A DNA stretch of 64,000 nt, taken from NCBI GenBank assembly GCA_009773565.1, contig WSXY01000003.1, forward strand, positions 1-64,000. Reading direction: 5' to 3'. Below are positions 1-64,000 of this stretch, piece after piece. Made by a program: the position numbers and the translations under genes. This DNA comes from Actinomycetota bacterium (GTDB lineage Bacteria; Actinomycetota; Coriobacteriia; Anaerosomatales; Anaerosomataceae). The stretch's first letter is position 1; each line of letters begins with the position of its first letter. The notes beneath the pieces were generated by a model. The model made no database searches and was not told the DNA's origin. It saw only the letters and a list, made by a program, of their open reading frames with translations.

Positions 1-44
1 TGCTTCTGGACGTAGAGGACTGACATCCACCTGCTCCTCACAAG

Positions 45-1154
45 TTGGCAGTCTGGAGTCGGCTGGCTCGGGCGTTCGAACTACCCGCACCACGACCAGG
101 AGGTCACAATGCCAAAGGAAACGGTCTCAATGCCGTATCGGCTGGCTCATGCGTTCGAACTGCAGAAGAAAGAGTTCTCGTACTCCCACAAGTCGGCCTT
201 GCAGAAGTCTCAATGCCGCATCGGCTGGCTCATGCGTTCGAACGACATGATGGACATCGCGCCAGGCAAGAAGATCGTAGTCTCAATGCCGCATCGGCTG
301 GCTCATGCGTTCGAACTCGACGACCCCATGACCGACACCACACAAGAGGACGTGCGGCTGTCTCAATGCCGCATCGGCTGGCTCATGCGTTCGAACCGCG
401 AGTCGAGTTCAGGTACAAAGGCCGCGTCGTCGTGTCTCAATGCCGCATCGGCTGGCTCATGCGTTCGAACGCACACGCCCATGCCAAAGTGGACGAGGTC
501 TTCGAGTCTCAATGCCGCATCGGCTGGCTTATGCGTTCGAACTCTAAGAACATGGCTCCAGAGATGGAACTCGACCTGCAGTCTCAATGCCGCATCGGCT
601 GGCTCATGCGTTCGAACCTGGGTACATCAACGCATGGGCTGTTCATAACGCAGGTGTCTCAATGCCGCATCGGCTGGCTCATGCGTTCGAACGCGACAAG
701 GTCGTCGTCGGTCACTACTACGGCTTCACGTCTCAATGCCGTATCGGCTGGGTCATGCGTTCGAACGACTCCGCCTTCATGCTGCTGCCACATCCGGACA
801 ACTAGTCTCAATGCCGTATCGGCTGGGTCATGCCTTCGAATTGAAAGACGTGCTCGTGTTCGAGTCGGGGGAGAGCATCCTCATGTCTCAATGCCGTATC
901 GGCTGGCTCGTGCGTTCGAACTCATCGAGGTCGGAGACGTTGCCGCAACCCCTATCTACAAGAAGTCTCAATGCCGTATCGGCTGGCTCGTGCGTTCGAA
1001 CGCGTATCTCGGAAGCACCATCAATGCTGCTGTCACTGGTGTCTCAATGCCGTATCGGCTGGCTCGTGCGTTCGAACATGCCATTGCAAAGGATGACATC
1101 AAGAGGTTGCGTCGTATGTCTCAATGCCGTATCGGCTGGCTCGTGCGTTCGAAC
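45..1154 (-). CRISPR. CRISPR array, 14 intact 37-nt repeats plus one degenerate terminal repeat, 14 spacers
   Basis: Intact repeats start at 124, 207, 280, 360, 434, 506, 581, 656, 730, 805, 885, 965, 1041 and 1118; a degenerate copy at 45-81 keeps only its right half. Spacers are 35-46 nt. On the plus strand each repeat begins GTCTCAATGCCG and ends GTTCGAAC. Read on the minus strand it contains GCCG-ATA-CGGC, a 4-bp hairpin, followed at once by ATTGAGAC, an 8-nt tail like the canonical type III crRNA handle ATTGAAAC. That, the leftward cas operon and the degenerate left-end repeat all indicate minus-strand transcription with the leader near 1155-1314. Repeat variants are grouped in blocks along the array. 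Bases 1-44 hold nothing I recognise. Confidence 0.98.
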
Positions 1155-1314
1155 CCTATCCTTCATCTATCCAGGTAGATGGTACCGAAAGCACCACCCT
1201 TCCGCTAATCGCCGCCCCAGATTTTGATCTCCCTGATTCTCCAACACGGCATCTGGGCGACCCGCGAATCTCGGACTGCATTTGCCCTGTTCAGAGCCGC
1301 TATTCGCGGGATTC
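1155..1314 (-). promoter_or_regulatory. Probable CRISPR leader between cas6 and the array
   Basis: This 160-base non-coding segment lies between the cas6 stop and the first intact repeat on the side opposite the degenerate repeat, which is where a leader belongs for a minus-strand array. It carries a perfect 9-bp inverted repeat, CCCGCGAAT at 1261-1269 and ATTCGCGGG at 1302-1310, with a 32-base loop just after the cas6 stop. I see no convincing -10/-35 pair, so the array may be transcribed by read-through from the cas operon. Confidence 0.55.
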
Positions 1315-2148
1315 TCAGACGTCCCGATTCCTCCGCCAACCCCCTCCTCTCAACCGCCCCGAGGCGACTAGCGGAATCGCATCCCACGCTCTCGCACGGA
1401 CTGTCACACCCATCCCGCGCATGGTCTCCATGCCGGTGCCCCCGAACTCGGCGAGCGTGAGAAGCGCATCGATGGCAGACAGAACCTCCGGAGCTTGATG
1501 CTCCGGATGACCCATTTCAAGGTCGATCGTGCCCACAAACCCCGTGACCGATCTGCCGGGATCAAGTGCGACGTCTGCTGTCCGTCCCATTTGTGCCGTG
1601 ATAGCCAGGGCCTCGACTGCCAAGTCGACACCGTCGGGCAGGGGCACGGGCGCGAACCCCTTCCATCGTGCGAGCCATCCTCGGCCGTACACCTGGATAT
1701 CGGGCACCGGCCTAACCACCCGGCTGGAAGTACCGGTTCTGTGCGCTGTCGGCGTTTCGAAGCGAATCCGCCACAGCGCGCAGGCGCGGGCACTCCTAAT
1801 GATCTGCTCCCAGGATGCTCGCCTGATCTCTTGTGGCTCAAGCGCCAACTGGTAGGTATCCGCTCCAAGCCTCTTCGAGGTTCCGACGGCTCCCGCACCG
1901 TGCACAACCATCGGCTCCAGGCGGTCATCAACGAATCGCACGTCAAATGTCCACAGGTTGGTCGATGAGATTCGCGTGAGCGGGCCGATTGAATACGGTT
2001 TGAGCCCCCCCAAATCATGGGAGGCCCGCGCCACGTCCGGAGAACCAGACGCTATCCACGCAAGCACGAGCGCCCGGATCGCCTTAGCGTGATTCGCTGG
2101 ATCAGCAGGCCGGGGACCAGCGAGTGTGAAGCGCGTTATGACAGGCAT
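1315..2148 (-). CDS. cas6: CRISPR pre-crRNA endoribonuclease Cas6 family protein
   Basis: Cas6 proteins cut pre-crRNA inside the repeat at the base of a hairpin, leaving an 8-nt 5' handle, and this array's repeat has exactly that arrangement on the minus strand. The 277-residue protein shows the glycine-rich loop typical of Cas6/RAMP folds near its C-terminus, GGTGMETMRGMG at about residues 235-247, and the common N-terminal pattern with PYSIGPL. It is the last gene of the cas operon, 8 bases after the CARF gene and 160 bases before the array. The catalytic residues of this family vary and I cannot assign them. Its position beside the array and the G-rich loop make the family call fairly safe. 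Confidence 0.85.
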   Translation of the reverse strand: MPVITRFTLAGPRPADPANHAKAIRALVLAWIASGSPDVARASHDLGGLKPYSIGPLTRISSTNLWTFDVRFVDDRLEPMVVHGAGAVGTSKRLGADTYQLALEPQEIRRASWEQIIRSARACALWRIRFETPTAHRTGTSSRVVRPVPDIQVYGRGWLARWKGFAPVPLPDGVDLAVEALAITAQMGRTADVALDPGRSVTGFVGTIDLEMGHPEHQAPEVLSAIDALLTLAEFGGTGMETMRGMGVTVRARAWDAIPLVASGRLRGGGWRRNRDV

Positions 2149-2156
2149 CGCGGTCC

Positions 2157-3308
2157 CTATCCCCCACCGTACTTGGACTTGAAGTCGTTCTTGCTTCGCA
2201 GGTCAAGCATGACAAGACGAGCTCCGTCCCATCCGCAAAGCACCCGAAAGTTCTCGTGCGGTCGGAAGTGGTCCACCCGTGCGAACTCGTCGGATTTCAT
2301 GCCCTCCATTCGATCGTAGTGCAGACCGGCGGCTCCGATCGATGACCATCCCCTCGTGGAGCGTAGAGTCACGCTGGCCTTGGCGAGGCTCTCCTGAAAT
2401 GCCGCACGCAAATTCCTGTCCTTCTGAGCCTCAAACCCGCCCACAAAAGGGTCGCGATACTCCAGGTTCGGCCAGGGGAGCAGCCGCTCCCCATAGATCT
2501 CCTTCTTCAGCGCTCCCCAGTACATCGATGCCAGGTCGCTCATCCAGTAGGCATCGTCGCCAACCTCGGTCAGAAGCGCGCCATCAATCCCGGAGACTTC
2601 GTCGGTAGTGAGCTCCTCGCCCTGCTCCATGCGTCCGAATGCGACTGCATGCTCCCGGAACGGTGTCTCGTCGAAACGCAGGGGGTACGCAGGCAGCCTG
2701 ATGCCCTCCTCGCCAGTCTCAAAGACGTATGAGATCTCAGCGTGGTGCAACATGCCCAACACAGTCAGGTAACCGACAAGCGCCTTGAACCCTCCCGCGG
2801 TGCAGAAGACCACACGGCTGCTCGTGTCAGTGCGAGTGGGAAGCACGTTCCCGCACCACGTCGAGAGATCGCCCACCGCTCGGGAGAACGATCTATTCGA
2901 TGATGTGTTGAGTCCCTTGAATCGAATGATCTCGACGCACGTAACCCCAGAAGCGCGGAGCACAAGCTCCACAAGTTGCGCAGCTTGATCGCCCACATAT
3001 GTGTCGCTCGGAATCAGGTAGTGCTGGTCGGTGGGCGTCGGTCGGGAGTCCGAATCGGCGAAGTAACGGTTGATGCCGTTGAGCTCTGCTGACAGATTAG
3101 GCAGAACAACACTGGCACCGGTTAGGTCGCCGACGCGCGCGCGAACCTCCGCGATTCGGGCGTCGATGGCCGCCTTGTCCTCGAGCGAAAGCTGGCTCGC
3201 TTGCAGATTGGCGGTACCGGCAGGGGGCCGCCAGTTCTCCTGATCGTCCAGCCCATTGGTGAGGATGCTGGTTCCCACCGGGGAGAGCATGATGTTGCGC
3301 ACGTGCAT
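2157..3308 (-). CDS. CARF-domain effector with RelE-like C-terminal domain (Cami1-like candidate)
   Basis: The 383-residue protein opens with a CARF domain of the APE2256/TIGR02619 type: the start motif LSPVGTSILTN, then FCTAGGFKALVGYLT and SYVFETGEEG near residues 165-205. CARF domains bind the cyclic oligoadenylate made by Cas10. The last 80 or so residues do not look helical like HEPN; the run FRVLCGWDGARLVMLDL followed by basic residues and KSKY (from about residue 354) resembles the final beta-hairpin of RelE/HigB mRNA interferases. CARF-RelE fusions (Cami1) cut ribosome-bound mRNA when activated. The start is supported by AGGAGAT five bases upstream. The CARF call is strong; the RelE assignment is my inference from residue pattern and needs a profile or structure comparison. 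Confidence 0.75.
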   Translation of the reverse strand: MHVRNIMLSPVGTSILTNGLDDQENWRPPAGTANLQASQLSLEDKAAIDARIAEVRARVGDLTGASVVLPNLSAELNGINRYFADSDSRPTPTDQHYLIPSDTYVGDQAAQLVELVLRASGVTCVEIIRFKGLNTSSNRSFSRAVGDLSTWCGNVLPTRTDTSSRVVFCTAGGFKALVGYLTVLGMLHHAEISYVFETGEEGIRLPAYPLRFDETPFREHAVAFGRMEQGEELTTDEVSGIDGALLTEVGDDAYWMSDLASMYWGALKKEIYGERLLPWPNLEYRDPFVGGFEAQKDRNLRAAFQESLAKASVTLRSTRGWSSIGAAGLHYDRMEGMKSDEFARVDHFRPHENFRVLCGWDGARLVMLDLRSKNDFKSKYGGG

Positions 3309-3317
3309 GCTGATCTC

Positions 3318-3719
3318 CTATCGCCGTGTTCTCGCTCGACTTCGCATGGCCTCAAGGTTAAGAACCTCCGCGAGCCGGTAGTTTCGCACCAAAGCGCCGT
3401 CGTCTGGAGCAAAGCGCACGATGGCCGGGAAGTGGCCGAGCCTACCGTGGAGTTCGGCGAGTACCACGGCGGTCAGCGGCGCGTGCGTGGGCAAGCCGAC
3501 AACAAGATTCAGCCGTGGCCAGTCGCCCGGATCGATGTTGGTAGCGTCGATTGCCGCGACCACCTGTGGCTCAAGCAGCTCCGAGAGGTTGGCGGCAAAC
3601 TCCACCTCGTGGAGGGAGAAGCCCTCACACCCCGCGGCCTCGACAATCTCATCGACAACCGCGGGAGTGAGCGCATGTCCGAAGTTGACTATGTGGAGGA
3701 TACGGTCCGTCGTAGGCAC
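3318..3719 (-). CDS. csx15: CRISPR-associated protein Csx15
   Basis: The 133-residue protein matches my memory of the Csx15 family: an N-terminal HIVNFGHALTP stretch, a central EPQVVAAID segment, and a C-terminal run with ELHGRLGHFPAIVRF and a NYRLAEVLNLEAMRSRAR tail. Csx15 occurs with type III systems and is thought to bind or remove cyclic tetra-adenylate and so damp the signal made by Cas10. Its GTG start overlaps the TAG stop of the insertion-bearing Cas7 gene by one base, and the CARF effector begins 9 bases after its stop, so signal-handling and effector genes are co-transcribed. I cannot show enzymatic activity from sequence. Confidence 0.75.
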   Translation of the reverse strand: MPTTDRILHIVNFGHALTPAVVDEIVEAAGCEGFSLHEVEFAANLSELLEPQVVAAIDATNIDPGDWPRLNLVVGLPTHAPLTAVVLAELHGRLGHFPAIVRFAPDDGALVRNYRLAEVLNLEAMRSRARTRR

Positions 3720-6007
3720 TAGCGCGGGCCCCTTCGGTACTCCTCGATGTACGGCAGTCCGGTGTCATTCGCAAGCGCCGGAAGCGAGTAGCCCAACGTC
3801 ACCTCGCCTCTCGACGCACGCTCGTTCTGCGCAAACCACTTGAACAGTTCGCCCGTTGCCGGCGGAGGCGGCAGCTCGGTGCCGGACTTCGTCCGCGGGT
3901 AGATGACCGGCAGGCCGTCGTCGAACCCTGTGGCGGCGCAAAGGTAAGCGGCGATGAACGCGGCGCCCTCGAATGAGACCGAAGTGGATTCCTCGACCGC
4001 ACTGACGAATGCTGCAACGAACCGCGCCGGCTCGAGAGTTTCCGACAATCCGCCTGCACCGAAGGCGCGGTAGTCGTCGGCGATCTGCTCGCCTGAGCTT
4101 GCCGCGGAGCCCGCTTCTTGAAGGGTCACGCGGACGCTTCCATAGCCGTACGGCTTCGCGCCGCCCATTCGCATGAAGTGCTCAGCGGGAAGGGTGGTGA
4201 GCCATAAGAGCGCACCGAGTTCCACCGCGCTCAGGTTGGCGTAGTCGATGGCCACGCTGAAGCGCGCGCCCGGCCTGATCCAGCCACTCACGCTCCGGTT
4301 CTGACGATCCAACTGCTCCTGCCCGCTCAGCTTCGGGCGCCGATACTCCTGGAACCTGCCGGCTTGGGCGGACTGCGTGCGGTCCTCCATCGGATCGCTC
4401 CAGTAGCCCCCCGGCAGACCGGCATGATGCGGGTAGACCTTGCGGCCCCTCAGGAGTTGCTCAGGCGCATAGCCGTCGGCCTTCGTGAGACCACGGAACA
4501 GCGGGGCCGCATCGGGAGACTGTCCCACGTAGAATCGGAATTGCTGCGGCTTTGGTTGCCCCAGAATCGGGAGTGGCAATCCTGGACTAAACGAAACGAT
4601 CGCGTCGTCGTCGAGGCACTGAGTAGCCCCCACACGAACCTGACCGCGATAGCCGCCCTGTCCGGAAGCGTTGACCCACCCGAAGACACGGTCAGCCGGT
4701 GAGAACTCATCGAACCTGGAGGCTGGCTTCAAGGAAGGGTGGAGCAACTGCTCTGGTGACCGAGCGTAGAGTTCCCGACCGATCATGACCGGGTAGATGC
4801 CCTTGAGGACAAGACCTCCGTCGTCCTTGCGGTGCATGCGTGCATAGAGAAGCGTGCCCGGAGCGAGCTCACGTTCGCCTTCGCCGCCGGTGACGTGGCG
4901 AGACCACTCGATTCTCCCCCCTGCGGCGCTGGGGCCACGAACGTTGTGCCGTACCTCATCGGCGTGTGTGTCCTGGAAGTTGGTGATCAACTCACGCCAC
5001 GCAGCGCGACGGGTTTCGGTTATGGGGACTCTCTTCGGATCGTCGACGTCACTGAAGAAGAGACGCTCATCATGCTTCTTGGGGAAGTTGTGACCCGTGC
5101 GGCACACCCAGCCCTCAATAAGCCGTCGGTCTCCGTCGACCACGGCGTCCCTGATTGGTGTCGATTGAACACGCTCGACCATCCAATGGAGCAGCGGGCC
5201 CGTTCCAACCCGACGGACAAGCGCGTGAACGTGCTGGCCGTGGCGCAGGTCCCCGAGTCTGTTTTGCTGGCGGTCCGGAAGATACGCGGGAATCCACGCC
5301 GCGTACTGCTCTGCGCTCGGCTTGTTCCCACGCGCCACGGTCGACGTGCCCATGAGCAGTTCGATCTTGGCACCGTCGTCGCTGACTCTAGCCGGAACGA
5401 GCGTGAGCGCGACCGTGCTCGCGTCCTGACGGTAGGCGAGCCGCTGGGAATGTCGCTGCTGCCACACCCCAAAGCGAGAGTTAGTAACGGCCTCATACGC
5501 AGAGCGCAGCGCGCCCTTGACGGTAGTGGGGGGCAAATAGGGACGACCGTCCGGGCCCACCCGCACCGGGAAGGACTTGTGATCGTCGCCTTCGGCTGCG
5601 GCCGAATCCGGAACGAGCAGCGGCGTCTCAACCGTCAGCTGCAGCTTCAGTGACCCGGTGAAAAGACCCGGCTTGAGGGATTCGTGACCGACCGGAGCAT
5701 GATCGCCGAGGTCCGGGTGTGCGAGATTCCTGGGTAGTGCCGGCACGAAGTTGTAGGCGTTGTGGAAATCTCCCGGGACTCCGCGGTCAGCAACCGCAAC
5801 ATTTGACGTGGTTGCACCCGCAACCGCGACCCTCGTAGGCGTTAGGCCGTCGAACTCCACGGAGACCTCGATGGTTGCCTTCTGAGCCGCGGCCCGCATC
5901 GCTTCGTCAATAATCGACTCGTCGATCTCCTTGCTCTGATAGAAGGGACCCGACGTCAGGCGATACTTCTTGCCATCGAACTTGAGCGTTCCGGGCTGCC
6001 TAGCCAT
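3719..6007 (-). CDS. Insertion-bearing Cas7 subunit of type III-D (TIGR03986-like RAMP protein)
   Basis: A 762-residue RAMP protein, far longer than a single Cas7 of about 250 residues. The N-terminal third has YNFVPALPR and then a Cas7 core with LTVETPLLVPDS and RPYLPPTTVKGALRSAYE near residues 130-175. The glycine-rich loop (MGGAKPYGYGSVRV) lies near residue 625, so most of the protein between them is an insertion. The motif order fits TIGR03986 proteins, the Cas7-insertion subunit of III-Dv complexes. It would form the end of the crRNA-binding filament and may contribute an RNA cleavage site, since acidic residues occupy the expected loop. The start overlaps the end of csx19 by 8 bases. 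Confidence 0.85.
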   Translation of the reverse strand: MARQPGTLKFDGKKYRLTSGPFYQSKEIDESIIDEAMRAAAQKATIEVSVEFDGLTPTRVAVAGATTSNVAVADRGVPGDFHNAYNFVPALPRNLAHPDLGDHAPVGHESLKPGLFTGSLKLQLTVETPLLVPDSAAAEGDDHKSFPVRVGPDGRPYLPPTTVKGALRSAYEAVTNSRFGVWQQRHSQRLAYRQDASTVALTLVPARVSDDGAKIELLMGTSTVARGNKPSAEQYAAWIPAYLPDRQQNRLGDLRHGQHVHALVRRVGTGPLLHWMVERVQSTPIRDAVVDGDRRLIEGWVCRTGHNFPKKHDERLFFSDVDDPKRVPITETRRAAWRELITNFQDTHADEVRHNVRGPSAAGGRIEWSRHVTGGEGERELAPGTLLYARMHRKDDGGLVLKGIYPVMIGRELYARSPEQLLHPSLKPASRFDEFSPADRVFGWVNASGQGGYRGQVRVGATQCLDDDAIVSFSPGLPLPILGQPKPQQFRFYVGQSPDAAPLFRGLTKADGYAPEQLLRGRKVYPHHAGLPGGYWSDPMEDRTQSAQAGRFQEYRRPKLSGQEQLDRQNRSVSGWIRPGARFSVAIDYANLSAVELGALLWLTTLPAEHFMRMGGAKPYGYGSVRVTLQEAGSAASSGEQIADDYRAFGAGGLSETLEPARFVAAFVSAVEESTSVSFEGAAFIAAYLCAATGFDDGLPVIYPRTKSGTELPPPPATGELFKWFAQNERASRGEVTLGYSLPALANDTGLPYIEEYRRGPR

Positions 6008-6542
6008 GTGCGACCACCTCCAGGCTCAAGAGACGCTCCTCGACGACGGCCGCGTTGCCGTACTCGTCCTCTATGGCGATGTACTCGCGATATCGAATCA
6101 CGGCCTGACCGCCATCGGGCAACCCGTGGACTGGAATCTGCAGCGCGCCGATTCGCGATTCCGCGACTTCACTCCAGCCTGGGGAGGGAACGCGTCCGGT
6201 CCCGGTGCCCCAGAGCAAGTACGTGCCGTCCAGCGTCTCTGTAGCCTCCAGCGCGGGTTCCCCCAAACCCTCCTCGCTGAGCACGACGAAGCTACCCTCA
6301 CCACCATGAGTGTGGAGCCACCTCAGTTCAGCCTTCGGACTGAAGACTCGCGCTTCGAATGCGGCACTCGCATCGATGGCACCGCTAGCGCCGACTATCT
6401 TTGCGCTTTCGAGTGCCCCGACGAGACAGGCCGACGGTGTGTACACGAGCGCCACGGTTCCGCTACCCAGCGTGTCGCTGAATCGGGAAACCGCATCGGC
6501 GAGCGAGGTACCTTCTCCCCTCGTCGCAAACAACTGCGTCAT
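6000..6542 (-). CDS. csx19: Type III-D CRISPR-associated protein Csx19
   Basis: The 180-residue protein has the TIGR03984/Csx19 hallmarks: FEARVFSPKAELRW, then GTYLLWGTG, SRIGALQIPV, a tyrosine-rich YREYIAIEDEYGN and ERLLSLE at the end. Csx19 is diagnostic of subtype III-D and is a structural subunit near the Cas10/Cas5 end of the III-Dv effector complex. It starts with an ATGA overlap on the stop of the double-Cas7 gene and its 3' end overlaps the next gene, so translation is coupled along the backbone operon. No enzymatic motif is visible. Confidence 0.85.
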   Translation of the reverse strand: MTQLFATRGEGTSLADAVSRFSDTLGSGTVALVYTPSACLVGALESAKIVGASGAIDASAAFEARVFSPKAELRWLHTHGGEGSFVVLSEEGLGEPALEATETLDGTYLLWGTGTGRVPSPGWSEVAESRIGALQIPVHGLPDGGQAVIRYREYIAIEDEYGNAAVVEERLLSLEVVAHG

Positions 6543-8044
6543 GATTGGTCCCCTCCTTCAACGTACTCGATCCACGCTCGGCCGATTTCCCCAGCGAACG
6601 AGAGGTCCCAGGGGGCCGCCCATGCGAACGTGGCGAGCTCCTGCATGTCTACCGGCAAGTCCTGCCCTTCGAAACGGATCGCATCGACCGCAATCTCGCC
6701 CAGACCACGATTGCCGCCGAATCCCAGTGGCAGTGAGCCCCGCGCCAGATCCCGCAAAGCAAGAAGCAGCAGCCCGAGCCCGGCGGGCGCGCTATCCTCG
6801 CTCAGTCGATCGAGATCAATGGAGATGCGCAGCGGTTCGTACTCGATTGCAAAGGGCTCAACGGTCGTGAAGAGCTGTCTGTCGGCAGCACTGCCAGTCC
6901 AGCGATCGACCGCCACGTGGTAGGCAACGGTGGACTTCTCGAGTCCTGCAGTGCGTAGGCCCTCGAGGACATCCGCGTCAGTCGCTGCTGCCTCGATCTT
7001 CGCCCAATCTCCGGCGTCGGCGCGGTGATGGGCGTAGGCGTCGTCGATGCCCACAGCCCCGAGGCCGGGCATCCACTCAGCGTCCTCAGCCCCTTCTCCC
7101 GTCGCTCCAAACAACTCGGATACCAGAGGAACGTCAATCTGAGCGCGAAACTCATCGCCCTTTTCGGCTTTCTGCGCCCCGGATGCCATCACAGTGCGCA
7201 CGATTCGCTCGGCATTAGCGCGCAGGACACCCTTCACGCTGCTGCCCGGAACCACCAGCGCCACACCGTCGTCTGTGTGGCCAACCAAGGGAAGGTGATC
7301 CACGCCAAGGTTCGCGCGACCTGAACCCACCATGAGTGGGCCGACCGAGCGCCAATCGACAGTCACTTCAAGCATCGGGACGGGGTTCATCGGGAGCGCG
7401 GCGAGCTCATCGATCCGAAGCTCCTCCGGACTTCCCCTAAGCACCGAAAGCATCCCCGCTCGCGAGCCAAGGTCCTGGCGAAGCACCTTGGCATTCTCCA
7501 GCACCACGCGACCGAGTCCCCTCGTTTTGCCTGCCCCCAAGCGGATCAGGCCTTGCGAGAGCGCACGAACGAGCTCGGCAACCTGAGACTCAACATGGGC
7601 CGCATCGTCTGCAAGCGCAGCATCGACGAGGATTCTGATCGCGAGGCGCGAGTCGCGAGGCAGAACCGCGCGATCATACTTGACCGAAGGGGCTGCCGCC
7701 CCGGTGACTCTGTCGATACCGACACCGTCGCGAACTTCAACGGAAGCTCCCTTGGGCAGCGCAACCACTGCGTCCTCTACGGTCACGAAACTCGCATGCC
7801 CCGCATCGCTGCGTTGGAAGCCCCACAACCCGTCGACCGCGGGCTCGCCGCCAAGGACGCGGCGCGTCATCCACTCACGAAGCGCTCCCGCCAGACTGGT
7901 GCCAGGAACGTAGAATCGTCCCCGCCCATCGACAGCTGGCACAAGATCGACCACATTCCCTTCGGTCTCTCCACCTACGTGCACCGGAGTCAGAGCCCGA
8001 AGGTCACCCTCGATGATCCATCGCGCGTGAACAGTTCTGGCCAT
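6539..8044 (-). CDS. Double Cas7 (Cas7-2x) RAMP subunit, type III-Dv-like
   Basis: Two Csm3-like Cas7 units are fused in 501 residues. Unit 1 has VHVGG, an acidic residue at D33 and YVPGTSLAGALREW, with its glycine loop RLGAGKTRGLGRV near residue 190. Unit 2 has MVGSGRANLGVD, then VVPGSSVKGVLR near residues 255-280, a LFGATGEG segment and the loop PLGFGGNRGLGEI near 450. In Csm3-type subunits the acidic residue in the first loop cuts target RNA, and D33 sits in the same place; unit 2 has an aspartate in the equivalent GVDHLPL. The gene is sandwiched by stop/start overlaps between the Cas7-Cas5-Cas11-like gene and csx19. Confidence 0.87.
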   Translation of the reverse strand: MARTVHARWIIEGDLRALTPVHVGGETEGNVVDLVPAVDGRGRFYVPGTSLAGALREWMTRRVLGGEPAVDGLWGFQRSDAGHASFVTVEDAVVALPKGASVEVRDGVGIDRVTGAAAPSVKYDRAVLPRDSRLAIRILVDAALADDAAHVESQVAELVRALSQGLIRLGAGKTRGLGRVVLENAKVLRQDLGSRAGMLSVLRGSPEELRIDELAALPMNPVPMLEVTVDWRSVGPLMVGSGRANLGVDHLPLVGHTDDGVALVVPGSSVKGVLRANAERIVRTVMASGAQKAEKGDEFRAQIDVPLVSELFGATGEGAEDAEWMPGLGAVGIDDAYAHHRADAGDWAKIEAAATDADVLEGLRTAGLEKSTVAYHVAVDRWTGSAADRQLFTTVEPFAIEYEPLRISIDLDRLSEDSAPAGLGLLLLALRDLARGSLPLGFGGNRGLGEIAVDAIRFEGQDLPVDMQELATFAWAAPWDLSFAGEIGRAWIEYVEGGDQS

Positions 8045-10365
8045 CAGACTTCACTCCCCTCTGACACGAGTGCTCTCGTGGAGGCAGCGCCTTCTCCACG
8101 CTTTCGGGCGCGAACACACGCATCGACCAGGGCTCGAACTGCTTCGCCCCACAGGACGTCCATGAGTTCTGATTCGCCCCCCGTGGTCGCGGTGATCTCA
8201 GCCGCCCAGCTTTGTGCCTGAAGCACCTCCCAGACCCGCTCGGATGATTGACCCAGAGCCACGATCTGTCGCGGTACCTTGAACGAACCGCTCTTCGATT
8301 CCACGTGAGCGCACCACTGTTGGAACTGGTTCTCGGCCTCTCGGCGCAGTGGGCCCGGTGCCACATCAAGCCACGAGACCGCGCTCAAGAGCACCGACGC
8401 CTGGCTTGAGCCAAGAGGACCGCCAAGCACCTCAGCGACGCCGACCTTGGATGATGCAACTTCAAGGCACTTGCGGGCGATGACCTGCCGCCATGCCGCT
8501 AGCTCGACAATACGGGCGAACTCAAAACCCGGGTCGCCCTCAGCGACCACGGACGTTGGTGCACTTGAAGGATTGGCGCTTCCGGGCGTCCTTGATGCTG
8601 CCGATTCGACGAGGAGCGGGTCATCGAACGCGATGCGGCCGAAACCCTCGGCGCGACGCTCCCCGAGTCCCGCGACCGAAACCTCGGCAAGCCTCTTTGG
8701 ATCCAGCTTGCCAGACACTTCGAAGGCAATGCAGGTGCCTGCGCGCAGCCCCGCGAGCGATGGCCGCGGCAACGACCAGCGTGCCTGCCATGATTCTCGC
8801 CGAGTCGCCGAGGCGGCGACCGTGGTGGGCTCACGAGCGGCGAGAGTCAGAGTCACCCCGAGTTCCTGACCTAACACCCGGGCAAGATCGAGCGGCGAAG
8901 AGCTTGGGCGCAGCAAGTCATTGCGAACCAGAAGATCGGACAAGAGCCACACCGTGAGTAGATCGTTCGACCCGGCAACTGCACCAGATGTGGCGACGGG
9001 TGCGCCCGCCACATGCATGCTTGCGGAGCCGTACTCACCCTTCTTGCCGGTACCCAGGGATATCCTGGCGTTCAATCGCTCCCACCATCGTGTATCGGCG
9101 CTGCTGAGTACGTCGACAACACCCTTACGCACGAGCACCTTACCCGCCAACTTCGTACCCGAGGGAATGGATCGGAGGGTGTAGAGCCCCGCCGCGCCGA
9201 TCGGGCGCTGGCTGTCGTCGCTGACTGAGTTGTGTGACTCAGTGCCAAGGGATGCCGGGCAATGCGCCGGGAGAATCCCAGCCGTTGTAGCGCCGATCCA
9301 GCCACCCGCCTCCTTCGCCAACTGAGAGTCCGTCGGCGCACTATCGACGAAACGATTCAGCACTCCCTTGCCGGACGAGAGACCCGGCTCACCCTTGAGT
9401 CGGGCGAACGCGAGGGGAACCGGACGGCCTGCGTCGCCGGCGACAACCGGCGTTGCGTCTGACAGAAGCAGCTCCCCGCCGCCGATGGCGGAACTGATAT
9501 CCGCCACGGGGCGAAGCAAACGCGAGACAGCGCCGAGAAGATGGGTGCCTGGAACGAAATCGAGCGACTCAAGCACGTTGCCGATCGTTCCGTTGGCAAT
9601 AGCCAACGGCGACAAGGCCTCTATCTCGAAGTCGAGAGAAAGCCACTCTCCACCGCGAGCATTCTGCACTTCAGGGGCGGAAACTGGAGCCCGTTGAGGG
9701 AGCGCGCCCGGATCAGCCACGTGGTTACTCAGCCAGGAGATCCACTTGGAAGCGTCGGCGCCGCTGATGCTCATCGTACATCGGCCCGCACCACGCCTTC
9801 GCTTGCCGCCAACGCGCTCGACCATGCTGGCACCCGCCACGAGCAGCGCAAACGCCGCAGGCGGGACGGCGTCGGTCAGGAACTCACACTCCGCAGAAAG
9901 CTGGCTTCCGCAGCGCGCGACTTCCTCAAACCGCAAGAAGTCGTCTTGAGCGCGGCCGGAGCGCCTGTCGATCTTGACGCCCGCCTTGACGAACGTGGCC
10001 GCCGCGCAAAGAGCCGGCTTCGAGCCGAGTGCCGCCAACAGCGACGCCGGATAGTGCGCCGAGCGGATCGACAGAGCTGCTGGTGCGGGCGGGAGGTCTC
10101 TGACCTCGCCCTCCTGTACCTGCTGCCCGAACAGGAAGTCGACCCAGCCGGCCCACGCGCCGCGTGCCCCGTCATCGAGTCCGGAGGCAACAAGCTCGCA
10201 TCCGTCACGAAGGATGCCCGCGAGCGTCTTACCCGGGAGATACGGCAAACCGTCGGCATCGCGCCGTACAAGCCGATCGACGTCACCCGGCCGACCAGCA
10301 CCGGAACCGATGTGCCAGTCGGACAGCATATCGATGGAAAGAGAGAACGTTTTCGGAGTCTCCAT
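8044..10365 (-). CDS. Cas7-Cas5(Csx10)-Cas11-like fusion subunit, type III-Dv-like
   Basis: This 773-residue protein looks like three backbone parts in one chain. Residues 1-200 are a Cas7/RAMP unit with HIGSGAGRPGDVDR, LPYLPGKTLAGILRDG and the basic glycine loop GGKRRRGAGRC. Residues about 240-590 match Csx10, the Cas5-like protein of III-D, with LSPLAIANGTIGN, LDFVPGTHLLGAVSR and a late GLGERRAEGFGRIAF loop. The last 140 residues appear mostly helical, as expected for a Cas11-like small subunit. Aspartates D28 and D30 lie in the putative RNA-cleaving loop of the Cas7 part. ATG at 10365 overlaps the cas10 stop by one base; a GTG three bases upstream is the alternative. The Cas11 part is inferred from position and composition. 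Confidence 0.82.
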   Translation of the reverse strand: METPKTFSLSIDMLSDWHIGSGAGRPGDVDRLVRRDADGLPYLPGKTLAGILRDGCELVASGLDDGARGAWAGWVDFLFGQQVQEGEVRDLPPAPAALSIRSAHYPASLLAALGSKPALCAAATFVKAGVKIDRRSGRAQDDFLRFEEVARCGSQLSAECEFLTDAVPPAAFALLVAGASMVERVGGKRRRGAGRCTMSISGADASKWISWLSNHVADPGALPQRAPVSAPEVQNARGGEWLSLDFEIEALSPLAIANGTIGNVLESLDFVPGTHLLGAVSRLLRPVADISSAIGGGELLLSDATPVVAGDAGRPVPLAFARLKGEPGLSSGKGVLNRFVDSAPTDSQLAKEAGGWIGATTAGILPAHCPASLGTESHNSVSDDSQRPIGAAGLYTLRSIPSGTKLAGKVLVRKGVVDVLSSADTRWWERLNARISLGTGKKGEYGSASMHVAGAPVATSGAVAGSNDLLTVWLLSDLLVRNDLLRPSSSPLDLARVLGQELGVTLTLAAREPTTVAASATRRESWQARWSLPRPSLAGLRAGTCIAFEVSGKLDPKRLAEVSVAGLGERRAEGFGRIAFDDPLLVESAASRTPGSANPSSAPTSVVAEGDPGFEFARIVELAAWRQVIARKCLEVASSKVGVAEVLGGPLGSSQASVLLSAVSWLDVAPGPLRREAENQFQQWCAHVESKSGSFKVPRQIVALGQSSERVWEVLQAQSWAAEITATTGGESELMDVLWGEAVRALVDACVRARKRGEGAASTRALVSEGSEV

Positions 10366-11972
10366 CACAGCAGCCCCCCCTTCATAAACTCGGAGATCTC
10401 GACAGCGTCGAGCAGGCGCGTCGCACGCCCGTCACCGTCATCGAAGAAGAGCGACTCACTGGAACCGAGCAGCTTCTCAGCTGCTGGATACGAACCTCGG
10501 ACCAAGGCGAACTGCGCATCGGCCGCGGCCGCCCCCATGAAGAGCGCCGACCTGAGCGCGTGCACCTGACTGTTGGGGACCGGGGCGTCCTCGCCTCCGC
10601 GAGCGATACCTGACAGTGCGGTCGCGAGGAGTTCGACCGCGTGCTGGCCAATCCAGCCAGAGGCATCGCTCTCGCCGGTGAGCTTACTCGCAACGTATGG
10701 GCGGCCATGAAGCCGCTCGCCGTCCGCCATCCGCAGCTGTGAACGGAGAGCGCCGAGCTCGGAAGCGGTGGTGTCGTAGAGCGCATGGAAGTCAAATACC
10801 GAGAAGCCGGGATTGAGGTGCCCCGCTGCCTTCCGGGAAGCGTCTTTGGCGGATTGCAGCAGTTCCTCGGCGAGACCATATGCTGCCCAGAACGGATAGT
10901 GTTTGCGAACAATGGCGACACCTGCGGCGGCGGTCAGGTGGTCACGGCCCAGGGCTGCCTGAGCGATACTCGCGAGTACTGGCTCGTTGGCGGTCCGTGA
11001 CTCGAACGCCCTCAAAAAGGCGACGGTGAGCGGCAAAGCGCTCTTTGCATCTGTCACAAGGGTGACATCGTCGCCACCTAGAACGAGGGGCTGCACAAGC
11101 GGCGCGCCGTCCGGACCAGCGCCTTTTCCCGCGGTCGACGCAATTGCGTCGCGGACCGCCTGACCGGTGGCTCGCTCAAGCGCGACCGAGAACTCGCGCA
11201 TGGTCGTGAGATATGCCCGATCGTCATCGCCGGCGTACTTCTCGAAGTCGATGAGAAGGCGACCGATGCCGTTGCCATCAGCATGGATAACAGCGATCCA
11301 GGCGCCGACTCCGGCAACCTGATCGAGCTCGGTCAACTGAGCGTTCAAGCCGATCGAGGCTGCAAGCCGTTGGTACCCGGCGTCTCGTACCGCTGCCTTC
11401 TTCGCACTAACTGTCGACACGGGACTGATGCGATCACGGTAGGTCTCGACGCCAGCAGCGGGAAGTCCGCTGCTGGCGCACTCCGCAACCACCGGGAGGC
11501 GGAAGTAACGCATTGTCGGCGAAGTCCGCATCTGACGAGCGTGCTCGAATCGCCGATGCAGCAGGTTCATCTGAGACGCTGCGATGCCGCGTCCCAGTTC
11601 GAATTCGTCGCTCATAACACCCGTCAAGTCGAGACCGGGTGCCTCGCGCAACGCGCGGGAGGTCACTGCGGAGATGAGAGCCCGGCCGGTCTTCTCGGAG
11701 TCGACGAGAATGATTGCTTTTCCAGAGGCCGCAACGATCACCTCGGCAACAACACCTGGGCCGATTGGAGGGTTCACCCCCGAGTCGAGAAGCGACTCCG
11801 CGAGTGCTGCACCGGTCGGAAGGCTCGGACCTCCCAGCTCCGACAGCGCCTCGGTCACCCAGGTCGTTCCGGATCTGTAGGTCAGTTCTGATGCCCCGAC
11901 GTTCTCCCTTAGCCGGTTGGTGGTGAAGATGTAGCGCTGATTACCCGATGTTTCAAGCAAGACAAGACGCAC
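10365..11972 (-). CDS. cas10: Type III Cas10 (palm/cyclase) subunit lacking an HD nuclease domain
   Basis: Cas10 makes cyclic oligoadenylates on sensing target RNA. The protein starts directly with the palm region (LVLLETSGNQRYIF, LRENVGASELTYRSG), has the first palm motif HADGNGIG at about 230-237 and an intact catalytic GGDD at 299-302. At 535 residues it has no N-terminal HD DNase domain, which is typical of subtype III-D. I chose GTG at 11972 because a GGGGGG ribosome-binding stretch lies about 6 bases upstream and because the family starts at this point; an in-frame ATG at 12005 would add 11 residues. It leads the operon, so effectors downstream depend on the same transcript. Confidence 0.93.
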   Translation of the reverse strand: MRLVLLETSGNQRYIFTTNRLRENVGASELTYRSGTTWVTEALSELGGPSLPTGAALAESLLDSGVNPPIGPGVVAEVIVAASGKAIILVDSEKTGRALISAVTSRALREAPGLDLTGVMSDEFELGRGIAASQMNLLHRRFEHARQMRTSPTMRYFRLPVVAECASSGLPAAGVETYRDRISPVSTVSAKKAAVRDAGYQRLAASIGLNAQLTELDQVAGVGAWIAVIHADGNGIGRLLIDFEKYAGDDDRAYLTTMREFSVALERATGQAVRDAIASTAGKGAGPDGAPLVQPLVLGGDDVTLVTDAKSALPLTVAFLRAFESRTANEPVLASIAQAALGRDHLTAAAGVAIVRKHYPFWAAYGLAEELLQSAKDASRKAAGHLNPGFSVFDFHALYDTTASELGALRSQLRMADGERLHGRPYVASKLTGESDASGWIGQHAVELLATALSGIARGGEDAPVPNSQVHALRSALFMGAAAADAQFALVRGSYPAAEKLLGSSESLFFDDGDGRATRLLDAVEISEFMKGGLL

Positions 11973-12036
11973 GTTTTGCCCCCCTAGGTTGCCCTCCGGT
12001 CCCAACAGCCGAACCGCCCCCGAGCATATTCATCCG

Positions 12037-12042
12037 AGTATA
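12037..12042 (-). promoter_or_regulatory. Possible -10 element for the cas operon
   Basis: TATACT on the minus strand lies 65 bases upstream of the cas10 GTG, in the only sizeable gap (11973-12293) before the divergent vapB gene. I find no good -35 at 16-18 bases, so this is a weak call. Confidence 0.3.
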
Positions 12043-12169
12043 GCCTGCCCTGAGCTGACTGCGATACGCGGGAGAAAGGGAATACGTGGAAAGCTAAGGC
12101 GCGTAGCAGCTCCAAGCATATCCAAGCTGCGCTGCCGCGCAAGCGTGTGTTTTCGCGTCCCTGTCGCAG

Positions 12170-12211
12170 ACAAGTTGAAGTGTCACCCCCAACGAACAAG
12201 TAGAAGTGTCA
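12170..12211. repeat. Two direct repeats of a 16-bp motif, 26 bases apart (possible IS end remnant)
   Basis: ACAAGTTGAAGTGTCA at 12170-12185 recurs as ACAAGTAGAAGTGTCA at 12196-12211, 15 of 16 bases identical. No transposase is present on either side. Repeated internal motifs near element ends are known for IS21-type insertion sequences, so this could be a relic of an element end at the border of the CRISPR locus, or a tandem regulator site. The rest of the 321-base gap holds only the -10 candidate for cas10 and the vapB operator region. Confidence 0.45.
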
Positions 12212-12256
12212 GCCCACTCCTGCAACGTGGAATTGTTACCCGTGGTGTATACTCTA

Positions 12257-12289
12257 TGTGTATGATTCATACACACTTGGAGTGTGGTC
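12257..12289 (+). promoter_or_regulatory. Probable VapB operator: 19-bp palindrome plus ACACT-N3-AGTGT
   Basis: TGTGTATGATTCATACACA at 12257-12275 is a perfect 9-1-9 palindrome. It is followed by a second inverted repeat, ACACTTGGAGTGT at 12273-12285, that overlaps its right edge and ends 8 bases before the vapB ATG. TATACT at 12248-12253 could be the -10. Ribbon-helix-helix antitoxins bind such repeated half-sites and repress their own operon. The second part recurs upstream of the MazF-type pair at 34223-34244. Confidence 0.7.
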
Positions 12290-12293
12290 TGTA

Positions 12294-12560
12294 ATGGCGC
12301 GAATCAACATCACTATCCCTGACGGACTGCTAGAGGATGTCGACCGAACGGCGGAGAGCCTGGGGACATCGAGAAGCGCATTCCTCCAGGAAGCCGGCGC
12401 ATGCTACATCGCCGAGATCACCGAATCGCGCGAGCGCGAACAGCGTGTGCGCGACATCGACGCAGCGATCATGCGTGCACGCACCGTCGGCGCGAAGATG
12501 AAGCCCGGGTTTGACGCGATGACCCAGATCCGCAAAGACCGGGAGCGTGATGGGAAGTGA
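12294..12560 (+). CDS. vapB: Ribbon-helix-helix antitoxin of a VapBC-type pair
   Basis: An 88-residue protein whose first 45 residues (ARINITIPDGLLEDVDRTAE, then SRSAFLQEA) form a ribbon-helix-helix DNA-binding fold of the CopG/MetJ type; the rest is charged and helical, fit to wrap the toxin. ATG at 12294 is chosen over an upstream in-frame ATG because the family start motif begins right there and the operator lies just ahead of it. The GTG start of the toxin overlaps its TGA stop. It should neutralise the PIN ribonuclease downstream and repress the shared promoter. Confidence 0.85.
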   Translation: MARINITIPDGLLEDVDRTAESLGTSRSAFLQEAGACYIAEITESREREQRVRDIDAAIMRARTVGAKMKPGFDAMTQIRKDRERDGK

Positions 12561-12973
12561 CCGGCTCTGTCTGTGTGGACACATCGGTCGCATTCAAATG
12601 GTTCTCGCCCGCCGAGGAGCCCGGGGTTGACGAAGCTCTGAAGTTGCTTCGGTCACATCGTGACAACGAGATAGCGCTCCTGGCTCCCTCGATCATGCGA
12701 GTCGAAGTCGCGAACGCGCTGCGCTACTCAGGCTGCGGCGCACCTGATCTTCGCGAGGCCATTCAGGACCTTACCCGGTTCCACATCGAATTCGTCGAAC
12801 TCAGCGACTGTACCCTGGCGCACGCGGGGGAGCTCGCGATTGAACACCGATTGAGCGTGTACGACGCAACATTCCTCGCGTTGGCCATTGAGCGAGAGTG
12901 CGTTCTCGTGACGGCTGATCGAAAGGCCTTCGGTCGTCTGCCGACGTCACTCTGCGAGATTCGACTGCTTTAG
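12557..12973 (+). CDS. vapC: PIN-domain toxin ribonuclease, VapC family
   Basis: The 138-residue protein is one PIN domain with all four acidic residues that hold the catalytic metal: D8 in CVDTSV, E50 in MRVEVANAL, D103 in VYDATFLALA and D121 in TADRKAF. VapC toxins cut tRNA or rRNA when freed from the antitoxin. The GTG start overlaps the vapB stop (GTGA), the classic coupled arrangement. It points away from the adjacent cas operon and converges on the LysE-type exporter 25 bases downstream. Confidence 0.9.
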   Translation: MTGSVCVDTSVAFKWFSPAEEPGVDEALKLLRSHRDNEIALLAPSIMRVEVANALRYSGCGAPDLREAIQDLTRFHIEFVELSDCTLAHAGELAIEHRLSVYDATFLALAIERECVLVTADRKAFGRLPTSLCEIRLL

Positions 12974-12997
12974 CCGAGAATTCGCGCCAGACACCCG

Positions 12998-13633
12998 TCA
13001 GCCCGTAAGCCCCGCCACGATCGCGATCAGCCCGAAGATCGCCACGAGCGCGCCCGAAACCCGACTGACGCCCCCGAGCACGCGATCGCCCACGCGCGCC
13101 CGCGCGAGCGAACTCACCGTCACAAGCGCGACCCACCATGCAAGCGAGCCGCTCACAACACCGGCAGTCGCGATGGCAGCGGTCGCCGAACCCGGCTGTG
13201 CGGCAAGCCCGGCGCTCGCGAAGATCGCGCCGAACGCCATGATCGTCATCGGGTTCGTCAACGTGAGTCCCACCGCCGAGGCGTAGAGCGTCGCAAGCCC
13301 CCGTCCGTCGAGCGGATCCGCCGAGGCGCATGCAACCGTCTTGGGCTGCGTCAACATCGCGCGCACGCCCAGGTAGACGAGCACGGCGCCCCCGACGAGC
13401 CGCAGCGGCGTCTGCCAGGTCACGAGCACACCCGAGAGCGCCGAAAGCCCGAAGGCCGCGATTGCCGCGTAGACGCCGTCGGCTGTGGCGATGCCGAGTC
13501 CGGTCGCAAGCCCCGCGCGTGCTCCCCTGTCGAGCGTTCGCTGGATGCACAGGACGCCCATCGCGCCGACAGGTGCGGCCACGAGGATGCCGATGATGAA
13601 GGTACGCGCGTAGAGCGCGACGATCGGCGACAT
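12998..13633 (-). CDS. LysE/RhtB-family amino acid exporter
   Basis: A 211-residue membrane protein with about six hydrophobic segments and the family's N-terminal signature GILVAAPVGAMGVLCIQRTL, followed by a GLATGLGIATADGVYAA loop and the TNPMTIMAF motif in the third to fourth segment. LysE-type proteins export basic or small neutral amino acids and related metabolites; the substrate cannot be read from sequence. The gene starts one base after the stop of the pdtaR-like gene, so the three genes pdtaS, pdtaR and this exporter form one transcript. Confidence 0.85.
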   Translation of the reverse strand: MSPIVALYARTFIIGILVAAPVGAMGVLCIQRTLDRGARAGLATGLGIATADGVYAAIAAFGLSALSGVLVTWQTPLRLVGGAVLVYLGVRAMLTQPKTVACASADPLDGRGLATLYASAVGLTLTNPMTIMAFGAIFASAGLAAQPGSATAAIATAGVVSGSLAWWVALVTVSSLARARVGDRVLGGVSRVSGALVAIFGLIAIVAGLTG

Positions 13634-13634
13634 C

Positions 13635-14204
13635 CTACTTCTCGGCCTCGCTCGCGAGCACGACGGCCTCGGCGATCTCCTTGAGCGAGCGGCGCTTGTC
13701 CATCGCGAGCCGCTGGAGGCGCTTGAACGCCTCGGGCTCGGTCATGCCCTTGGCCGTAAGCACGCCCTTCGCGCGGTCGAGCACCTTGCGCGTCTCGAGT
13801 CGCTCGGACAGGTCGGTCACCTCGGTCTCAAGTGCGCGCGTCTCGGCGAAGCGGGAGACGGCGACGTGCATCGCCGGGAGAATATCGCGCTTGGTGAACG
13901 GTTTGACGAGGTATGCCATGGCACCCGCCGAGCACGCCTGCTCGACATATGAGGACTGTGAGAACGCGGTGACCATCACGATCGGCGCGACGCGCTCGGC
14001 TGTCAGGACGCCGGCAGCCTCGATGCCGTCCATTCCCGGCATCTTCACGTCCATGAAGACCACATCGGGCTTGAGCTCGCGCGCGAGGGCGATCGCCTCG
14101 GCGCCGTCGCGGGCTTCGCCCACGACTTCATGGCCTTCCTCGACCAGCATCTCGCGCAGGTCCATGCGGATGATGGCTTCATCCTCGGCGATCAGTACAC
14201 GCAT
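13635..14204 (-). CDS. pdtaR: ANTAR-domain response regulator, PdtaR-like
   Basis: The 189-residue protein has an N-terminal receiver domain with the acidic pocket E7/D8 and phosphoacceptor D52 in VFMDVKMPGMDG, then a short coiled coil and an ANTAR domain (RAKGVLTAKGMTEPEAFKRLQRLAMDKRRSLKEIA). ANTAR proteins bind paired hairpins in mRNA leaders and prevent transcription termination or alter translation, rather than binding DNA. It lies 4 bases after the kinase gene, an arrangement that matches PdtaS-PdtaR of actinobacteria. I saw no obvious twin-hairpin target inside the window. Confidence 0.9.
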   Translation of the reverse strand: MRVLIAEDEAIIRMDLREMLVEEGHEVVGEARDGAEAIALARELKPDVVFMDVKMPGMDGIEAAGVLTAERVAPIVMVTAFSQSSYVEQACSAGAMAYLVKPFTKRDILPAMHVAVSRFAETRALETEVTDLSERLETRKVLDRAKGVLTAKGMTEPEAFKRLQRLAMDKRRSLKEIAEAVVLASEAEK

Positions 14205-14208
14205 CAGG

Positions 14209-15633
14209 CTATTCCGCCTCTCCGGGCAAGTCGGGCACGGGGACTCGAATGGTCACGGTCGTCCCGCGCGCGCTCGAGAACGAAAGCGTCCCACGCAGGT
14301 CATCGCCGACGACGGTCTTCACGATGGCAAGTCCAAGATTCGCCGAGGAGTCTACATCAAAGCCCCCGGGAAGCCCGGCCCCGTCGTCGCGAACGACGAA
14401 GTGTATCTCACCGGGCAGGCGACGCATGCTCACGGCGACCACGCCGACGGGACGCTCGCCGATGCCATGCTCGATGGCGTTGTGGACGAGCTCGGCGCAG
14501 ACCAGCGCGAGCGAGGTCGCCACCGAGGCGGGAACGAGGCCGGTCTCGCCCTCGACCGTCACCGTCACGTCGGTTCCACTGTGCGCGAGGCTCTGGCGCA
14601 CCATATCGACGACCGTACGGGCCGCTTCGGCGAAGTCGACGGTCTCCTCGGTTGAAGCGGCCAGCATCTCGTGCACGACGGCCATCGAGGAGACACGCTC
14701 GACCGCCTCGGCAAGCGCGCGGGCGGCCTCATCACTGCCGGTGCGTCTCGCCTGAATACGCAGGAGCGAGGCGATCGTCTGCAGGTTGTTCTTCACGCGA
14801 TGATGGACCTCGCGGATGGTCGCTTCCTTGACGCGCAGTTCCTGCTCACGGCGGACGGCTTCGGTGATGTCTTCCACGAGGACGAGCGCGCCGGGCTTGA
14901 AACCGATGGAGCGGTACAGGAGCGCTCTGCCAGCCGCCTCGATCGTGATAGCGCGGGCGCCTCCCGAACGGACGACCGGCGTGATCGCGGTTGAACCACC
15001 GGGAAGCGTCGTGACTCCCCTGCCGATGACGCCGCCCTCAACGCCGGCCAGACGCATGATGTTGACGGCGTTCGGGCTCGCGTACGTAACGACGTCGGTC
15101 GCGTCGACTTCCATGACGCCGTCACCGGCGCGGCGGTTCGTTTCAAACGGCGCGTCGCTATCGATATCGATGATCGGCTCGCGCTCGAGTACCTCAAGTA
15201 CCCTGTCGGCGAGCGCCATGAAGGCGACTTCCATCTTGCCGGGTGCCTCGACGACCTGCTGGGTGAGGTCGCGGATAAGAACAGCGTACGGAGCACCCGC
15301 CGGTCCGACCGGGCGCGCCGACGTGAGGTACGAGATGCCGCGCGTCGTCCGACGTCGGACCCCGACGACCGCCGCGCCGCCTGCAAATGCGTCGTACGCC
15401 TCGGGTTCATCCTTGCGCGCCAGCGTGTGCCCGATACGCGAGGATGCCACGGCAGCCACCGCAGTCATCGGGCGCGCATCAGCAACGACCGTCAGCTTGT
15501 CGCCGTTCATGATCGCCAGCGCGACATCGCCGTAGCCAAGATCAGCTACGAGCTGCAGATTGTCGGCGACATTCGAAAGATGCGCGGCCGCAGGACCGGG
15601 CATGCCTTTGGGGAGACGAAATGGTGTGTCCAT
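14209..15633 (-). CDS. pdtaS: HisKA_2-type sensor histidine kinase, PdtaS-like
   Basis: The 474-residue kinase has no transmembrane segment. Residues 1-150 look like the GAF-type N-terminal domain of PdtaS, 160-265 a PAS domain, then the HisKA_2 box EVHHRVKNNLQTIASL with the phosphohistidine at 277/278 and a C-terminal ATPase domain with an N-box (ELVHNAIEHGI) and G-box (DDGAGL, NLGLAIV). It should phosphorylate the ANTAR regulator encoded 4 bases downstream. The ATG lies only 7 bases after a perfect TATAAT, so the mRNA is probably leaderless. Confidence 0.9.
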   Translation of the reverse strand: MDTPFRLPKGMPGPAAAHLSNVADNLQLVADLGYGDVALAIMNGDKLTVVADARPMTAVAAVASSRIGHTLARKDEPEAYDAFAGGAAVVGVRRRTTRGISYLTSARPVGPAGAPYAVLIRDLTQQVVEAPGKMEVAFMALADRVLEVLEREPIIDIDSDAPFETNRRAGDGVMEVDATDVVTYASPNAVNIMRLAGVEGGVIGRGVTTLPGGSTAITPVVRSGGARAITIEAAGRALLYRSIGFKPGALVLVEDITEAVRREQELRVKEATIREVHHRVKNNLQTIASLLRIQARRTGSDEAARALAEAVERVSSMAVVHEMLAASTEETVDFAEAARTVVDMVRQSLAHSGTDVTVTVEGETGLVPASVATSLALVCAELVHNAIEHGIGERPVGVVAVSMRRLPGEIHFVVRDDGAGLPGGFDVDSSANLGLAIVKTVVGDDLRGTLSFSSARGTTVTIRVPVPDLPGEAE

Positions 15634-15640
15634 GGCGTTG

Positions 15641-15646
15641 ATTATA
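15641..15646 (-). promoter_or_regulatory. TATAAT -10 element giving a probable leaderless pdtaS mRNA
   Basis: Minus-strand TATAAT ends 7 bases before the pdtaS ATG at 15633, so transcription would begin at or next to the start codon. There is no ribosome-binding site between them. The -35 region is not conserved. Confidence 0.65.
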
Positions 15647-15785
15647 CTTGACCTTTCGACTGCACATTTCAGACGTTTGGAGTGTCCATAGGAAGTCCGA
15701 CTACCGTTCGTCAGACCATACTAACCTTCTGTCACATGAACACCGATAGGAAAAGTGACGGGGAACCAAATGTAGGAGGGGCACG

Positions 15786-17117
15786 ATGGACCGAGAGTTG
15801 AGAACCGTAATCAAGCGCGAGGGGCAGTTGAACCTGCTTTCCTACATCATCATCCTCGTGCTCATCGCAATCACTGGTCTCCTGGTGTTCATGCAACTTG
15901 CGGGAATCGCGATTCCCGATCTCTGGCTGCTCAAGAATGAGATATTCCGCACCGTCGCCACCGGCCTGATGCTCATGGTCATCCTCTATATGGTCGATCA
16001 GCACAACCGGCTCAGGAAAGAACTCGTCGCCATCCACGACGACCTCGAGTCGGCACAGGCCGAACTCCAAACTGCCTACGACCGGCTCGCATTCGCGCAT
16101 CGCACGGCCGAGATCATGGCGTCGCACACTCACCAGAGCGGCATCGAACAGGTTCTTCGGGAATCGATCAGCTACTTTGGCGCCGACGCCGCGGCGATCG
16201 TTGGCGATGACGTCAACATGGTCTCCCAGGATGGCGTGTCGCACGAAGAGGCCCAGCAGGCCGTCATGCGAGTCTCGCTTGAAGCAGTACGCGCCGGGAA
16301 GCCGCTCTTGTCGGAGTCCTCTGATGACGGATCGGCAGCCCTCGCGGTCCCGCTCAGGGTCAAGGGCAAGCTCGACCAGGTCGCCTGCCTGTGGCGCCAC
16401 GAAGGCACATTCTCTGCCGAGGCCCTCGAAGGACTCCTGCTCGTTGCGCGAATCCTTGAGATGAGCCTTGAGAACCGCGTTCTCCTCGAAGAGGTTCGTG
16501 AACAGTTGCAGGGAACCCTCATGGCGCTGTCTAACCTCGTAGAGCTCCGCCAGCCCGACTACATGAACCACTCGAGCAAGGTTGCCGACTACGCCGTGAG
16601 CGTAGGCGTGGCCATGGGGCTCACCCAGAGCGACATCGCAGACCTGCGGCTCTCGGCTGTTCTGCACGACGTCGGAATGCTGGAAGTCCCGCTCGAGATC
16701 ATCACAGCGAACCGTCCGCTCACTGCGGAAGAAACGATGACCGTCCGTCGCCACCCCGTGTCGGGTGCCCGGATCGTGAAGACGGCCAGGTTTGACGATC
16801 AAGTTCAACAGGCGGTTCTGGCGCACCATGAGCGCCTCGACGGTAGTGGCTATCCGAACGGGCTCCGCGGCGATCGAATCCCGCTGCTCGCCCGGATTAT
16901 CGCAGTGTGCGACGCGTACAATGCCATGACTCACAAACGCCCCCACCGGCCGGCCATGACCCCGGAGGCCGCCATGAGCGAGCTCCTCTCCGGTGCCGGA
17001 TGGTCATTCGATCCCCAAGTGGTGCACGCACTCCAGCATGTGACCGGCTGTTCGCCTCAGGCGAGCGGTGTACATGTCACCGCCGGCGATGCGGCGCTCC
17101 TCAGCCAGGTTTCCTGA
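15786..17117 (+). CDS. Membrane-anchored HD-GYP domain phosphodiesterase
   Basis: The 443-residue protein has two N-terminal transmembrane helices (about 17-38 and 50-68), a short coiled coil, a GAF-like domain (about 100-235) and a C-terminal HD-GYP domain. The metal-binding HD is at 294-295 (LHDVGML) and the GYP box at 347-357 (HHERLDGSGYP), both intact, so cyclic-di-GMP hydrolysis is expected. The start is set by AGGAGG 8 bases upstream. It is divergent from pdtaS; their 150-base gap should hold both promoters. Confidence 0.92.
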   Translation: MDRELRTVIKREGQLNLLSYIIILVLIAITGLLVFMQLAGIAIPDLWLLKNEIFRTVATGLMLMVILYMVDQHNRLRKELVAIHDDLESAQAELQTAYDRLAFAHRTAEIMASHTHQSGIEQVLRESISYFGADAAAIVGDDVNMVSQDGVSHEEAQQAVMRVSLEAVRAGKPLLSESSDDGSAALAVPLRVKGKLDQVACLWRHEGTFSAEALEGLLLVARILEMSLENRVLLEEVREQLQGTLMALSNLVELRQPDYMNHSSKVADYAVSVGVAMGLTQSDIADLRLSAVLHDVGMLEVPLEIITANRPLTAEETMTVRRHPVSGARIVKTARFDDQVQQAVLAHHERLDGSGYPNGLRGDRIPLLARIIAVCDAYNAMTHKRPHRPAMTPEAAMSELLSGAGWSFDPQVVHALQHVTGCSPQASGVHVTAGDAALLSQVS

Positions 17118-17230
17118 ACGCTCGCCGTTCACGAGCCCGCTGGCAGAGGTCGACGGTTACCGCTATCATCAACACGTGCCAGGGAGGGCGGGCGCTCATG
17201 CGCCCGGGACGTAGTCGAGAGGGGCAGCCG

Positions 17231-17806
17231 GTGGCGTTCGCTTCGTCATCCGCATACATCTATCTCTACGTGGTGTTCGCCGTCGTGTATATGGCGTCGA
17301 GCATCGCGTTTGTCTTCAACGCACTTCGCGTGAGTACCTCTCTATCAAGAGTCCACAATGCCACCCCGGCGGCCGATCATGCCCGCCACGAACCAGGCCC
17401 GGGCATTCGTGAGTTCATTTCGCACTCGCAACGTCTTGTTGACTACACCCAGCTGGCAACGCTCCTGCCGCTCGTCTACGTCGTTGGCAGCATGTTTCTC
17501 GGCTCGCTCATTCTCGGCGGTCAGGGACACTCGACGGTGAACATCGGCTGGGTTGCCTTGACTATTGTGGCAACCGTAGCGTCGGTTGCGTTCGTCGTCC
17601 TCGGGATGCGTGAGTCAAGCGCGCTCGGTACGCTTGATGATCTTGAAGGAACAAGCGGACGCGCTAACGACGCGCTTCAGCGGATCGGAATGCGTCTCGG
17701 AGTAAGTGCTGCCCTACTCCTGCTGATGACGGTCTTCATGGTGCTGAACCTGTATTCCGTGCTTGCCGGAATGCAAGATCTTCTCGGAGCGCAGTTTCTC
17801 ATCTGA
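17231..17806 (+). CDS. Four-helix membrane protein of unknown function
   Basis: A 191-residue protein with hydrophobic segments near residues 8-28, 75-95, 103-125 and 155-180, otherwise polar. I recognise no family. GTG at 17231 has GAGGGG about 5 bases upstream; an ATG at 17198 would add 11 residues. It follows the HD-GYP gene by about 110 bases on the same strand and is followed by tRNA-Leu. Confidence 0.65.
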   Translation: MAFASSSAYIYLYVVFAVVYMASSIAFVFNALRVSTSLSRVHNATPAADHARHEPGPGIREFISHSQRLVDYTQLATLLPLVYVVGSMFLGSLILGGQGHSTVNIGWVALTIVATVASVAFVVLGMRESSALGTLDDLEGTSGRANDALQRIGMRLGVSAALLLLMTVFMVLNLYSVLAGMQDLLGAQFLI

Positions 17807-17859
17807 ACTCGCGTCCTCGCGCTGTTATAATCCGCAGGCAGCGCTTTCGCTCTTCTAGT

Positions 17860-17946
17860 GCCCGGGTGGCGGAACAGGCAGACGCGCCGGTCTCAAAAAC
17901 CGGTGGCCGAAAGGTCGTGCGGGTTCGATTCCCGCCCCGGGCACCA
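17860..17946 (+). tRNA. tRNA-Leu (anticodon CAA)
   Basis: The acceptor stem GCCCGGG pairs with CCCGGGC, and the 3' CCA is encoded. The anticodon stem CCGGT/ACCGG closes the seven-base loop CTCAAAA, giving anticodon CAA for UUG. The long variable arm (GGCCGAAAGGTC) is that of a class II tRNA, and the T-arm has GGTTCGATTCC. At 87 bases its length also fits tRNA-Leu. Confidence 0.97.
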
Positions 17947-17970
17947 ATCAATCCTCGTCCCGATGTGGAC

Positions 17971-19251
17971 TCACTCCGATGTAGGCCACGCACGCACCTC
18001 ACCGCGCCCCGCAGCCCGGTACAGCGGAGCTCCCACGGCGAGAAATGCCGCGCCGATGATGATCCCCAGGGGGATCGACCACATCTTGGCTATCCAACCA
18101 AGAAGCGGCTGTCCCGCGGATCCACCAACATCGCCAAAGAGGGCGTCCAGCGAGAGCACTGTCGCCCTCTGCGCGGATGGAACCTGCGCGTTCAGGTATG
18201 CCTGTCGCACCGGTCCCGCAATACCGAAGACCACGCTCCAGAGAGTCCACAACGTCGCTGCCACCAGCATCGGAACGACTCCCGGGGTATGGGTCAGCAA
18301 CCCAACCGCGCCTACGCCGGCCATAAGGACGGCCGACACGACCATGGCGACCGAGAGCACCCTCGCGGGATCTCGCCGACGGGCGCCCTCTCGCATGACC
18401 TGCCGCACGAGCGCGTTGCCGGCGATTCCGGCAAGCGATGATATGGCCGTCAACACACCCACCACCCAGATGAGGTCCGTGCCGAGCAGATCGAGTGCGT
18501 AACGCTGCCACGCGTAGAAGGTGTACATCGCCGAGAAGCCGATTGCGAGCGATACGAACATGAGCGGCCGTACGACACGGTTGTTCCAGCCGAAGGTGAC
18601 ACCCGCCTCAAGAATGGCGCGTGTCTCCGCACCAAATGTCGCGCGACGAAGCGGCCGCTTCTGAAACCCGAGATCCTCCATCATGACGCCTGCCGCGATC
18701 AGGCAACCGAGGAGCAACACTGCACGCACGACATAGGGCCATGCAAGGTCGATCTGTGCGAGGAACCCGCCGGCAAGCGTCCCGATGAGCATCGACGTGC
18801 CGAAAACCATCCCGCCCCACGAGAAGACCCGCTCGCGGGTGCCCTTGTAGCCCGTGTGATCGAGCGCGTCTACCAACCATGCATCGACTGCCCCCGTCTG
18901 GAAGGTGAATCCGAGCCCGATCAAGACGGACGCACCCACGAACGCCCAGATTCCCCACCGGTACTGCGACGAAGCGACATATAGCAGCGTCGAGACGACA
19001 AGCGTGAGGTTTCCGAGCATGAACGACGCTTTGCGGCCGATGGTATCAGCGATGACCCCGGTGGGCACCTCGAAAAGGATCTGCCCCACAGTGAACGCCG
19101 TGTTCACCAGCATGACCTCAAGGATGTCGAGTCCCGCCGCCATCAGGAAGAGCGTATTGACCCCCCAGATGAGCGAGGCTGCAGACGCAAAGAGCGCGCT
19201 CGTTGTGAGGTACGCGATGATGACACCACGCGCGGTTCTTGTGACTGCGAT
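17971..19251 (-). CDS. Major facilitator superfamily transporter
   Basis: About 426 residues and roughly 12 hydrophobic segments, with the MFS loop motif between helices 2 and 3 (PTGVIADTIGRKASF) and a related loop in the second half. The substrate is unknown. The start is odd: AGGAGGT at 19258-19264 sits six bases upstream of an ATC (19249-19251), with no in-frame ATG, GTG or TTG until residue 35 of the mature reading frame, which would delete the first helix. An upstream GTG at 19323 is open but lacks a ribosome-binding site and would add 24 polar residues. The C-terminus is 25 bases from tRNA-Leu, converging on it. Confidence 0.82.
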   Translation of the reverse strand: MAVTRTARGVIIAYLTTSALFASAASLIWGVNTLFLMAAGLDILEVMLVNTAFTVGQILFEVPTGVIADTIGRKASFMLGNLTLVVSTLLYVASSQYRWGIWAFVGASVLIGLGFTFQTGAVDAWLVDALDHTGYKGTRERVFSWGGMVFGTSMLIGTLAGGFLAQIDLAWPYVVRAVLLLGCLIAAGVMMEDLGFQKRPLRRATFGAETRAILEAGVTFGWNNRVVRPLMFVSLAIGFSAMYTFYAWQRYALDLLGTDLIWVVGVLTAISSLAGIAGNALVRQVMREGARRRDPARVLSVAMVVSAVLMAGVGAVGLLTHTPGVVPMLVAATLWTLWSVVFGIAGPVRQAYLNAQVPSAQRATVLSLDALFGDVGGSAGQPLLGWIAKMWSIPLGIIIGAAFLAVGAPLYRAAGRGEVRAWPTSE

Positions 19252-19342
19252 GACGAAACCTCCTAGATATCCGTCGTTAGGTGCATAATCGGTCCTGGAA
19301 GAATGATTCCCATCAAGGGTCACGACGACGCGAGGGGGAACG

Positions 19343-20365
19343 ATGCAGGATCGCGCCGGGTTTGCAGAGTTCGTCCGCTCGCTGCCAAAGGCCGAGTTAC
19401 ACGTGCACATCGAGGGGACACTCGAGCCCGATCTTATGCTGGCGCTCGCGGAACGCAATCACCAGCCACTTCCCTACCCCGACGTGAGCGCTGCCCGCGC
19501 GGCGTACCGTTTCGCCGACCTGCAGTCGTTCCTCGACCTCTACTATCGTGGCGCGAATGTTCTTCAGACGGAGCAGGACTTCTACGACCTGACGTGGGCA
19601 TATGTCACCCGCGCCGCCCAAGAGAACATCCGGCACATCGAACCGTTCTTCGATCCGCAGACGCATGTACAGCGTGGTGTCCCATTCGGCCTCGTCATCG
19701 CCGGTATCCTTCATGCACTTGAAGATGCCCATGAGGATTTCGGTATCACCTCGAAGCTCATCATGTGCTTCCTGCGCGACCTGTCAGTCGAGGACGCCGA
19801 GCACACGCTTGCAACCGCGCACCTCTACCAATCCCGAATAGCCGGTGTCGGCCTCGACTCCGCCGAAATCGGCAATCCACCTGAGAAGTTCGAGAAGGTC
19901 TTTGACCAGGCAGGCGCGTACGGCTTGCACCGCGTTGCGCACGCTGGCGAAGAAGGACCCGCGTCGTACATCACCGGCGCGCTCGACGTGCTGAACGTAG
20001 AGCGCATCGATCACGGCGTACGCTGCCTTGACGATCCGGTGCTGGTGCAGCGGCTGGTAGACGAGCGGATACCGCTTACAGTGTGCCCGCTTTCAAACGT
20101 GAAGCTTCGCGTATTCGAGTCTCTCGCCTCGCATCCCCTTAGGCGCATGATGGACGCGGGTCTGCTCGTGACAGTGAACTCGGACGATCCGGCCTACTTT
20201 GGCGGCTATCTCTCCGACAACTATCTTGCCGTGGCAGAGGCGCTCGACCTGTCGCCGCTTGATATGGTCACGCTCGCACGCAATTCATTCGAAGCCTCTT
20301 TCGCCGACGAGAAACGGAAAGCAACCTGCCTCGCCGAGATCGACGCCTTCCTCGCTACCCGCTAG
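19343..20365 (+). CDS. Adenosine/adenine deaminase family protein
   Basis: The 340-residue enzyme has the metal ligands H20 and H22 in ELHVHIEGTL, a HAGEEG motif with the third histidine, ERIDHGVRC and the metal-binding aspartate in VTVNSDDPAYFGGY. The last motif, with the sequence AYFGGY, is typical of adenine deaminases of the fungal/Pseudomonas type rather than classical adenosine deaminases, so adenine to hypoxanthine in purine salvage is the likelier reaction. GAGGGGG lies just upstream of the ATG. It is divergent from the MFS gene. Confidence 0.9.
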   Translation: MQDRAGFAEFVRSLPKAELHVHIEGTLEPDLMLALAERNHQPLPYPDVSAARAAYRFADLQSFLDLYYRGANVLQTEQDFYDLTWAYVTRAAQENIRHIEPFFDPQTHVQRGVPFGLVIAGILHALEDAHEDFGITSKLIMCFLRDLSVEDAEHTLATAHLYQSRIAGVGLDSAEIGNPPEKFEKVFDQAGAYGLHRVAHAGEEGPASYITGALDVLNVERIDHGVRCLDDPVLVQRLVDERIPLTVCPLSNVKLRVFESLASHPLRRMMDAGLLVTVNSDDPAYFGGYLSDNYLAVAEALDLSPLDMVTLARNSFEASFADEKRKATCLAEIDAFLATR

Positions 20366-20472
20366 GGAATCCGCGCCCGCGCCGGAGGCCGACATCACCA
20401 AGAATTGGGTGGCACAGCCTCCGTCACTGCGCGACAATAGCCTGCGTGTGCTAGCGACAATTTGGGGGCCTC

Positions 20473-21168
20473 GTGACAACGGCGGTCGACGTCCGGAATC
20501 TGCAGAAGCAGTACACGATGGGCAGCACAGTGCTCGATGTACTGCGGGGGGTCGACCTCACCATCAACCACGGCGAGATCGTCTGTGTGATGGGGCCATC
20601 GGGCTCGGGCAAGTCGACGCTGCTGAACATCGTCGGCGGCCTGGATCGTCCGACCGGCGGGGCAGTCATCGTCGAAGGCGACGATCTCGCTACCATGGAT
20701 GACGAGCGCCTCGCGGACTACCGCCGCCACCAGGTGGGCTTCGTCTTCCAGTCCTTCAACCTCATCCCGACGCTCTCCGCGCGCGGCAACGTGGAGCTGC
20801 CACTCGTCTTCGCCGGCCTGGCTCGCTCAGATCGTGCATCGCAGGCGACGGCCGCGCTTGAGTCGGTCGGCCTTGGTCACCGGCTGGAGCACAAGCCGAC
20901 CGAGCTCTCCGGCGGCGAACAGCAGCGGGTCGCCGTGGCGCGCGCAGTCGTGAACGGCCCGGCGATCATCCTCGCCGACGAGCCGACCGGAAACCTCGAC
21001 ACCACCACCGGCAACGAGATCCTCGACGTTATCAAGGCGATGAACGCCGAGGGACGCACGTTCCTCATCACCACCCACGACCGAGCCGTAGCCGAGGCTG
21101 TCGCCCACCGCATCGTCCATTTCATCGACGGATCGATCGTCGAGATCGAGCAAGGAGGACTCGCGTGA
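20473..21168 (+). CDS. ABC transporter ATP-binding protein, LolD/MacB type
   Basis: A 231-residue ATPase with Walker A GPSGSGKST at 41-49, Q-loop VFQSFNLIP, signature LSGGEQQRVAVARA, Walker B IILADEPTGNLD and the H-loop TTHD. The motif FQSFNLIPTLSARGNVELPL is that of the LolD/MacB/FtsE class, which power mechanotransmission or export rather than solute import. The GTG start is at 20473. It overlaps the following gene by four bases (GTGA) and works with the FtsX-type permease two genes downstream. Confidence 0.93.
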   Translation: MTTAVDVRNLQKQYTMGSTVLDVLRGVDLTINHGEIVCVMGPSGSGKSTLLNIVGGLDRPTGGAVIVEGDDLATMDDERLADYRRHQVGFVFQSFNLIPTLSARGNVELPLVFAGLARSDRASQATAALESVGLGHRLEHKPTELSGGEQQRVAVARAVVNGPAIILADEPTGNLDTTTGNEILDVIKAMNAEGRTFLITTHDRAVAEAVAHRIVHFIDGSIVEIEQGGLA

Positions 21169-22127
21169 CAACCGACCGAACGAGGAAGCTGGCACTTGCT
21201 GTCGCCTGCGTCATGGCTTTTGCGCCGGTGAGCGCGATGGCTGCGACGTCGCCGACACCGATCGTGCCCGCTGTCGCCGCGACGCCCGACCCGACGATGC
21301 CGACGCCGAAGCCGGCGCCCGTGCTCGTCGTGCGCGCGTACAAGACATCGATGTCTCGCGTGCTCGTAGGCATGCGCTTCAATCTCACGCTCGATATCCA
21401 GAATGCCACTGCTCGCCGGGCAGATAACGTGGTCATCTCGCTGCAGAGCGGTACGTCCGCGGCCTCCGCCGCCGAAGCTGCAGTTAGCACCGGGGGCGGA
21501 CTATCCGTCATGGGATCCGGCAACGCGAAGTTCGTCGGGACGATCAAGGGGTCAAAGTCGCAGTCGGTTACCTTTGACGTCATGGCGGGGCCGGGTACCG
21601 CGGCCGGAACGTACAACGTGCCCGTCATCATCGCCTTCGAGTACAACGGTGAGCGCCAGGAGATTACGCAGACCATCGGCATCGTGGTGGAGCGCGACGC
21701 GACATTCTCCGTCGTGACGGCGGAACTGCCGAAAGATGGTGTCGTCGGTGTGCCGTTCGACGCAAGCTTTGAGCTTGCCAACACGGGCGGCTTCGCGCTC
21801 TCGGCCGTGACGCTCAGCGTTGAAGCCACCGGTGCGACCGTCACTGACGGGAAGGCCTTCCTCGGCACCTTCGAGGCGGCCGGAAGCGAGGCGATCGACG
21901 TGCAGGTCACACCAGAGAAAGCCGGAACGCTTGATGTGGTACTTGTCGTGTCGTACCGCGACGACTTCGGCCGCACCAAGACCTTCAGCTCCCCTTACAA
22001 AGTCACCGTGACTGACCAGCCGAAGGACACCGGAGAATCTGCGCCCGGCACGTCTGGCGACAAGACCAAGGATGACAAGAATCCGTTCGTAGCGTTCATC
22101 ATGGCCCTCTTCGGACTCGGCTCGTAA
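21165..22127 (+). CDS. Secreted or anchored beta-rich protein encoded in the ABC operon
   Basis: The 320-residue protein has a signal peptide (KLALAVACVMAFAPVSAMAA), a proline/threonine-rich linker to about residue 50, and two beta-sandwich-like domains of the CARDB/COG1361 kind (LTLDIQNATARRADNVVI, FDASFELANTGGFALSAVTL). A hydrophobic C-terminal stretch after a charged linker (NPFVAFIMALFGLG) may anchor it. In related operons such proteins sit beside MacB-type pumps as extracytoplasmic partners. Which substrate it handles cannot be told. Confidence 0.75.
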   Translation: MTTDRTRKLALAVACVMAFAPVSAMAATSPTPIVPAVAATPDPTMPTPKPAPVLVVRAYKTSMSRVLVGMRFNLTLDIQNATARRADNVVISLQSGTSAASAAEAAVSTGGGLSVMGSGNAKFVGTIKGSKSQSVTFDVMAGPGTAAGTYNVPVIIAFEYNGERQEITQTIGIVVERDATFSVVTAELPKDGVVGVPFDASFELANTGGFALSAVTLSVEATGATVTDGKAFLGTFEAAGSEAIDVQVTPEKAGTLDVVLVVSYRDDFGRTKTFSSPYKVTVTDQPKDTGESAPGTSGDKTKDDKNPFVAFIMALFGLGS

Positions 22128-22128
22128 C

Positions 22129-23430
22129 GTGCGCTTCCGCGACCTCGCCTTCCTCGTCGTCTCCAATTTGAGACGAATGAAGCTCCGGCTTGCGCTCACG
22201 GCGCTCGGCGTCGTGATCGGCACCTCGGCCATCGTGCTGATGGTGTCGCTCGGTGTCGGGCTGCAGAAGAGCGTCGTCGCATCGCTCGGAGATCTGGGTG
22301 CAGCAACGCACATCACCGTCATGGGCGGCTTCTCCGGACAACCGGGGATGCCCGAATCCGAACCGCTCGATGATCGCGCGGTCGCTCGATTTGAGGGCAT
22401 GGACAACGTCCAGGCGGTCATGCCTATTGTCACGGCAATGGTGCAGGACATGACCTACAAGAAGAACACCACCAACATGACCGTCAAAGGCGTTCCGGTG
22501 GACAGCCTCAAGGCCTTCGGATTTGAGATCGCTGAAGGACGACTTCCCCGAAACGACAAAGAGATCCTGCTTGGCGACGCGGTGCCGTTGAAGCTCTTCG
22601 ACCTGAGCGCCACCGAGAACACCAACAAAGCAGCGCGTCTCGAACTTATCGGCAGACGGATTGTTGCGACCGTCGTCCAGTATCCCACCGAGGGCGAAGT
22701 TGCCAAGGACCCGGCAGCGGCCATGCAGGAACCGGTCGAGGAGCGCCACAAGCTGACCGTCGTCGGCATTCTCGCACCAGCCGACGTCGACACCGACAGC
22801 TCTGCGTTCATCTCACTCGACACGGCACTCGCCTTCAACGGCATCACGACACGCAGGCCCACATACGAGACGATCATCGTGAAAGCGGACTCCGCCGAGA
22901 CGGTTGCCGGTATCGAGAAGATCCTCACCAATGAGGGCTTCATGACATTCTCGGCGCGGACCATCCAGGAGGGTCTGAAGCAGACGTTCGTCATCATCCA
23001 GGTCGTCCTCGGTGCGCTGGGCGCGATCGCCATGATCGTCGCGGCCCTCGGCATCGCGAACACCATGACCATGTCGATCTACGAGCGCACGCGCGAGATC
23101 GGCATCATGAAGGCCGTCGGCGCGTCGAATCGCCAGATCAAGCGTGTCTTCTTGTCGGAGGCCGCAATCATCGGCGTGCTCGGCGGCGTGGGAGGACTCG
23201 TCTTCTCGACCGCAGGCGCGGCGCTTGCGAACCTCTTCCTGCAGTCGATGATCGCCGCACAGTCAAACGGTGCCGTCTCGCAGCCGGGAACCACGACGTT
23301 CTTCTACATCCCGCTCTGGCTGGCGATCTTCGCGATCGTATTTGCGGCCAGCGTCGGTCTGCTCTCGGGCGTCCTGCCTGCCGTTCGTGCTGCCAACCTC
23401 GATCCGCTTGTCGCACTGCGACACGAGTAA
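22129..23430 (+). CDS. FtsX-family (MacB-type) ABC transporter permease
   Basis: A 433-residue permease with one N-terminal transmembrane helix (LRLALTALGVVIGTSAIVLMVSL), a large extracytoplasmic domain to about 290, and three C-terminal helices. The sequences ALGIANTMTMSIYERTREIGIMKAVGA and LDPLVALRHE at the end are hallmarks of MacB/LolC permeases. GTG at 22129 follows the previous stop by one base. With the ATPase at 20473 it forms an exporter or mechanotransducer. Confidence 0.92.
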   Translation: MRFRDLAFLVVSNLRRMKLRLALTALGVVIGTSAIVLMVSLGVGLQKSVVASLGDLGAATHITVMGGFSGQPGMPESEPLDDRAVARFEGMDNVQAVMPIVTAMVQDMTYKKNTTNMTVKGVPVDSLKAFGFEIAEGRLPRNDKEILLGDAVPLKLFDLSATENTNKAARLELIGRRIVATVVQYPTEGEVAKDPAAAMQEPVEERHKLTVVGILAPADVDTDSSAFISLDTALAFNGITTRRPTYETIIVKADSAETVAGIEKILTNEGFMTFSARTIQEGLKQTFVIIQVVLGALGAIAMIVAALGIANTMTMSIYERTREIGIMKAVGASNRQIKRVFLSEAAIIGVLGGVGGLVFSTAGAALANLFLQSMIAAQSNGAVSQPGTTTFFYIPLWLAIFAIVFAASVGLLSGVLPAVRAANLDPLVALRHE

Positions 23431-23441
23431 CGGAGGAATCC

Positions 23442-24227
23442 ATGCGTGTTCTCTCGGGCATCTTCACAACGCTGTTCAGGCCGGCCAAGGGCGTCGATTC
23501 ATTGGGAGACGCGCTCAAGTGGCTCTGGATCCCGCTGGTGATCATTCTCGCGACGTCTGTTGTGGGCAAGGCGATCGTTGCGACGCCGATGCAGTCCGCC
23601 GCAACACAGGCCGCAACGGATGCCACGCTTAAGACGCAGCTCGAACAGATGCCCGAGGCGGACCGCGCCCAGTTCGAGAAAGACATGGGCGAAGGCGGCG
23701 CGCTTGAGACGGTCAGCACGATTGCAAACACAGCCGCTATCGTCTTCGGGGTTGTAGGGTCCCTCTTCGCGCTGCTCTACATCGCGACGTTCTTCTTCGT
23801 GGCCGCCAAGACATGGGCGCTACCGGTGAAGTACACGTCGCTCCTTTCGATTGCCGGTCTCGCGCTCCTGCCTCATACGATTCGGAACGTCATCCAGACG
23901 GTCTACATGGCGAGCACCGGCGTCTGGCTGCAGCACGCCGGCCTCGGCGCACTCGTGGCGCCGAAGACGCTCATGACGCCTCCGAGCGTCTTCTACGCCA
24001 TCCTCTCGCAGATCGATCTGTGGGTGATATGGGGCGTCGTGATCCTGTTCGGCGCGCTCATGTCCAAGGTGGTCGGGATCGAGAAGAAGCGTGCCGTCGC
24101 GGCGGTTCTCGCGTTCGTTGTGATCACCGGCGTCGCGCAGGCTGTTCCGACGATCGTGACGGGCGTCTTCATGGGAGGCAGCTCTGGTGGGACGGTCACC
24201 GAGACACCCGCGAGCGAAACGCCGTAG
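23442..24227 (+). CDS. YIP1-type membrane protein
   Basis: The 261-residue protein has five or six hydrophobic segments and the layout of bacterial YIP1 domains: a start with LFRPAKG, an early helix, a polar glutamine/glutamate-rich loop at 45-80, and later helices. A GGAGGA ribosome-binding site lies upstream and the gene follows the permease by 11 bases, making it the fourth gene of the ABC operon. Function is not known. It converges on the class II aldolase gene with only 5 bases between. Confidence 0.7.
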   Translation: MRVLSGIFTTLFRPAKGVDSLGDALKWLWIPLVIILATSVVGKAIVATPMQSAATQAATDATLKTQLEQMPEADRAQFEKDMGEGGALETVSTIANTAAIVFGVVGSLFALLYIATFFFVAAKTWALPVKYTSLLSIAGLALLPHTIRNVIQTVYMASTGVWLQHAGLGALVAPKTLMTPPSVFYAILSQIDLWVIWGVVILFGALMSKVVGIEKKRAVAAVLAFVVITGVAQAVPTIVTGVFMGGSSGGTVTETPASETP

Positions 24228-24232
24228 CGAGA

Positions 24233-24808
24233 TTATCCGCGCGGTCCTGCGTCCATGAGGTCGAGGATCTTCGCGCTCGCCTCGAGACAGCTCACGTGGT
24301 AGAACGCCTCTTCGAGCGTGGCGCCCTTCGCGAAGGGTCCGTGTGTCCGTAGCACGGCGACTATTTTCTCTCGGAGCGCTGCCGAGAGAACCCCGGCTGC
24401 CTCCGGTGAGGCGATAGCCTGCTCCGCAGACACGACCGGAACGTCACCGAGAATCGCCTTGCTCTCGCTATCGAGCGCGACGATCACGTCCGATATGAGC
24501 GAGCGGTGGATCGTGTGTACCGTGTGCGCGTGCACGATCGCGCGCGCGTCGGTCGCATGGTAGATGGCACGGTGGACGACAAGTTCGCGGCTACAACCCT
24601 CGTCCTCAGGGCACGCGTCGATTCCGGTCTCCACGATATCTGCGTGCGTGAGACGTCCCAACATCGAGCCACTCCGCGTGATGAGGATGCGATCGCCGAT
24701 GCGAACGCTCAGATTGCCGCCGTGGCTCGAGATCGCGCCCGTCAGGAACAGGTCGCGTCCTGTCTCGCGAAACGATGCGAAGAGCTCCTCGGAGATCATC
24801 ATCGTCAT
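24233..24808 (-). CDS. Class II aldolase/adducin family protein
   Basis: The 191-residue protein has the class II aldolase core: a GAISSHGGNLSVRIGDRILI N-terminus, a catalytic glutamate region (CSRELVVHRAIY) and the zinc ligands HAHTVHT, with a third histidine in RTHGPF. Members include L-fuculose-phosphate aldolase, ribulose-phosphate epimerase and methylthioribulose-phosphate dehydratase; the exact substrate cannot be fixed. It overlaps pfkA by four bases as the last gene of the accD-accA-pfkA operon, where pyk sits in some Firmicutes. Confidence 0.85.
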   Translation of the reverse strand: MTMMISEELFASFRETGRDLFLTGAISSHGGNLSVRIGDRILITRSGSMLGRLTHADIVETGIDACPEDEGCSRELVVHRAIYHATDARAIVHAHTVHTIHRSLISDVIVALDSESKAILGDVPVVSAEQAIASPEAAGVLSAALREKIVAVLRTHGPFAKGATLEEAFYHVSCLEASAKILDLMDAGPRG

Positions 24809-25773
24809 CGCGCGAGCACCATGGCCAGGTCGTAGATGTGCTGCTTCATCTCGTGATGATGGCTATAGCACGTCGCAAACGTCTCGAGCGCCATATCGGC
24901 GTTCTGGAGGCAGACCGCCTTGCCGCTCTCGCCGGCGAGGAGCGCATCGACGGCGGTCGCGCCCATCCGGCTAGCAAGCGTGCGGTCGAACGCCGACGGC
25001 GAACCGCCGCGCTGGATGTGTCCGAGCACTACGGCGCGCACCTGGTGTCCGCACGACTGCGTGAGGTCCTCGGCGAGACCGAACGCATGCGCCGCGCCCT
25101 CGGCGACGACAATGATCGAATGCTTCTTGCCGCGAGCAATGCCCTGGCTGACGGACTGGCAGATGTCCTCGATCTTCCACGGGACCTCCGGGACGAGAAT
25201 GACGTCGGCACCTGCGGCCAGACCCGAGTAAAGCGCGAGCATCCCGCACGTACGACCCATGACCTCGATGATGAACGTACGCTCATGACTCGAGGCTGTG
25301 TCGCGCACCTTCGAGGTCGCGTCGCAGATCGTGTTCTGTGCCGTGTCGAAGCCGATGGTCGTATCGGTCGCGTCGATGTCGTTGTCGATCGTTCCGGGGA
25401 TTCCGATGACCTTCACACCGCGGCGGTCGAGTTCCTCGGCCGCCCGGTACGTACCGTCCCCGCCGATCACGACGAGGCCGGTGATGCCCTGATCGGCTAG
25501 CTGCTGGACACCAAGGTCGAGCCCCTCCTCAGCGAACATCCGCTGCGATCGTGAGGTGCCGATAAACGTGCCGCCTCGGTCAAGCACGCCACCGACGCTG
25601 CCAAGTTCCATCTCGAAGAAATCACCATCGAGAAGACCCTCGTAGCCGTGTCGGATCGCCACAGCTTCGCAATCCCTGGCGACAGCCATTCGTACCACCG
25701 CCCGAATCGCGGCGTTCATTCCCGGCGCGTCCCCGCCACTTGTGAGGACCGCGATGCGTCGCTTAGCAGACAT
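24805..25773 (-). CDS. pfkA: ATP-dependent 6-phosphofructokinase
   Basis: The 322-residue enzyme has the nucleotide site LTSGGDAPGMNAAIR, GGDGTYRAAEEL, catalytic GTIDNDIDATD and the fructose-6-phosphate site IEVMGRTCGMLA. The glycine after GGD in GGDGT points to ATP; pyrophosphate-dependent enzymes usually have aspartate there. It lies 3 bases after accA. The product fructose 1,6-bisphosphate feeds the class I aldolase encoded at 27796. Confidence 0.95.
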   Translation of the reverse strand: MSAKRRIAVLTSGGDAPGMNAAIRAVVRMAVARDCEAVAIRHGYEGLLDGDFFEMELGSVGGVLDRGGTFIGTSRSQRMFAEEGLDLGVQQLADQGITGLVVIGGDGTYRAAEELDRRGVKVIGIPGTIDNDIDATDTTIGFDTAQNTICDATSKVRDTASSHERTFIIEVMGRTCGMLALYSGLAAGADVILVPEVPWKIEDICQSVSQGIARGKKHSIIVVAEGAAHAFGLAEDLTQSCGHQVRAVVLGHIQRGGSPSAFDRTLASRMGATAVDALLAGESGKAVCLQNADMALETFATCYSHHHEMKQHIYDLAMVLAR

Positions 25774-25776
25774 GAC

Positions 25777-26739
25777 CTACTCCCCCTCCGCATACACCCC
25801 GATAGCACTGAGCCGTTCGAACCGCCGCTCGACGAGGGCATCGGCATCCTGGACGCAGAGCTCGCTCAGCGCTGCGATAACCGCACGCTCGACCGCCGCG
25901 AACACCGCCGACGGATCACGGTGCGCCCCTCCGAGCGGCTCGGCGATGATCTCGTCGGCAATGCCGAGACCGACAAGGTCCTCGGCCGTCATTCGCAGAC
26001 ACGATGCCGTTTCCGGCGCGCGACCGGCATCCTTGTAGAGAATCGACGCGCACGCCTCGGGACTGATCACCGAGTAGTACGCATTCTCGAGCATGATGAG
26101 CCGATCGCCGAAGCCGATCGCGAGCGCACCACCGCTGCCGCCTTCGCCGATGCCGACTGCAACGATTGGCACGCGTAGCGCGGAGAGCGTAGCGAGATTC
26201 TCGGCGATCGCCCAGGCCTGGCCGCGCTCCTCAGCCTCAACGCCGGGATATGCACCCTGAGTGTCAACGAACGTGACGACCGGCAGGCCGAACTTCTCGG
26301 CCATGAGCATCGCTCGACGAGCCTTGCGAAGCCCCTCCGGGTGCGGGCTACCGAAGTTGCGCCGGATATTCTCCTTAGTGCTCTTGCCCTTGCGATGGCC
26401 GATGACCATGCAGCGATGGCCGGCAATGGTTGCGAGACCGGCGAAGATAGCCTCGTCGTCTCCGTAGAGTCGATCGCCGTTGAGTTCGACGACCTCCGAG
26501 CAGAGAGCCTCCACGTAGTCCTGCGTCTTCGGGCGACCGGGATGGCGAGCGACTTGCACGCGCTCCCACGGCGAAAGCGCCTGGTAGAGCGTCACGCGCA
26601 ACTGCTCGATCTCGGCCTCAAGCTCCTTGATCTCCTCGCCGAGTTCAAGATCGGCAGCAAGATCGAGGCGCTTCAGCTCCTGAAGCTTCTCTTCAAGATC
26701 GACCAGCGGTCGCTCAAACTCCATCACGAACTGCGCCAT
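25777..26739 (-). CDS. accA: Acetyl-CoA carboxylase carboxyltransferase subunit alpha
   Basis: The 320-residue subunit has the N-terminal coiled region (LEEKLQELKRLDLAADLELGEEIKELEAEIEQLR) and the carboxyltransferase core with GHRKGKSTKENIRRNFG, DTQGAYPG and GEGGSGGALAIG. With AccD it transfers carboxylate to acetyl-CoA in the first step of fatty acid synthesis. Its ATG overlaps the accD stop. The biotin carboxylase and carrier genes are not in this window. Confidence 0.96.
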   Translation of the reverse strand: MAQFVMEFERPLVDLEEKLQELKRLDLAADLELGEEIKELEAEIEQLRVTLYQALSPWERVQVARHPGRPKTQDYVEALCSEVVELNGDRLYGDDEAIFAGLATIAGHRCMVIGHRKGKSTKENIRRNFGSPHPEGLRKARRAMLMAEKFGLPVVTFVDTQGAYPGVEAEERGQAWAIAENLATLSALRVPIVAVGIGEGGSGGALAIGFGDRLIMLENAYYSVISPEACASILYKDAGRAPETASCLRMTAEDLVGLGIADEIIAEPLGGAHRDPSAVFAAVERAVIAALSELCVQDADALVERRFERLSAIGVYAEGE

Positions 26740-27665
26740 TACTCGTCACCACCCGTCGAAGCCGGCACGCGACACGCCGCGCCGGTAGCCGCAAGTGGGA
26801 CTTCGGGACCCGAGAGATAGTCGAGAACCCGCGCGACCGTGCTCGCAAGCTCCGTTCGCGGAACGACTTCGTCGATCATGCCGTGCTCCTCGAGGAACTC
26901 GGCAGTCTGGAATCCCTTGGGGAGGCTCTGGCGGATGGTCTGCTCGATCACGCGAGGGCCGGTAAAGCCGATAAGCGCCCCGGGCTCTGCGAGGATGATG
27001 TCGGCAAGGACGGGGAAACTCGCGGTGACTCCCCCGTATGTGGGATTCGTGAGTATCGAGATGTATGGCACGCGCGCGCGGGAAAGCCGCTCGGCGGCCG
27101 CGGACGTCTTCGCCATCTGCATGAGCGAGAGCATGCCTTCTTGCATGCGCGCTCCGCCGGACGCGATCACGAGCACCAACCCCCGCCGCTCGGCCTCCGC
27201 AAGCGCAAAGGCGCGCGCGATCTTCTCGCCGACTGCGGAGCCCATCGAAGCGCCGACGAACCGGAAGTCCATCGCGCCGAGAACGACCGGGTGCCCGCCG
27301 AGGAGCGCGCGACCCGTCACCACCGCCTCGGCCATACCGGTCTTGTCTTTTGCGGATGCGAGACTTTCCGTGTACGGCTTGTTCGCCGAGAACCGCAGCG
27401 GGTCGAGGGAGCTGAGCGTCGATTCCGTCTCCTCGAAGGTGCCCTCATCGGCGAGCGAAAGCACGCGGGCGTGGGCGTACAACTCGAAGTGATGCGCGCA
27501 ATGCGGGCACACGTAGACGTTCTCTTCGAGGACACCCTGATAGATGGTGTGCTTGCACGATGGGCACTTCAGCCATACGCCATCGGGCAGGTCGGCGCTC
27601 TTCTCTGCGCTGGCTACCGTGTAGCGGCGACCTTCTCGTGCCTTGAACCAGTCCGAGATGGGCAT
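26739..27665 (-). CDS. accD: Acetyl-CoA carboxylase carboxyltransferase subunit beta
   Basis: The 308-residue subunit has an N-terminal zinc ribbon with C34, C37, C53 and C56 (CPSC, CPHC) and the beta carboxyltransferase core, including VVLGAMDFRFVGASMGS and SGGARMQEG. It is the first gene of accD-accA-pfkA-aldolase. A 6-3-6 palindrome lies 35 bases upstream of its ATG. Confidence 0.96.
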   Translation of the reverse strand: MPISDWFKAREGRRYTVASAEKSADLPDGVWLKCPSCKHTIYQGVLEENVYVCPHCAHHFELYAHARVLSLADEGTFEETESTLSSLDPLRFSANKPYTESLASAKDKTGMAEAVVTGRALLGGHPVVLGAMDFRFVGASMGSAVGEKIARAFALAEAERRGLVLVIASGGARMQEGMLSLMQMAKTSAAAERLSRARVPYISILTNPTYGGVTASFPVLADIILAEPGALIGFTGPRVIEQTIRQSLPKGFQTAEFLEEHGMIDEVVPRTELASTVARVLDYLSGPEVPLAATGAACRVPASTGGDE

Positions 27666-27699
27666 AAGGCTCCCAGGTCGGTCGCGGTCGGGACATGCA

Positions 27700-27714
27700 A
27701 CGGCTCAAAGCCGT
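27700..27714. promoter_or_regulatory. ACGGCT-CAA-AGCCGT palindrome upstream of accD
   Basis: A perfect 6-bp inverted repeat with a 3-base centre lies 35 bases before the accD ATG, in the mRNA leader or promoter. It could be an operator for lipid-responsive control or a small hairpin; nothing identifies a regulator. Confidence 0.4.
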
Positions 27715-27735
27715 CCGCATCAAGTGTATAGGATA

Positions 27736-27766
27736 GCGCGGCACCGCCGTTTAGGCGATGCCGCGC
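27736..27766 (-). terminator. Strong hairpin between the class I aldolase and accD
   Basis: GCGCGGCA pairs with TGCCGCGC and inner CGCC with GGCG, giving 12 pairs with one mismatch and a 5-base loop. It lies 30 bases after the aldolase stop. A U-tract is lacking on the minus strand, so it may be a weak terminator or an mRNA-stabilising stem. Confidence 0.55.
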
Positions 27767-27795
27767 CAGGTTAAGCGTTCAGTCGAGCGGCCGAT

Positions 27796-28755
27796 CTAAA
27801 GCGAGTAGTCCTTCTCGCCGTTGAAGACCGCGAGGGCCTCCTCAACACTCCAGTCGGCGAGAGTGATCGCACTGATCGCCTTCGTGAGGCGGACAGCCTC
27901 GGCAAGCGGGCGCTGGTGGATGTTGCGACCGGTGGCGTTACCCTTCGCCCCACCGATGTGGATCTGCTCCCAGAGCTGCGTCAGGAAGACGTCAGCAGCA
28001 ACCGTCGAACCACCGGCGCACACGAGACCGGTACGACCCGACGCCTTCGATGCCTGAACGATCTTCTGAGCCGAAGTCTCGGTGGCGTCGCCCTTGGGCG
28101 GGTTCACCTTCACGAAGTCAGCGCCAAGGCACAGGGCAGCGCCTGCAGCACCGGCGATGAGGTTCGCGTCCTTCTCGTCCACGACCGCCTTGCCGCGCGG
28201 ATAGATCCACAGCACGGCGATGAGACCGAGCGAGTGCGCGTCGGCGATAAGCTGACCCGCTTCCTGCATCATCGTGGACTCGTACTCGCTGCCCAGGTAG
28301 ATGGTGTAGCCGATACCGACCGCGTTCACGCCGTTGTCGCGCAGGTCGAGCACGGTCTGGATGTCGTAGAGCTGCGGCGAGTAGGGATCGTCCTGGTGCT
28401 TGGACGGGTCCGTTGCCGACGTCCTGATAAGGTGCGTCTTGGAGTTCATCTTCACGAGGTAGTTGATCTCGGGATAATCCGCCGCGTACTGAGCGATCAG
28501 GCCGCGCTGGCCGGCAAGTACGCCGCATACGCCCTGCGAGCCGATACGGAACAGGTGCTCCGGCTCGTTGTCCTCGGCGGAGATGTCATCACCGAAGAAG
28601 TCCTCGTTCAAGTGCTCGATCTTCTGATCACAGGCGAAGAGCATGAGCCTGCCGGTGCTGCGGGTCGCTTTGAGGTAGTTGTCGATGTAGGCCTCGCGTG
28701 CTGCCGCGGGGACGTCTGCGGGCACATGGACCTGGTCACGTGTGATGCTGGGCAT
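27796..28755 (-). CDS. Class I fructose-bisphosphate aldolase, DhnA type
   Basis: The 319-residue protein is a TIM barrel of the DhnA/FbaB family, with LMLFACDQKIEHLNEDF near the N-terminus, the mid-barrel YTIYLGSEYE and IYPRGK, and the Schiff-base lysine in DFVKVNPPKG. It is the usual class I aldolase of archaea and of some bacteria lacking the animal-type enzyme. It would cut the product of PfkA to triose phosphates, or run in the reverse direction in gluconeogenesis. The gene stands alone after a short leader. Confidence 0.9.
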   Translation of the reverse strand: MPSITRDQVHVPADVPAAAREAYIDNYLKATRSTGRLMLFACDQKIEHLNEDFFGDDISAEDNEPEHLFRIGSQGVCGVLAGQRGLIAQYAADYPEINYLVKMNSKTHLIRTSATDPSKHQDDPYSPQLYDIQTVLDLRDNGVNAVGIGYTIYLGSEYESTMMQEAGQLIADAHSLGLIAVLWIYPRGKAVVDEKDANLIAGAAGAALCLGADFVKVNPPKGDATETSAQKIVQASKASGRTGLVCAGGSTVAADVFLTQLWEQIHIGGAKGNATGRNIHQRPLAEAVRLTKAISAITLADWSVEEALAVFNGEKDYSL

Positions 28756-28824
28756 TGGGGTCCCTCCTCGTACGGTTCGGCGTTCAGAGCCACCAAATAG
28801 GATAGGTCAAAGAGCGTTGATTCT

Positions 28825-29286
28825 CTAGCGTTGCGGCTCGCGCAACTCCATGCGGACGTGCGGAAGCCCGGTTCGTCCGTACGGAAACGGGTCATCACTT
28901 ACGACTGCGAAACCAAAACGCTCATAGAAGCCGACAGCTGAGAGCCTCGCATGTAGGAACACCGGGGCCAATCCGAGGGCATCCGCGCGTCGCAGCGTCT
29001 CGAGCATGAGCGCTCGCCCCACGCCGGCGCGCTGTCGCTCGAACGCGACCGCAACCTGGCGAATCTGCGCAGACGTCCCGTCGTCAATAAGCCGGGAGTA
29101 GCCGACCACGCGACCACCCTCAAGCGCGAGCAGGTGATGCGAATGTGGGTCCTCGTCGCCCCAGTTCTCATCACGCTTCACGCCGAACGGAGCCATGAGA
29201 ACCGTGTGTCGCAGGTCCGTGACCTGGGGCATTCTTGAATCGGCGTGGTCTACCCACTCCAGTGATGCAACGTCAGACTGCAGCAC
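28825..29286 (-). CDS. GNAT-family N-acetyltransferase
   Basis: The 153-residue protein has the GNAT acetyl-CoA site IRQVAVAFERQRAGVGRALMLETLRRADALG and the following beta strand FLHARLSAVGFYERFGF. The first part (LRHTVLMAPFG and HHLLALEGGRVVGYSRL) fits acetyltransferases near the ElaA type. I set the start at GTG 29286 because GGAGAGGGG lies upstream and a TATAAC box precedes it; an in-frame ATG at 29337 would add 17 residues. The substrate is unknown. Confidence 0.8.
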   Translation of the reverse strand: MLQSDVASLEWVDHADSRMPQVTDLRHTVLMAPFGVKRDENWGDEDPHSHHLLALEGGRVVGYSRLIDDGTSAQIRQVAVAFERQRAGVGRALMLETLRRADALGLAPVFLHARLSAVGFYERFGFAVVSDDPFPYGRTGLPHVRMELREPQR

Positions 29287-29354
29287 CCAGGTCCCCTCTC
29301 CGGCCCGAGTTATACGATATCGCAGGGATCGGTGCATGGCATATATCGCCCGCG

Positions 29355-30962
29355 CTAACCTCGGAACCTGTTCGTGACCGGCATCCGGCGGTCCTTGCCA
29401 AACGCCTTCGGGGTGATCTTGATACCGATCGGCCCCTGCCGACGCTTGTACTCTGCGGCGTCCACCATCCGGACGACCCGGTGGACCATCGCGGCGTCGA
29501 AGCCCTCCCCGATGATGTCATCTGCAGATCGGTCGTTCTCGACATAGGCGACGAGGATGGCGTCAAGGTCGTCGTAGGGCGGGAGCGAGTCCTGATCGGT
29601 CTGATTCGGCCGGAGTTCCGCACTCGGCGGCTTTTCCATCGTGGAGTGCGGAATTACCGGACTCTGCTTGTTGCGCCAGCGGGAGAGCTCGTAGACGCGG
29701 GTCTTGAAGACATCCTTTATCGGCGCAAAGCCGCCGACCATGTCGCCGTACAGCGTGCTATACCCGACCGACAACTCGCTCTTGTTGCCGGTCGCAAGAA
29801 CGAGCCAGCCAAACTTGTTCGAGAGGGCCATCAGGAGCACGCCACGCACGCGCGCCTGGAGGTTCTCCTCGGTCACGTCCTCTTCAAGGCTGCCGAAGGT
29901 CGGCGAAAGCACGCGCTCAACCGCAGCGAGCGGACCTTCTATGGGAATCGTCAGCGTATGTATGCCGGTCAGTCGCGCGAGCTCGCGCGCGTCGGCAATG
30001 CTTCCCTCGGATGAGTACCGCGACGGCATAAGCACGCCGTGGACGTGCTCCGGACCAAGTGCGTCGGCCGCAAGCACGGCGGTCAGCGCGGAATCGATGC
30101 CACCGGAGAGTCCGAGAACGACATCCGTGAAGCCGTTCTTGCAGATATAGTCGCGAAGGCCGAGTTTGAGCGCATCATACATCTCCTCGACTTCGGATTC
30201 GATCGGCTCGATACGCAGTGCGGCGGGTTCCTTCTCGTCAGGATCGATATCGACGATCAGCAGGTCAGTCGCAAACGCCTTGGCCCGAGCGACAACGCCA
30301 CCGTTTGGGCCGATAACGACGGATCGACCGTCGAAGACGAGTTCGTCCTGTCCACCCGTGACGTTGCAGTAGACAAACCACACGCCGTTCGCGGCCGCCC
30401 GGTCACGTAGCATGCGCTCGCGCGAGCGGCCCTTGCCGATATGGAACGGCGATGCCGAGATATTCAACACAATCTGAGCCCCAAGTTGCGCGGCGCGGGT
30501 CACCGGTTCGGGAAACCATGCATCCTCGCAGACAGTGAGCCCGCACTTGAAGCCGGCGATATCGACCACGACGTCTTCGAGCCCCTGCTCGAAGTAGCGC
30601 TCTTCGTCGAAGACCCCGTAGTTGGGAAGCAGCTGCTTGAGGTAAACGCGCTCAACACTTCCATCGCGGCAGAACGCGGCCGCATTGTGGATGCCGTCGG
30701 CATCGCGGTGCGCATATCCCATGACCGCCGGACACGCCGCCGAGCGGGCGAACTCCTCGATCGCGCTCATGGAGCGCTCCACGAAGTGCGGCTGACCGAG
30801 GAGGTCCTCCGGCGGATAGCCGAGAAGCGCGAGTTCAGGGAACAGCACGACGTCGGCTCCGGCCGCTGCTGCCTCGCTGGCAACTCCAAGGCACAGCGCA
30901 AGGTTGCCGTCGATGTCACCGACGGTCGGATCGATCTGTGCGAGCGCGATTCTCATGCGCAT
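29355..30962 (-). CDS. nadE: Glutamine-dependent NAD+ synthetase
   Basis: The 535-residue enzyme fuses an N-terminal nitrilase-type glutaminase with a C-terminal NAD synthetase. The glutaminase triad is E in LFPELALLGY, K in YLKQLLPNYGVF and C in GLTVCEDAWF. The synthetase part has the ATP pyrophosphatase loop LGLSGGIDSALTAVLAADALG near residue 285 and LATGNKSELSVGYSTLYGD. It amidates nicotinic acid adenine dinucleotide using glutamine. The arrangement is the short bacterial two-domain form. Confidence 0.95.
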   Translation of the reverse strand: MRMRIALAQIDPTVGDIDGNLALCLGVASEAAAAGADVVLFPELALLGYPPEDLLGQPHFVERSMSAIEEFARSAACPAVMGYAHRDADGIHNAAAFCRDGSVERVYLKQLLPNYGVFDEERYFEQGLEDVVVDIAGFKCGLTVCEDAWFPEPVTRAAQLGAQIVLNISASPFHIGKGRSRERMLRDRAAANGVWFVYCNVTGGQDELVFDGRSVVIGPNGGVVARAKAFATDLLIVDIDPDEKEPAALRIEPIESEVEEMYDALKLGLRDYICKNGFTDVVLGLSGGIDSALTAVLAADALGPEHVHGVLMPSRYSSEGSIADARELARLTGIHTLTIPIEGPLAAVERVLSPTFGSLEEDVTEENLQARVRGVLLMALSNKFGWLVLATGNKSELSVGYSTLYGDMVGGFAPIKDVFKTRVYELSRWRNKQSPVIPHSTMEKPPSAELRPNQTDQDSLPPYDDLDAILVAYVENDRSADDIIGEGFDAAMVHRVVRMVDAAEYKRRQGPIGIKITPKAFGKDRRMPVTNRFRG

Positions 30963-31019
30963 CCTTGAGAGCGGAACCGATAGTGCACACGGCTACAGTC
31001 TAGCGCACCCACTGAAATC

Positions 31020-31052
31020 AGAAGGGACCCGGGTCGAAGCCGGGTCCCTTCT
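31020..31052 (-). terminator. 13-bp stem terminator after the lipoprotein gene
   Basis: AGAAGGGACCCGG at 31020-31032 pairs perfectly with CCGGGTCCCTTCT at 31040-31052 across a 7-base loop. On the minus strand it is followed by GATTTC, a poor U-tract, 29 bases after the lipoprotein stop; it separates that gene from nadE. Confidence 0.8.
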
Positions 31053-31081
31053 CGCATAACGGTACCGCAGGTCGGTCAGGA

Positions 31082-31591
31082 TTACTTCGGCTTCGTGCCG
31101 GCGAGCAGGCCGATTGTGGTCTTGCCGTCCGCCAGGTTGATCGTGACCGTCAGCGTGATGTCGCCATTCTCGGCACCGTAGAGAACAAGCCGTCCGCCGG
31201 ACGTGTCGTTCTGATCGACCTGGGACGTGATCTTCCATCCCTGGGCTTCGAGCTCCTTCTTGTAGAAGGCCTTGATGTCGTCCACGCTGTCAGCCGTGTC
31301 TATGCTTGCCGTCCACGTGCTGGCGTTGTTGACCGTCATGCCAGACGAGTCGACGATTGTCCCTGCATACACAGGAATGTTGGTCGGGAAGCCCTCAGCA
31401 AGCTTGCCCTCGCCGTTGTTGACGGTGAGCTCGGAGCCGTCAGCCCCTTTGACGGTGGTGGAATCCCCGTTATTGTCGACGCTTACGCCGGTCGCGCTCT
31501 CCACTGCCTTTTTGACGATCGCGCCGCACCCGGTCGACACCAAAACAGCGGCAATCAACGCCACAACCAGAATCATCCTCAAGAACCGCAT
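31082..31591 (-). CDS. Small secreted lipoprotein of unknown function
   Basis: The 169-residue protein has a hydrophobic N-terminal helix ending in a lipobox, VLVSTGC at about residues 16-22, so it should be lipid-anchored outside the membrane. The rest is a compact alpha/beta domain with a KAFYKKELEAQGW motif seen in many small actinobacterial lipoproteins. It is a single-gene unit, divergent from the DUF2207 gene and closed by a strong stem-loop. Confidence 0.85.
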   Translation of the reverse strand: MRFLRMILVVALIAAVLVSTGCGAIVKKAVESATGVSVDNNGDSTTVKGADGSELTVNNGEGKLAEGFPTNIPVYAGTIVDSSGMTVNNASTWTASIDTADSVDDIKAFYKKELEAQGWKITSQVDQNDTSGGRLVLYGAENGDITLTVTINLADGKTTIGLLAGTKPK

Positions 31592-31693
31592 AGCAGCCCC
31601 TCTCTCACCGTGCGGGTCCTCACCCGCTCTACGTATGGATAGTACATCGGCGTATGCTTACGTCAAAAGGCTCGTACTTTCGAGGAGGACCTG

Positions 31694-33514
31694 ATGCTCC
31701 GAACGTCACAGTCTCGCGCGCTCGTACGCGCGATCGGGCTCGCACTCGTACTCCCGTGCGCGCTCGCGCTTGCGCTTGTAGCCTCTCCAGCGCTCGCTGC
31801 GGATCAGTCGTACACGATCCCGAGTGTGAAGATCACCGCAGAGGTCAGGCCAAACGGCGACCTTGCGGTTCGCGAAGAGCGGACGTTCGACTTCAGCGGG
31901 TCGTTCACCTTCGTGTACTGGGAGCTTGATAAGGCGCCGACCAATCCGGCGTACGCGTTCGGTCCCATCGAGATCACCGGAATGAGCGACCCTGGCGGCG
32001 CCTATACGCAGCAGGACTCCGAGGATCGGATCCCCGGTCGCTACCGGGTCGTCGACCAGGGCGACACGATTCGCATCGACGCATACCACGACAGCACTGA
32101 CGTGGAGCGAACCTTCATTCTCGAGTACACCGTGCGTGGAGCCGCAAAGGCATGGGACGACACCGGCGAACTCTACTGGAAGTTCATCGGCGATCGCTGG
32201 GACCATGGTGTTGGCGATGTACAGATCGATGTCACATTTCCCGGCTCCGTCCCCGAGGATTTTCTGCAGGTATGGGCGCACGGGCCACTCACCGGGCTCG
32301 TTGAGAAGAGCTCCAACCACATGCTCCTATCCGTGAGCGACCTGCCTGCCGCAACGTTCGTCGAGACGCGTGCCCTCTTCCCGCGCGAGGCACTACCTGA
32401 CGCGGTTCCGACTCCGGGGGCGCGACGCCAGAGTGTCCTCGACCAAGAAGCTCAACTCGCCGATGCCGCGAACTCCGAGCGTCGTTCAGCACGGGCAAAG
32501 GTCTGGGGAGCGCTTGTGGTCGGCATCCTCGGCCCGATTCTCGCCCTCGGTCTGGCGATCGTCCTCTTCCTGCGCTACGGCAAGGAGCGCGATTCGAGCT
32601 ACCCCGGTGGTTACTTCCGCGAGCTACCCTCAGACCTTCCTCCCGCGGTCGTCGGCGCCCTGTGGCGCTTCGGGACTATCGGTGATCCTGAAACCGTCGC
32701 CACCCTCATGGACCTCGCCAACCGCAGCGTCATCACGGTGAAGCCCACGACCGTGAGCACCCCGGGTCTCTTCGGCACGAAGGACGAGCCCACCTACGAG
32801 CTCACGCTCGACACCTCAAAGTGGGATTCGCTGCACGCCATTGAGCAGGAGCTGCTGTCGTTCCTCTTCACGACGATTGCCGGCGGCACGACGCTCACGC
32901 TGGTCGGGCTCAAGGCTGCGGCTAAGCTGCGCCCTCAGGAGTTCTCCAGCGGAATGACTGACTGGAAGAACGCGGTCTCTGCGGAAGCCGACAAGCGTGG
33001 ATTCTTCGAGACGACCGGCGGTTCGCTCAAGTGGTTCTTCATCGTCGGCGCGATGGGCATTGCGTTCCTCGGCATCATGGCGTCGAGCTTTGCAGAGTCC
33101 GGATGGCCGCTTCTGTCGGCGTTCCCGTGCGCGATCGCCATCGGCGTCATCGCGTTCCAGATGCCGCGTCGGACAGCCGAGGCTAACGAGCTTTACGCCA
33201 AGTACCGCGGACTCCGCGACTACCTCCGCGACTTCAGCCGCCTCGACGAGGCACCGCCAACGCACATCGTACTCTGGGAGCACTTCCTCGTGATGGCCGT
33301 CGTCTTCGGTATCGCCGAGAAGGTCATCGAGGCCATGCGCGTGAAGATCCCGCAGGTCATGAACGATCCCGGGCTGGCACACACCGTGTGGTGGGTCTCC
33401 GGTGGCGCGGGGTACATCTCGCCTGCCTCGGCAATCTCCGGAGGCTTCGCGAGCGCGGCAAGCGTCGCGTCAAGCGCCATGTCGAGTAGCTCGGGTGGGG
33501 GCGGCGCGGGCTAG
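31694..33514 (+). CDS. DUF2207 family membrane protein
   Basis: The 606-residue protein has a signal peptide (IGLALVLPCALALALVASPALA), a beta-rich extracytoplasmic domain of about 200 residues starting DQSYTIPSVKITAEVRPNGDLAVREERTF, a transmembrane helix near 268-292, a cytoplasmic region and two more helices near 450-485. It ends in a serine/glycine-rich tail (SSSGGGGAG). This architecture is that of DUF2207 (YciQ-like) proteins, of unknown function. GAGGAGG lies 6 bases before the ATG. Confidence 0.9.
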   Translation: MLRTSQSRALVRAIGLALVLPCALALALVASPALAADQSYTIPSVKITAEVRPNGDLAVREERTFDFSGSFTFVYWELDKAPTNPAYAFGPIEITGMSDPGGAYTQQDSEDRIPGRYRVVDQGDTIRIDAYHDSTDVERTFILEYTVRGAAKAWDDTGELYWKFIGDRWDHGVGDVQIDVTFPGSVPEDFLQVWAHGPLTGLVEKSSNHMLLSVSDLPAATFVETRALFPREALPDAVPTPGARRQSVLDQEAQLADAANSERRSARAKVWGALVVGILGPILALGLAIVLFLRYGKERDSSYPGGYFRELPSDLPPAVVGALWRFGTIGDPETVATLMDLANRSVITVKPTTVSTPGLFGTKDEPTYELTLDTSKWDSLHAIEQELLSFLFTTIAGGTTLTLVGLKAAAKLRPQEFSSGMTDWKNAVSAEADKRGFFETTGGSLKWFFIVGAMGIAFLGIMASSFAESGWPLLSAFPCAIAIGVIAFQMPRRTAEANELYAKYRGLRDYLRDFSRLDEAPPTHIVLWEHFLVMAVVFGIAEKVIEAMRVKIPQVMNDPGLAHTVWWVSGGAGYISPASAISGGFASAASVASSAMSSSSGGGGAG

Positions 33515-33559
33515 AGAGCCGGCTGCGAGGTCAACGTACGGTTAGCCGAGCCCGGGCTC

Positions 33560-33907
33560 TCAGTACAGACCCAGGGACACGAGCAGCGCCTCGTTGATGC
33601 GCGTCATCGTCTCATCATCGAGCCTGACGACCGGGCCAGAGACGAGACGGCGCATATCGATCGCGCGCACCTGCGAGCACTTGGCAACTGAGGGCTTATG
33701 CAGCACACCCTCAGGCAGTTGAACGTTTACCCGATACCACACTTTCGCGAGGCTCGAGGTCAACGGCACGACGATCGTTGTGCTCGAATGCTGGTTGCCG
33801 ATGTCGTTTTGCACGACGACAACGGGTCGCCTGCCACCCTGCTCAGAACCGATAACCGGCTCAAGGTCGGCCCAGTAGACCTCGCCTCTGCGCGGCTGGC
33901 TCACCAT
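33560..33907 (-). CDS. mazF: MazF/PemK-type mRNA interferase toxin
   Basis: The 115-residue protein carries the MazF fold motifs RRGEVYWADLEPVIGSEQGGRRPVVVVQND, TTIVVPLTS, SVAKCSQVRAIDMRRL and a C-terminal NEALLVSLGL helix. The catalytic arginine (RRGEVYW/GGRRP) and threonine/serine (VVPLTS) positions are present. It cuts single-stranded mRNA at short motifs when free. ATG at 33907 overlaps the antitoxin's end by 7 bases; an upstream start at 33946 would extend into the antitoxin gene and is unlikely. Confidence 0.93.
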   Translation of the reverse strand: MVSQPRRGEVYWADLEPVIGSEQGGRRPVVVVQNDIGNQHSSTTIVVPLTSSLAKVWYRVNVQLPEGVLHKPSVAKCSQVRAIDMRRLVSGPVVRLDDETMTRINEALLVSLGLY

Positions 33908-34164
33908 TCGCCGGACTCCAGCCCGTCTTTGAGCGTCGCGTCCCATGCCTGCGCGTGCACTCGATCCTCGGCGGCAGTTTGCGCGTACTCCCGTCCGAGC
34001 AACTCATCGGAGCGCTGACGCCTATACTCTTCAAGCGCCCGCAGCACGATATCAGTCTTTGTGATCTGCAGTTCTGCCGACTCACGCACCAGGAACTCGT
34101 GCGCCCACTGCGGAAGCCTGAACTGCGCAGGTTTGGTCCCATACTCGACGCGTTCCTCGGACAT
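33901..34164 (-). CDS. Ribbon-helix-helix antitoxin paired with MazF
   Basis: The 87-residue protein has a ribbon-helix-helix-like core (AQFRLPQWAHEFLVRESAELQITKTDIVLRALEEYRRQ) and a negatively charged tail ending LKDGLESGEW that would bind the toxin. ATG at 34164 is chosen because AGAGGTG sits 6 bases upstream; ten extra residues are possible. It is not the SpoVT-AbrB type usually found with MazF in E. coli. The toxin gene overlaps its 3' end. Confidence 0.82.
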   Translation of the reverse strand: MSEERVEYGTKPAQFRLPQWAHEFLVRESAELQITKTDIVLRALEEYRRQRSDELLGREYAQTAAEDRVHAQAWDATLKDGLESGEW

Positions 34165-34220
34165 TGGAATCACCTCTGAGATGAGAGTACGCATCCGTGG
34201 ACACGACTGTCAATACGTCA

Positions 34221-34244
34221 TGTATATACACTTGAAGTGTGCTC
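34221..34244 (-). promoter_or_regulatory. Probable operator of the MazF-type pair
   Basis: TGTATATACA at 34221-34230 is a perfect palindrome and is followed by ACACTTGAAGTGT at 34228-34240 (5-bp arms around TGA). Bases 34223-34244 match 18 of 22 bases of the region upstream of vapB at 12268-12289, in the same plus-strand orientation although the two operons run in opposite directions. Minus-strand TTGACA at 34208-34213 could be a -35. Confidence 0.6.
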
Positions 34245-34255
34245 CGCCGGGCCCG

Positions 34256-35056
34256 CTATGCGGACGACTTGACCGCGCTCACCAGCTCACAGACAAACAC
34301 CTCAAGCGCTTCAGCATCAGTCTGCCGACGGACGATCGCGCTCCCCACCACGACACCGTCGGCGATGCGCGCAACGGCGGCGGCCTGCTCGGGCGTGCCT
34401 ACACCAAAACCGACCGCGATGGGGAGCTGTGTATGCTCGCGCACGCGCGCCACAAGTGCCGCGAGGTCAGCAGCGACCTCGGCTCGCTCCCCCGTCACGC
34501 CAAGCGACGACACCACGTACACAAAGCCGCGCGAGCGAGCACCGAGCGCGGCGAGGCGCTGCGGCGTGGAAGTCGGCGCCGCCAGGAAGACCGTGTCGAG
34601 CCCGAGCGATTCGCTCGCGGCGAGCCAGCGATCCGCAAACGGCGAGTCGGGCGGCAGATCTGGGATGATGAAGCCGCTCACGCCTGCCCCAGCGGCTAGA
34701 GCAGCGACTCGCTCGAAGCCGAGGCGCATCATCGGGTTCAGGTACGTCATGAGCGCCACCGGCGGCGCGTCTGCATGCGCGGCGAGGAACTCCGCAGCAA
34801 GCGCAATCGACTCGGCTAGACCGAAGCCGTTGGCGAGCGCCACCTTCCCCGCTTCGGCGATCACGGGGCCGTCGGCGACCGGATCGGCGTACGGTACGCC
34901 AAGCTCGATAACGCCGGCACCGCCGCGCGCGAGCGCCTCGAGAGCAGCGAGAGAACCCTCACGGTCCGGGTAGCCCGCCATCACGTACGCTACGAGCACC
35001 GGGCGCCCGGGCACGAACGCACGTGCCAGTCCGCGTGGAGTGTCAGTCGACGCCAA
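34256..35056 (-). CDS. trpA: Tryptophan synthase alpha subunit
   Basis: The 266-residue TIM barrel has the active site pattern of Trp[27 protein letters not shown] with the catalytic glutamate [10 protein letters not shown] with the second acid, and [11 protein letters not shown] and [10 protein letters not shown] for phosphate binding. A TTG start at 35056 overlaps the trpB stop by 14 bases and gives the normal length; an ATG at 35095 would overlap by 53. Last gene of the operon; it converts indole-glycerol phosphate to indole. Confidence 0.95.
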
Positions 35057-36281
35057 GACCGGCCTCGCGAACGATGTCCATGTCCTTGTCGCCACGACCT
35101 GAGACGTTCACGATGACTACCGCATCAGGGCCCAACTCAGCGGCAAGTCTCGGTAGCAGCGCGAGCGCGTGCGAGGACTCGATAGCCGGGATGATGCCCT
35201 CCGTGCGCGTAAGCAACGCGAAGGCGTCGACGGCCTCCTGATCGGTGACGGCCTCGTAGCGTACGAGCCCCTCGTCCTTCAGGAAGCTGTGCTCGGGGCC
35301 GACGCCGGGATAGTCGAGTCCTGCGGAAATCGAGTACGCCTCGAGCGGGTTGCCGGACTCGTCTTGCAGGAGGTAGCTATAGAAGCCGTGGAGCACACCG
35401 GGTGAGCCCTTCGTGAGTGCGGCACCGTGCTTATCAGTGTCGAGCCCGAGACCAGCGGCCTCAGCGCCAACAAGGAGTGGGCGCTTCTCCGCGGGGACAA
35501 CTCGCAGGAACGGATAGAACATCCCCGCCGCGTTGCTCCCTCCGCCTACACACGCGACGATGGCGTCCACGCGCGGAATCGCCTTAGTGGCAATCTGCGC
35601 GATGGTCTCCTCGCCGATGATCGCCTGGAAATCGCGCACCATCGCAGGGTACGGATGCGGGCCCACAACCGAGCCGATGACGTAGAACGTGTCCTCCACG
35701 CGCTCGACCCAGTGGCGCAGCGCTGCGGTCACAGCATCGGCGAGGGTACCGCTGCCCTCGGCAACAGGCACGACCTGAGCGCCGAGAAGTCGCATCTTGT
35801 AGACGTTCAGGGACTGGCGCCGGATGTCCTCGGTGCCCATGAACACGGCGCACTCGAGCCCCATGAGCGCAGCGGTCGTGGCCGTTGCCACGCCATGCTG
35901 ACCCGCGCCGGTCTCGGCAATCACGCGGCCCTTGCCCATTCGCTTGGCGAGAAGACACTGACCGAGCGTGTTGTTGATCTTGTGCGCGCCAGTGTGGTTG
36001 AGGTCCTCGCGCTTGAGATAGACGGCGCCAAGGCCCGTCGCCTCGGCAAGGCGGTCGGCGCGGTAGAGCGGCGACGGGCGTCCAACGTAGTCGGCGAGCA
36101 GCACGCGGAGCTCCTCGGCGAACGCTGGGTCGGTGAGCGCCTCGCGATAAGCAGCGTCGAGTTCCGAAAGCACGGGCATGACCGTCTCGGGCACGAAGGT
36201 GCCACCGTACGGCCCGAAGAAGCCCTGAGCGTCAGGGCTGGAATATGCCTCATCGGCAGATGGAAGCAGCGCCTCGGACAT
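35043..36281 (-). CDS. trpB: Tryptophan synthase beta subunit (TrpB1 type)
   Basis: The 412-residue enzyme has the PLP lysine in [25 protein letters not shown] for the cofactor phosphate, and the serine-binding GAGQHG. It is directly followed by trpA, so it is the channelled, TrpA-dependent beta subunit. A second, dissimilar beta-like gene, trpB2, lies two genes upstream. ATG 36281 is 3 bases after the trpF stop. Confidence 0.97.
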
Positions 36282-36284
36282 GCG

Positions 36285-36917
36285 TCATCCCTCCTGGTCG
36301 GCCGCGCGCACGGCGGCCATGAACGCGGTCAGCTTGTGCGGGTCTTTGCACCCGGGACGCTCCTCGACCCCCGAGGACACATCTACGGCGAACGGGCGAA
36401 CCGTACGAATCGCCTCAAACACATTGAGCGGATCAAGCCCGCCGGCGAGAAGAAACGGAACCCCTCCGGGGCGTTTGCGAGTGAGTAGTTGCCAGTCGAA
36501 GGTATGACCGGTCCCTCCGCGCTTTGCAGCATCGTGTTTGTCGAGAAGGAGGGCGGCGACCGAACCCCGGAAGGGCTCAACCGAGGCTAGAGCGAACTCC
36601 GTGCCGACTCCGAATGCTTTGATGACCGGCACCGCGCATTCCGCACAATGCTCGGGAGTCTCATCACCGTGGAACTGGACGGCCGTGAGTCCGATTCGCT
36701 CGATCGCCTCGGCCACGAACGCCGGATCCGCGTTGACGAACACACCGACGCGCGCAATCAGCGGCGGCACATCGGCAAGCGCCCGCGCCGCCTCGGCGAT
36801 CGAGAGTTGCCGCGTGCTCGGGGCAAGCACGACCCCGAGGGCGTCGGCACCGGCCTCAACGGCCAGCGCGGCGTCCCCGGGGTTCGTGATGCCGCATATT
36901 TTGACGCGAGTGCGCAT
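36285..36917 (-). CDS. trpF: Phosphoribosylanthranilate isomerase
   Basis: The 210-residue protein has the start KICGITNPGDAALAVEAGADALGVV with the catalytic cysteine, QFHGDETPEHC, and the ending AVDVSSGVEERPGCKD with the catalytic aspartate. It isomerises phosphoribosylanthranilate for TrpC. It lies between trpB2 and trpB, 8 bases after the former. Confidence 0.96.
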   Translation of the reverse strand: MRTRVKICGITNPGDAALAVEAGADALGVVLAPSTRQLSIAEAARALADVPPLIARVGVFVNADPAFVAEAIERIGLTAVQFHGDETPEHCAECAVPVIKAFGVGTEFALASVEPFRGSVAALLLDKHDAAKRGGTGHTFDWQLLTRKRPGGVPFLLAGGLDPLNVFEAIRTVRPFAVDVSSGVEERPGCKDPHKLTAFMAAVRAADQEG

Positions 36918-36925
36918 ACGTTTCC

Positions 36926-38293
36926 CTACAGGGCGTCATCGCAGAGCGTAGCGCCTGCTGCGAAGTCGAAGTCCTTCAGTTCGCCGGCGTTGTACTGAGC
37001 GTACGCGGCCAGATCGAAGTGACCGTGACCGGAGAGATTGAACAAGATGGTGCGATCCTCGCCTGACGCCTGAGCATCCTTGGCCTCGTTGATCGCTGCG
37101 AGAATCGCATGGCTGGATTCCGGCGCGGGAAGTATGCCCTCCGCACGCGCGAACTGTACAGCTGCGGCGAAACACGCGGTCTGGTCGACAGCGACAGCCT
37201 CGGCTTCACCCTCGTACACGAGCTGACTCACAAGCGGAGAGTCACCGTGATAGCGCAAGCCGCCGGCGTGGATGCCGGCCGGCACGAAGTCGTGACCGAG
37301 CGTGTACATGAGCATCTGCGGCGTCATACCCGCCTCGTCGCCGAGGTCGTAGCGATACTCGCCGGCGGTGAGCGTCGGGCAGGCCTTCGGCTCGACCGCG
37401 AGCAGGCGCGCATGGCTCTTGCCATCGAGCTTGCGGCGGTAGTACGGGAACGCGAGGCCGGCGAAGTTGGAGCCGCCGCCGACGCACGCGATGACGACAT
37501 CGGGCTCTTCCTCGGCGAGTGCCATCTGCTCGATGGCCTCAAGGCCGATGATGGTCTGATGCAGGCACACGTGATTCAGGACCGACCCAAGCGCGTAGTG
37601 CGTACCCGGGTCCTTGATCGCTACCTCGACGGCCTCGGAAATGGCAATACCGAGCGAACCGGTGGAATCCGGGTCCATCGCCAGCACGTGACGACCGGCG
37701 TCAGTGAGATTGCTCGGTGATTTGTGCACGGAAGCGCCGTACGTCTCCATGAGGATTCGACGATACGGCTTCTGGTCGTAGCTGACTCCGACCATGAAGA
37801 CCTCGACTTCGATGCCGTAGAGCGCACCGGCGATCGACATGGCGCTACCCCACTGACCCGCGCCGGTCTCGGTCGAGATCTTGGTGATGCCTTCTTGCTT
37901 GTTGTAATACGCCTGCGGGATGGCAGTGTTCGGCTTGTGCGAGCCAGCCGGGCTCACGCCCTCGTACTTGTAGAAAATCTTGACGCCTTCGGGCAGGCCG
38001 AGGTCACGCTCGAGCTGCCTGGCGCGCAGCAGCGGTGACGGGCGGTACGTCTTGTACACGTCGATGACGGCGCCGGGGATATCGATCCAACGATCGGGCG
38101 ACATCTCCTGCTTGAGGACCTCCATCGGGAAGATCGAGGCGAGCCGCTCCCCGATCTGATCTCCCGTGAGTTCGGTACCGTCGGGCGCGAACGCCTTCGG
38201 CGGTGCCGGCGGATTCTTGAGATCGGGCATGACGTTGTACCAGGCCTCAGGGATCCTGGTCTCATCAAGTCCGAACCTTGTCTTGTCACTCAT
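36926..38293 (-). CDS. trpB2: TrpB2-type tryptophan synthase beta-like protein
   Basis: The 455-residue protein is about 40 residues longer than TrpB1 and has the TrpB2 start (RIPEAWYNVMPDL), the PLP lysine in GVSPAGSHKPNTAIPQA, GAGQWG and GGGSNFAGLAFP. TrpB2 enzymes turn indole and serine to tryptophan independently of TrpA and may salvage free indole. Its presence inside a trp operon that also has trpB1/trpA is notable. It is preceded by a 72-base gap with a small GC-rich stem. Confidence 0.95.
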   Translation of the reverse strand: MSDKTRFGLDETRIPEAWYNVMPDLKNPPAPPKAFAPDGTELTGDQIGERLASIFPMEVLKQEMSPDRWIDIPGAVIDVYKTYRPSPLLRARQLERDLGLPEGVKIFYKYEGVSPAGSHKPNTAIPQAYYNKQEGITKISTETGAGQWGSAMSIAGALYGIEVEVFMVGVSYDQKPYRRILMETYGASVHKSPSNLTDAGRHVLAMDPDSTGSLGIAISEAVEVAIKDPGTHYALGSVLNHVCLHQTIIGLEAIEQMALAEEEPDVVIACVGGGSNFAGLAFPYYRRKLDGKSHARLLAVEPKACPTLTAGEYRYDLGDEAGMTPQMLMYTLGHDFVPAGIHAGGLRYHGDSPLVSQLVYEGEAEAVAVDQTACFAAAVQFARAEGILPAPESSHAILAAINEAKDAQASGEDRTILFNLSGHGHFDLAAYAQYNAGELKDFDFAAGATLCDDAL

Positions 38294-38365
38294 GTCGTTC
38301 CTCCATATCCCCGGGGTTTCCCGGAATCGCCTGCGCCGGCCGCACGGCCGCCGCGTGTTCCCTTG

Positions 38366-39166
38366 CTACACCGCGGATGCGCGCTTCGCGACGCCCGCCA
38401 ACTCTGCGAGCACATCCTCCGGAAACGGCGAGCGCATAAGCGCCTCGCCGACAAGAACCGCATCCGCTCCGGCCAGTGCGGCCGCGTCAACATCGAATCG
38501 CGTTCGCATACCGCTCTCGGCAACGACCACGAGTCCGCCACGCGCGGCCGCATCGATCACCTCAAGCGCCCTCATCTGATCGATGGCGAGTGTCGACAGA
38601 TCACGACTGTTCACACCCACGAGCGTCGCACCCGCATGACGCGCAATCGCGAGCTCGGCCGCGTCGTGCACTTCCACAAGCGCCTCAAGTCCAAGGGTCA
38701 ACGCGAGGTCGAGGTACATACCCACCTCGGTACCCAAGACGCTCACCATGAGCAGCACCGCATCGGCGCCGTGACCGCGAGCAACGAAGAGCTGCACCGC
38801 GTCAACGACGAAATCCTTGCAGAGCACGGGCACCGCGACGGCATCCGTGACGTCCGAGAGATCGGTGAAGCTGCCGCCGAAACTCTCGGGCTCGGTAAGC
38901 ACGCTGATCGCAGCGGCGCCGCCGTCCTCATAGTGCAGCGCCTGCTTGCTCGCCTCGCAATCGGGAGCAATCGGGCCCTTGCTTGGTGATGCCTTCTTGA
39001 CTTCGGCGATGATCGCCACGTCCGGGCGCTGCGCGAGTGTGGCCGCGAACGGGCGCGCGAGACGCGCGCAACACGCGAGGCGCTCGCGATCTGCCCGCGT
39101 GAGGTCGCCGTACTCCGCGGCGATCCGGGCCCGGCGGCGCGCGACCATGTCGTCGAGGAAGTTCAC
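38366..39166 (-). CDS. trpC: Indole-3-glycerol-phosphate synthase
   Basis: The 266-residue TIM barrel shows IIAEVKKASPSKGPI (catalytic lysine and glutamate), VLCKDFVVD with the second lysine, and GVNSRDLSTL, plus the phosphate site VAESGM and LVGEALM. It closes the ring of carboxyphenylaminodeoxyribulose phosphate. It is a stand-alone TrpC, not fused to TrpF as in E. coli. Its start overlaps the trpGD stop by four bases. Confidence 0.97.
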   Translation of the reverse strand: MNFLDDMVARRRARIAAEYGDLTRADRERLACCARLARPFAATLAQRPDVAIIAEVKKASPSKGPIAPDCEASKQALHYEDGGAAAISVLTEPESFGGSFTDLSDVTDAVAVPVLCKDFVVDAVQLFVARGHGADAVLLMVSVLGTEVGMYLDLALTLGLEALVEVHDAAELAIARHAGATLVGVNSRDLSTLAIDQMRALEVIDAAARGGLVVVAESGMRTRFDVDAAALAGADAVLVGEALMRSPFPEDVLAELAGVAKRASAV

Positions 39167-40863
39167 GATGCCTCCCCTGCCAGTCGACCGCTCACGGTGA
39201 TCAGCATCTCGAGTGCCTGTGCCGCGCGACCCGAATCGATCGACTCGCGCGCACGTACGACGCCCTCGGCCAGGTCGGCGACCTCGCCTGCCGCAAGCAG
39301 CGCGGCGGCTGCGTTCATCAGCACGACGTCGCGCTTGGGGCCGTGCTGACCGGCGAGAATCGCGCGCACGATCGCCGCGTTCTCAAACGCATCGCCACCC
39401 GCAATATCGCCGAGCGTGCCACGCGGTACACCGACAGACTCAGGTAACACCTCATAGGTGCGTACCCCACCGTCAGCGGAATCGAACTCGGCAACCGTTG
39501 TCGGGCCGCTTGCGGAAACCTCATCCATGCCCGGATGACCGTGCACAACGAGAACCCGCTCCGCGCCCAGACGTCCGGCGACCTCGGCCATGAGCGACGC
39601 GAGCCTGGCATCATACACGCCGAGGAGCTGCCGCTTGGCGCCGGCCGGGTTCGTGAGCGGGCCGAGAATGTTGAAGATGGTGCGGATGCCGATCTCCCGA
39701 CGAGGGAGTGCAGCGTGCCGCATGCTCGCATGAAGCGACTGCGCGAAGAGGAAGCCGACACCGCACTCGTCGATACAGCGCGCCATCGCCGTCGCATCGA
39801 GCGTCACATTCACGCCGAGCGCCTCGAGCACATCGGCGCTGCCCGCTGCCGAAGAGACGGCACGGTTGCCGTGCTTAGCGACCGGCACGCCCGCTCCGGC
39901 GACCACAAACGCCGTCGTCGTAGAGATGTTGAAGGTGTGGAGACCGTCGCCGCCGGTCCCGCAGGTGTCGACATAGCGCGCGGCCGTCGGGCGCACGGGT
40001 GTAGCGCGCTCGCGCATGGCACGCGCGAAGCCGACAATCTCGTCGACGGTCTCGCCCTTCATGCGCATGCCCACCACGAGCGCCGAGATCTGCGCCGGGG
40101 TCGCCTCGCCGTCCATGACCGCACCCATGACCAGCTGCGCCTCATCCTCGGAGAGCGAATCGTTTCCGCTCACCCGCGCGATAGCTCCGGTGATGCCGGT
40201 GACCCCGGCGAGCCGTGCCGAGGATCGAGCCGTTCCTCCGGCCGCCGCCAGCGTCGCGGACGCTCCGGAAACGCCGCCGGGAAGCGGAACCTCTCCGCAC
40301 AGGTCAAGGAAGTTGGCGAGGAGCTTCGTGCCCTCGGGCGTAAGCACGCTTTCGGGGTGAAACTGCACGCCGAAGATCGGCCACTCACGGTGACGGAGCC
40401 CCATGATGATGCCGTCAGCGGTACGCGCGTTGATTTCAAGCAGCTCCGGCACGCTGTCTGCGTCGACGCAGAGCGAGTGATACCGCGTCGCCGTGAAAGG
40501 ACTCGGAATACCCGCGAACACCCCGGAACCATCATGGATGATATCGGCGGTCTTACCATGCACCGGCGCTGGCGCCCGACACACGGTGGCGCCGTACACC
40601 TCCGCGATGCACTGGTGGCCGAGACACACGCCGAGAACCGGGATACCCGCCGCCGCAGCGGTGCGAATGACATCGTGCGAGATGCCCGAGTCCGCCGGCG
40701 TTCCCGGTCCCGGCGAGATCACGATCCCGGCTGGCGACAGGGCAAGCGCCTCTTCGGCGGATAGCGCGTCGTTCCGCTCGACCTGCACGTCCGCGCCAAG
40801 CGCCGCGAGAATCTGCACGAGGTTGTACGTGAACGAGTCGTAGTTATCGATGACGAGAATCAC
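39163..40863 (-). CDS. trpGD: Fused anthranilate synthase glutaminase and anthranilate phosphoribosyltransferase
   Basis: The 566-residue protein has a class I glutamine amidotransferase at 1-190 with nucleophile C80 in GVCLGHQCIAEVYG and the HPES triad motif near 168, then a glycosyltransferase fold from about 220 with SEDEAQLVMGAVMDGEATPAQISALV, DTCGTGGDGLHTFNIST for PRPP, KHGNRAVSS and GRLGAERVLVVHG. It supplies ammonia to TrpE and transfers phosphoribose to anthranilate. The same fusion is known from E. coli. Both ends overlap neighbours by four bases. Confidence 0.97.
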   Translation of the reverse strand: MILVIDNYDSFTYNLVQILAALGADVQVERNDALSAEEALALSPAGIVISPGPGTPADSGISHDVIRTAAAAGIPVLGVCLGHQCIAEVYGATVCRAPAPVHGKTADIIHDGSGVFAGIPSPFTATRYHSLCVDADSVPELLEINARTADGIIMGLRHREWPIFGVQFHPESVLTPEGTKLLANFLDLCGEVPLPGGVSGASATLAAAGGTARSSARLAGVTGITGAIARVSGNDSLSEDEAQLVMGAVMDGEATPAQISALVVGMRMKGETVDEIVGFARAMRERATPVRPTAARYVDTCGTGGDGLHTFNISTTTAFVVAGAGVPVAKHGNRAVSSAAGSADVLEALGVNVTLDATAMARCIDECGVGFLFAQSLHASMRHAALPRREIGIRTIFNILGPLTNPAGAKRQLLGVYDARLASLMAEVAGRLGAERVLVVHGHPGMDEVSASGPTTVAEFDSADGGVRTYEVLPESVGVPRGTLGDIAGGDAFENAAIVRAILAGQHGPKRDVVLMNAAAALLAAGEVADLAEGVVRARESIDSGRAAQALEMLITVSGRLAGEAS

Positions 40864-42368
40864 GCCGTCACCCCGCTTCCGGTCGCCGCCGCGTCGTCGT
40901 GCATCCCCGCCGCAAGCTCAAGCGCGCGATGGAGCGCACGCGCTTTGTGCAGGCACTCCTCATACTCACGTGCCGGATCACTGTCCGCGACGATGCCGGC
41001 GCCGCTCTGCAGATACGCGCGACCGTTCGCCAACACGAACGTCCGAATCGTGATGCACATATCCATCGCGCCATCGAGGCCGAAGTAGCCGACCGTACCG
41101 GCGTACGGCCCGCGAGCTGCAGGCTCAAGCTCTCGGATGATCTCCATGGCCCGAACCTTCGGCGCGCCTGAAACGGTACCTGCCGGGAACGTGGCTTCCA
41201 GCGCATCGACTGCCGTCTTCTCCGGCGCGAGCGTACCCGTAACATTACTCACAATGTGCATGACGTGGCTGTAGTACTCGACTTCCATGAGCTCATCGAC
41301 GGTGACGCTGCCGGGCACACTTACACGACCAAGGTCATTGCGTCCCAGATCGACAAGCATGACGTGCTCGGCACGCTCCTTCTCGTCTGCGAGGAGGTCG
41401 GCACGCAGGCGTCCGTCCTCGTCATCGTCGGCCCCACGGGGGCGCGTGCCGGCGAGTGGGCGCGTGAGCACGCTATCGCCCTCGACGCGAACCAACGGCT
41501 CGGGGCTGGAGCCTACGAGTGTCACCTCACGTGTGCGCAGGTAGAACATGTACGGACTTGGATTGACAGCTCGCAGTACCCGGTACAAGTCGAGTCCGTC
41601 GCCTTCATAAGGTGCCGAGAAGCGCTGCGAGAGCACCACCTGGAAGATGTCGCCCGCGACGATGTGCTCCTTCGCCGCCTCCACGCTTGAGATGAACTCC
41701 TCGCGAGACGTGTGCGCGGTCAGCGGGACTTCTCGGGCCGAACCGACAGCGCCCAGCTCGGCGCCGCGAGGACCTTCGTCGATGCGTCGCAGGCATGCGT
41801 CGATGCGCGCGAGCGCCGCGTCGTACGCACGCTCAGGCGCGCCACCCGGTCGGACCGGTGCGATCACCTGCATCACGCGACGTGCGTGATCGAACGCAAC
41901 GACGATATCGGCGAGCATAAACACCATATCCGGCACGTCGAGCTCATCGTTCGAGTGCCTGGGTACCTTCTCGAAACACGTCGCCGCCTCATAGCCAACG
42001 AACCCGACGGCCCCTCCCACGAACAGCGGCAGCCCCGGCACACGGGCGACGCGACCAGCTTTGATCTGGCGGGGAACAAGCCGCAACGGATCATCCGCGA
42101 GCTCACCCGAGACGCCGCCGTTCTCGATAACGACCTCGGTACCCCGGGCGCTGATGACCTCACGGTCGCCCACGCCGAGGAAGCTGTAGCGACCAAGGCG
42201 CTCGCCTCCGATGACGCTCTCCAGCAGAAACGCATGCTCGGCGCCCTCGGCCAACGCCATGAAGGCGCTGATCGGCGTCGCGAGGTCCGCGTACACCTCG
42301 CGCGCCACGGGGACCACGTCGTGGTCCTCGGCCAGCCGTACGAATTCATCCTTGCCTGGCAGAATCAT
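40860..42368 (-). CDS. trpE: Anthranilate synthase component I
   Basis: The 502-residue chorismate-using enzyme has the C-terminal catalytic segments FQVVLSQRFSAP, PSPYMFYL, VGSSPEPLVRVEG, TRPLAGTRPRG, KERAEHVMLVDLGRNDLGRV and TFPAGTVSGAPKVRAMEII. The N-terminal part (LGRYSFLGVG) carries the feedback site, including an LLES-type motif (LLESV) for tryptophan. ATG at 42368 has AGAGAGG upstream; a TTG at 42404 lies within the terminator loop of the T-box and is less likely. Confidence 0.96.
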   Translation of the reverse strand: MILPGKDEFVRLAEDHDVVPVAREVYADLATPISAFMALAEGAEHAFLLESVIGGERLGRYSFLGVGDREVISARGTEVVIENGGVSGELADDPLRLVPRQIKAGRVARVPGLPLFVGGAVGFVGYEAATCFEKVPRHSNDELDVPDMVFMLADIVVAFDHARRVMQVIAPVRPGGAPERAYDAALARIDACLRRIDEGPRGAELGAVGSAREVPLTAHTSREEFISSVEAAKEHIVAGDIFQVVLSQRFSAPYEGDGLDLYRVLRAVNPSPYMFYLRTREVTLVGSSPEPLVRVEGDSVLTRPLAGTRPRGADDDEDGRLRADLLADEKERAEHVMLVDLGRNDLGRVSVPGSVTVDELMEVEYYSHVMHIVSNVTGTLAPEKTAVDALEATFPAGTVSGAPKVRAMEIIRELEPAARGPYAGTVGYFGLDGAMDMCITIRTFVLANGRAYLQSGAGIVADSDPAREYEECLHKARALHRALELAAGMHDDAAATGSGVTA

Positions 42369-42402
42369 GTCGAACCTCTCTCGGGGCACTTCCAGGGAAT
42401 AC

Positions 42403-42433
42403 AAAAAGCCCTCATCCCGTAAGGGACGAGAGC
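42403..42433 (-). terminator. Attenuator terminator of the trp T-box
   Basis: On the minus strand GCTCTCGTCCC pairs over 11 bases with GGGATGAGGGC around a TTAC loop and is followed by TTTTT, 35 bases before the trpE ATG. The 5' arm can alternatively pair with the antiterminator region of the T-box, so the structure is the OFF state. Confidence 0.9.
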
Positions 42434-42675
42434 TTGCTCCCGTGGTGCCACCCTAATTGTCGAAACCCTGCGGCTCCGACCACTATCCTGCAGTACTGCG
42501 ACTTGACTCGCCGCTCATACCCGGTCCCTTGTATCGGTGGGCGTCCGCCGGGGCTAGTAGGCGTTGCCGCCGTTGTCCCGGTGCCTCAGAGGTCCATTCC
42601 TACCGGTTTCTCACGTCGGGTTTCCACCATCCCCGACTCTCTATGCTTCAATTCCGGAGTACTACTCCCCGTCAC
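42403..42675 (-). promoter_or_regulatory. T-box riboswitch, tryptophan specifier (TGG)
   Basis: The minus strand has the T-box core AGGGTGGCACCACGGG at 42439-42454, a stem I start GTGACGGGGAGTAGTA, the AGAGAG and distal-loop features AGAGAGTCGGGG and TGGTGGAAACC, and GGAATGGACCTC where the specifier loop falls, giving TGG at 42594-42596. Uncharged tRNA-Trp would pair there and with the T-box bulge, opening the terminator at 42403-42433 and letting trpE to trpA be transcribed. Stem details were assigned by eye. Confidence 0.92.
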
Positions 42676-42701
42676 AGGCGCGTGCTATGTGATTGACGTG
42701 C

Positions 42702-42730
42702 ACTCTATCAGCCGAGAAGCGATGGCGCAA
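42702..42730 (-). promoter_or_regulatory. Likely promoter of the trp T-box and operon
   Basis: Minus-strand TTGCGC (42725-42730) and TAGAGT (42702-42707) are 17 bases apart and precede the T-box start by about 27 bases. Confidence 0.6.
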
Positions 42731-43387
42731 CTAGTGCGTGACGCCGGTTAGGCCGAACACCGCGGAACAGGTGCACCAGTCACCCTGTACCTCGTTGCCT
42801 GCTGTCTCGGGCATCGTCACCTGAATCGTCCAGGTGCCGATCTCACGATAGCAACTGGAGTAGGCATTGAGTCTCACCGGCGCGGCGAACGATGCGTCCG
42901 ATGCCGTGAGATCCTTGAGCGTGCCGGCAGCAACCTGGTACTTGGTAGCCGGTCGCAAGGATGACGAATACATTATCGCGACCACCAGATTGCCGCTCAG
43001 TTCACCCGAGTCAACGAGATCCCGGATCGCGATGCTCGGAATGCCCGCTGCGGTCCCGGTGTTCTTGACATAGGCGACCATCGTCCCCGAACGACCCGGA
43101 TACAGGTGTGAAGCGATTTGGGTGATCTGGTTCGTCAGCGCGGGCGGCGGCTGTGTCGCGTCGTACCACACAAGGGGCGACACACCGGCCGGTGCGACCT
43201 TGAGAATACCAGCGGGAGCCGGATGGCAGTGAGTCGAAGGTGAGCCGTACGATGAGCCCCCGAGGCCAAGTACGAGCGCTCCGACGAGGAGCACCACTGC
43301 GAGGCAGAGCCTGAGGAGCGACGCGAACAGCCCATACCCCTCGCGGTGCCGCCTGTGTCGGCCACGTCTCATCATCGGGAAACTCAC
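42731..43387 (-). CDS. Secreted protein of the SipW/TasA-like surface cluster
   Basis: About 218 residues: a basic N-terminus (RRGRHRRHREG), one hydrophobic segment (LLRLCLAVVLLVGALVLGLG) that is a signal peptide or anchor, then a beta-rich region with five cysteines, as would suit an oxidised extracytoplasmic domain. I do not recognise the family. GTG at 43387 overlaps the previous stop (GTGA); ATG at 43375 is an alternative. The gene ends just before the trp promoter. Confidence 0.7.
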   Translation of the reverse strand: MSFPMMRRGRHRRHREGYGLFASLLRLCLAVVLLVGALVLGLGGSSYGSPSTHCHPAPAGILKVAPAGVSPLVWYDATQPPPALTNQITQIASHLYPGRSGTMVAYVKNTGTAAGIPSIAIRDLVDSGELSGNLVVAIMYSSSLRPATKYQVAAGTLKDLTASDASFAAPVRLNAYSSCYREIGTWTIQVTMPETAGNEVQGDWCTCSAVFGLTGVTH

Positions 43388-44193
43388 GACCACGGCGGGG
43401 GCTCGGGCACCGGCGTGGGGTCCGGCAAGGGCTCCGGCGTCGGCTCAGGTTTTGGTTCCGGTGTAGGCTCCGGCGTGGGCACTGGTACCGGCGTCGGCTG
43501 TGGCACGGGCTTCGGTGTGGGCTTCGGAGTTGGCGTCGGGGCTGGCGCAGGTGTCGCGTTTGTGTCCCCACCTGACCCGGGACCCGTGGGGAGCGAGTCA
43601 ACGCTCGGAGTCGGCTCGGCGTTGAGCGTCTCGTCGCCTCCGGAGCCGACGATCTCTACTCGCACGGGAATGTGCCTTGTAAACGTCCCGAACAGGTCAC
43701 TGACCGTCAGTGTGCCCTCGTACGAGCCGGGCACAGCGCCCTGCGTGTTGAGTTTCATGCCGAGAACGGACGTGTGACCACCTGTCAGCGCCTCGGGACT
43801 GATGGTGACCGATCGGAAGAGCCCCCGGATGTTGGCCGAAAGCGATGCGCTGAGCGCGTAGGGCACCTTGCCTGGATTCTCGATCAACAATACCTCCGGA
43901 GAGTTGTTCGAGTTCCCCTCCGGGACGACACCGAAATCGAGCCAGAGTCGGTCGCCATCGCGGTGTGCGATATGCGGGAATGGTCCGCAGCCACCCGAGA
44001 ACGTCGCCTTGGACTTACCGACGTGGAAGATGGGTGCGGCAGCCTCAGACGCCGCGGACGAGACGCTCATACCGACCGAGACGGTCGCACTCCACAGAGC
44101 GAACGCCTGAGCAACGGCAATGCCCATCGCCACAGTAGTCGACAGCACAACGATGGCGAGCGACAGTCGTCGAATCCACGCTCGCTGCGTCAT
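43384..44193 (-). CDS. Secreted protein with a long proline-rich tail
   Basis: The 269-residue protein has a signal peptide (LSLAIVVLSTTVAMGIAVAQAFALWS) of the type cleaved by SipW, a beta-sandwich-like domain to about residue 195 with DFGVVPEGNSNNS and YEGTLTVSDLFGTFTRHIPV, then a tail from about 215 of repeated proline pairs (TPTPKPTPKP, PEPTPEPKPEP). Such tails span cell walls or act as rigid spacers. Its ATG overlaps the sipW stop (ATGA), so it is co-translated with its likely peptidase. Confidence 0.82.
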   Translation of the reverse strand: MTQRAWIRRLSLAIVVLSTTVAMGIAVAQAFALWSATVSVGMSVSSAASEAAAPIFHVGKSKATFSGGCGPFPHIAHRDGDRLWLDFGVVPEGNSNNSPEVLLIENPGKVPYALSASLSANIRGLFRSVTISPEALTGGHTSVLGMKLNTQGAVPGSYEGTLTVSDLFGTFTRHIPVRVEIVGSGGDETLNAEPTPSVDSLPTGPGSGGDTNATPAPAPTPTPKPTPKPVPQPTPVPVPTPEPTPEPKPEPTPEPLPDPTPVPEPPPWS

Positions 44194-44816
44194 GGCGTCT
44201 CCTCCGCTGATAATCCCTGACCCGACGATGTCTGTTTCGCATCCCGGCGCTCCCGAATCGTCTTGATGATTGACGACAATTCGAGCAGGACGATTAGCAC
44301 CGCCGGGATGATAACGAGCATGAGAAACCCTGTCTTGCTGCGTATGAACGAGCTTGCATAACCCAGGTACGGTATCGAGAATGAGCCGCGCCCGACGACG
44401 GTGTCGGCCGGCACGACCCAGGTGTCTTCAACGTTGTTGGCGTCTCCCTGCGTGCGGAAGGCGAGACGCCCGGACTCGGTATCGATCGCGGTCACGCGGT
44501 GTGTGGTGAGACTGGGAGGAGAGCCGGGGCTGACCGGACTCTGATAGGTGATCACATCACCGACAGCTACATCCGCCGGATTGATTTGCTCGATGAAAAG
44601 GATGCTGCCGATGTCATACGTCGGCTGCATGCTCCCGCTGAGCACGACCATCGGAGCAAGGCCGCCAAAGAATGTCGGGCGAGAGGGGTTACGGCCCGCG
44701 AGAAGCGGACTGATGGAGACAAAGAGCAGAGCGAGTAGGGCGACCACAAGTAGCACCGTTGTCGCGACACTCGCCACCCTCACGACACCACGAATCATTC
44801 GACGAATCCTCCACAT
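44190..44816 (-). CDS. sipW: Signal peptidase I, SipW (ER-type) family
   Basis: The 208-residue peptidase has an N-terminal transmembrane helix, the catalytic serine in LSGSMQPTYDIGSILFI, DVAVGDVITY and a histidine in LTTHRV where ordinary bacterial enzymes have lysine, marking the SipW/ER class with a Ser-His pair. A second helix lies at the C-terminus (GFLMLVIIPAVLIVLLEL). SipW processes TasA-type fibre proteins; three likely clients flank it (44873, 45515 and 43384). Confidence 0.93.
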   Translation of the reverse strand: MWRIRRMIRGVVRVASVATTVLLVVALLALLFVSISPLLAGRNPSRPTFFGGLAPMVVLSGSMQPTYDIGSILFIEQINPADVAVGDVITYQSPVSPGSPPSLTTHRVTAIDTESGRLAFRTQGDANNVEDTWVVPADTVVGRGSFSIPYLGYASSFIRSKTGFLMLVIIPAVLIVLLELSSIIKTIRERRDAKQTSSGQGLSAEETP

Positions 44817-44872
44817 CTCATCCGGCAGGGGGCTGCATCACAACCCCCTGCCGGGTCATACATCTACCTACA

Positions 44873-45457
44873 TCACTGATGCAGTGTGAACGTGAAATCC
44901 GCGGTCACACTGGCAGCCTGGAACTGGTTCCCAGCGTCTGGATGGAACCTATACCTCATATATAGAGCGCCAGTCGTGCTGGGCGCAGACAGCGCCAACT
45001 GCGGTTGGCTCTCTAAGTCGTCAAGGTCGATCCACCCGTTAAGGTTCACATCATGAAGATGGTGGCCATCGAGCATGTTATGCCCCTTGCCGTTCTCGTA
45101 CTGCATATGCGTGATTTCGATGAACTTGTCCATGTCCGCTACAGTACTTGTGTTCGAAACCGCAAGGTCGAAGGATTGTCCTTCAAATGAGCCACTGTTG
45201 ATGAAATGAACGGCGCCCATTCCGAGATCCTGACCCGGGTACATGTTGGTTGCGGACCACGTCGCATGGACGTGCTCATCCCAGACCCACGAACCTTCAT
45301 TGCGGATAATCAAATCGAGGTCGCCGGTCGCAAAGACATTGTCCCTGGACGTCACGCCCGTGGTCCACGTTGCCATGGTGATGCCGGCGACCACCAGCAC
45401 GACGCACAGCACAAGCAAGACCCTCGCGGCGACCGATATTGTTGCTCGCGTATTCAT
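44873..45457 (-). CDS. TasA/CalY-like secreted fibre protein
   Basis: About 194 residues with a SipW-type signal (VLLVLCVVLVVAGITMATWTTG) followed by RDNVFATGDLDL, the short motif that follows the cleavage site in the TasA/camelysin family, then a beta-rich domain. A mid-region DVNLNGWIDLDDLE looks like an EF-hand or dockerin-type calcium loop (D-N-N-W-D-D spacing). The ATG at 45457 is preferred over one 6 codons upstream. It likely assembles extracellularly with the 45515 product. Confidence 0.8.
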   Translation of the reverse strand: MNTRATISVAARVLLVLCVVLVVAGITMATWTTGVTSRDNVFATGDLDLIIRNEGSWVWDEHVHATWSATNMYPGQDLGMGAVHFINSGSFEGQSFDLAVSNTSTVADMDKFIEITHMQYENGKGHNMLDGHHLHDVNLNGWIDLDDLESQPQLALSAPSTTGALYMRYRFHPDAGNQFQAASVTADFTFTLHQ

Positions 45458-45514
45458 AGGCCACACCCGATCCAATCATGGCCGCTCAGCCGAGGCCGTT
45501 GGCCATACGTGTGC

Positions 45515-46051
45515 CTACTGCGCCAGCTGGAAGGTGATATCGCCGGTCACAGACTCGTTCATGTTGCCTTCGGCATTGATGTCCATCTCGATCGTAACGA
45601 CCACATCTGCCGAATCGCCAGGATTAAGCGTGACAGCGCCGAGATCGAGGTAGTCGGTGCCATTGAAGGCAGACAGGCAGATCTTGTTGCCGCCTGGAAG
45701 CTTGTTCGCTCCACCATCAACAGTCACGCTCGTGACCCAGAGGACGTCACTCAGGAGACCCGGGCTGCCGGGCACGTTGTTGTTGACGAATAAGCCCGTC
45801 ATCGACAGACCACTGGTCTTCACGGCAGAATCCGCCGCATTGGTCACGGTAAACGTATAGTCTCCGTATCCACCAGGGTACATGCCATCCACAGTAATCG
45901 GTCCGCCTGCCACTGTGGCCTCAAGATCGCCGCTGGCGAACACGTTGTCTTCACTCGTCACCTTGACGCTCCACAACGCGTACGTCCCCACACCGACGAG
46001 GCCGATGGCCACGACGATCACAAGGATGCTAAGAAGGATCTTCTTGCTCAT
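45515..46051 (-). CDS. TasA/CalY-like fibre subunit with SipW-dependent signal peptide
   Basis: The 178-residue protein starts KKILLSILVIVVAIGLVGVG and continues TYALWSVKVTSEDNVFASGDLEA, close to the TasA/camelysin pattern of signal, ALWS-type cleavage region and NxFxSGxL. The remainder is a beta-sandwich with LNPGDSADVVVTIEMD. GGGGG lies upstream of the ATG. It is the first gene of the cluster and the best candidate for the main matrix fibre. Confidence 0.87.
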   Translation of the reverse strand: MSKKILLSILVIVVAIGLVGVGTYALWSVKVTSEDNVFASGDLEATVAGGPITVDGMYPGGYGDYTFTVTNAADSAVKTSGLSMTGLFVNNNVPGSPGLLSDVLWVTSVTVDGGANKLPGGNKICLSAFNGTDYLDLGAVTLNPGDSADVVVTIEMDINAEGNMNESVTGDITFQLAQ

Positions 46052-46077
46052 TGTACAAACCCCCTAAGATTGCGTTT

Positions 46078-46518
46078 TCATTTCACACTCCCCGAAGGGT
46101 GTGCCCCGCCGTTCGTCGTCTCCCCGATCACCCCCTCCCCCCGCGCGTTGGATGACGCCAGGCTGCGGATGAGTTCGATCAGGCGCATATCGGCGTCGAT
46201 CTTGGGGACGAAGGCTCGCGCCCCGGCCTCAAGGCTCATGCGTTCGCTGTCTGCAGACCGCTGGGCGGTGAGCGCGACAACGCTGACATCCGGGTGTGTG
46301 TGCGAGAGAATCCGGGTGGCCTCAAAGCCGTCCATCCCGGGCATGAAGAGGTCCATAAGAACCACGTCCGGCGAGAGCGACTCCGTCATCGAGACTGCCT
46401 CGCGCCCATCAAACGCACGGCCAACCACAAGCATGTCCCGATGCACAGCGACGAACCGGCCCAACGTCGCGCCGAAGCCTTCGTTATCGTCAGCGACCAG
46501 TACCCGAGTCTGCCGCAC
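46078..46518 (-). CDS. Stand-alone receiver-domain protein
   Basis: The 146-residue protein is a receiver domain with no output domain: acidic pocket DD at VLVADDNEG, phosphoacceptor in VVLMDLFMPGMDGFEA, threonine in VALTA and lysine in FVPKID. GTG at 46518 follows GGAGGGG; an ATG at 46542 adds 8 residues. It is 26 bases upstream of the first fibre gene but the next two genes upstream are a separate kinase-regulator pair, so it may act as a shared phosphate sink. Confidence 0.85.
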   Translation of the reverse strand: MRQTRVLVADDNEGFGATLGRFVAVHRDMLVVGRAFDGREAVSMTESLSPDVVLMDLFMPGMDGFEATRILSHTHPDVSVVALTAQRSADSERMSLEAGARAFVPKIDADMRLIELIRSLASSNARGEGVIGETTNGGAHPSGSVK

Positions 46519-46653
46519 GGCCCCTCCGTATCCGACGCGCAAAACGCACGTCCCCCTACGAAGATGGTGTGCCTGGATGCGAGCGACGACATCAGACTGT
46601 CGGGCTGTCCGCGTCAGTCGAACGAGCGGATGAGACCTAATCGAACGATCAGG

Positions 46654-47298
46654 TCAGCTGTGCATGCCCCGACGATGAGCAGCACAAATCGCCTCTGCCC
46701 GGGAGTGAAGCCCGAGCTTCTGTAGAAGGTTGTGTACATGGAACTTGACGGTGTGCTCGGAGATGAAGAGGGCGCGGCCGATCTCGGCATTCGACAGACC
46801 ATCCGCGAGCGAGCGCCAAACCTCGCGCTCACGATCGGTCAGCGAGTCTGTTCCGGGATGTGCCGCCGAACGCATTGCGCTCATGAGACCGGTTGACGCC
46901 TCTGGGGAGAGCGGTATCTGTCCCTGCATAACGCGGCGCACGGCGTCTACAAGTTCGTGCGGACCAACGGACTTGGTCAGATATCCGCTCGCACCGCTTT
47001 CCATGGCGAGGCCGACCGACATGCCGTCGCACTGACACGAGTAGATGATGACTCGAGCGCAGCCGGGCTTTGCCGCTATCACCTTGAGCAACTCAATCCC
47101 GTCGATATCCGGAAGGCCGATGTCGAGAATGACGACGTCGGGCTGAAGTCTTCGCATAAGGTCGACGCCGCGCTCACCGGTGGTCGCCTCCCCGACTACT
47201 TCGATGTCCGGTGTCCTGCCAAGCACCGATCGGACGCCCGCCCGCATCACGGGGTGGTCCTCCACGAGTACGACTCGGGTAGTGTGAGAAGCGATCAT
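46654..47298 (-). CDS. NarL/FixJ-type LuxR response regulator
   Basis: The 214-residue protein has a receiver domain (VVLVEDHPVMRAGV; phosphoacceptor in VVILDIGLPDIDGIE; KSVGPHEL) and a C-terminal LuxR helix-turn-helix (LTDREREVWRSLADGLSNAEIGRALFISEHTVKFHVHNLLQKLG). Its ATG at 47298 overlaps the kinase stop (ATGA), fixing the partner. It is the likely activator or repressor of the adjacent fibre cluster, though the target promoter is not visible. Confidence 0.93.
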   Translation of the reverse strand: MIASHTTRVVLVEDHPVMRAGVRSVLGRTPDIEVVGEATTGERGVDLMRRLQPDVVILDIGLPDIDGIELLKVIAAKPGCARVIIYSCQCDGMSVGLAMESGASGYLTKSVGPHELVDAVRRVMQGQIPLSPEASTGLMSAMRSAAHPGTDSLTDREREVWRSLADGLSNAEIGRALFISEHTVKFHVHNLLQKLGLHSRAEAICAAHRRGMHS

Positions 47299-47957
47299 CC
47301 CCGCCATATCGGAATCCTCGCAATCACAAACGTGCCCACACCGGGCGAGCTCTCGATAGCGCACGTACCACCGAGCAATGCCGCACGTTCTTGCATACTG
47401 CGTAGGCCGTAGCACTCACGCCGACCTCTCATCGCGTGCCCGTTCCCGGGAGTGAAGCCGCATCCGTTGTCAGTGACCTCGCAGCACACATCGACCGCCG
47501 AAAGACGCAGGCGGACATCCGCGTGCGTCGCTTCGGAATGGCATTTCACGTTCGAAAGCGCTTCCTGGATGATCCTGAAGACGGCAATCCGAAGCGACCG
47601 GGTGACCGGAACCTCCTCGCCTTCGACAACGAAGTGCACGTCAATGCCGCTTCGGGAAGAGAATGCGGACACGTACGCTTCTATCGGAGAGGTAAGCCCT
47701 TCGGACTCGAGAAAGCGATTGCCGATGTCCCCGATGAGTGCATACATCTCGTCGAGCGCCGCCGTGAGGGTAGTGCGCAACTCATCCAGCCCGGAGCGGA
47801 GGGCCTCGCCTTCAACGCCCTCAAGCATGCGAGCCTGCAGGAGCGCGCCGGCCATCGTCTGAACCGGTCCGTCGTGCAAATCAAATCCGATCCGCAGGCG
47901 TTCGCGCTCCTGTAGATCAAGGATTGAGCAGGAATTGCCGTCGTCACTCGCCTGCAT
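47295..47957 (-). CDS. HPK7-type sensor histidine kinase (cytoplasmic)
   Basis: The 220-residue kinase consists of only a HisKA_3 dimerisation domain (RLRIGFDLHDGPVQTM with the phosphohistidine) and a small ATPase domain (IIQEALSNVKCHSEATHADV, CEVTDNGCGF, YGLRSMQERAALLGG). No sensor or membrane segment is present if the ATG at 47957 is used; this start follows GGGGGTAG, and longer in-frame starts up to 48092 have no clear support. It should phosphorylate the LuxR regulator encoded with a four-base overlap. Confidence 0.9.
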   Translation of the reverse strand: MQASDDGNSCSILDLQERERLRIGFDLHDGPVQTMAGALLQARMLEGVEGEALRSGLDELRTTLTAALDEMYALIGDIGNRFLESEGLTSPIEAYVSAFSSRSGIDVHFVVEGEEVPVTRSLRIAVFRIIQEALSNVKCHSEATHADVRLRLSAVDVCCEVTDNGCGFTPGNGHAMRGRRECYGLRSMQERAALLGGTCAIESSPGVGTFVIARIPIWRG

Positions 47958-48107
47958 GCCTACCCCCAAGGCACTGCAATAAAGAGCTTTGCGAGCAGCC
48001 GTTGCATAAAGCAAACTGTTCGCTGTGACCATTCCCCAATGGCGACAGTACCAAATAGTATACCGCACTTGGCAAGACGTCTGAAGATGCATACATCCCG
48101 AAGGACG

Positions 48108-49820
48108 TTATGGCTGTTCCGGAGCCGTTGCTTTCGGCACATAGTCCGGATCGCCGAGGCAATACAAGTACCCATCGCGAGAACCGATGTAGATACGGCC
48201 TTGCCAGACGATCGGTGTCGATTCGTAGCTGCCGCCACCCGTGAAGCGGGCGACCCGTTTGATCGAGACTGACACCGTCTTACCTGCCCGCGTCTTGAGC
48301 GCGACACCAGGACCGTCGCCATCCGGCATGTAGGTGATTCTGTATACGTTGACTACATTGCCGTACCCCGCCGCAATCACATAGTCATCAACCATGATCG
48401 GCGTCGAGATGGCGCCACCGATACTCTCCTTGAACACGACCTTCGGCGTTGGCAGGCCCTTCTCGAGGTTCGGCCCGGCCACGAGATCTCCGGAAAGGTT
48501 GTCCTGCGAGAGCACATAGAGGTTGCCATCGATAGCGGTACACGCCACCAGCGCGGGACGGGAACCGTCGGAGTTGTACTCATCGTTGACCGAGCACGAA
48601 CCGATGATGCCGCCCAGCCAGTCGGCAAAGTTGCGATCACCCGTCGGGAAGTACCACACGAGCGCATCTTTTGCCGGCCTGCGCGGATCGAGCTTGAGCA
48701 GACCGCCCTTGCCCTTGATGTATTGCTTCTCAACCTCAGCAAAAAGGTAGCCGTCGGTGGTAGCTACGGGCGTGCCGTCCATATCCGAACCGATGAAGTA
48801 GTCCCACTCGATGGCGAGCGTGTCTTTGTTCATGCCGTAGACATGCCCCGCACCCGATGCCGCATAGACCCGGTCGCCAAGAAGCGTCGGGGAAGCTTCG
48901 AGCACCAGGTTCCCTCCGTGACTCGCCGCACGTTTGTCGCCAAGCAGGAGCGTCTCAGACAGGATCTTCGGGGTGCGAAAGCCCTTCCAGTCGACGGTCG
49001 AGAAGGGGTCCAGCCGGTACATATTCCCCGACTCGACGCCGACCCATGCGGTGCCGCCGATGACGAAACCGCTTCCGTCGGCATCGCGACTATAGCTCTT
49101 GGTGCGCGGCACCGGCAGGCGCCAGAGTTCCTCGCCCGTCGCGTAGGAGACCGCGCGATATGGCGCGATTTCCGGTGCCGACATGCTACTCGGAAAACCG
49201 CGTCGGGAGCCAACCATCACCACGTAGCGCGACGGATCACCCGGGGCGTTTGGATCCTCGAAGACCGTCGGTGAGCCCTTGATGACGTCCGGGTATTCGT
49301 AAGACCACAACTCCTTGCCTGTTGCGGCGTCGATCTTCACGAGGTTGTGGTCGAATCCGCCAACGACGAGGTAGAGCTTGCCGTTCTCGCGCACGAGCGC
49401 CGGCTGGCCCGTCCATCCGGTGCCGTACCACTTCACGAGACCCGCCTTGGCCGCCGGCGACCCGGAAGGCTCGGTCGACTTCTTGCCGGTGCCTCCGGTC
49501 GTTCCGCCGCCGATGTTGAGCTTCCAGATGACCTCGAGCTTCTCCGGCACAGGACCGACACCGTAGAAGCGACGGGCTTCATTACCGAGAAACGTCGCGA
49601 CTTTGATGCCGTCGGCCGTGGGATCGGAACCGGGCGGTTGAGGCAACTCGATGGTGATGGTGGGAAGCAGTGACGGCATCGGCGTGACGGGTCGAACAAG
49701 CGGTGGCGAAATGCGCGCCGGTGCCGCATTCCTCAGGCCAACCAACACTCCTGCAGCCGAAGCGGCAACAAGCAGCACCGCCCCGGTGACCTTGAGTGCG
49801 AGCGAGGTACGAGGGTTCAC
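48108..49820 (-). CDS. Secreted PQQ-binding-like beta-propeller protein
   Basis: The 570-residue protein has an N-terminal signal-anchor (LALKVTGAVLLVAASAAGVLVGL), a proline-rich linker and a repeated WD/PQQ blade pattern: LVKIDAATGKELWSYEY, ISYATGEELWRLPV-like, VYGMNKDTLAIEWDY, LYVLSQDNLSGDLV and LYCLGDPDY. BamB-like propellers act as scaffolds; enzyme activity is not implied without cofactor genes. It overlaps the end of the M48-like gene by four bases. Confidence 0.85.
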   Translation of the reverse strand: MNPRTSLALKVTGAVLLVAASAAGVLVGLRNAAPARISPPLVRPVTPMPSLLPTITIELPQPPGSDPTADGIKVATFLGNEARRFYGVGPVPEKLEVIWKLNIGGGTTGGTGKKSTEPSGSPAAKAGLVKWYGTGWTGQPALVRENGKLYLVVGGFDHNLVKIDAATGKELWSYEYPDVIKGSPTVFEDPNAPGDPSRYVVMVGSRRGFPSSMSAPEIAPYRAVSYATGEELWRLPVPRTKSYSRDADGSGFVIGGTAWVGVESGNMYRLDPFSTVDWKGFRTPKILSETLLLGDKRAASHGGNLVLEASPTLLGDRVYAASGAGHVYGMNKDTLAIEWDYFIGSDMDGTPVATTDGYLFAEVEKQYIKGKGGLLKLDPRRPAKDALVWYFPTGDRNFADWLGGIIGSCSVNDEYNSDGSRPALVACTAIDGNLYVLSQDNLSGDLVAGPNLEKGLPTPKVVFKESIGGAISTPIMVDDYVIAAGYGNVVNVYRITYMPDGDGPGVALKTRAGKTVSVSIKRVARFTGGGSYESTPIVWQGRIYIGSRDGYLYCLGDPDYVPKATAPEQP

Positions 49821-50908
49821 GGTGCGGTCGTCTCGAAGCGCGGAGGCGGAGGCGCGGAGGCCCAGCCTGCCAGGTTCGGTGATGGGCGCTGCGCAAGCCC
49901 TTCGGCGCCGAGAACCTCTCGCAAACGCGATACGCGACGGAACTCGGGGTCATCTTCGGGGGCAAAGCCAAAGCCCGCCCAGCAGTAGAAGAGCTGCGAG
50001 TAGGCGTCGCCGGCGCTGGGCACGAAGTTGTCGGCGTAAAGCACGCGCTCGAGCGCGGTGAGCATCGACAGCGGGTCTTTGAGGAGCAGCATCCCTTCGG
50101 CATCGGCCTTCTCGGATGCCATCCAGGCAGACTCCAGATGCCACCAGGAGAGCACCTCGGTCACGACGACCACGATTCCGTAGAGGAGATAGAACAGCGC
50201 GGCGTCGTCTCGAGAAGTGGCCTTCCGCTTATCGCGGTCCAGGCGCTCTCGGTCGATAGCCCGCAGGTCGTAGTCGCGGAGTGCCCAGATCGGTCCCATG
50301 AGCGCCGACGCGGCAGTGGCGTAGAGCGTATCGAGCGAGCGGATGCGCGCCATGAGGTTGGCGAATACAGCGCGTTGCTCGTCGGGGGTGAGCTTCTCGA
50401 CGAAGCCGTTCGTCACACCGATTGCCGCCGAGGCGTACGAACGGCCGACAACGAACGCGTTGATCTTCTCGACCTCGATGATGTAGAGCGGCGGCGAATG
50501 CTCGAGCCCTACGGCGATGGACATGTCCTTCAGCACCCGCTTGACCGGCGCAATCTCTCCTTGCGCGGTAATGCGGGCACCGATTCGCTTGAGCAAGAAG
50601 CGCTCGGAGCGTGAAAGCCGCCAGGCCACCCAGGCGAGCGTGCCCAGGAATGCGAGCGAAAAACTCACGAGCAGGCCCGTAGTGAGAATCCACGCACCGA
50701 CGTCGACCAGGGGAAGCAGCAGCCCGATCAGCAGCATCGCAAACGCAATCGCCACCGCGATGAAGAACGCGACGACCGCCGAGAACGCCAGAGAAAACGC
50801 AACAACCTTTATGCGGTTGCGATCGACGCGGTTCCAGAGCGGCTCGATGCGGTCGCCGCGCACGCCAGGAGGGAGCGTGAGCTCCGTCATCCCTGAGCGC
50901 GTGCGCAT
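49817..50908 (-). CDS. M48 (HtpX-like) membrane protein lacking the HExxH zinc motif
   Basis: The 363-residue protein has two N-terminal transmembrane helices (about 37-65, 70-100) and the M48 sequence NAFVVGRSYASAAIGVTNGFVEKLTPDEQRAVFANLMARI, where family members normally read HELAHI in the last six positions; the catalytic histidines and glutamate are gone. A third hydrophobic stretch lies near 230. It is probably an inactive or non-proteolytic relative. ATG 50908 is 7 bases after the hisE stop, and the gene overlaps the PQQ-repeat gene, so it may be translated from the his operon transcript. Confidence 0.8.
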   Translation of the reverse strand: MRTRSGMTELTLPPGVRGDRIEPLWNRVDRNRIKVVAFSLAFSAVVAFFIAVAIAFAMLLIGLLLPLVDVGAWILTTGLLVSFSLAFLGTLAWVAWRLSRSERFLLKRIGARITAQGEIAPVKRVLKDMSIAVGLEHSPPLYIIEVEKINAFVVGRSYASAAIGVTNGFVEKLTPDEQRAVFANLMARIRSLDTLYATAASALMGPIWALRDYDLRAIDRERLDRDKRKATSRDDAALFYLLYGIVVVVTEVLSWWHLESAWMASEKADAEGMLLLKDPLSMLTALERVLYADNFVPSAGDAYSQLFYCWAGFGFAPEDDPEFRRVSRLREVLGAEGLAQRPSPNLAGWASAPPPPRFETTAP

Positions 50909-50915
50909 CACTGTC

Positions 50916-51248
50916 CTACTTCCTGCGTCGCTCGGCCATCTCGGCCGCGAGGTCATCAAGGGTGAGGCCCTCGCGGACCATCACGACCATGAGGTGGTAG
51001 AGAAGATCGCCGATCTCGTAGCGCAGCTGCTTGGGGTCACGATCCCGTGCGGCGATGATGACTTCGCTTGCCTCCTCGCCGATCTTCTTGAGGAGCTTGT
51101 CCTGCGGACCAAGGAGCAACTTCGCGGTGTAGGAGGCCTCGGGCATCTCTGCTTTGCGCGATTCCAGTACCGCAAAGACCTCGGCAAGCACAGGACCGAT
51201 CTCGGGTGCGGACGTTGGCCGCGGGGCTCCGAGCGGGTCGTTCGTCAT
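50916..51248 (-). CDS. hisE: Phosphoribosyl-ATP diphosphatase
   Basis: A 110-residue MazG-like enzyme with KLLKKIGEEASEVIIAARDRDPKQLRYEIGDLLYHLMVVM, whose acidic EExxE and ExxD motifs bind magnesium. It hydrolyses PR-ATP to PR-AMP for HisI, encoded 18 bases upstream. It is separate from HisI, unlike the HisIE fusion of enteric bacteria. Last his gene in the operon. Confidence 0.95.
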   Translation of the reverse strand: MTNDPLGAPRPTSAPEIGPVLAEVFAVLESRKAEMPEASYTAKLLLGPQDKLLKKIGEEASEVIIAARDRDPKQLRYEIGDLLYHLMVVMVREGLTLDDLAAEMAERRRK

Positions 51249-51266
51249 GCGTGTGCTCCGTTCGTT

Positions 51267-51644
51267 TCAGGAAAGCGGGATGTTATCGGTGTTCTCCGAA
51301 CCGGTGCCGGAATCCTCTGTGACACCGGAGACTAGCGTGCGGTAGAAGCAGGTACGCTCGCCGGTGTGACAGGCCACGCCGACCTGGTCAACGAGCACGA
51401 GAAGCGTGTCCGCATCGCAATCGTAGCGCATATCTTTGACCTTCTGGATGTGTCCGGAGGTCTCGCCCTTGTTCCAGTATGCCTTGCGCGAGCGGCTCCA
51501 GAACCACGTCTGTCCACTCTCGATCGTGCGGCGCACCGCCTCGGCGTCCATCCACGCGACCATGAGCACCTCGAGAGTGTCGTACTGCTGGATGACTGCG
51601 GGGATGAGTCCGCGCTCGTCGTACGTGAGCACCGGCAGGTCCAT
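51267..51644 (-). CDS. hisI: Phosphoribosyl-AMP cyclohydrolase
   Basis: The 125-residue enzyme has the metal-binding [29 protein letters not shown], with the aspartate cluster and three cysteines, and the substrate motif [18 protein letters not shown]. It opens the purine ring of PR-AMP. It follows the flavin-binding-family gene by two bases. Confidence 0.95.
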
Positions 51645-51646
51645 CG

Positions 51647-52129
51647 CTACTCCCCTTCCACGTCAGGGGCGGCCAGGTGCCGCTTTCCCTCCATCGACTC
51701 GATCGCTATCTCGATGACCGTCGTCCGCGCGAGTGTGGCATCGGGGATGCCGTCGCCGGTGCTGTCGTACTGGCGCATGATCACGTCGAGCCCCGCACGC
51801 TTCTCGTCGGCTGACGAAAGCACGCGCGCCGTCCCGTATCCGATGACGCTCCGGAACCGCGCGGTGAAGCCGCATGCCTTGTCGGCGCGGATGATTGTGC
51901 ACTCGTCGGCCTCGAAACAAACGCGCGGATCACGAGCGATCGCATCAAGGCGCCGACCCTCAGCGGGACCGTGCACGTAGAGGAGCCCATCCGCGTAGCC
52001 GAAGTTGACGGGCACCACATACGGGCCGTCGTCGTCGACCATTCCAAGGCGCAGTACCTCCGCCGTGGCGAGGAACACCCTGGTATCGTCGGGCGACATC
52101 CGGTGATCGTCTCTGCGCATTGCTCGCAT
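51647..52129 (-). CDS. Pyridoxamine 5'-phosphate oxidase-like flavin-binding protein
   Basis: A 160-residue split-barrel protein ([49 protein letters not shown]) of the type often annotated as NimA-like nitroimidazole reductase. It binds FMN or a deazaflavin in relatives. It sits between hisF and hisI with 2-6 base gaps, so it is part of the his transcript, but it is not a known histidine step. The ATG at 52129 is used; 52099 is a shorter option. Confidence 0.82.
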
Positions 52130-52135
52130 CGTCGC

Positions 52136-52897
52136 CTACATCCTCACCGGCACGCCGTGGGCAGCCATCGCTTCTTTGACCTGACGGATGCTGAAGGTGC
52201 CGAAGTGGAACACACTTGCGGCCAAGACAGCGTCCGCGTCGGCTTCGATGACGATCTCCGCAAAGTCATCGAGCTCGCCCGCGCCCCCGCTCGCGATCAC
52301 AGGGATGTTGACTGCGCGCGTGACCGCGCGCGTGAGCGGGATGTCAAAGCCGTCCTTCGTGCCGTCGCGATCCATGCTAGTGAGGAGGATCTCGCCGGCA
52401 CCGCGGCGCTCGACCTCCTCCGCCCACGCAACGGCATCGATGCCGGTGTTCGTGCGACCTCCGGAGACGAAGACCTCCCAACGCTCGGAGCCAGCGACAC
52501 GCCGGGCATCGATCGCCACGACGATGCACTGGGAGCCGTACTGGCGCGAAGTCTCGGTGATAAGGTCGGGCGCTGCAACGGCTGCTGAGTTCATCGAGAT
52601 CTTGTCGCAACCCGCCGACAGCATCGCGCGGATATCCGCAGAAGAGCGCATACCGCCGCCAACCGTGTACGGGATGAAGACCTCCTCGGCGGTACGGCGC
52701 GCCACTTCCAGCATGAGCGGACGCTCCTCGTGCGTGGCGGTGATGTCGAGGAAGACGAGTTCGTCGGCACCCTCGCGATCGTAGATAGCGGCAAGCTCGA
52801 CAGGATCGCCGGCATCGCGAAGGTTAACGAAGTTGACGCCCTTTACGACGCGTCCCTCATGAACGTCGAGGCACGGGATGACGCGTTTGGTGAGCAC
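52136..52897 (-). CDS. hisF: Imidazole glycerol phosphate synthase cyclase subunit
   Basis: The 253-residue TIM barrel has the catalytic aspartate in [15 protein letters not shown] and the second in [15 protein letters not shown], plus phosphate-binding [11 protein letters not shown]. With HisH it makes imidazole glycerol phosphate and AICAR. GTG at 52897 is used because the family start [12 protein letters not shown] begins there, 4 bases after hisA; a longer frame upstream is spurious. Confidence 0.96.
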
Positions 52898-52901
52898 GCG
52901 A

Positions 52902-53630
52902 CTACGCCTCTTCGCCGTGGCCGGCTTGAATCGCGTCCGCGAGGGTAAAGCTGTTCTCGTAGAGCGCCTTCCCGACGATGACACCCTCAAGCTGCTTCCC
53001 GATCGTATGAAGATCGCGGATGTCATCAAGATTGGAGACGCCGCCCGAGGCCGTCATCGGGATGTCGATCTGCCCTCCGAGCGCGCGGTAGGCGCCGTAG
53101 TTCACGCCGGTCTGCATGCCATCCTTCGAGATGTCGGTGTATGCAAGGCGCTTCACGCCGAGGAGTTCGAGTTCTCGCACAAGCTCAAGCACGCCGTACT
53201 CGGTACCCTCGCGCCAGCCGTTGATGGCGACCTTGCCGTCCCGCGCGTCGATCCCGGCGACAATCGAGCCGCCGAAGCGCTCGCACGCCTCGGTCACAAG
53301 CCCGGGCTGCGTCACAAGCGCGGTGCCAAGTACCATCCGGCGTACGCCAACTCCCGCGAGCCGCTCGAGCACCGCCATCGAGCGCAGGCCGCCGCCGGTC
53401 TGAACCGGCACGCCGAGCGCGACGATACGCTCGAGAACCTCGATGTTCTTCGGGTCGCCAGTGACCGCGCCGTCGAGATCGACAACGTGGAGCCATTCGG
53501 CGCCCTGCGCGATCCACTGGTGCGCCTGATCGACGGGGTCGTCGTTGTAGACGGTGACAGCATCGAGACGTCCCTGCAGGAGCCTGACTGCCTTGCCGTC
53601 GAGAATGTCGATCGCGGGAAAGACGATCAT
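52902..53630 (-). CDS. hisA: Phosphoribosylformimino-5-aminoimidazole carboxamide ribotide isomerase
   Basis: The 242-residue TIM barrel has [19 protein letters not shown] with the first catalytic aspartate and [14 protein letters not shown] with the second, and [11 protein letters not shown]. It performs an Amadori isomerisation. It overlaps hisH by four bases. The actinobacterial PriA variant also does the trp step, but this genome has trpF. Confidence 0.96.
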
Positions 53631-54250
53631 CGGGTGCCCCTCTCGGTAACGATGGAACCGAAGTTCGCAAGCAGTTTAAGCCCCGTCGTCGAGGACTTCT
53701 CGGGATGGAACTGCACGGCATAAGCGGATCCGGACTCGACCGCGGCCGCGAACGGCACGCCGTACTCCGTACGTCCGATGATACAAGATGCATCGTCGGG
53801 CCGCAGACGGTACGAATGCACGAAGTAGAACGCTGTCTCAGGCGCAATCCCATCAAACAGGCGGCTCTCGCGCGGGTACTCGACCGTGTTCCAGCCGATG
53901 TGCGGGATCTTCACACCGCCCGGGAGTCGTTCGCAGCTTCCCGGCACGATGCCGAGGCCCTCCCACTCCCCGTCTTCGAGCCCGACCGTCGCCAGGAGCT
54001 GCATCCCCAGGCAGATGCCGAGAAACGGCACGCCGTCATCTACGCGAGAGACGATGATATCCCAGAGACCGCTTGCCTTGAGGTTCGCGCTCGCATCGCG
54101 AAACGCACCGACACCCGGCAACACGATGCCGTCGGCCGCACTCAGCACTGCAGGGTCGTCCGTGACCACGATGTCAGCGACGCCTGCGTGCTCGAAGCCC
54201 TTCTGCACGCTGCGCAGGTTGCCCATCTTGTAGTCGACGATCGCGATCAC
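53627..54250 (-). CDS. hisH: Imidazole glycerol phosphate synthase glutaminase subunit
   Basis: The 207-residue class I amidotransferase has the oxyanion strand and cysteine [15 protein letters not shown], and the histidine-glutamate pair in [11 protein letters not shown]. It delivers ammonia to HisF. Overlaps hisB and hisA by four bases each. Confidence 0.97.
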
Positions 54251-54834
54251 AGGGAGCCCTTCGTGCTGGGCACGCCGACGACGCGCGGGTCGATCTCGAC
54301 GGCCTCGCGCAACGCACGCGCGACGGCCTTGAACGCAGCCTCGATGATGTGGTGTGCATTGTCGCCCGCCAGCTTGTGAACGTGCAGCGTGATGCCGGCA
54401 TTCGTCGCGAACGCAACGAGGAACTCCTTGGCGAGCGTCGTGTCGAACGTGCCGATGATCTCGATGGGTACCTCGACGGCATACGTCAGCTGGCCGCGAC
54501 CGGAGATGTCGATTGCGCCGAGCACGAGTGCCTCGTCCATCGGCACCGCCGCGGAGCCAAACCGGCGGATACCGCGCTTGTCGCCCAGCGCCTCGGCCAC
54601 AGTCTGCCCGAGCACGATACCGACATCCTCAACCGTGTGGTGAGCGTCTACCTCGAGGTCACCGCGCGCGGTTACCGCCAGATCGAGCGATCCGTGACGG
54701 CCGAGCGCGTCGAGCATGTGGTCGAAGAACGGCACGCCGGTGGAGACAGTCGTCTCGCCGGACCCGTCGAGATCGAGGGTCAGCGTGATGTCGGTCTCGT
54801 TCGTGGTGCGCGTGATCGTTGCGGTGCGTCCCAC
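54247..54834 (-). CDS. hisB: Imidazoleglycerol-phosphate dehydratase
   Basis: The 195-residue enzyme has the two manganese-binding histidine clusters [15 protein letters not shown] and [13 protein letters not shown], plus [10 protein letters not shown]. It is the single-function form. GTG at 54834 is preceded by AGGGGAG and lies just after the hisC stop; the upstream extension is not coding-like. Confidence 0.96.
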
Positions 54835-54835
54835 G

Positions 54836-55966
54836 TCACTCCCCTTCCTTGAGGTGCCTCTGTGCCGTTGCGGCGATTCCGAACAGGTCACTCGCATGGC
54901 GCCGCGAGATGATCTCATCCATGGCGCCGAGGAAACGGACGACCTCCGCCTCGGTGCCAACGCTCACGCGGAGGCAATCCTCAAGCCCCGGCGCACGCGA
55001 GAAGTCCCTGATGAGCACCGAGTGCTCGTGCAGCAGGTCGCGCCACACCGCCGAGGCGTGTGCGACTTTGAAGAGCACGAAGTTCGCCTCGGTCGGATAG
55101 ACCGTGACCCCGGGGAGCGCCTCAAGTCCGCACACGATCATGTCGCGCTGGCGCAGCAGCTGGCTGATGCCCGCCTCGAAGACCGGCCGCTCGCGGAAGA
55201 CGAGCGAGGCCGCCACCTGCGTGAATCGATTGACCGAGTACGGCTGGCGGACTTTGGTGAGCTCCATGATGACGTCCTCGTGCGCGAGCAGGTACCCCGC
55301 GCGCAGGCCCGCGAGCGAGAATGCCTTAGAGAACGTCCGCAGGATGACGAGGTTCCGGTGGCGTGACATGTGCGGGCGCATCGTGTGCCGCGAGAACTCG
55401 AAGTACGCCTCGTCGACGAGGACGAGCGCATCGGTCGCGTTGAGCACGTCGATGAGGAGCGTCTCAGCGGCGAGCGTGCCGGTCGGGTTGTTCGGGTTCG
55501 CGATCATCACGATGTCGATGTCGCCGGGCTTGAGGCGCTCGAGGAGCGCCTCCCCGTCGATCGAGAAGTCCTCACGGCGAGGCAGCGACACGACCGTCGT
55601 TCCGGTCATCTCGGCATCGATGCCGTACATCGCGAAGGTCGGCGGCAGGTCGATGAGCGTTCGGCCGGGCCCACCCCACGCGAGCAGCAGGTCGAAGATG
55701 AGTTCGTCGCCACCGTTGCCCACAAGGACGTTGCCCGGCTCGAGCCCGTTGGCCTCGGCGATCTTCTCGCGCAACGGGTTCGAAAGCGGGTCGGGATACC
55801 GGTTATACGGTATGCGCGCGGCAAGATCGGCGAGCTTCTCAAGGAGTTCGCCGGGCAGATTGAGCGGGTTCTCGTTGCTCGCGAGCATAATGTCCGCCCG
55901 CACGTCCTTCACGTCGTACGGCACGAGCGACTCAAGTTCGGGGCGCGGCGGCCGAAGGCTGTCCAC
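54836..55966 (-). CDS. hisC: Histidinol-phosphate aminotransferase
   Basis: A 376-residue fold-type I PLP enzyme with [16 protein letters not shown], the aspartate in [10 protein letters not shown] and the lysine in [16 protein letters not shown]. It transfers an amino group to imidazole-acetol phosphate. It overlaps the hisD stop by one base. Confidence 0.96.
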
Positions 55967-57285
55967 TATGCCTCACCTTCGTCTTCCTCGGAAAGCGCGT
56001 ACGCCATCGCGAGACGCAGGCCGATCGCCCGTGCGTGCGCTTCGAGACCCTCGGCCTGTGCGATGACCATGGCCGTCGGGCCGTCCATCTCAAGGCCTTC
56101 GAGCGAGTAGCTCAGCACCGAGGATTTCTTCACGAAGTCATCGACCGACAGCGGGCTCGAGAATCGCGCGGTACCGCCGGTTGGCAGCACGTGGTTGGGG
56201 CCTGCGATGTAGTCGCCGACGCTCTCGGGCGTCCAAGGGCCGAGGAAGATCGCGCCTGCGTTGCGGATGCTGCCGAGTAGCTCGAGCGGCTCGGCCATCA
56301 TCACCTCGAGGTGCTCGGGAGCGATCATGTTCGCCGCTGCGAGGGCGACGTCGACATCCGGGCAGATGACGACCACGCCGTTATCGGTGAGCGAGCGGCG
56401 GATCACATCGGCGCGCGGCGAGTCCTCGAGCAACAACTCGAGAGCGGCATCTACCGCATCCGGGAGCTCGGCGTCGGTGGTGACGAGGTAGGTTGCGGCC
56501 TTCGGATCGTGCTCAGCCTGCGCCATGAGGTCGATTGCGACAAACGCCGGCTCAGCGGTCTCGTCGGCGAGAATGAGGACCTCGGACGGCCCGGCGAGCA
56601 TGTCGATTCCGACCTCACCCATGACGAGCTTCTTGGCGGCGGTCACATACGCGTTGCCGGGTCCCGTGATCTTGTCGACACGCGGAATCGAAGCGGTGCC
56701 GAACGCGAGTGCCGCAATCGCCTGCGCGCCACCCACCTTGTAGATCTCCGTGACGCCCGCCTCGGCCGCGGCCGCAAGCGTGTACGGGTTGATCGTGCCG
56801 TCGGGACCCGGCGGGACGACCATCGCGATCTCTTCGACGCCGGCGACCACGGCGGGGATGGCATTCATGAGCACGCTTGACGGGTAGCACGCGCGACCGC
56901 CCGGCACGTATATGCCGACGCGCTCGATGGGCGTGACCTTCTGCCCGAGGAAGATGCCGCCCTCCTCGACGGTGAACCAGCTCTGCGTGACCTGGCGGCG
57001 GTGGAAGTCCTCGATGGCGACAGCGGCGGTCGCGATGGCCTCAAGGAAGTCGTCGCCGACGACAGCGAGCGCCTCCTCGATCTCGGCTTCGGTGACGGCG
57101 AGCACGTCCACGGTCGCCTTGTCGAACTGCGCGGTGTAGTCGCGCAGGGCCTCATCGCCGCGCACGCGGACGTCTTCGACGATGCGCATCGCGACGTTCA
57201 GGACCTCGGCGTCGATGCCGCCGCTGCGCTCGATGTCGTCGCGTGCCAGGCTCCGGCCGCGTGCCAGTTCGATTCGTCGCATCAT
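55966..57285 (-). CDS. hisD: Histidinol dehydrogenase
   Basis: The 439-residue enzyme has GPGNAYVTAAKKLV and AGPSEVLILADETA for nucleotide binding, zinc ligands around AQAEHDPKA and APEHLEVM, and GPNHVLPTGGTARFSS. It oxidises histidinol to histidine in two steps. It starts 18 bases after hisG. Confidence 0.97.
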   Translation of the reverse strand: MMRRIELARGRSLARDDIERSGGIDAEVLNVAMRIVEDVRVRGDEALRDYTAQFDKATVDVLAVTEAEIEEALAVVGDDFLEAIATAAVAIEDFHRRQVTQSWFTVEEGGIFLGQKVTPIERVGIYVPGGRACYPSSVLMNAIPAVVAGVEEIAMVVPPGPDGTINPYTLAAAAEAGVTEIYKVGGAQAIAALAFGTASIPRVDKITGPGNAYVTAAKKLVMGEVGIDMLAGPSEVLILADETAEPAFVAIDLMAQAEHDPKAATYLVTTDAELPDAVDAALELLLEDSPRADVIRRSLTDNGVVVICPDVDVALAAANMIAPEHLEVMMAEPLELLGSIRNAGAIFLGPWTPESVGDYIAGPNHVLPTGGTARFSSPLSVDDFVKKSSVLSYSLEGLEMDGPTAMVIAQAEGLEAHARAIGLRLAMAYALSEEDEGEA

Positions 57286-57303
57286 GAGCGGGTCACTCTC
57301 CTC

Positions 57304-57975
57304 TTATGGCAGCGGCACAACGGCCGCGAGCCGGTCAGTCAACTCTCGCACGCGGACCGACTCGGTCTTGATGCTCACCGGGTTGGCCACAAAGCGCGCC
57401 GTGGACGCGAGCACATCTTCGACGATGCGCAGGTTGTTCTCGGCAAGCGTCCGACCGGTCGCCGTGATATCCACGATACGGTCGGCGAGCCCGATAAGCG
57501 GCGCGAGCTCGATGTTCCCGTGCAACTTCACGATCTCGATCTGGATTCCACGAGCGGCAAAGTGCGCCTCGGCGATGCGCGGGTACTTGGTGGCAACCCG
57601 GATCACGCCGAGGTGGTGGTAGAGCTCCTCGATACTGCGAGCAGCATCCTCGCGCTCGGCGACCACGAAGCGGCATCCGCCAAAGAGCAGGTCCACCATC
57701 TCGACGACGTCAAGCTCGGCCTCAACGAGCACGTCCTTGCCGGCGATCGCGACATCAACGCCGCCGTACGCGACATAGATGGGCACGTCGGTGGGCTTTG
57801 CGATGATGAACTCGTAGCCAGGCGTTCGCACGATAAGCTGCCGGCCCGGATCGGCAAGACCGCTGACATCGACGCCGGCAAGACCGAGCGCCCGAACCGA
57901 GTCAGCGTACAGAGCGCCTTTCGGGATAGCGATCCGCAGAGGTCGAACCTCACCCTCTGGTACCCGGACGATCAT
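57304..57975 (-). CDS. hisG: ATP phosphoribosyltransferase, short (HisG-S) form
   Basis: At 223 residues it lacks the regulatory C-terminal domain of long HisG. It has the start LRIAIPKGALYADSV, the PRPP-binding DITATGRTLAENNLRI and a GGVDVAIAGKDVL loop. Short HisG is active only with HisZ, which overlaps it by four bases. It commits PRPP and ATP to histidine synthesis. Confidence 0.96.
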   Translation of the reverse strand: MIVRVPEGEVRPLRIAIPKGALYADSVRALGLAGVDVSGLADPGRQLIVRTPGYEFIIAKPTDVPIYVAYGGVDVAIAGKDVLVEAELDVVEMVDLLFGGCRFVVAEREDAARSIEELYHHLGVIRVATKYPRIAEAHFAARGIQIEIVKLHGNIELAPLIGLADRIVDITATGRTLAENNLRIVEDVLASTARFVANPVSIKTESVRVRELTDRLAAVVPLP

Positions 57976-59243
57976 CGTGCACCGCCTTTCCGCGACGCCC
58001 AGGTCGCTGACGGCGGCGCGGGAATCGGCGAGTCCAGCGGCAGTGCACGCTCGCCGGCGCGGTCGAGGCGAACGATCTCCTCGCCGCTAGCGAGCAGCGC
58101 CTCCTCGGCGCCGGTCCTCTCGGCGTCACGCACGATCTCAAGCCCCGAGCGGCCGACGGATGCCTGCACGAGCCATCCAGCGGCTCGCAGTGCCCGCGCG
58201 GCCGCGAACACCGCGACCGGGTCCATACCACCGATGACCGCGTCGAGCGGGGCAATGACCGGGGTGCGGTCCTGCTCTGCAAGCGCGATCATCACGCGCT
58301 CAAGGCCGAGCGCGAATCCGGCCGCGGGCTCGGGAGTGCCAAACGCTGCGAGAAGCCCGTCGTAGCGACCGCCCCCGCCAAGCGGCAGACCGAGCCCGGG
58401 CGCGTACGCCTCGAGCACGAAGCCCGTGTAGTAGTCGAAGGAGCGCATGATGCCGAAGTCGACGGTCACGTGCTCGGCGTAGCCAAGCCCTTCGAGAATC
58501 CGGTACGTCTCGCGCAGATTGCCGAGCGTGTCAGTACACCCGCACGCGGCGAGCAGCGCTCCGCACTCCTCGAATGCTTCCTTGCCACCGCGGATGCGCG
58601 GTGATGCTACGAGCGCAGCCGCAACGTCCGCCGGAACATCGCCGTATGCCGCAAGCGTATCGAGCGCGACGAGATTGCGCTCGTGTGCCGCCGCGATGAC
58701 CGAACATCCCCACTCGGCCGACATGCCAGCACTCGCGATGAGGTCGCGGAGCACCTCCACGGTGCCGATGCTGATGCCGAACGACTCGAGACCCGATGCC
58801 GCGAGTGCTTCCACCGCGAGTGCGATGACCTCGGCGTCCGCCGCAGCCCCCCGGGCGCCAACGAACTCCACGCCCGCCTGCGTGAACTGGCGGGACTGGC
58901 CGCGGAGCGACGCGTACTCGCGGAAGACGGGCGCGACGTAGCGCACGCGGTGCGGGCCCGGCTCGTCGGCAAGCCGGGAAGCCGCCACGCGTGCGATCGG
59001 GACGGTCATCTCAGGCCGCAGCGCGAGCAGGCTGCCGTCAAGATCGAAGAGTCGGAACGTGCCGCGCTCGGCCGACGATCCGACGCCCACCACGAGCGTC
59101 TCATGCTCCTCGACAACGGGCGTCTCGACTGGCGAGTAGCCCCACGCGGTGAAGACGTCGCTCACGGCGCGAGAGACGACCTCACGTTCGGCCGCCTCCT
59201 GAAAGAGCACGTCTCGGAATCCCCTTGGCGTCACTGGACGCAC
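57972..59243 (-). CDS. hisZ: ATP phosphoribosyltransferase regulatory subunit HisZ
   Basis: The 423-residue protein is a HisRS-like paralog (VTPRGFRDVLFQEAAEREVV; RYVAPVFREYASLRGQSRQFTQAGVEFVGA; GRYDGLLAAFG) without an anticodon-binding domain. It activates and feedback-regulates short HisG. GTG 59243 follows GGAGGTG; a longer frame to 59270 is open but lacks a ribosome-binding site. It is the first his gene; a promoter in the 52-base gap to dnaE is possible. Confidence 0.95.
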   Translation of the reverse strand: MRPVTPRGFRDVLFQEAAEREVVSRAVSDVFTAWGYSPVETPVVEEHETLVVGVGSSAERGTFRLFDLDGSLLALRPEMTVPIARVAASRLADEPGPHRVRYVAPVFREYASLRGQSRQFTQAGVEFVGARGAAADAEVIALAVEALAASGLESFGISIGTVEVLRDLIASAGMSAEWGCSVIAAAHERNLVALDTLAAYGDVPADVAAALVASPRIRGGKEAFEECGALLAACGCTDTLGNLRETYRILEGLGYAEHVTVDFGIMRSFDYYTGFVLEAYAPGLGLPLGGGGRYDGLLAAFGTPEPAAGFALGLERVMIALAEQDRTPVIAPLDAVIGGMDPVAVFAAARALRAAGWLVQASVGRSGLEIVRDAERTGAEEALLASGEEIVRLDRAGERALPLDSPIPAPPSATWASRKGGAR

Positions 59244-59322
59244 GTTTGCCACCTCCGGATACTTTATCACGCTAGAGTGGTGCAGTACCGCAGTATCACA
59301 CGCTCGAACTCACCCGTCAAGG

Positions 59323-62300
59323 TCAGGCTTCCCAGACCGAACCTTCGCCGAGGAGCTCCTTGATCTCGGCATGAAGCGATGTCGACGACGCATCGACGTT
59401 GTACTCCCCGGGCATCTTGAGGACCTTGGTACCCGCGGGACCTTCGAGCTTCACCTGCACGGCATCGCGCCCCGAGTGTGCTGCAAGAATCGCCTTGAAT
59501 GCCGTGCCCCCGCCGTTTGACAGCGTGGCCGACTCGGCTTTGACCCACAAGATGCCCGGCGGCTTCTCGAATCGACCCTCGGTCGTGAGCGGCTGCACGT
59601 CGTGCACCATGAGTTTCGTTCCGCGATCGGAGGACTCGACTTTGGCTCGAATGCGCACAACAGCATCGACAACGATGAGTTCGCGGTACTTGTCGTACGT
59701 CTGCGGGAAGAGCACGCCCTCCATGGACCCTTCGAGGTCCTCTAGCACGAACGTGCCCATCAACTTGCCTGCCTTGGTAGCGATCCGGTCCGTCTTGGTC
59801 ACGATGCCCGCAAACCAGCCCGTCACGCCATCCTTGAGAGCGTCGCCATCACCGAGAGAACACGTGCGCGCCGCCTTGATCGTCTCGGCGATGTCAGCCA
59901 GCGGGTGATCGCTGACGTAGATGCCGAGCATCTCCTTCTCGAAGGCCAGCTTCACGCCCTTGTCCCACTCGACACCATCTGGTGGAGGCGTGCCGTCCTC
60001 CATGCCGTGCTCGTCGGCGTCGAAGAGGTCGAACATCGAGACCTGCCCGCTGTCGGCGTCCTTCTGGCGTTTGGCCGCAGCGTCAACCGCGCCGTCCATG
60101 AGCTCCATGAGCTGCTTGCGGGTGTAGCCCGTCGAATCGAACGCGCCGGCCTTGATGAGCGCCTCGAGCGTCTTCTTGTTGAGCTGCCGCATATCGACGC
60201 GTTCGCAGAAGTCGTGGAGCGAGCTGAACGGCCCGTTCTCCTTGCGCTCGGCCGCGATCGTGTCGACCACGCCCTCGCCGACGTTTCGAATGCCGGCAAG
60301 CCCGAACCTGATCGCGCCCTCAACGGCGGTGAAGTCCCGTCCCGATGAGTTCACATCCGGCGGAAGCACCTTGATGCCGGCGTTGTTGCACGCCGCGATG
60401 TACTTGACGATGGTCTCGCTCTTGCCCATGTAGCTGGTGAGCACCGCCGACATATACTCCAGGGGGTAATGTGCCTTGAGGTATGCCGTCTGGTACGACA
60501 CGAGGCCATATGCGGCCGCATGGCTCTTGTTGAAGGCGTACTGGGCGAACGCCTCGATATCGGTCCACACGCGCTCGGCGACGCGGGGATCGTAGCCGCG
60601 TTCGGCCGCCCCGCGGATGAACTCCGGCTTGAGCCCGTCGACGATCTCCTGGATCTTCTTGCCCATGCCCTTACGGAGCTTGTCCGCCTTGGCTGCCGAG
60701 AAGCCGCCCATCTCCATCGTCATGCGCATCGCCTGTTCCTGATAGACGATGGCGCCGTAGGTCTCCTCGAGGATGTGCTTGATCCGCTCGTCGTAGTAGG
60801 TGACGGCCTTGCGGCCATGCTTGCGTGCGATGAAATCCGGTATGGAGTCCATCGGACCCGGTCGATAGAGCGCCACGACTGCGACAAGGTCGGCGAAGAC
60901 GGTCGGCTTGAGGTCCTTCAAGACACGCTTCATGCCGGGAGACTCGACCTGGAAGACCCCGTCGGTATCCGCGCGCTGGAGGAGCGCGAAGGTTGCCGGG
61001 TCGTCCGTGGGAATCGTGTCGATATCGATATCGACGCCGTGATGCTCGCGAATCGCCTTCACGGCCTTCGCGATAACGGTCAGCGTCCGCAGTCCGAGGA
61101 AGTCCATCTTGAGCAGGCCGAGGTCGGCGATGACGTTGCCTTCATACTGCGTGATGATCACGCCGCCCTTGGTGTCGAGCTTGACCGGGGTGTGGAAGTG
61201 CAGCGGGTCGCGACAGATGACGACGGCCGCGGCGTGGATACCCTCGCCACGTACGATGCCCTCAAGGTCCTTCGCGGCGTCGATGATGCGCTGGGTGTCG
61301 CCACCCGTCTGGTACTCGCTGCGCAAGTCGGGGTTCGCCTTGAGAGAATCGACGATCGTTCCCTCGGAGATTTGCTTCGCGATCTTATCGGGGACTCCGA
61401 ACGGATAGCCGAGAACGCGCCCCGCGTCTCGCACCGCGCCACGGGCGAGCATCGTCGAGTACGTGACGACCTGCGCGACCTTATCGGCGCCGTACTTCTG
61501 CTTCACGTATTCGATGACGTCGAGCCGACGCTCGTCGTCGAAGTCGATGTCGATGTCGGGCATCTCGGTACGCTCGGGGTTGAGAAAGCGCTCGAAAAGC
61601 AGCCCGTGAACGATCGGATCGAGCGCCGTGATGCCCAGCGCGTAGCTGATGATCGAGCCGGCGGCGCTACCGCGGCCGGGTCCCACGCCGATCTCGTTCT
61701 CCTTCGCCCACTGCACGAAGTCCGCAACGATAAGGAAGTACGCCGAGAGGCCCTTCTCGGTGATGACTTTAAGCTCGGTCTCGAGCCGTTCGAGCGACTC
61801 TTCCGGCACCGGATCGCCGTAGCGCTTCTTGAGGCCGACCAGGCATTCCTCGCGCAGATAGTCGTCCTCGGTCGAACCCGCGGGCACCTCGAACACCGGC
61901 AGGATGATCTTCCCGAACTCCAGGTTCACATCGCACCGCGCGGCGATGTCGAGTGTGCTTGCGAACGCCTGAGGGTACTCGGGAAGCGCCAGGCCCATCT
62001 CCTCGGCAGACTTCAAATAGAACTGGTCCGAGGAGAACTTCATTCGGCTGACGTCATCAAGCGTCTTGCCCGTCTGGATACACACGAGCATGTCTTGCGC
62101 CTGCGCGTGCGAAGCCTGAACGTAGTGGATGTCGTTGGTGGCGACGATTGGCAGCCCCAGCTCGTTCGCGAGCCCGACGATTGCGCGGTTGATATCCTTT
62201 TGCGAGACGCCATTATCGGCGACGATGCCCTGCTCCTGGATCTCCAGGTAGAAGTTCTCCTCGCCGAAGATCTGCGCGTACGTCTCGGCCCAGCGGCGGG

Positions 62301-62778
62301 CTTCCTCGGGCTGATTGTGCTCGAACGCCTTGCTGACGATGCCGCTCATACACGCGGACGTTGCGATGATGCCTTCTGAGTACCGGCGCAGAAGCTCCTC
62401 GTCGACCTGGGGCTTGTAGTAGAAGCCGGTCGTCCATGCCTCGGAGACCATCGCCATGAGGTTGCGGTAGCCGGTCTGATTGCGCGCGAGCAAGAGAAGG
62501 TGGTTGAGTTTGGGCTTGCCGTCGCGCTTGCGTCGCGAATCCGGCGTGAAGTAGATCTCGCAGCCGAGCACGGGCTTTATGGGCGCGCGACCGGTCTTCT
62601 CGTTGCCTTTGGTGGCGGCCCGGTAGAACTCCACCGCACCGAACATGACGCCGTGGTCGGTGAGCGCGAGCGCCGGCATGTCGAGCTGCGCCGCGCGGTC
62701 GAGCAACCCCTCGATCTTGGCGTGCCCGTCGAGAAGCGAGTATTCGGAATGAGTGTGCAGGTGGACGAACCCCGACAT
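59323..62778 (-). CDS. dnaE: DNA polymerase III alpha subunit
   Basis: The 1151-residue replicative polymerase has the PHP domain start HLHTHSEYSLLDGHAKIEG, the palm with GPGRGSAAGSIISYALGIT and the catalytic aspartates in PDIDIDFDDERR, the fingers, helix-hairpin-helix motifs, an OB domain (GWFAGIVTKTDRIATKAGKLMGTFVLED) and a short tail. The length fits DnaE1. It is directly downstream of the YerC-like gene (5 bases) and upstream of hisZ. Confidence 0.97.
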   Translation of the reverse strand: MSGFVHLHTHSEYSLLDGHAKIEGLLDRAAQLDMPALALTDHGVMFGAVEFYRAATKGNEKTGRAPIKPVLGCEIYFTPDSRRKRDGKPKLNHLLLLARNQTGYRNLMAMVSEAWTTGFYYKPQVDEELLRRYSEGIIATSACMSGIVSKAFEHNQPEEARRWAETYAQIFGEENFYLEIQEQGIVADNGVSQKDINRAIVGLANELGLPIVATNDIHYVQASHAQAQDMLVCIQTGKTLDDVSRMKFSSDQFYLKSAEEMGLALPEYPQAFASTLDIAARCDVNLEFGKIILPVFEVPAGSTEDDYLREECLVGLKKRYGDPVPEESLERLETELKVITEKGLSAYFLIVADFVQWAKENEIGVGPGRGSAAGSIISYALGITALDPIVHGLLFERFLNPERTEMPDIDIDFDDERRLDVIEYVKQKYGADKVAQVVTYSTMLARGAVRDAGRVLGYPFGVPDKIAKQISEGTIVDSLKANPDLRSEYQTGGDTQRIIDAAKDLEGIVRGEGIHAAAVVICRDPLHFHTPVKLDTKGGVIITQYEGNVIADLGLLKMDFLGLRTLTVIAKAVKAIREHHGVDIDIDTIPTDDPATFALLQRADTDGVFQVESPGMKRVLKDLKPTVFADLVAVVALYRPGPMDSIPDFIARKHGRKAVTYYDERIKHILEETYGAIVYQEQAMRMTMEMGGFSAAKADKLRKGMGKKIQEIVDGLKPEFIRGAAERGYDPRVAERVWTDIEAFAQYAFNKSHAAAYGLVSYQTAYLKAHYPLEYMSAVLTSYMGKSETIVKYIAACNNAGIKVLPPDVNSSGRDFTAVEGAIRFGLAGIRNVGEGVVDTIAAERKENGPFSSLHDFCERVDMRQLNKKTLEALIKAGAFDSTGYTRKQLMELMDGAVDAAAKRQKDADSGQVSMFDLFDADEHGMEDGTPPPDGVEWDKGVKLAFEKEMLGIYVSDHPLADIAETIKAARTCSLGDGDALKDGVTGWFAGIVTKTDRIATKAGKLMGTFVLEDLEGSMEGVLFPQTYDKYRELIVVDAVVRIRAKVESSDRGTKLMVHDVQPLTTEGRFEKPPGILWVKAESATLSNGGGTAFKAILAAHSGRDAVQVKLEGPAGTKVLKMPGEYNVDASSTSLHAEIKELLGEGSVWEA

Positions 62779-62783
62779 GGGCG

Positions 62784-63095
62784 CTACTCGCCCGCTTCCG
62801 CTGATGTGTCGCCGATCCGACCGATGATGCGGGTGTAGCCGTCGGCACCGTAGTTGAGACTACGGCTCACCCGGCTGATAGTCGTGGTTGAGGCACCGGT
62901 CACTTCCTGGATGCGTGTGTAGTGCTCGCCGGCGGCAAGCATACGCGCCACAGCAAGGCGCTGAGCGAGTTCCTGCAGCTCACGGATGGTACACACATCC
63001 TGCAAAAACGCGTACGCCTCATCGGCGTCCTCCAAAGCAAGCAAGGCCCTGAGAAGGGCCTCGACTTCGGGCGTTCGAAGACGGTCTGAAGACAT
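62784..63095 (-). CDS. TrpR-family (YerC/YecD-like) regulator
   Basis: The 103-residue protein has a TrpR-like helix-turn-helix: CTIRELQELAQRLAVARMLAAGEHYTRIQEVTGASTTTISRVSRSLNYGADGY. YerC/YecD proteins are found in Firmicutes and actinobacteria and have no confirmed corepressor. A 6-3-6 palindrome lies upstream at 63131-63145 and would fit autoregulation. It is not part of the trp operon. Confidence 0.9.
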   Translation of the reverse strand: MSSDRLRTPEVEALLRALLALEDADEAYAFLQDVCTIRELQELAQRLAVARMLAAGEHYTRIQEVTGASTTTISRVSRSLNYGADGYTRIIGRIGDTSAEAGE

Positions 63096-63130
63096 CTGTG
63101 ATGATCTCCCCGTGTGATCAGTTGGTGTGT

Positions 63131-63145
63131 ATGGTGAGCCACCAT
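63131..63145. promoter_or_regulatory. ATGGTG-AGC-CACCAT palindrome upstream of the TrpR-family gene
   Basis: A perfect 6-bp inverted repeat with a 3-base centre lies 36 bases before the ATG of the YerC-like gene, matching the distance at which the accD palindrome lies from its gene, but with a different sequence. It is a candidate operator. Confidence 0.4.
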
Positions 63146-63218
63146 CGTACCACCAGGACCCGATGTCACGGATGCCTTCCGGCGGACGGCGGGGCGAACG
63201 TGACAGGCGGCGCGGCCG

Positions 63219-63854
63219 CTACAACACACCCGAAGAGCGAACAAGCGTGCCCACCAGGGAGTACGCCGGGATGTACCACAACACGCCTCCAACGAGATAG
63301 GAGACCTGATCTTTGCGGAGCAGATCGGAAAGCTTCCCCTGCTGCGAGAGAATCACCCACCCAATCCATGTGAACGCCGCAATCGCACACAGCACGACAG
63401 CTGCTTCAGCAAGCGCGCCAACGCGGAATCTGCGCACCAAGGAGACGGCTGTCAGCACAAGTGGCAGCACAAAGAGCACCATGATGACGCCGATTCCCAC
63501 CTGCAGCGGACCAAAATTGCGAGCCTCGAACGCCGGACCGAGAAACACGAGAAGAAAGCTCGTCGACAGGAAGAGGGCCGCACCGCCGATCATGCTCGTA
63601 ACGGCAAACAGGAGCGCCTTGCCGATGGTCCGCAACCAACGTGCGGATGGGTCATGAACGAGCACAAGCGTGACCATCGCAAGGATCGGCGGAAGTGTCA
63701 TGAACGCGAGGTACGCCGGGGTGTACGAGTAGTACGGCTGTGTTCGAAGCGCAACAATCGCAGGCACGTAGAACGCGAGCGTGAACGCGTACAGCAGCGC
63801 ATATGACTCACCGAACGAGATCTGGTGGTCGGCCTCGATGGTCAGCGCGTCCAT
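63219..63854 (-). CDS. Integral membrane protein of unknown function
   Basis: About 211 residues with five hydrophobic segments (near 15-37, 47-65, 80-105, 115-135, 145-165) and a C-terminal hydrophobic tail, in a layout that resembles YIP1 proteins, but I see no diagnostic motif. ATG 63854 has AGAGG about 8 bases upstream; two earlier in-frame ATGs exist. It is not clearly in an operon. Confidence 0.7.
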   Translation of the reverse strand: MDALTIEADHQISFGESYALLYAFTLAFYVPAIVALRTQPYYSYTPAYLAFMTLPPILAMVTLVLVHDPSARWLRTIGKALLFAVTSMIGGAALFLSTSFLLVFLGPAFEARNFGPLQVGIGVIMVLFVLPLVLTAVSLVRRFRVGALAEAAVVLCAIAAFTWIGWVILSQQGKLSDLLRKDQVSYLVGGVLWYIPAYSLVGTLVRSSGVL

Positions 63855-63944
63855 CGCCATCCTCTCCCGCGGTCGGGTCATCCCAGACGCAGCGTAACTC
63901 CGGGAGCGGTCGAGTACCTTGACCGAGGTCAAGCCGCCAAGAAG

Positions 63945-64000
63945 CTACTTGGCGAGATACGAGATGATCTCGTTCGCCACTGATCGGGCCACGGCGGCAT
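63945..64000 (-). CDS. 3' end of a gene truncated by the window edge
   Basis: The minus-strand frame reads AAVARSVANEIISYLAK and then a TAG stop at 63945-63947. The amphipathic helical ending suggests a real C-terminus, but nothing more can be said from 17 residues. Confidence 0.4.
   Translation of the reverse strand, partial: AAVARSVANEIISYLAK

Follow-up and report, generated by a model that had tools for sequence, protein, structure and literature searches.

Type III CRISPR-Cas interference requires CRISPR RNAs (crRNAs) that are antisense to transcripts. Across genomes, the preference of type III spacers for the coding strand averages 65% (2:1), with 88% in the III-B system of Moraxella (PMC8482600). 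In Thermus thermophilus, a type III system lacking reverse transcriptase (RT) takes up spacers from either strand, and a very strong antisense bias then arises through selection (PMC7515739). The HD domain is rare in type III-D loci (3%), which are thought to act mainly via cyclic oligoadenylate (cOA) signaling (PMC11229360). The type III-Dv system of Synechocystis sp. PCC 6803 (pSYSA CRISPR2; PMC11026444) has five effector subunits, a separate Cas6, spacers of 34 to 46 nt, and Csx1/Csm6-type accessory proteins.

The locus described here lies in a window of 64,000 nt (the whole stretch of DNA analyzed), which starts at base 1 of its contig (C14), and anything to the left of the CRISPR array is thus out of view. 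Beside the array, eight co-oriented genes occupy the minus strand from 1315 to 12005. The features are the following.

45 to 1154, minus strand: CRISPR array with fifteen 37-nt repeats and 14 spacers of 35 to 46 nt, with the leader on the right and the trailer on the left
45 to 81, minus strand: terminal repeat at the trailer end, degenerate in the half that is 3' in the crRNA sense
82 to 1117, plus strand: the 14 spacers, which have a coding-sense look on plus, the strand complementary to the crRNAs
1155 to 1314, minus strand: probable leader, assigned only from its position between the array and cas6
1315 to 2148, minus strand: cas6, crRNA-processing endoribonuclease (Pfam PF10040, E = 3e-9; PADLOC Cas6, E = 2e-14)
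2157 to 3308, minus strand: CARF-RelE effector, Cami1-like (PADLOC CARF7--CARF_RelE, E = 8e-76)
3318 to 3719, minus strand: csx15, cA4-binding/ring-nuclease family (NCBIfam NF040560, E = 3e-29, above the cut-off)
3719 to 6007, minus strand: cas7-insertion subunit (TIGR03986, E = 2e-85; 45% identity to the Synechocystis III-Dv subunit)
6000 to 6542, minus strand: csx19 (TIGR03984, E = 2e-32; 35% identity to Synechocystis Csx19)
6539 to 8044, minus strand: cas7-2x, a double Cas7 fusion (38% identity to Synechocystis)
8044 to 10368, minus strand: cas7-cas5-cas11 fusion (37% identity to Synechocystis)
10365 to 12005, minus strand: cas10, 546 aa (38% identity to Synechocystis III-Dv Cas10)

The cas10, cas7-cas5-cas11, cas7-2x, csx19, and cas7-insertion genes lie together in one operon (3719 to 12005, minus strand). 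Since all five effector subunits share 35% to 45% amino acid identity with those of Synechocystis III-Dv and the gene order is the same, their sequences support the assignment of the system to RNA-targeting type III-Dv CRISPR-Cas. As in Synechocystis, Cas6 is separate and the catalytic residues are kept. According to the catalytic site list published for that system (PMC11026444), Cas7-2x cleaves RNA through aspartates D33 and D246, which correspond to D33 and D249 here, and D31 of Cas7-Cas5-Cas11 aligns with the catalytic D26. Cas10 carries the GGDD cyclase motif at residues 310 to 313 and lacks an HD nuclease, because a motif check along the whole protein found no HD dipeptide; its true start may lie slightly 3' of the TTG. 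A search of genome contigs with the Cas7-insertion protein found no relative.

Unlike the Synechocystis locus with its Csx1/Csm6-type accessories, the operon here contains CARF-RelE and Csx15. The PADLOC match of the CARF-RelE protein covers residues 4 to 372, in which the RelE ribonuclease domain comes after the CARF domain, and sequence kinship to PDB entries 8phb and 8phj is confined to the CARF part. Its activator is expected to be cyclic oligoadenylate. Both accessories have counterparts of the same family beside type III genes, namely, the CARF-RelE protein Cami1, as far as it is cited in PMC11229360, and Csx15 (PMC13148439), and here both are known by sequence. The plus strand directly upstream of cas10 (12258 to 12973) encodes a PIN-like protein and a small protein of DNA-binding-like character, which have, judged by eye, the look of a toxin-antitoxin pair.

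Degeneracy is the usual state of terminal repeats in CRISPR arrays. Transcription of the array from the minus strand, with the 3' end of the repeat giving the crRNA 5' handle, is supported because the degenerate repeat lies at 45 to 81, the leader adjoins cas6, the repeat ends in ATTGAGAC, and the cas operon is co-oriented. In the crRNA sense, the repeat reads GTTCGAACGCATGAGCCAGCCGATGCGGCATTGAGAC, and a genome-wide search found it nowhere outside the array. The preliminary description had proposed a minus-strand array belonging to an RNA-targeting type III system, and the direction of repeat and leader together with the III-Dv operon bears this out. Repeat variants are grouped by position (730 to 1154 of the window): two neighboring repeats at 730 to 841 both carry GGCTGGGTC, one of them with further changes, and the leader-side repeats from 885 onward have GTGCG in place of ATGCG.

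The preliminary description had also proposed that crRNAs would be antisense to mRNA, on the grounds that every spacer has an open plus-strand frame and that this strand is about 53% purine. An open plus frame is indeed found in 14/14 spacers, and the quoted peptides are correct, apart from the final M of AIAKDDIKRLRRM, which takes one base from the repeat. However, the presence of such a frame is uninformative and was rejected as evidence, because the minus strand also passes in 14/14 spacers and shuffles give 13.4; the accompanying caution, that open frames count for little when taken alone, was right. The purine content is 53.2% (295/555), an excess that lacks significance (binomial P = 0.15) and was likewise rejected as evidence. 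When all frames are counted, 36/42 are open on the plus strand and 28/42 on the minus strand, compared with 25.2 ± 2.7 in shuffles, and none of 5,000 shuffles matched the 36 open plus frames.

The strand preference was estimated with likelihood models that consider three frames on each of two strands per spacer and yield a maximum-likelihood sense fraction. The plus strand was favored in 12/14 spacers by a host-gene codon model, with a sense fraction of 1.00 (0.80 to 1.00), and in 14/14 by a phage-gene codon model, also with a sense fraction of 1.00. A generic amino acid model with fitted third positions gave 0.97 (0.61 to 1.00; P = 0.012). Cruder generic models with fixed GC3 favored plus in 11/14 spacers and gave 0.83 to 1.00, some of them only 0.83 to 0.87. 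With 14 spacers, the size of the bias is model-dependent, with sense fractions of 0.83 to 1.00 and a lower bound of 0.61 to 0.80. Composition-preserving shuffles reached the observed log-likelihood gain in 0.1% of trials under the host and phage models and in 1.9% under the generic model with GC3 of 0.6. Shuffling letters within spacers abolishes the effect, which therefore reflects frame structure and not composition.

The models were calibrated with simulated 14-spacer sets built from real gene fragments of phages Syn5, KP32, and Cappuccino in six settings. The observed gain was reached by 0 of 400 simulated 50:50 sets in every setting and by at most 0.75% of 65:35 sets. In all-sense sets, only about 10 to 12 of the 14 spacers were called correctly, so single-spacer calls are not to be trusted. 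The sense bias is thus real, though on grounds other than those first given: for most spacers, or for all of them, coding potential lies on plus. This statistical result supports the view that the 14 spacers are stored almost all antisense-ready; because the array is transcribed from the minus strand and the coding sense of the spacers is plus, the crRNAs would pair with mRNA.

The direction of the bias is the same as that reported for type III systems across genomes, and the estimate lies at the upper end, although it was measured from protospacers there (PMC8482600) and is drawn from coding potential here. Other arrays were compared in the same way. An array of 92 spacers beside a III-D operon (G240) had a sense fraction of 0.70 to 0.85, and one of 15 spacers in a III-D system with its own Cas1-Cas2 (G396) had 0.90 to 1.00; the array of G017 has only 3 spacers. 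The Synechocystis III-Dv array gave 0.60 to 0.71, a weaker bias than that found here (0.97 to 1.00), and with the generic model this array by itself gave 0.60 (0.41 to 0.78), which is not clearly off 0.5. The III-Bv array of Synechocystis gave 0.57 to 0.68, and its I-D array gave 0.58 to 0.59, no different from 0.5. Five III-D arrays pooled gave 0.72 (0.62 to 0.82; P = 4e-5), or 0.70 (0.59 to 0.80; P = 3e-4) minus the window's array. With the fitted model, the window's array has the highest estimate among arrays with at least 14 spacers, but it is not proven exceptional, because assuming the pooled value costs it just 1.17 log units.

The spacers are presumably of phage origin; none of the searches yielded a protospacer for any of them. 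Among 50,697 phage and 72,556 plasmid records, the concatenated spacers matched only at chance level, over 25 to 42 nt, and 199 relatives gave no matches beyond the array itself. In IMG/VR, seven codon-degenerate single-spacer patterns found no match, and one peptide-pattern scan gave 34 pattern matches with 0 confirmed; these patterns presupposed a plus-strand frame, and any match would lean to plus. The other III-D arrays had no matches against phages. The best partial matches, of spacer 3 (26 to 27 of 36 nt) to metal P-type ATPase-like and ABC transporter-like genes, look like conserved host genes and were rejected as protospacers. In many related genomes, the first 20 nt of spacer 3 (244 to 279) are exactly shared with heavy-metal P-type ATPase-like genes in the predicted frame and strand before diverging, which is probably chance.

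Taken as a whole, the locus is very likely a III-Dv memory in which antisense spacers have been kept by selection after unbiased acquisition. The minus-strand array transcript would be cut by Cas6 into crRNAs with the AUUGAGAC handle, and these would be loaded into an RNA-recognizing complex of Cas10, Cas7-5-11, Cas7-2x, Csx19, and Cas7-insertion. A spacer would be useful only if its crRNA were antisense to phage mRNA. Acquisition would most likely draw on both strands through ordinary Cas1-Cas2, and selection during infection would keep the antisense spacers, leaving a plus strand that reads as phage coding sequence. Target binding would trigger mRNA cleavage by the complex and synthesis of cyclic oligoadenylate at the GGDD site of Cas10. 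The cyclic oligoadenylate would activate the CARF-RelE ribonuclease and stop translation, and Csx15 would damp the signal. Selection is the likely cause because no RT was found and because of the Thermus precedent, and it is the economical reading. The T. thermophilus system likewise combines lack of RT with strong antisense orientation, there of protective spacers; selection during infection was shown experimentally there, whereas here the end result alone is visible. From the array alone, selection and acquisition bias are inseparable.

The bias might instead have been set at acquisition, by an RT-linked Cas1 copying RNA or by a transcription-dependent orientation of DNA insertion, which would predict a near-complete bias. 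The adaptation genes bear on this possibility. Another contig (C2:1-1106, in L011) carries an intact cas2 and a cas1 whose 5' end is cut by the left contig edge, which leaves the N terminus of this Cas1 out of view. These genes may adjoin the array across an assembly gap and thus be its adaptation genes; no CRISPR array was found on contig C2, and no sequence overlap was found between the contig ends (C2 and C14). However, no RT domain (RVT_1, PF00078) was found in the 98.5% complete genome, and the Cas1 relatives found are stand-alone proteins; most are 338 aa long, have about 62 residues ahead of the matching part, and lack any extension of RT size. In addition, RT-Cas1 systems show only a moderate orientation bias (PMC5576922). 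An acquisition bias is therefore very unlikely, and that an RT-less III-D system orients spacers antisense at acquisition by an unknown mechanism, and not by later selection, appears very doubtful.

Other defense-related genes occur in the same genome. About 1.7 kb downstream of cas1, a CHAT-domain (caspase-like) protein (L011:2481-4421) precedes two proteins that match no family, an arrangement that recalls protease-based defense modules. A second CRISPR system with 36-nt repeats and 30-nt spacers (L013:8463-8985 and 9339-13461) has as neighbors Cas1, Cas2, and a 1,084-aa Cas9-like protein, identified by reading the sequence. The Cas9 array of this genome, with 7 spacers, is a weak control at most for the sense bias, being small and giving a model-dependent result.

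It is highly improbable that the bias stems from the targets, either phages with genes nearly all on one strand or RNA phages. In many phages, including ones used for calibration, nearly all genes do lie on the same strand, but a one-strand DNA phage still gives spacers of both orientations unless selection or a PAM rule intervenes. Acquisition from RNA phages, proposed by Vink et al. as under-sampled type III targets (PMC8482600), would require an RT, which the genome search did not find. That the plus-strand coding look is chance or composition in 14 short GC-rich spacers is scarcely credible. Open frames on both strands in 14/14 spacers and a nonsignificant purine excess speak for it, but shuffles keeping each spacer's composition reach the gain in just 0.1% to 1.9% of trials, and the 50:50 simulations never do.

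Selection after unbiased acquisition thus remains the preferred explanation. The antisense bias of type III spacers is already known, and this array is a clean, ordinary example of it in a well-defined known system; it contributes a clear III-Dv instance whose bias is at the upper end of what has been reported. Orientation set already at acquisition would answer an open question, although nothing here favors that over selection. In addition, coding potential can be used to judge the strand choice of spacers without any known protospacer, a useful option given that targets are identified less often for type III spacers than for those of most other types.

Follow-up and report, generated by a model that had tools for sequence, protein, structure and literature searches.

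A type III-Dv operon with a CARF-RelE gene

The window, that is the whole stretch of 64,000 nucleotides analysed here, opens with a CRISPR array, and the genes beside it run on the minus strand in the order Cas10, Cas7-Cas5, Cas7-2x, Csx19, Cas7-insertion, Csx15, CARF7-RelE and Cas6, after which comes the array:

33..1154, no strand assigned: CRISPR array, 15 copies with a spacing of 72-83 bases, of which the first is a poor match (61% alike); truncated where the contig begins
1315..2148, minus strand: Cas6 (PF10040, E 3.1e-9)
2157..3308, minus strand: CARF7-RelE protein, 383 aa (PADLOC PDLC01934; AlphaFold model)
3318..3719, minus strand: Csx15, a cA4-binding CARF-like regulator (NF040560, E 2.6e-29, 102 bits against a cut-off of 35)
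3719..6007, minus strand: Cas7-insertion (TIGR03986, 288.4 bits against a cut-off of 161.35; 44.1% identity to Synechocystis)
6000..6542, minus strand: Csx19 (TIGR03984, E 2.1e-32; 36.1% identity to Synechocystis)
6539..8044, minus strand: double Cas7, Cas7-2x (two RAMP stretches, PF03787; Cas7_IIId, E 1.8e-125; 38.9% identity to Synechocystis)
8044..10368, minus strand: Cas7-Cas5 fusion (N-terminal Cas7/Csm3 models, then Cas5_IIId/Csx10; 37.9% identity to the Synechocystis fusion)
10365..12005, minus strand: Cas10, 546 aa, GGDD at residues 310-313 (PADLOC, E 1.3e-106; PF22335, E 3.5e-10)

As the gaps between neighbouring genes are only -8 to +9 bases, the genes from Cas10 to Cas6 look like one operon. 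The five complex genes are collinear with CRISPR2 on pSYSA of Synechocystis sp. PCC 6803, each being 36.1 to 44.1% identical to its counterpart, which in the case of the Cas7-Cas5 fusion is Cas7-Cas5-Cas11. No HD domain was matched in Cas10 and its sequence holds no HD dipeptide. Judged by a Cas10 with GGDD, the III-D gene set and the Synechocystis gene order, the locus is type III-Dv. Divergent to cas10 and adjoining it lies a VapBC-type pair (12258-12973, plus strand), in which an antitoxin-like gene of the ribbon-helix-helix type precedes a toxin-like gene with a PIN domain.

The whole assembly holds one PF09651 protein and one Cas10 palm. The CARF/SAVED families searched were PF09651, PF22230 and PF18145; the search for a Csx1 CARF, which matched in 2 of 14 control genomes, gave none in the assembly, and SAVED had no match in the genome but none in the controls either, which is no evidence of absence. 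As no Csx1 CARF was found, the CARF-RelE protein may be the main effector, with the proviso that in an assembly of 25 contigs that is 98.49% complete one effector may have been missed. All 14 occurrences of the core of the CRISPR repeat found in the genome search are in the window's contig. Elsewhere in the genome, contig C2 begins with a cas1 gene cut by the contig start (bases 1-822, L120), and about 1.7 kb past it encodes a protein of 646 residues with a CHAT protease domain (2481-4421; PF12770, E 1.5e-23); a second, weaker cas1 match lies on contig C12. We would guess that the start of C2 adjoins the CRISPR array at the break of the window's contig, although a search of the first 9 kb of C2 gave no copy of the repeat.

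Relatives of the effector and the place of Csx15

Scans of genome contigs and viral contigs with the single protein found no relative, and an alignment was needed as query. The alignment-based search yielded 198 relatives, of which the best 80 were kept; 71 of these were aligned with our protein, giving 72 rows. Eight were left out as near-duplicates, judged from their C-terminal tails and names and not from computed identity (L026, L028, L042, L047, L051, L059, L061 and L081), and L031 was left out as it looked cut short. Sorted by their C-terminal end, the aligned relatives fall into type A (53) and type B (18).

The five complex genes with a CARF-RelE gene next to them recur in three further loci, the last of which comes from a genome of the window's own family:

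13995-15110: CARF-RelE gene of Synechocystis pSYSA (L005), type B end
9001-10122: CARF-RelE gene of Arthrospira sp. PCC 9108 (L060), type A end
12892-13695: CARF-RelE gene of genome G007 (L098), type A end

As the Synechocystis gene is of type B and the other two are of type A, III-Dv operons hold either RelE subtype. The two subtypes occupy one position in the operon, which looks like an exchange of toxin domains or of entire effectors.

Unlike in Synechocystis, where the gene of SyCsm6 (Sll7062) is directly downstream of Cas7-insertion in the collinear III-Dv operon, here Csx15 sits between Cas7-insertion and the effector. Csx15 was matched in 8 of 95 loci, two of which (L001 and L002) are the window itself, and had no match at the Synechocystis, Arthrospira or G007 locus; as the compared loci vary in length, its absence elsewhere means little. 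At 4854-6340 of a locus from a Chthonomonas bin (L017) the CARF-RelE gene runs with its 3' end into a Csx15 match, a second tight pairing.

A search for close relatives with PDLC01934 through 27 genomes of the family, 296 of the class and 396 of the phylum matched, besides the genome itself, G007 and eight other genomes of the phylum. A tail like that of our protein was found neither in G007 nor in the six of these eight that were compared. The protein has a long branch in the tree (1.81), and for this reason its sister is unsure.

The CARF sensor part

The open reading frame at 2157-3308 starts with ATG and is intact. From the N-terminus to the C-terminus the protein consists of a CARF7 sensor, a small middle domain, of the kind called winged helix-turn-helix in Cami1, and a RelE fold. 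The PADLOC model PDLC01934 (CARF7--CARF_RelE) covers nearly the whole chain (residues 4-372, E 7.9e-76). The first-pass annotation, made from the sequence, had placed an APE2256-type CARF domain at the N-terminus, and Pfam agrees, since PF09651 (Cas_APE2256) matches residues 71-207 at E 9.8e-24 with 84.2 bits against a cut-off of 24.8; TIGR02619 matches below its own cut-off (33.6 against 37.45 bits).

2487..3302, minus strand: CARF sensor and small middle domain, residues 3-274 (PF09651; VIA-align to ring nucleases)
3267..3269, minus strand: S14, equivalent of SyCsm6 S12 (pairwise alignment; 72 of 72 rows)
3084..3086, minus strand: E75, equivalent of SyCsm6 E70 (alignment; 72 of 72 rows)
2784..2786, minus strand: K175, equivalent of SyCsm6 K167 (alignment; 72 of 72 rows)

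Thus, all three residues named for SyCsm6 are present and each is kept in every aligned row. In SyCsm6 they are described as serving ring-nuclease activity and ligand binding, and its K167A variant is reported to be inactive (PMC9676260). By analogy, we infer that the CARF7-RelE protein would have a self-limiting ring-nuclease activity.

Predicted fold of the protein and of its C-terminal domain

The AlphaFold2 model of the protein, built on the alignment of 72 rows, has a mean pLDDT of 90.3 and a pTM of 0.84. Its C-terminal part (2160..2465, minus strand: RelE-fold domain, residues 282-383; VIA-align and profile-profile match) is composed of a strand at 282-284, helices at 286-294, 298-317 and 322-326, and strands at 330-333, 345-351, 354-361 and 364-372, ending with a helix at 373-380. 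In the model this order of elements is of the RelE type and not that of an all-helical HEPN domain, as the first-pass annotation had expected, and the folds that would have spoken against it, all-helical or nuclease-unrelated, were not seen. Folded alone, the domain again takes an alpha/beta RelE topology (pLDDT 89.7), and a HEPN C-terminus is rejected on both models.

The suggested comparison of the predicted structure with RelE and Cami1 bore out both likenesses. With the full model, Foldseek ranks 1-4 are chains of Cami1 of Allochromatium vinosum (PDB 8phb, 8phj; E 1.7e-14 to 6.5e-13), followed by the Crn1-type ring nucleases Sso1393 and Sis0811, and M. jannaschii RelE is matched at E 0.012. 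VIA-align places Sis0811 at Z 20.3 (residues 3-272) and Sso1393 at Z 19.4; these two share the CARF and small domain, roughly residues 1-274, and are without a RelE domain. Cami1 (8phb) aligns over residues 5-383 (Z 18.7, rmsd 9.6, 306 aligned), and residues 282-381 cover M. jannaschii RelE in all of its 85 residues (Z 11.2, rmsd 1.9). The RelE, YafQ, HigB, YoeB and ParE toxins are matched by the C-terminal part alone.

For the domain alone, the best Foldseek match is M. jannaschii RelE at 1.0e-3, none having an E below 0.001. VIA-align gives M. jannaschii RelE Z 11.0, HigB and YafQ about 10, Cami1 9.1, ParE entries 8.3 to 9.4 and E. coli RelE 7.8. Among the 50 matches listed, which run from Z 11.0 to 7.7, every row belongs to a toxin, to a toxin-antitoxin entry, to Cami1 or to HP0894 of H. 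pylori. Taken singly, a Z of about 8 would be weak, and it is because the listed matches agree on one superfamily that they support an assignment to the RelE superfamily. Thus, of the RelE/HigB-like C-terminus proposed earlier the RelE fold stands, whereas the likeness to HigB is no stronger than that to RelE, YafQ, YoeB or ParE.

Sequence searches with the C-terminal domain alone are not enough to assign it to RelE. Pfam matched no family with this domain; with the C-terminal domains of 54 members it gave YafQ in two (best E 0.065) and ParE_like in one (E 0.017), and unrelated families came up with comparable E. The sole row of the PDB sequence search up to E 10 is a YafQ chain (E 0.19), and a profile search with subtype B returned chance-like rows only. 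The assignment is therefore carried by the fold, by PADLOC, where the last 114 residues alone match PDLC01934 at E 2.2e-8, and by the profile-profile comparison, in which hhalign aligns the type A set with a set of ten RelE/YafQ sequences at E 2.6e-6 and a probability of 88.7%, an E that stands for one comparison and not for a database search.

The RelE active site and the altered end of the domain

Two stretches of the RelE domain bear on its activity:

2244..2270, minus strand: RelE active-site strands, residues 347-355 (R355 in 72 of 72 rows; hhalign alignment)
2169..2207, minus strand: diverged last strand and tail, residues 368-380, with L368, D369, R371, K373, F376 and Y380 (comparison with type A)

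In the hhalign alignment H347, R349 and R355 pair with K52, K54 and R61 of E. coli RelE. R355, the equivalent of Arg61, is kept here as in all 72 rows, and among the 53 type A relatives the residues shared with our protein are F348 (53), C358 (52), R349 (48) and H347 (46). Mutational work on RelE reports lower cleavage for R61A, R81A and Y87A and no significant drop for K52A, K54A and Y87F (PMC2807027).

The end of the domain is different. Type A relatives have R368 in 45, G371 in 51, H373 in 39 and V376 in 49 of 53 cases, and the R368, G371 and H373 of this set are absent from the tail of our protein, where D369, R371 and K373 face the basic-x-Gly-x-His of the relatives. The aspartate at 369 takes a position that is basic or aromatic (His, Arg, Tyr, Lys or Trp) in all 53 relatives of type A. 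Position 373 pairs with RelE R81, the position at which a His is described as a key catalytic residue of YafQ-type toxins (PMC7584586); it is His in 39 of the 53 and here K373, which is basic, yet neither Arg nor His. Opposite RelE Tyr87 the alignment has K377; F376 precedes this lysine by one residue and Y380 follows it by three, and it is a guess that F376 or Y380 might replace this tyrosine. A frameshift close to the 3' end does not seem to be the cause, as the tail motif of the relatives is in none of the three frames on this strand. A Bacillota relative (L055, 2460-3605) is also without the G-x-H end motif and also has a long branch.

Of the positions conserved in the relatives, some are kept (R355, H347, R349) and others differ (D369, R371, K373), and the diverged tail weakens the case for mRNA cutting by this protein.

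Discussion

Two characterised proteins share the architecture described here. SyCsm6 is also a CARF7-RelE protein (29.9% identity), its RelE tail being of subtype B, whereas the domain here is type A-like. In vitro, the purified protein is reported to degrade cA4 and cA6 and to leave total RNA uncut, and its authors consider an action on translated mRNA possible (PMC9676260). Cami1, a protein captured by the ribosomal stalk, is 23% identical to our protein in an alignment of seven rows and belongs to a Cmr (III-B) locus, in contrast to III-Dv here; the structural alignment ends near residue 353 of its gene product of 381 residues, so that about 28 C-terminal residues are without counterpart here if the PDB numbering follows the gene. 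It is described as cleaving mRNA at the A site on cA4, and one survey counts it in 135 of 1113 type III loci (PMC11229360). The YafQ, RelE and HigB toxins have the fold of the C-terminal domain but pair with an antitoxin, whereas the RelE domain here is joined to a CARF sensor instead.

Based on these data we propose that the CARF7-RelE protein is probably a cyclic oligoadenylate-activated, self-limiting and ribosome-dependent mRNA cutter of the Cami1/SyCsm6 kind, damped by Csx15. The proposal builds on the predicted fold, on the operon, and on conserved residues in the CARF domain and at the RelE Arg61 position. The Synechocystis III-Dv complex is reported to make cyclic oligoadenylate on target RNA (PMC11026444), and by this precedent the Cas10 complex would recognise invader RNA and its GGDD palm would make the signal. 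The ligand, probably cA4, would bind a CARF dimer around K175, and its binding would free or orient the C-terminal RelE domain, which in the manner of Cami1 would enter the ribosomal A site, cut mRNA and stop translation. As in SyCsm6, the CARF domain would slowly cut its own ligand via S14, E75 and K175, and the neighbouring Csx15 may mop up or degrade leftover cA4; Csx15 of other species is described as a cA4-binding filament that sequesters or slowly degrades cA4 (PMC13148439), and an earlier paper reports no cA4 degradation by a Csx15 (PMC12409355). Of the Cami1-like mRNA cutter proposed in the first-pass annotation, the pairing of CARF and RelE domains is thus borne out by profile, fold and gene context, whereas the cutting and the translation arrest are drawn from the relatives.

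There are points against this proposal, as SyCsm6, whose gene has the corresponding position in its operon, left total RNA uncut, though it is of type B, and as R368, G371 and H373 are lost, the domain alone has no Pfam family and no Foldseek E below 0.001, and ParE shares the fold. Alternatively, the RelE domain might no longer be a ribonuclease, the protein serving mainly, as SyCsm6 seemed to do, as an off-switch that degrades cyclic oligoadenylate (a ring nuclease), or else as a ribosome blocker that does not cut. The broken type A end motif, the ring-nuclease activity of SyCsm6 in a protein without in vitro RNase activity, the kept S14, E75 and K175 and the long branch all fit such a protein, but with one Cas10 and no Csx1 CARF in the assembly, the searches with PF09651, PF22230 and PF18145 left it without an effector to switch off. 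The prediction of the RelE fold is also a confident one, with H347, R349 and R355 remaining, and we consider this alternative unlikely. As far as these searches go, with a single Cas10 palm, a single PF09651 CARF and no Csx1 CARF, an effector role falls to the CARF7-RelE gene.

That the C-terminal domain is a ParE-like toxin directed against something else than mRNA, such as gyrase, seems very improbable to us. ParE entries are among the VIA-align matches and score above E. coli RelE, and ParE toxins are described as being without the RNase residues (PMC11980606), but M. jannaschii RelE, HigB and YafQ match equally well or better, R355, which aligns with the catalytic R61 of RelE, is invariant, and Cami1 of the same architecture is reported to be an mRNA interferase (PMC11229360). 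A CARF-HEPN effector of the Csm6/Csx1 kind can hardly be entertained; PADLOC does assign several of its Csm6 models to the CARF part, yet both structure models show an alpha/beta C-terminal domain of RelE topology, and none of the listed matches of this domain falls outside the toxin and toxin-antitoxin entries, Cami1 and HP0894.

A bolder reading can be put forward as a speculation that we would not bet on: CARF-RelE would be the sole death effector in a III-Dv system without detectable Csx1, with a RelE site rebuilt by His to Lys, basic to Asp, Gly to Arg and a new aromatic residue near the Tyr87 position. If true, the rebuilt site would cut by another chemistry or codon preference, or would occupy the A site and not cut, and the system would have three layers of control, namely target release, the effector's own ring-nuclease activity and a Csx15 sponge.

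CARF-RelE effectors are common and form a class already well known, and a position next to the III-Dv complex has been described in Synechocystis; what the present analysis adds is this member, Csx15 inside a III-Dv operon beside the effector, and the altered RelE end. III-Dv has been proposed as an intermediate towards the single-protein III-E effectors (PMC11026444). The CARF-RelE protein of III-Dv may be an RNA cutter or only a signal remover, and the Synechocystis strain that was tested also has Csx1. The present locus, with Csx15 beside the effector and no Csx1 found, would offer a cleaner system for this question, and the changed toxin tail points to residues that may be relevant for the function.
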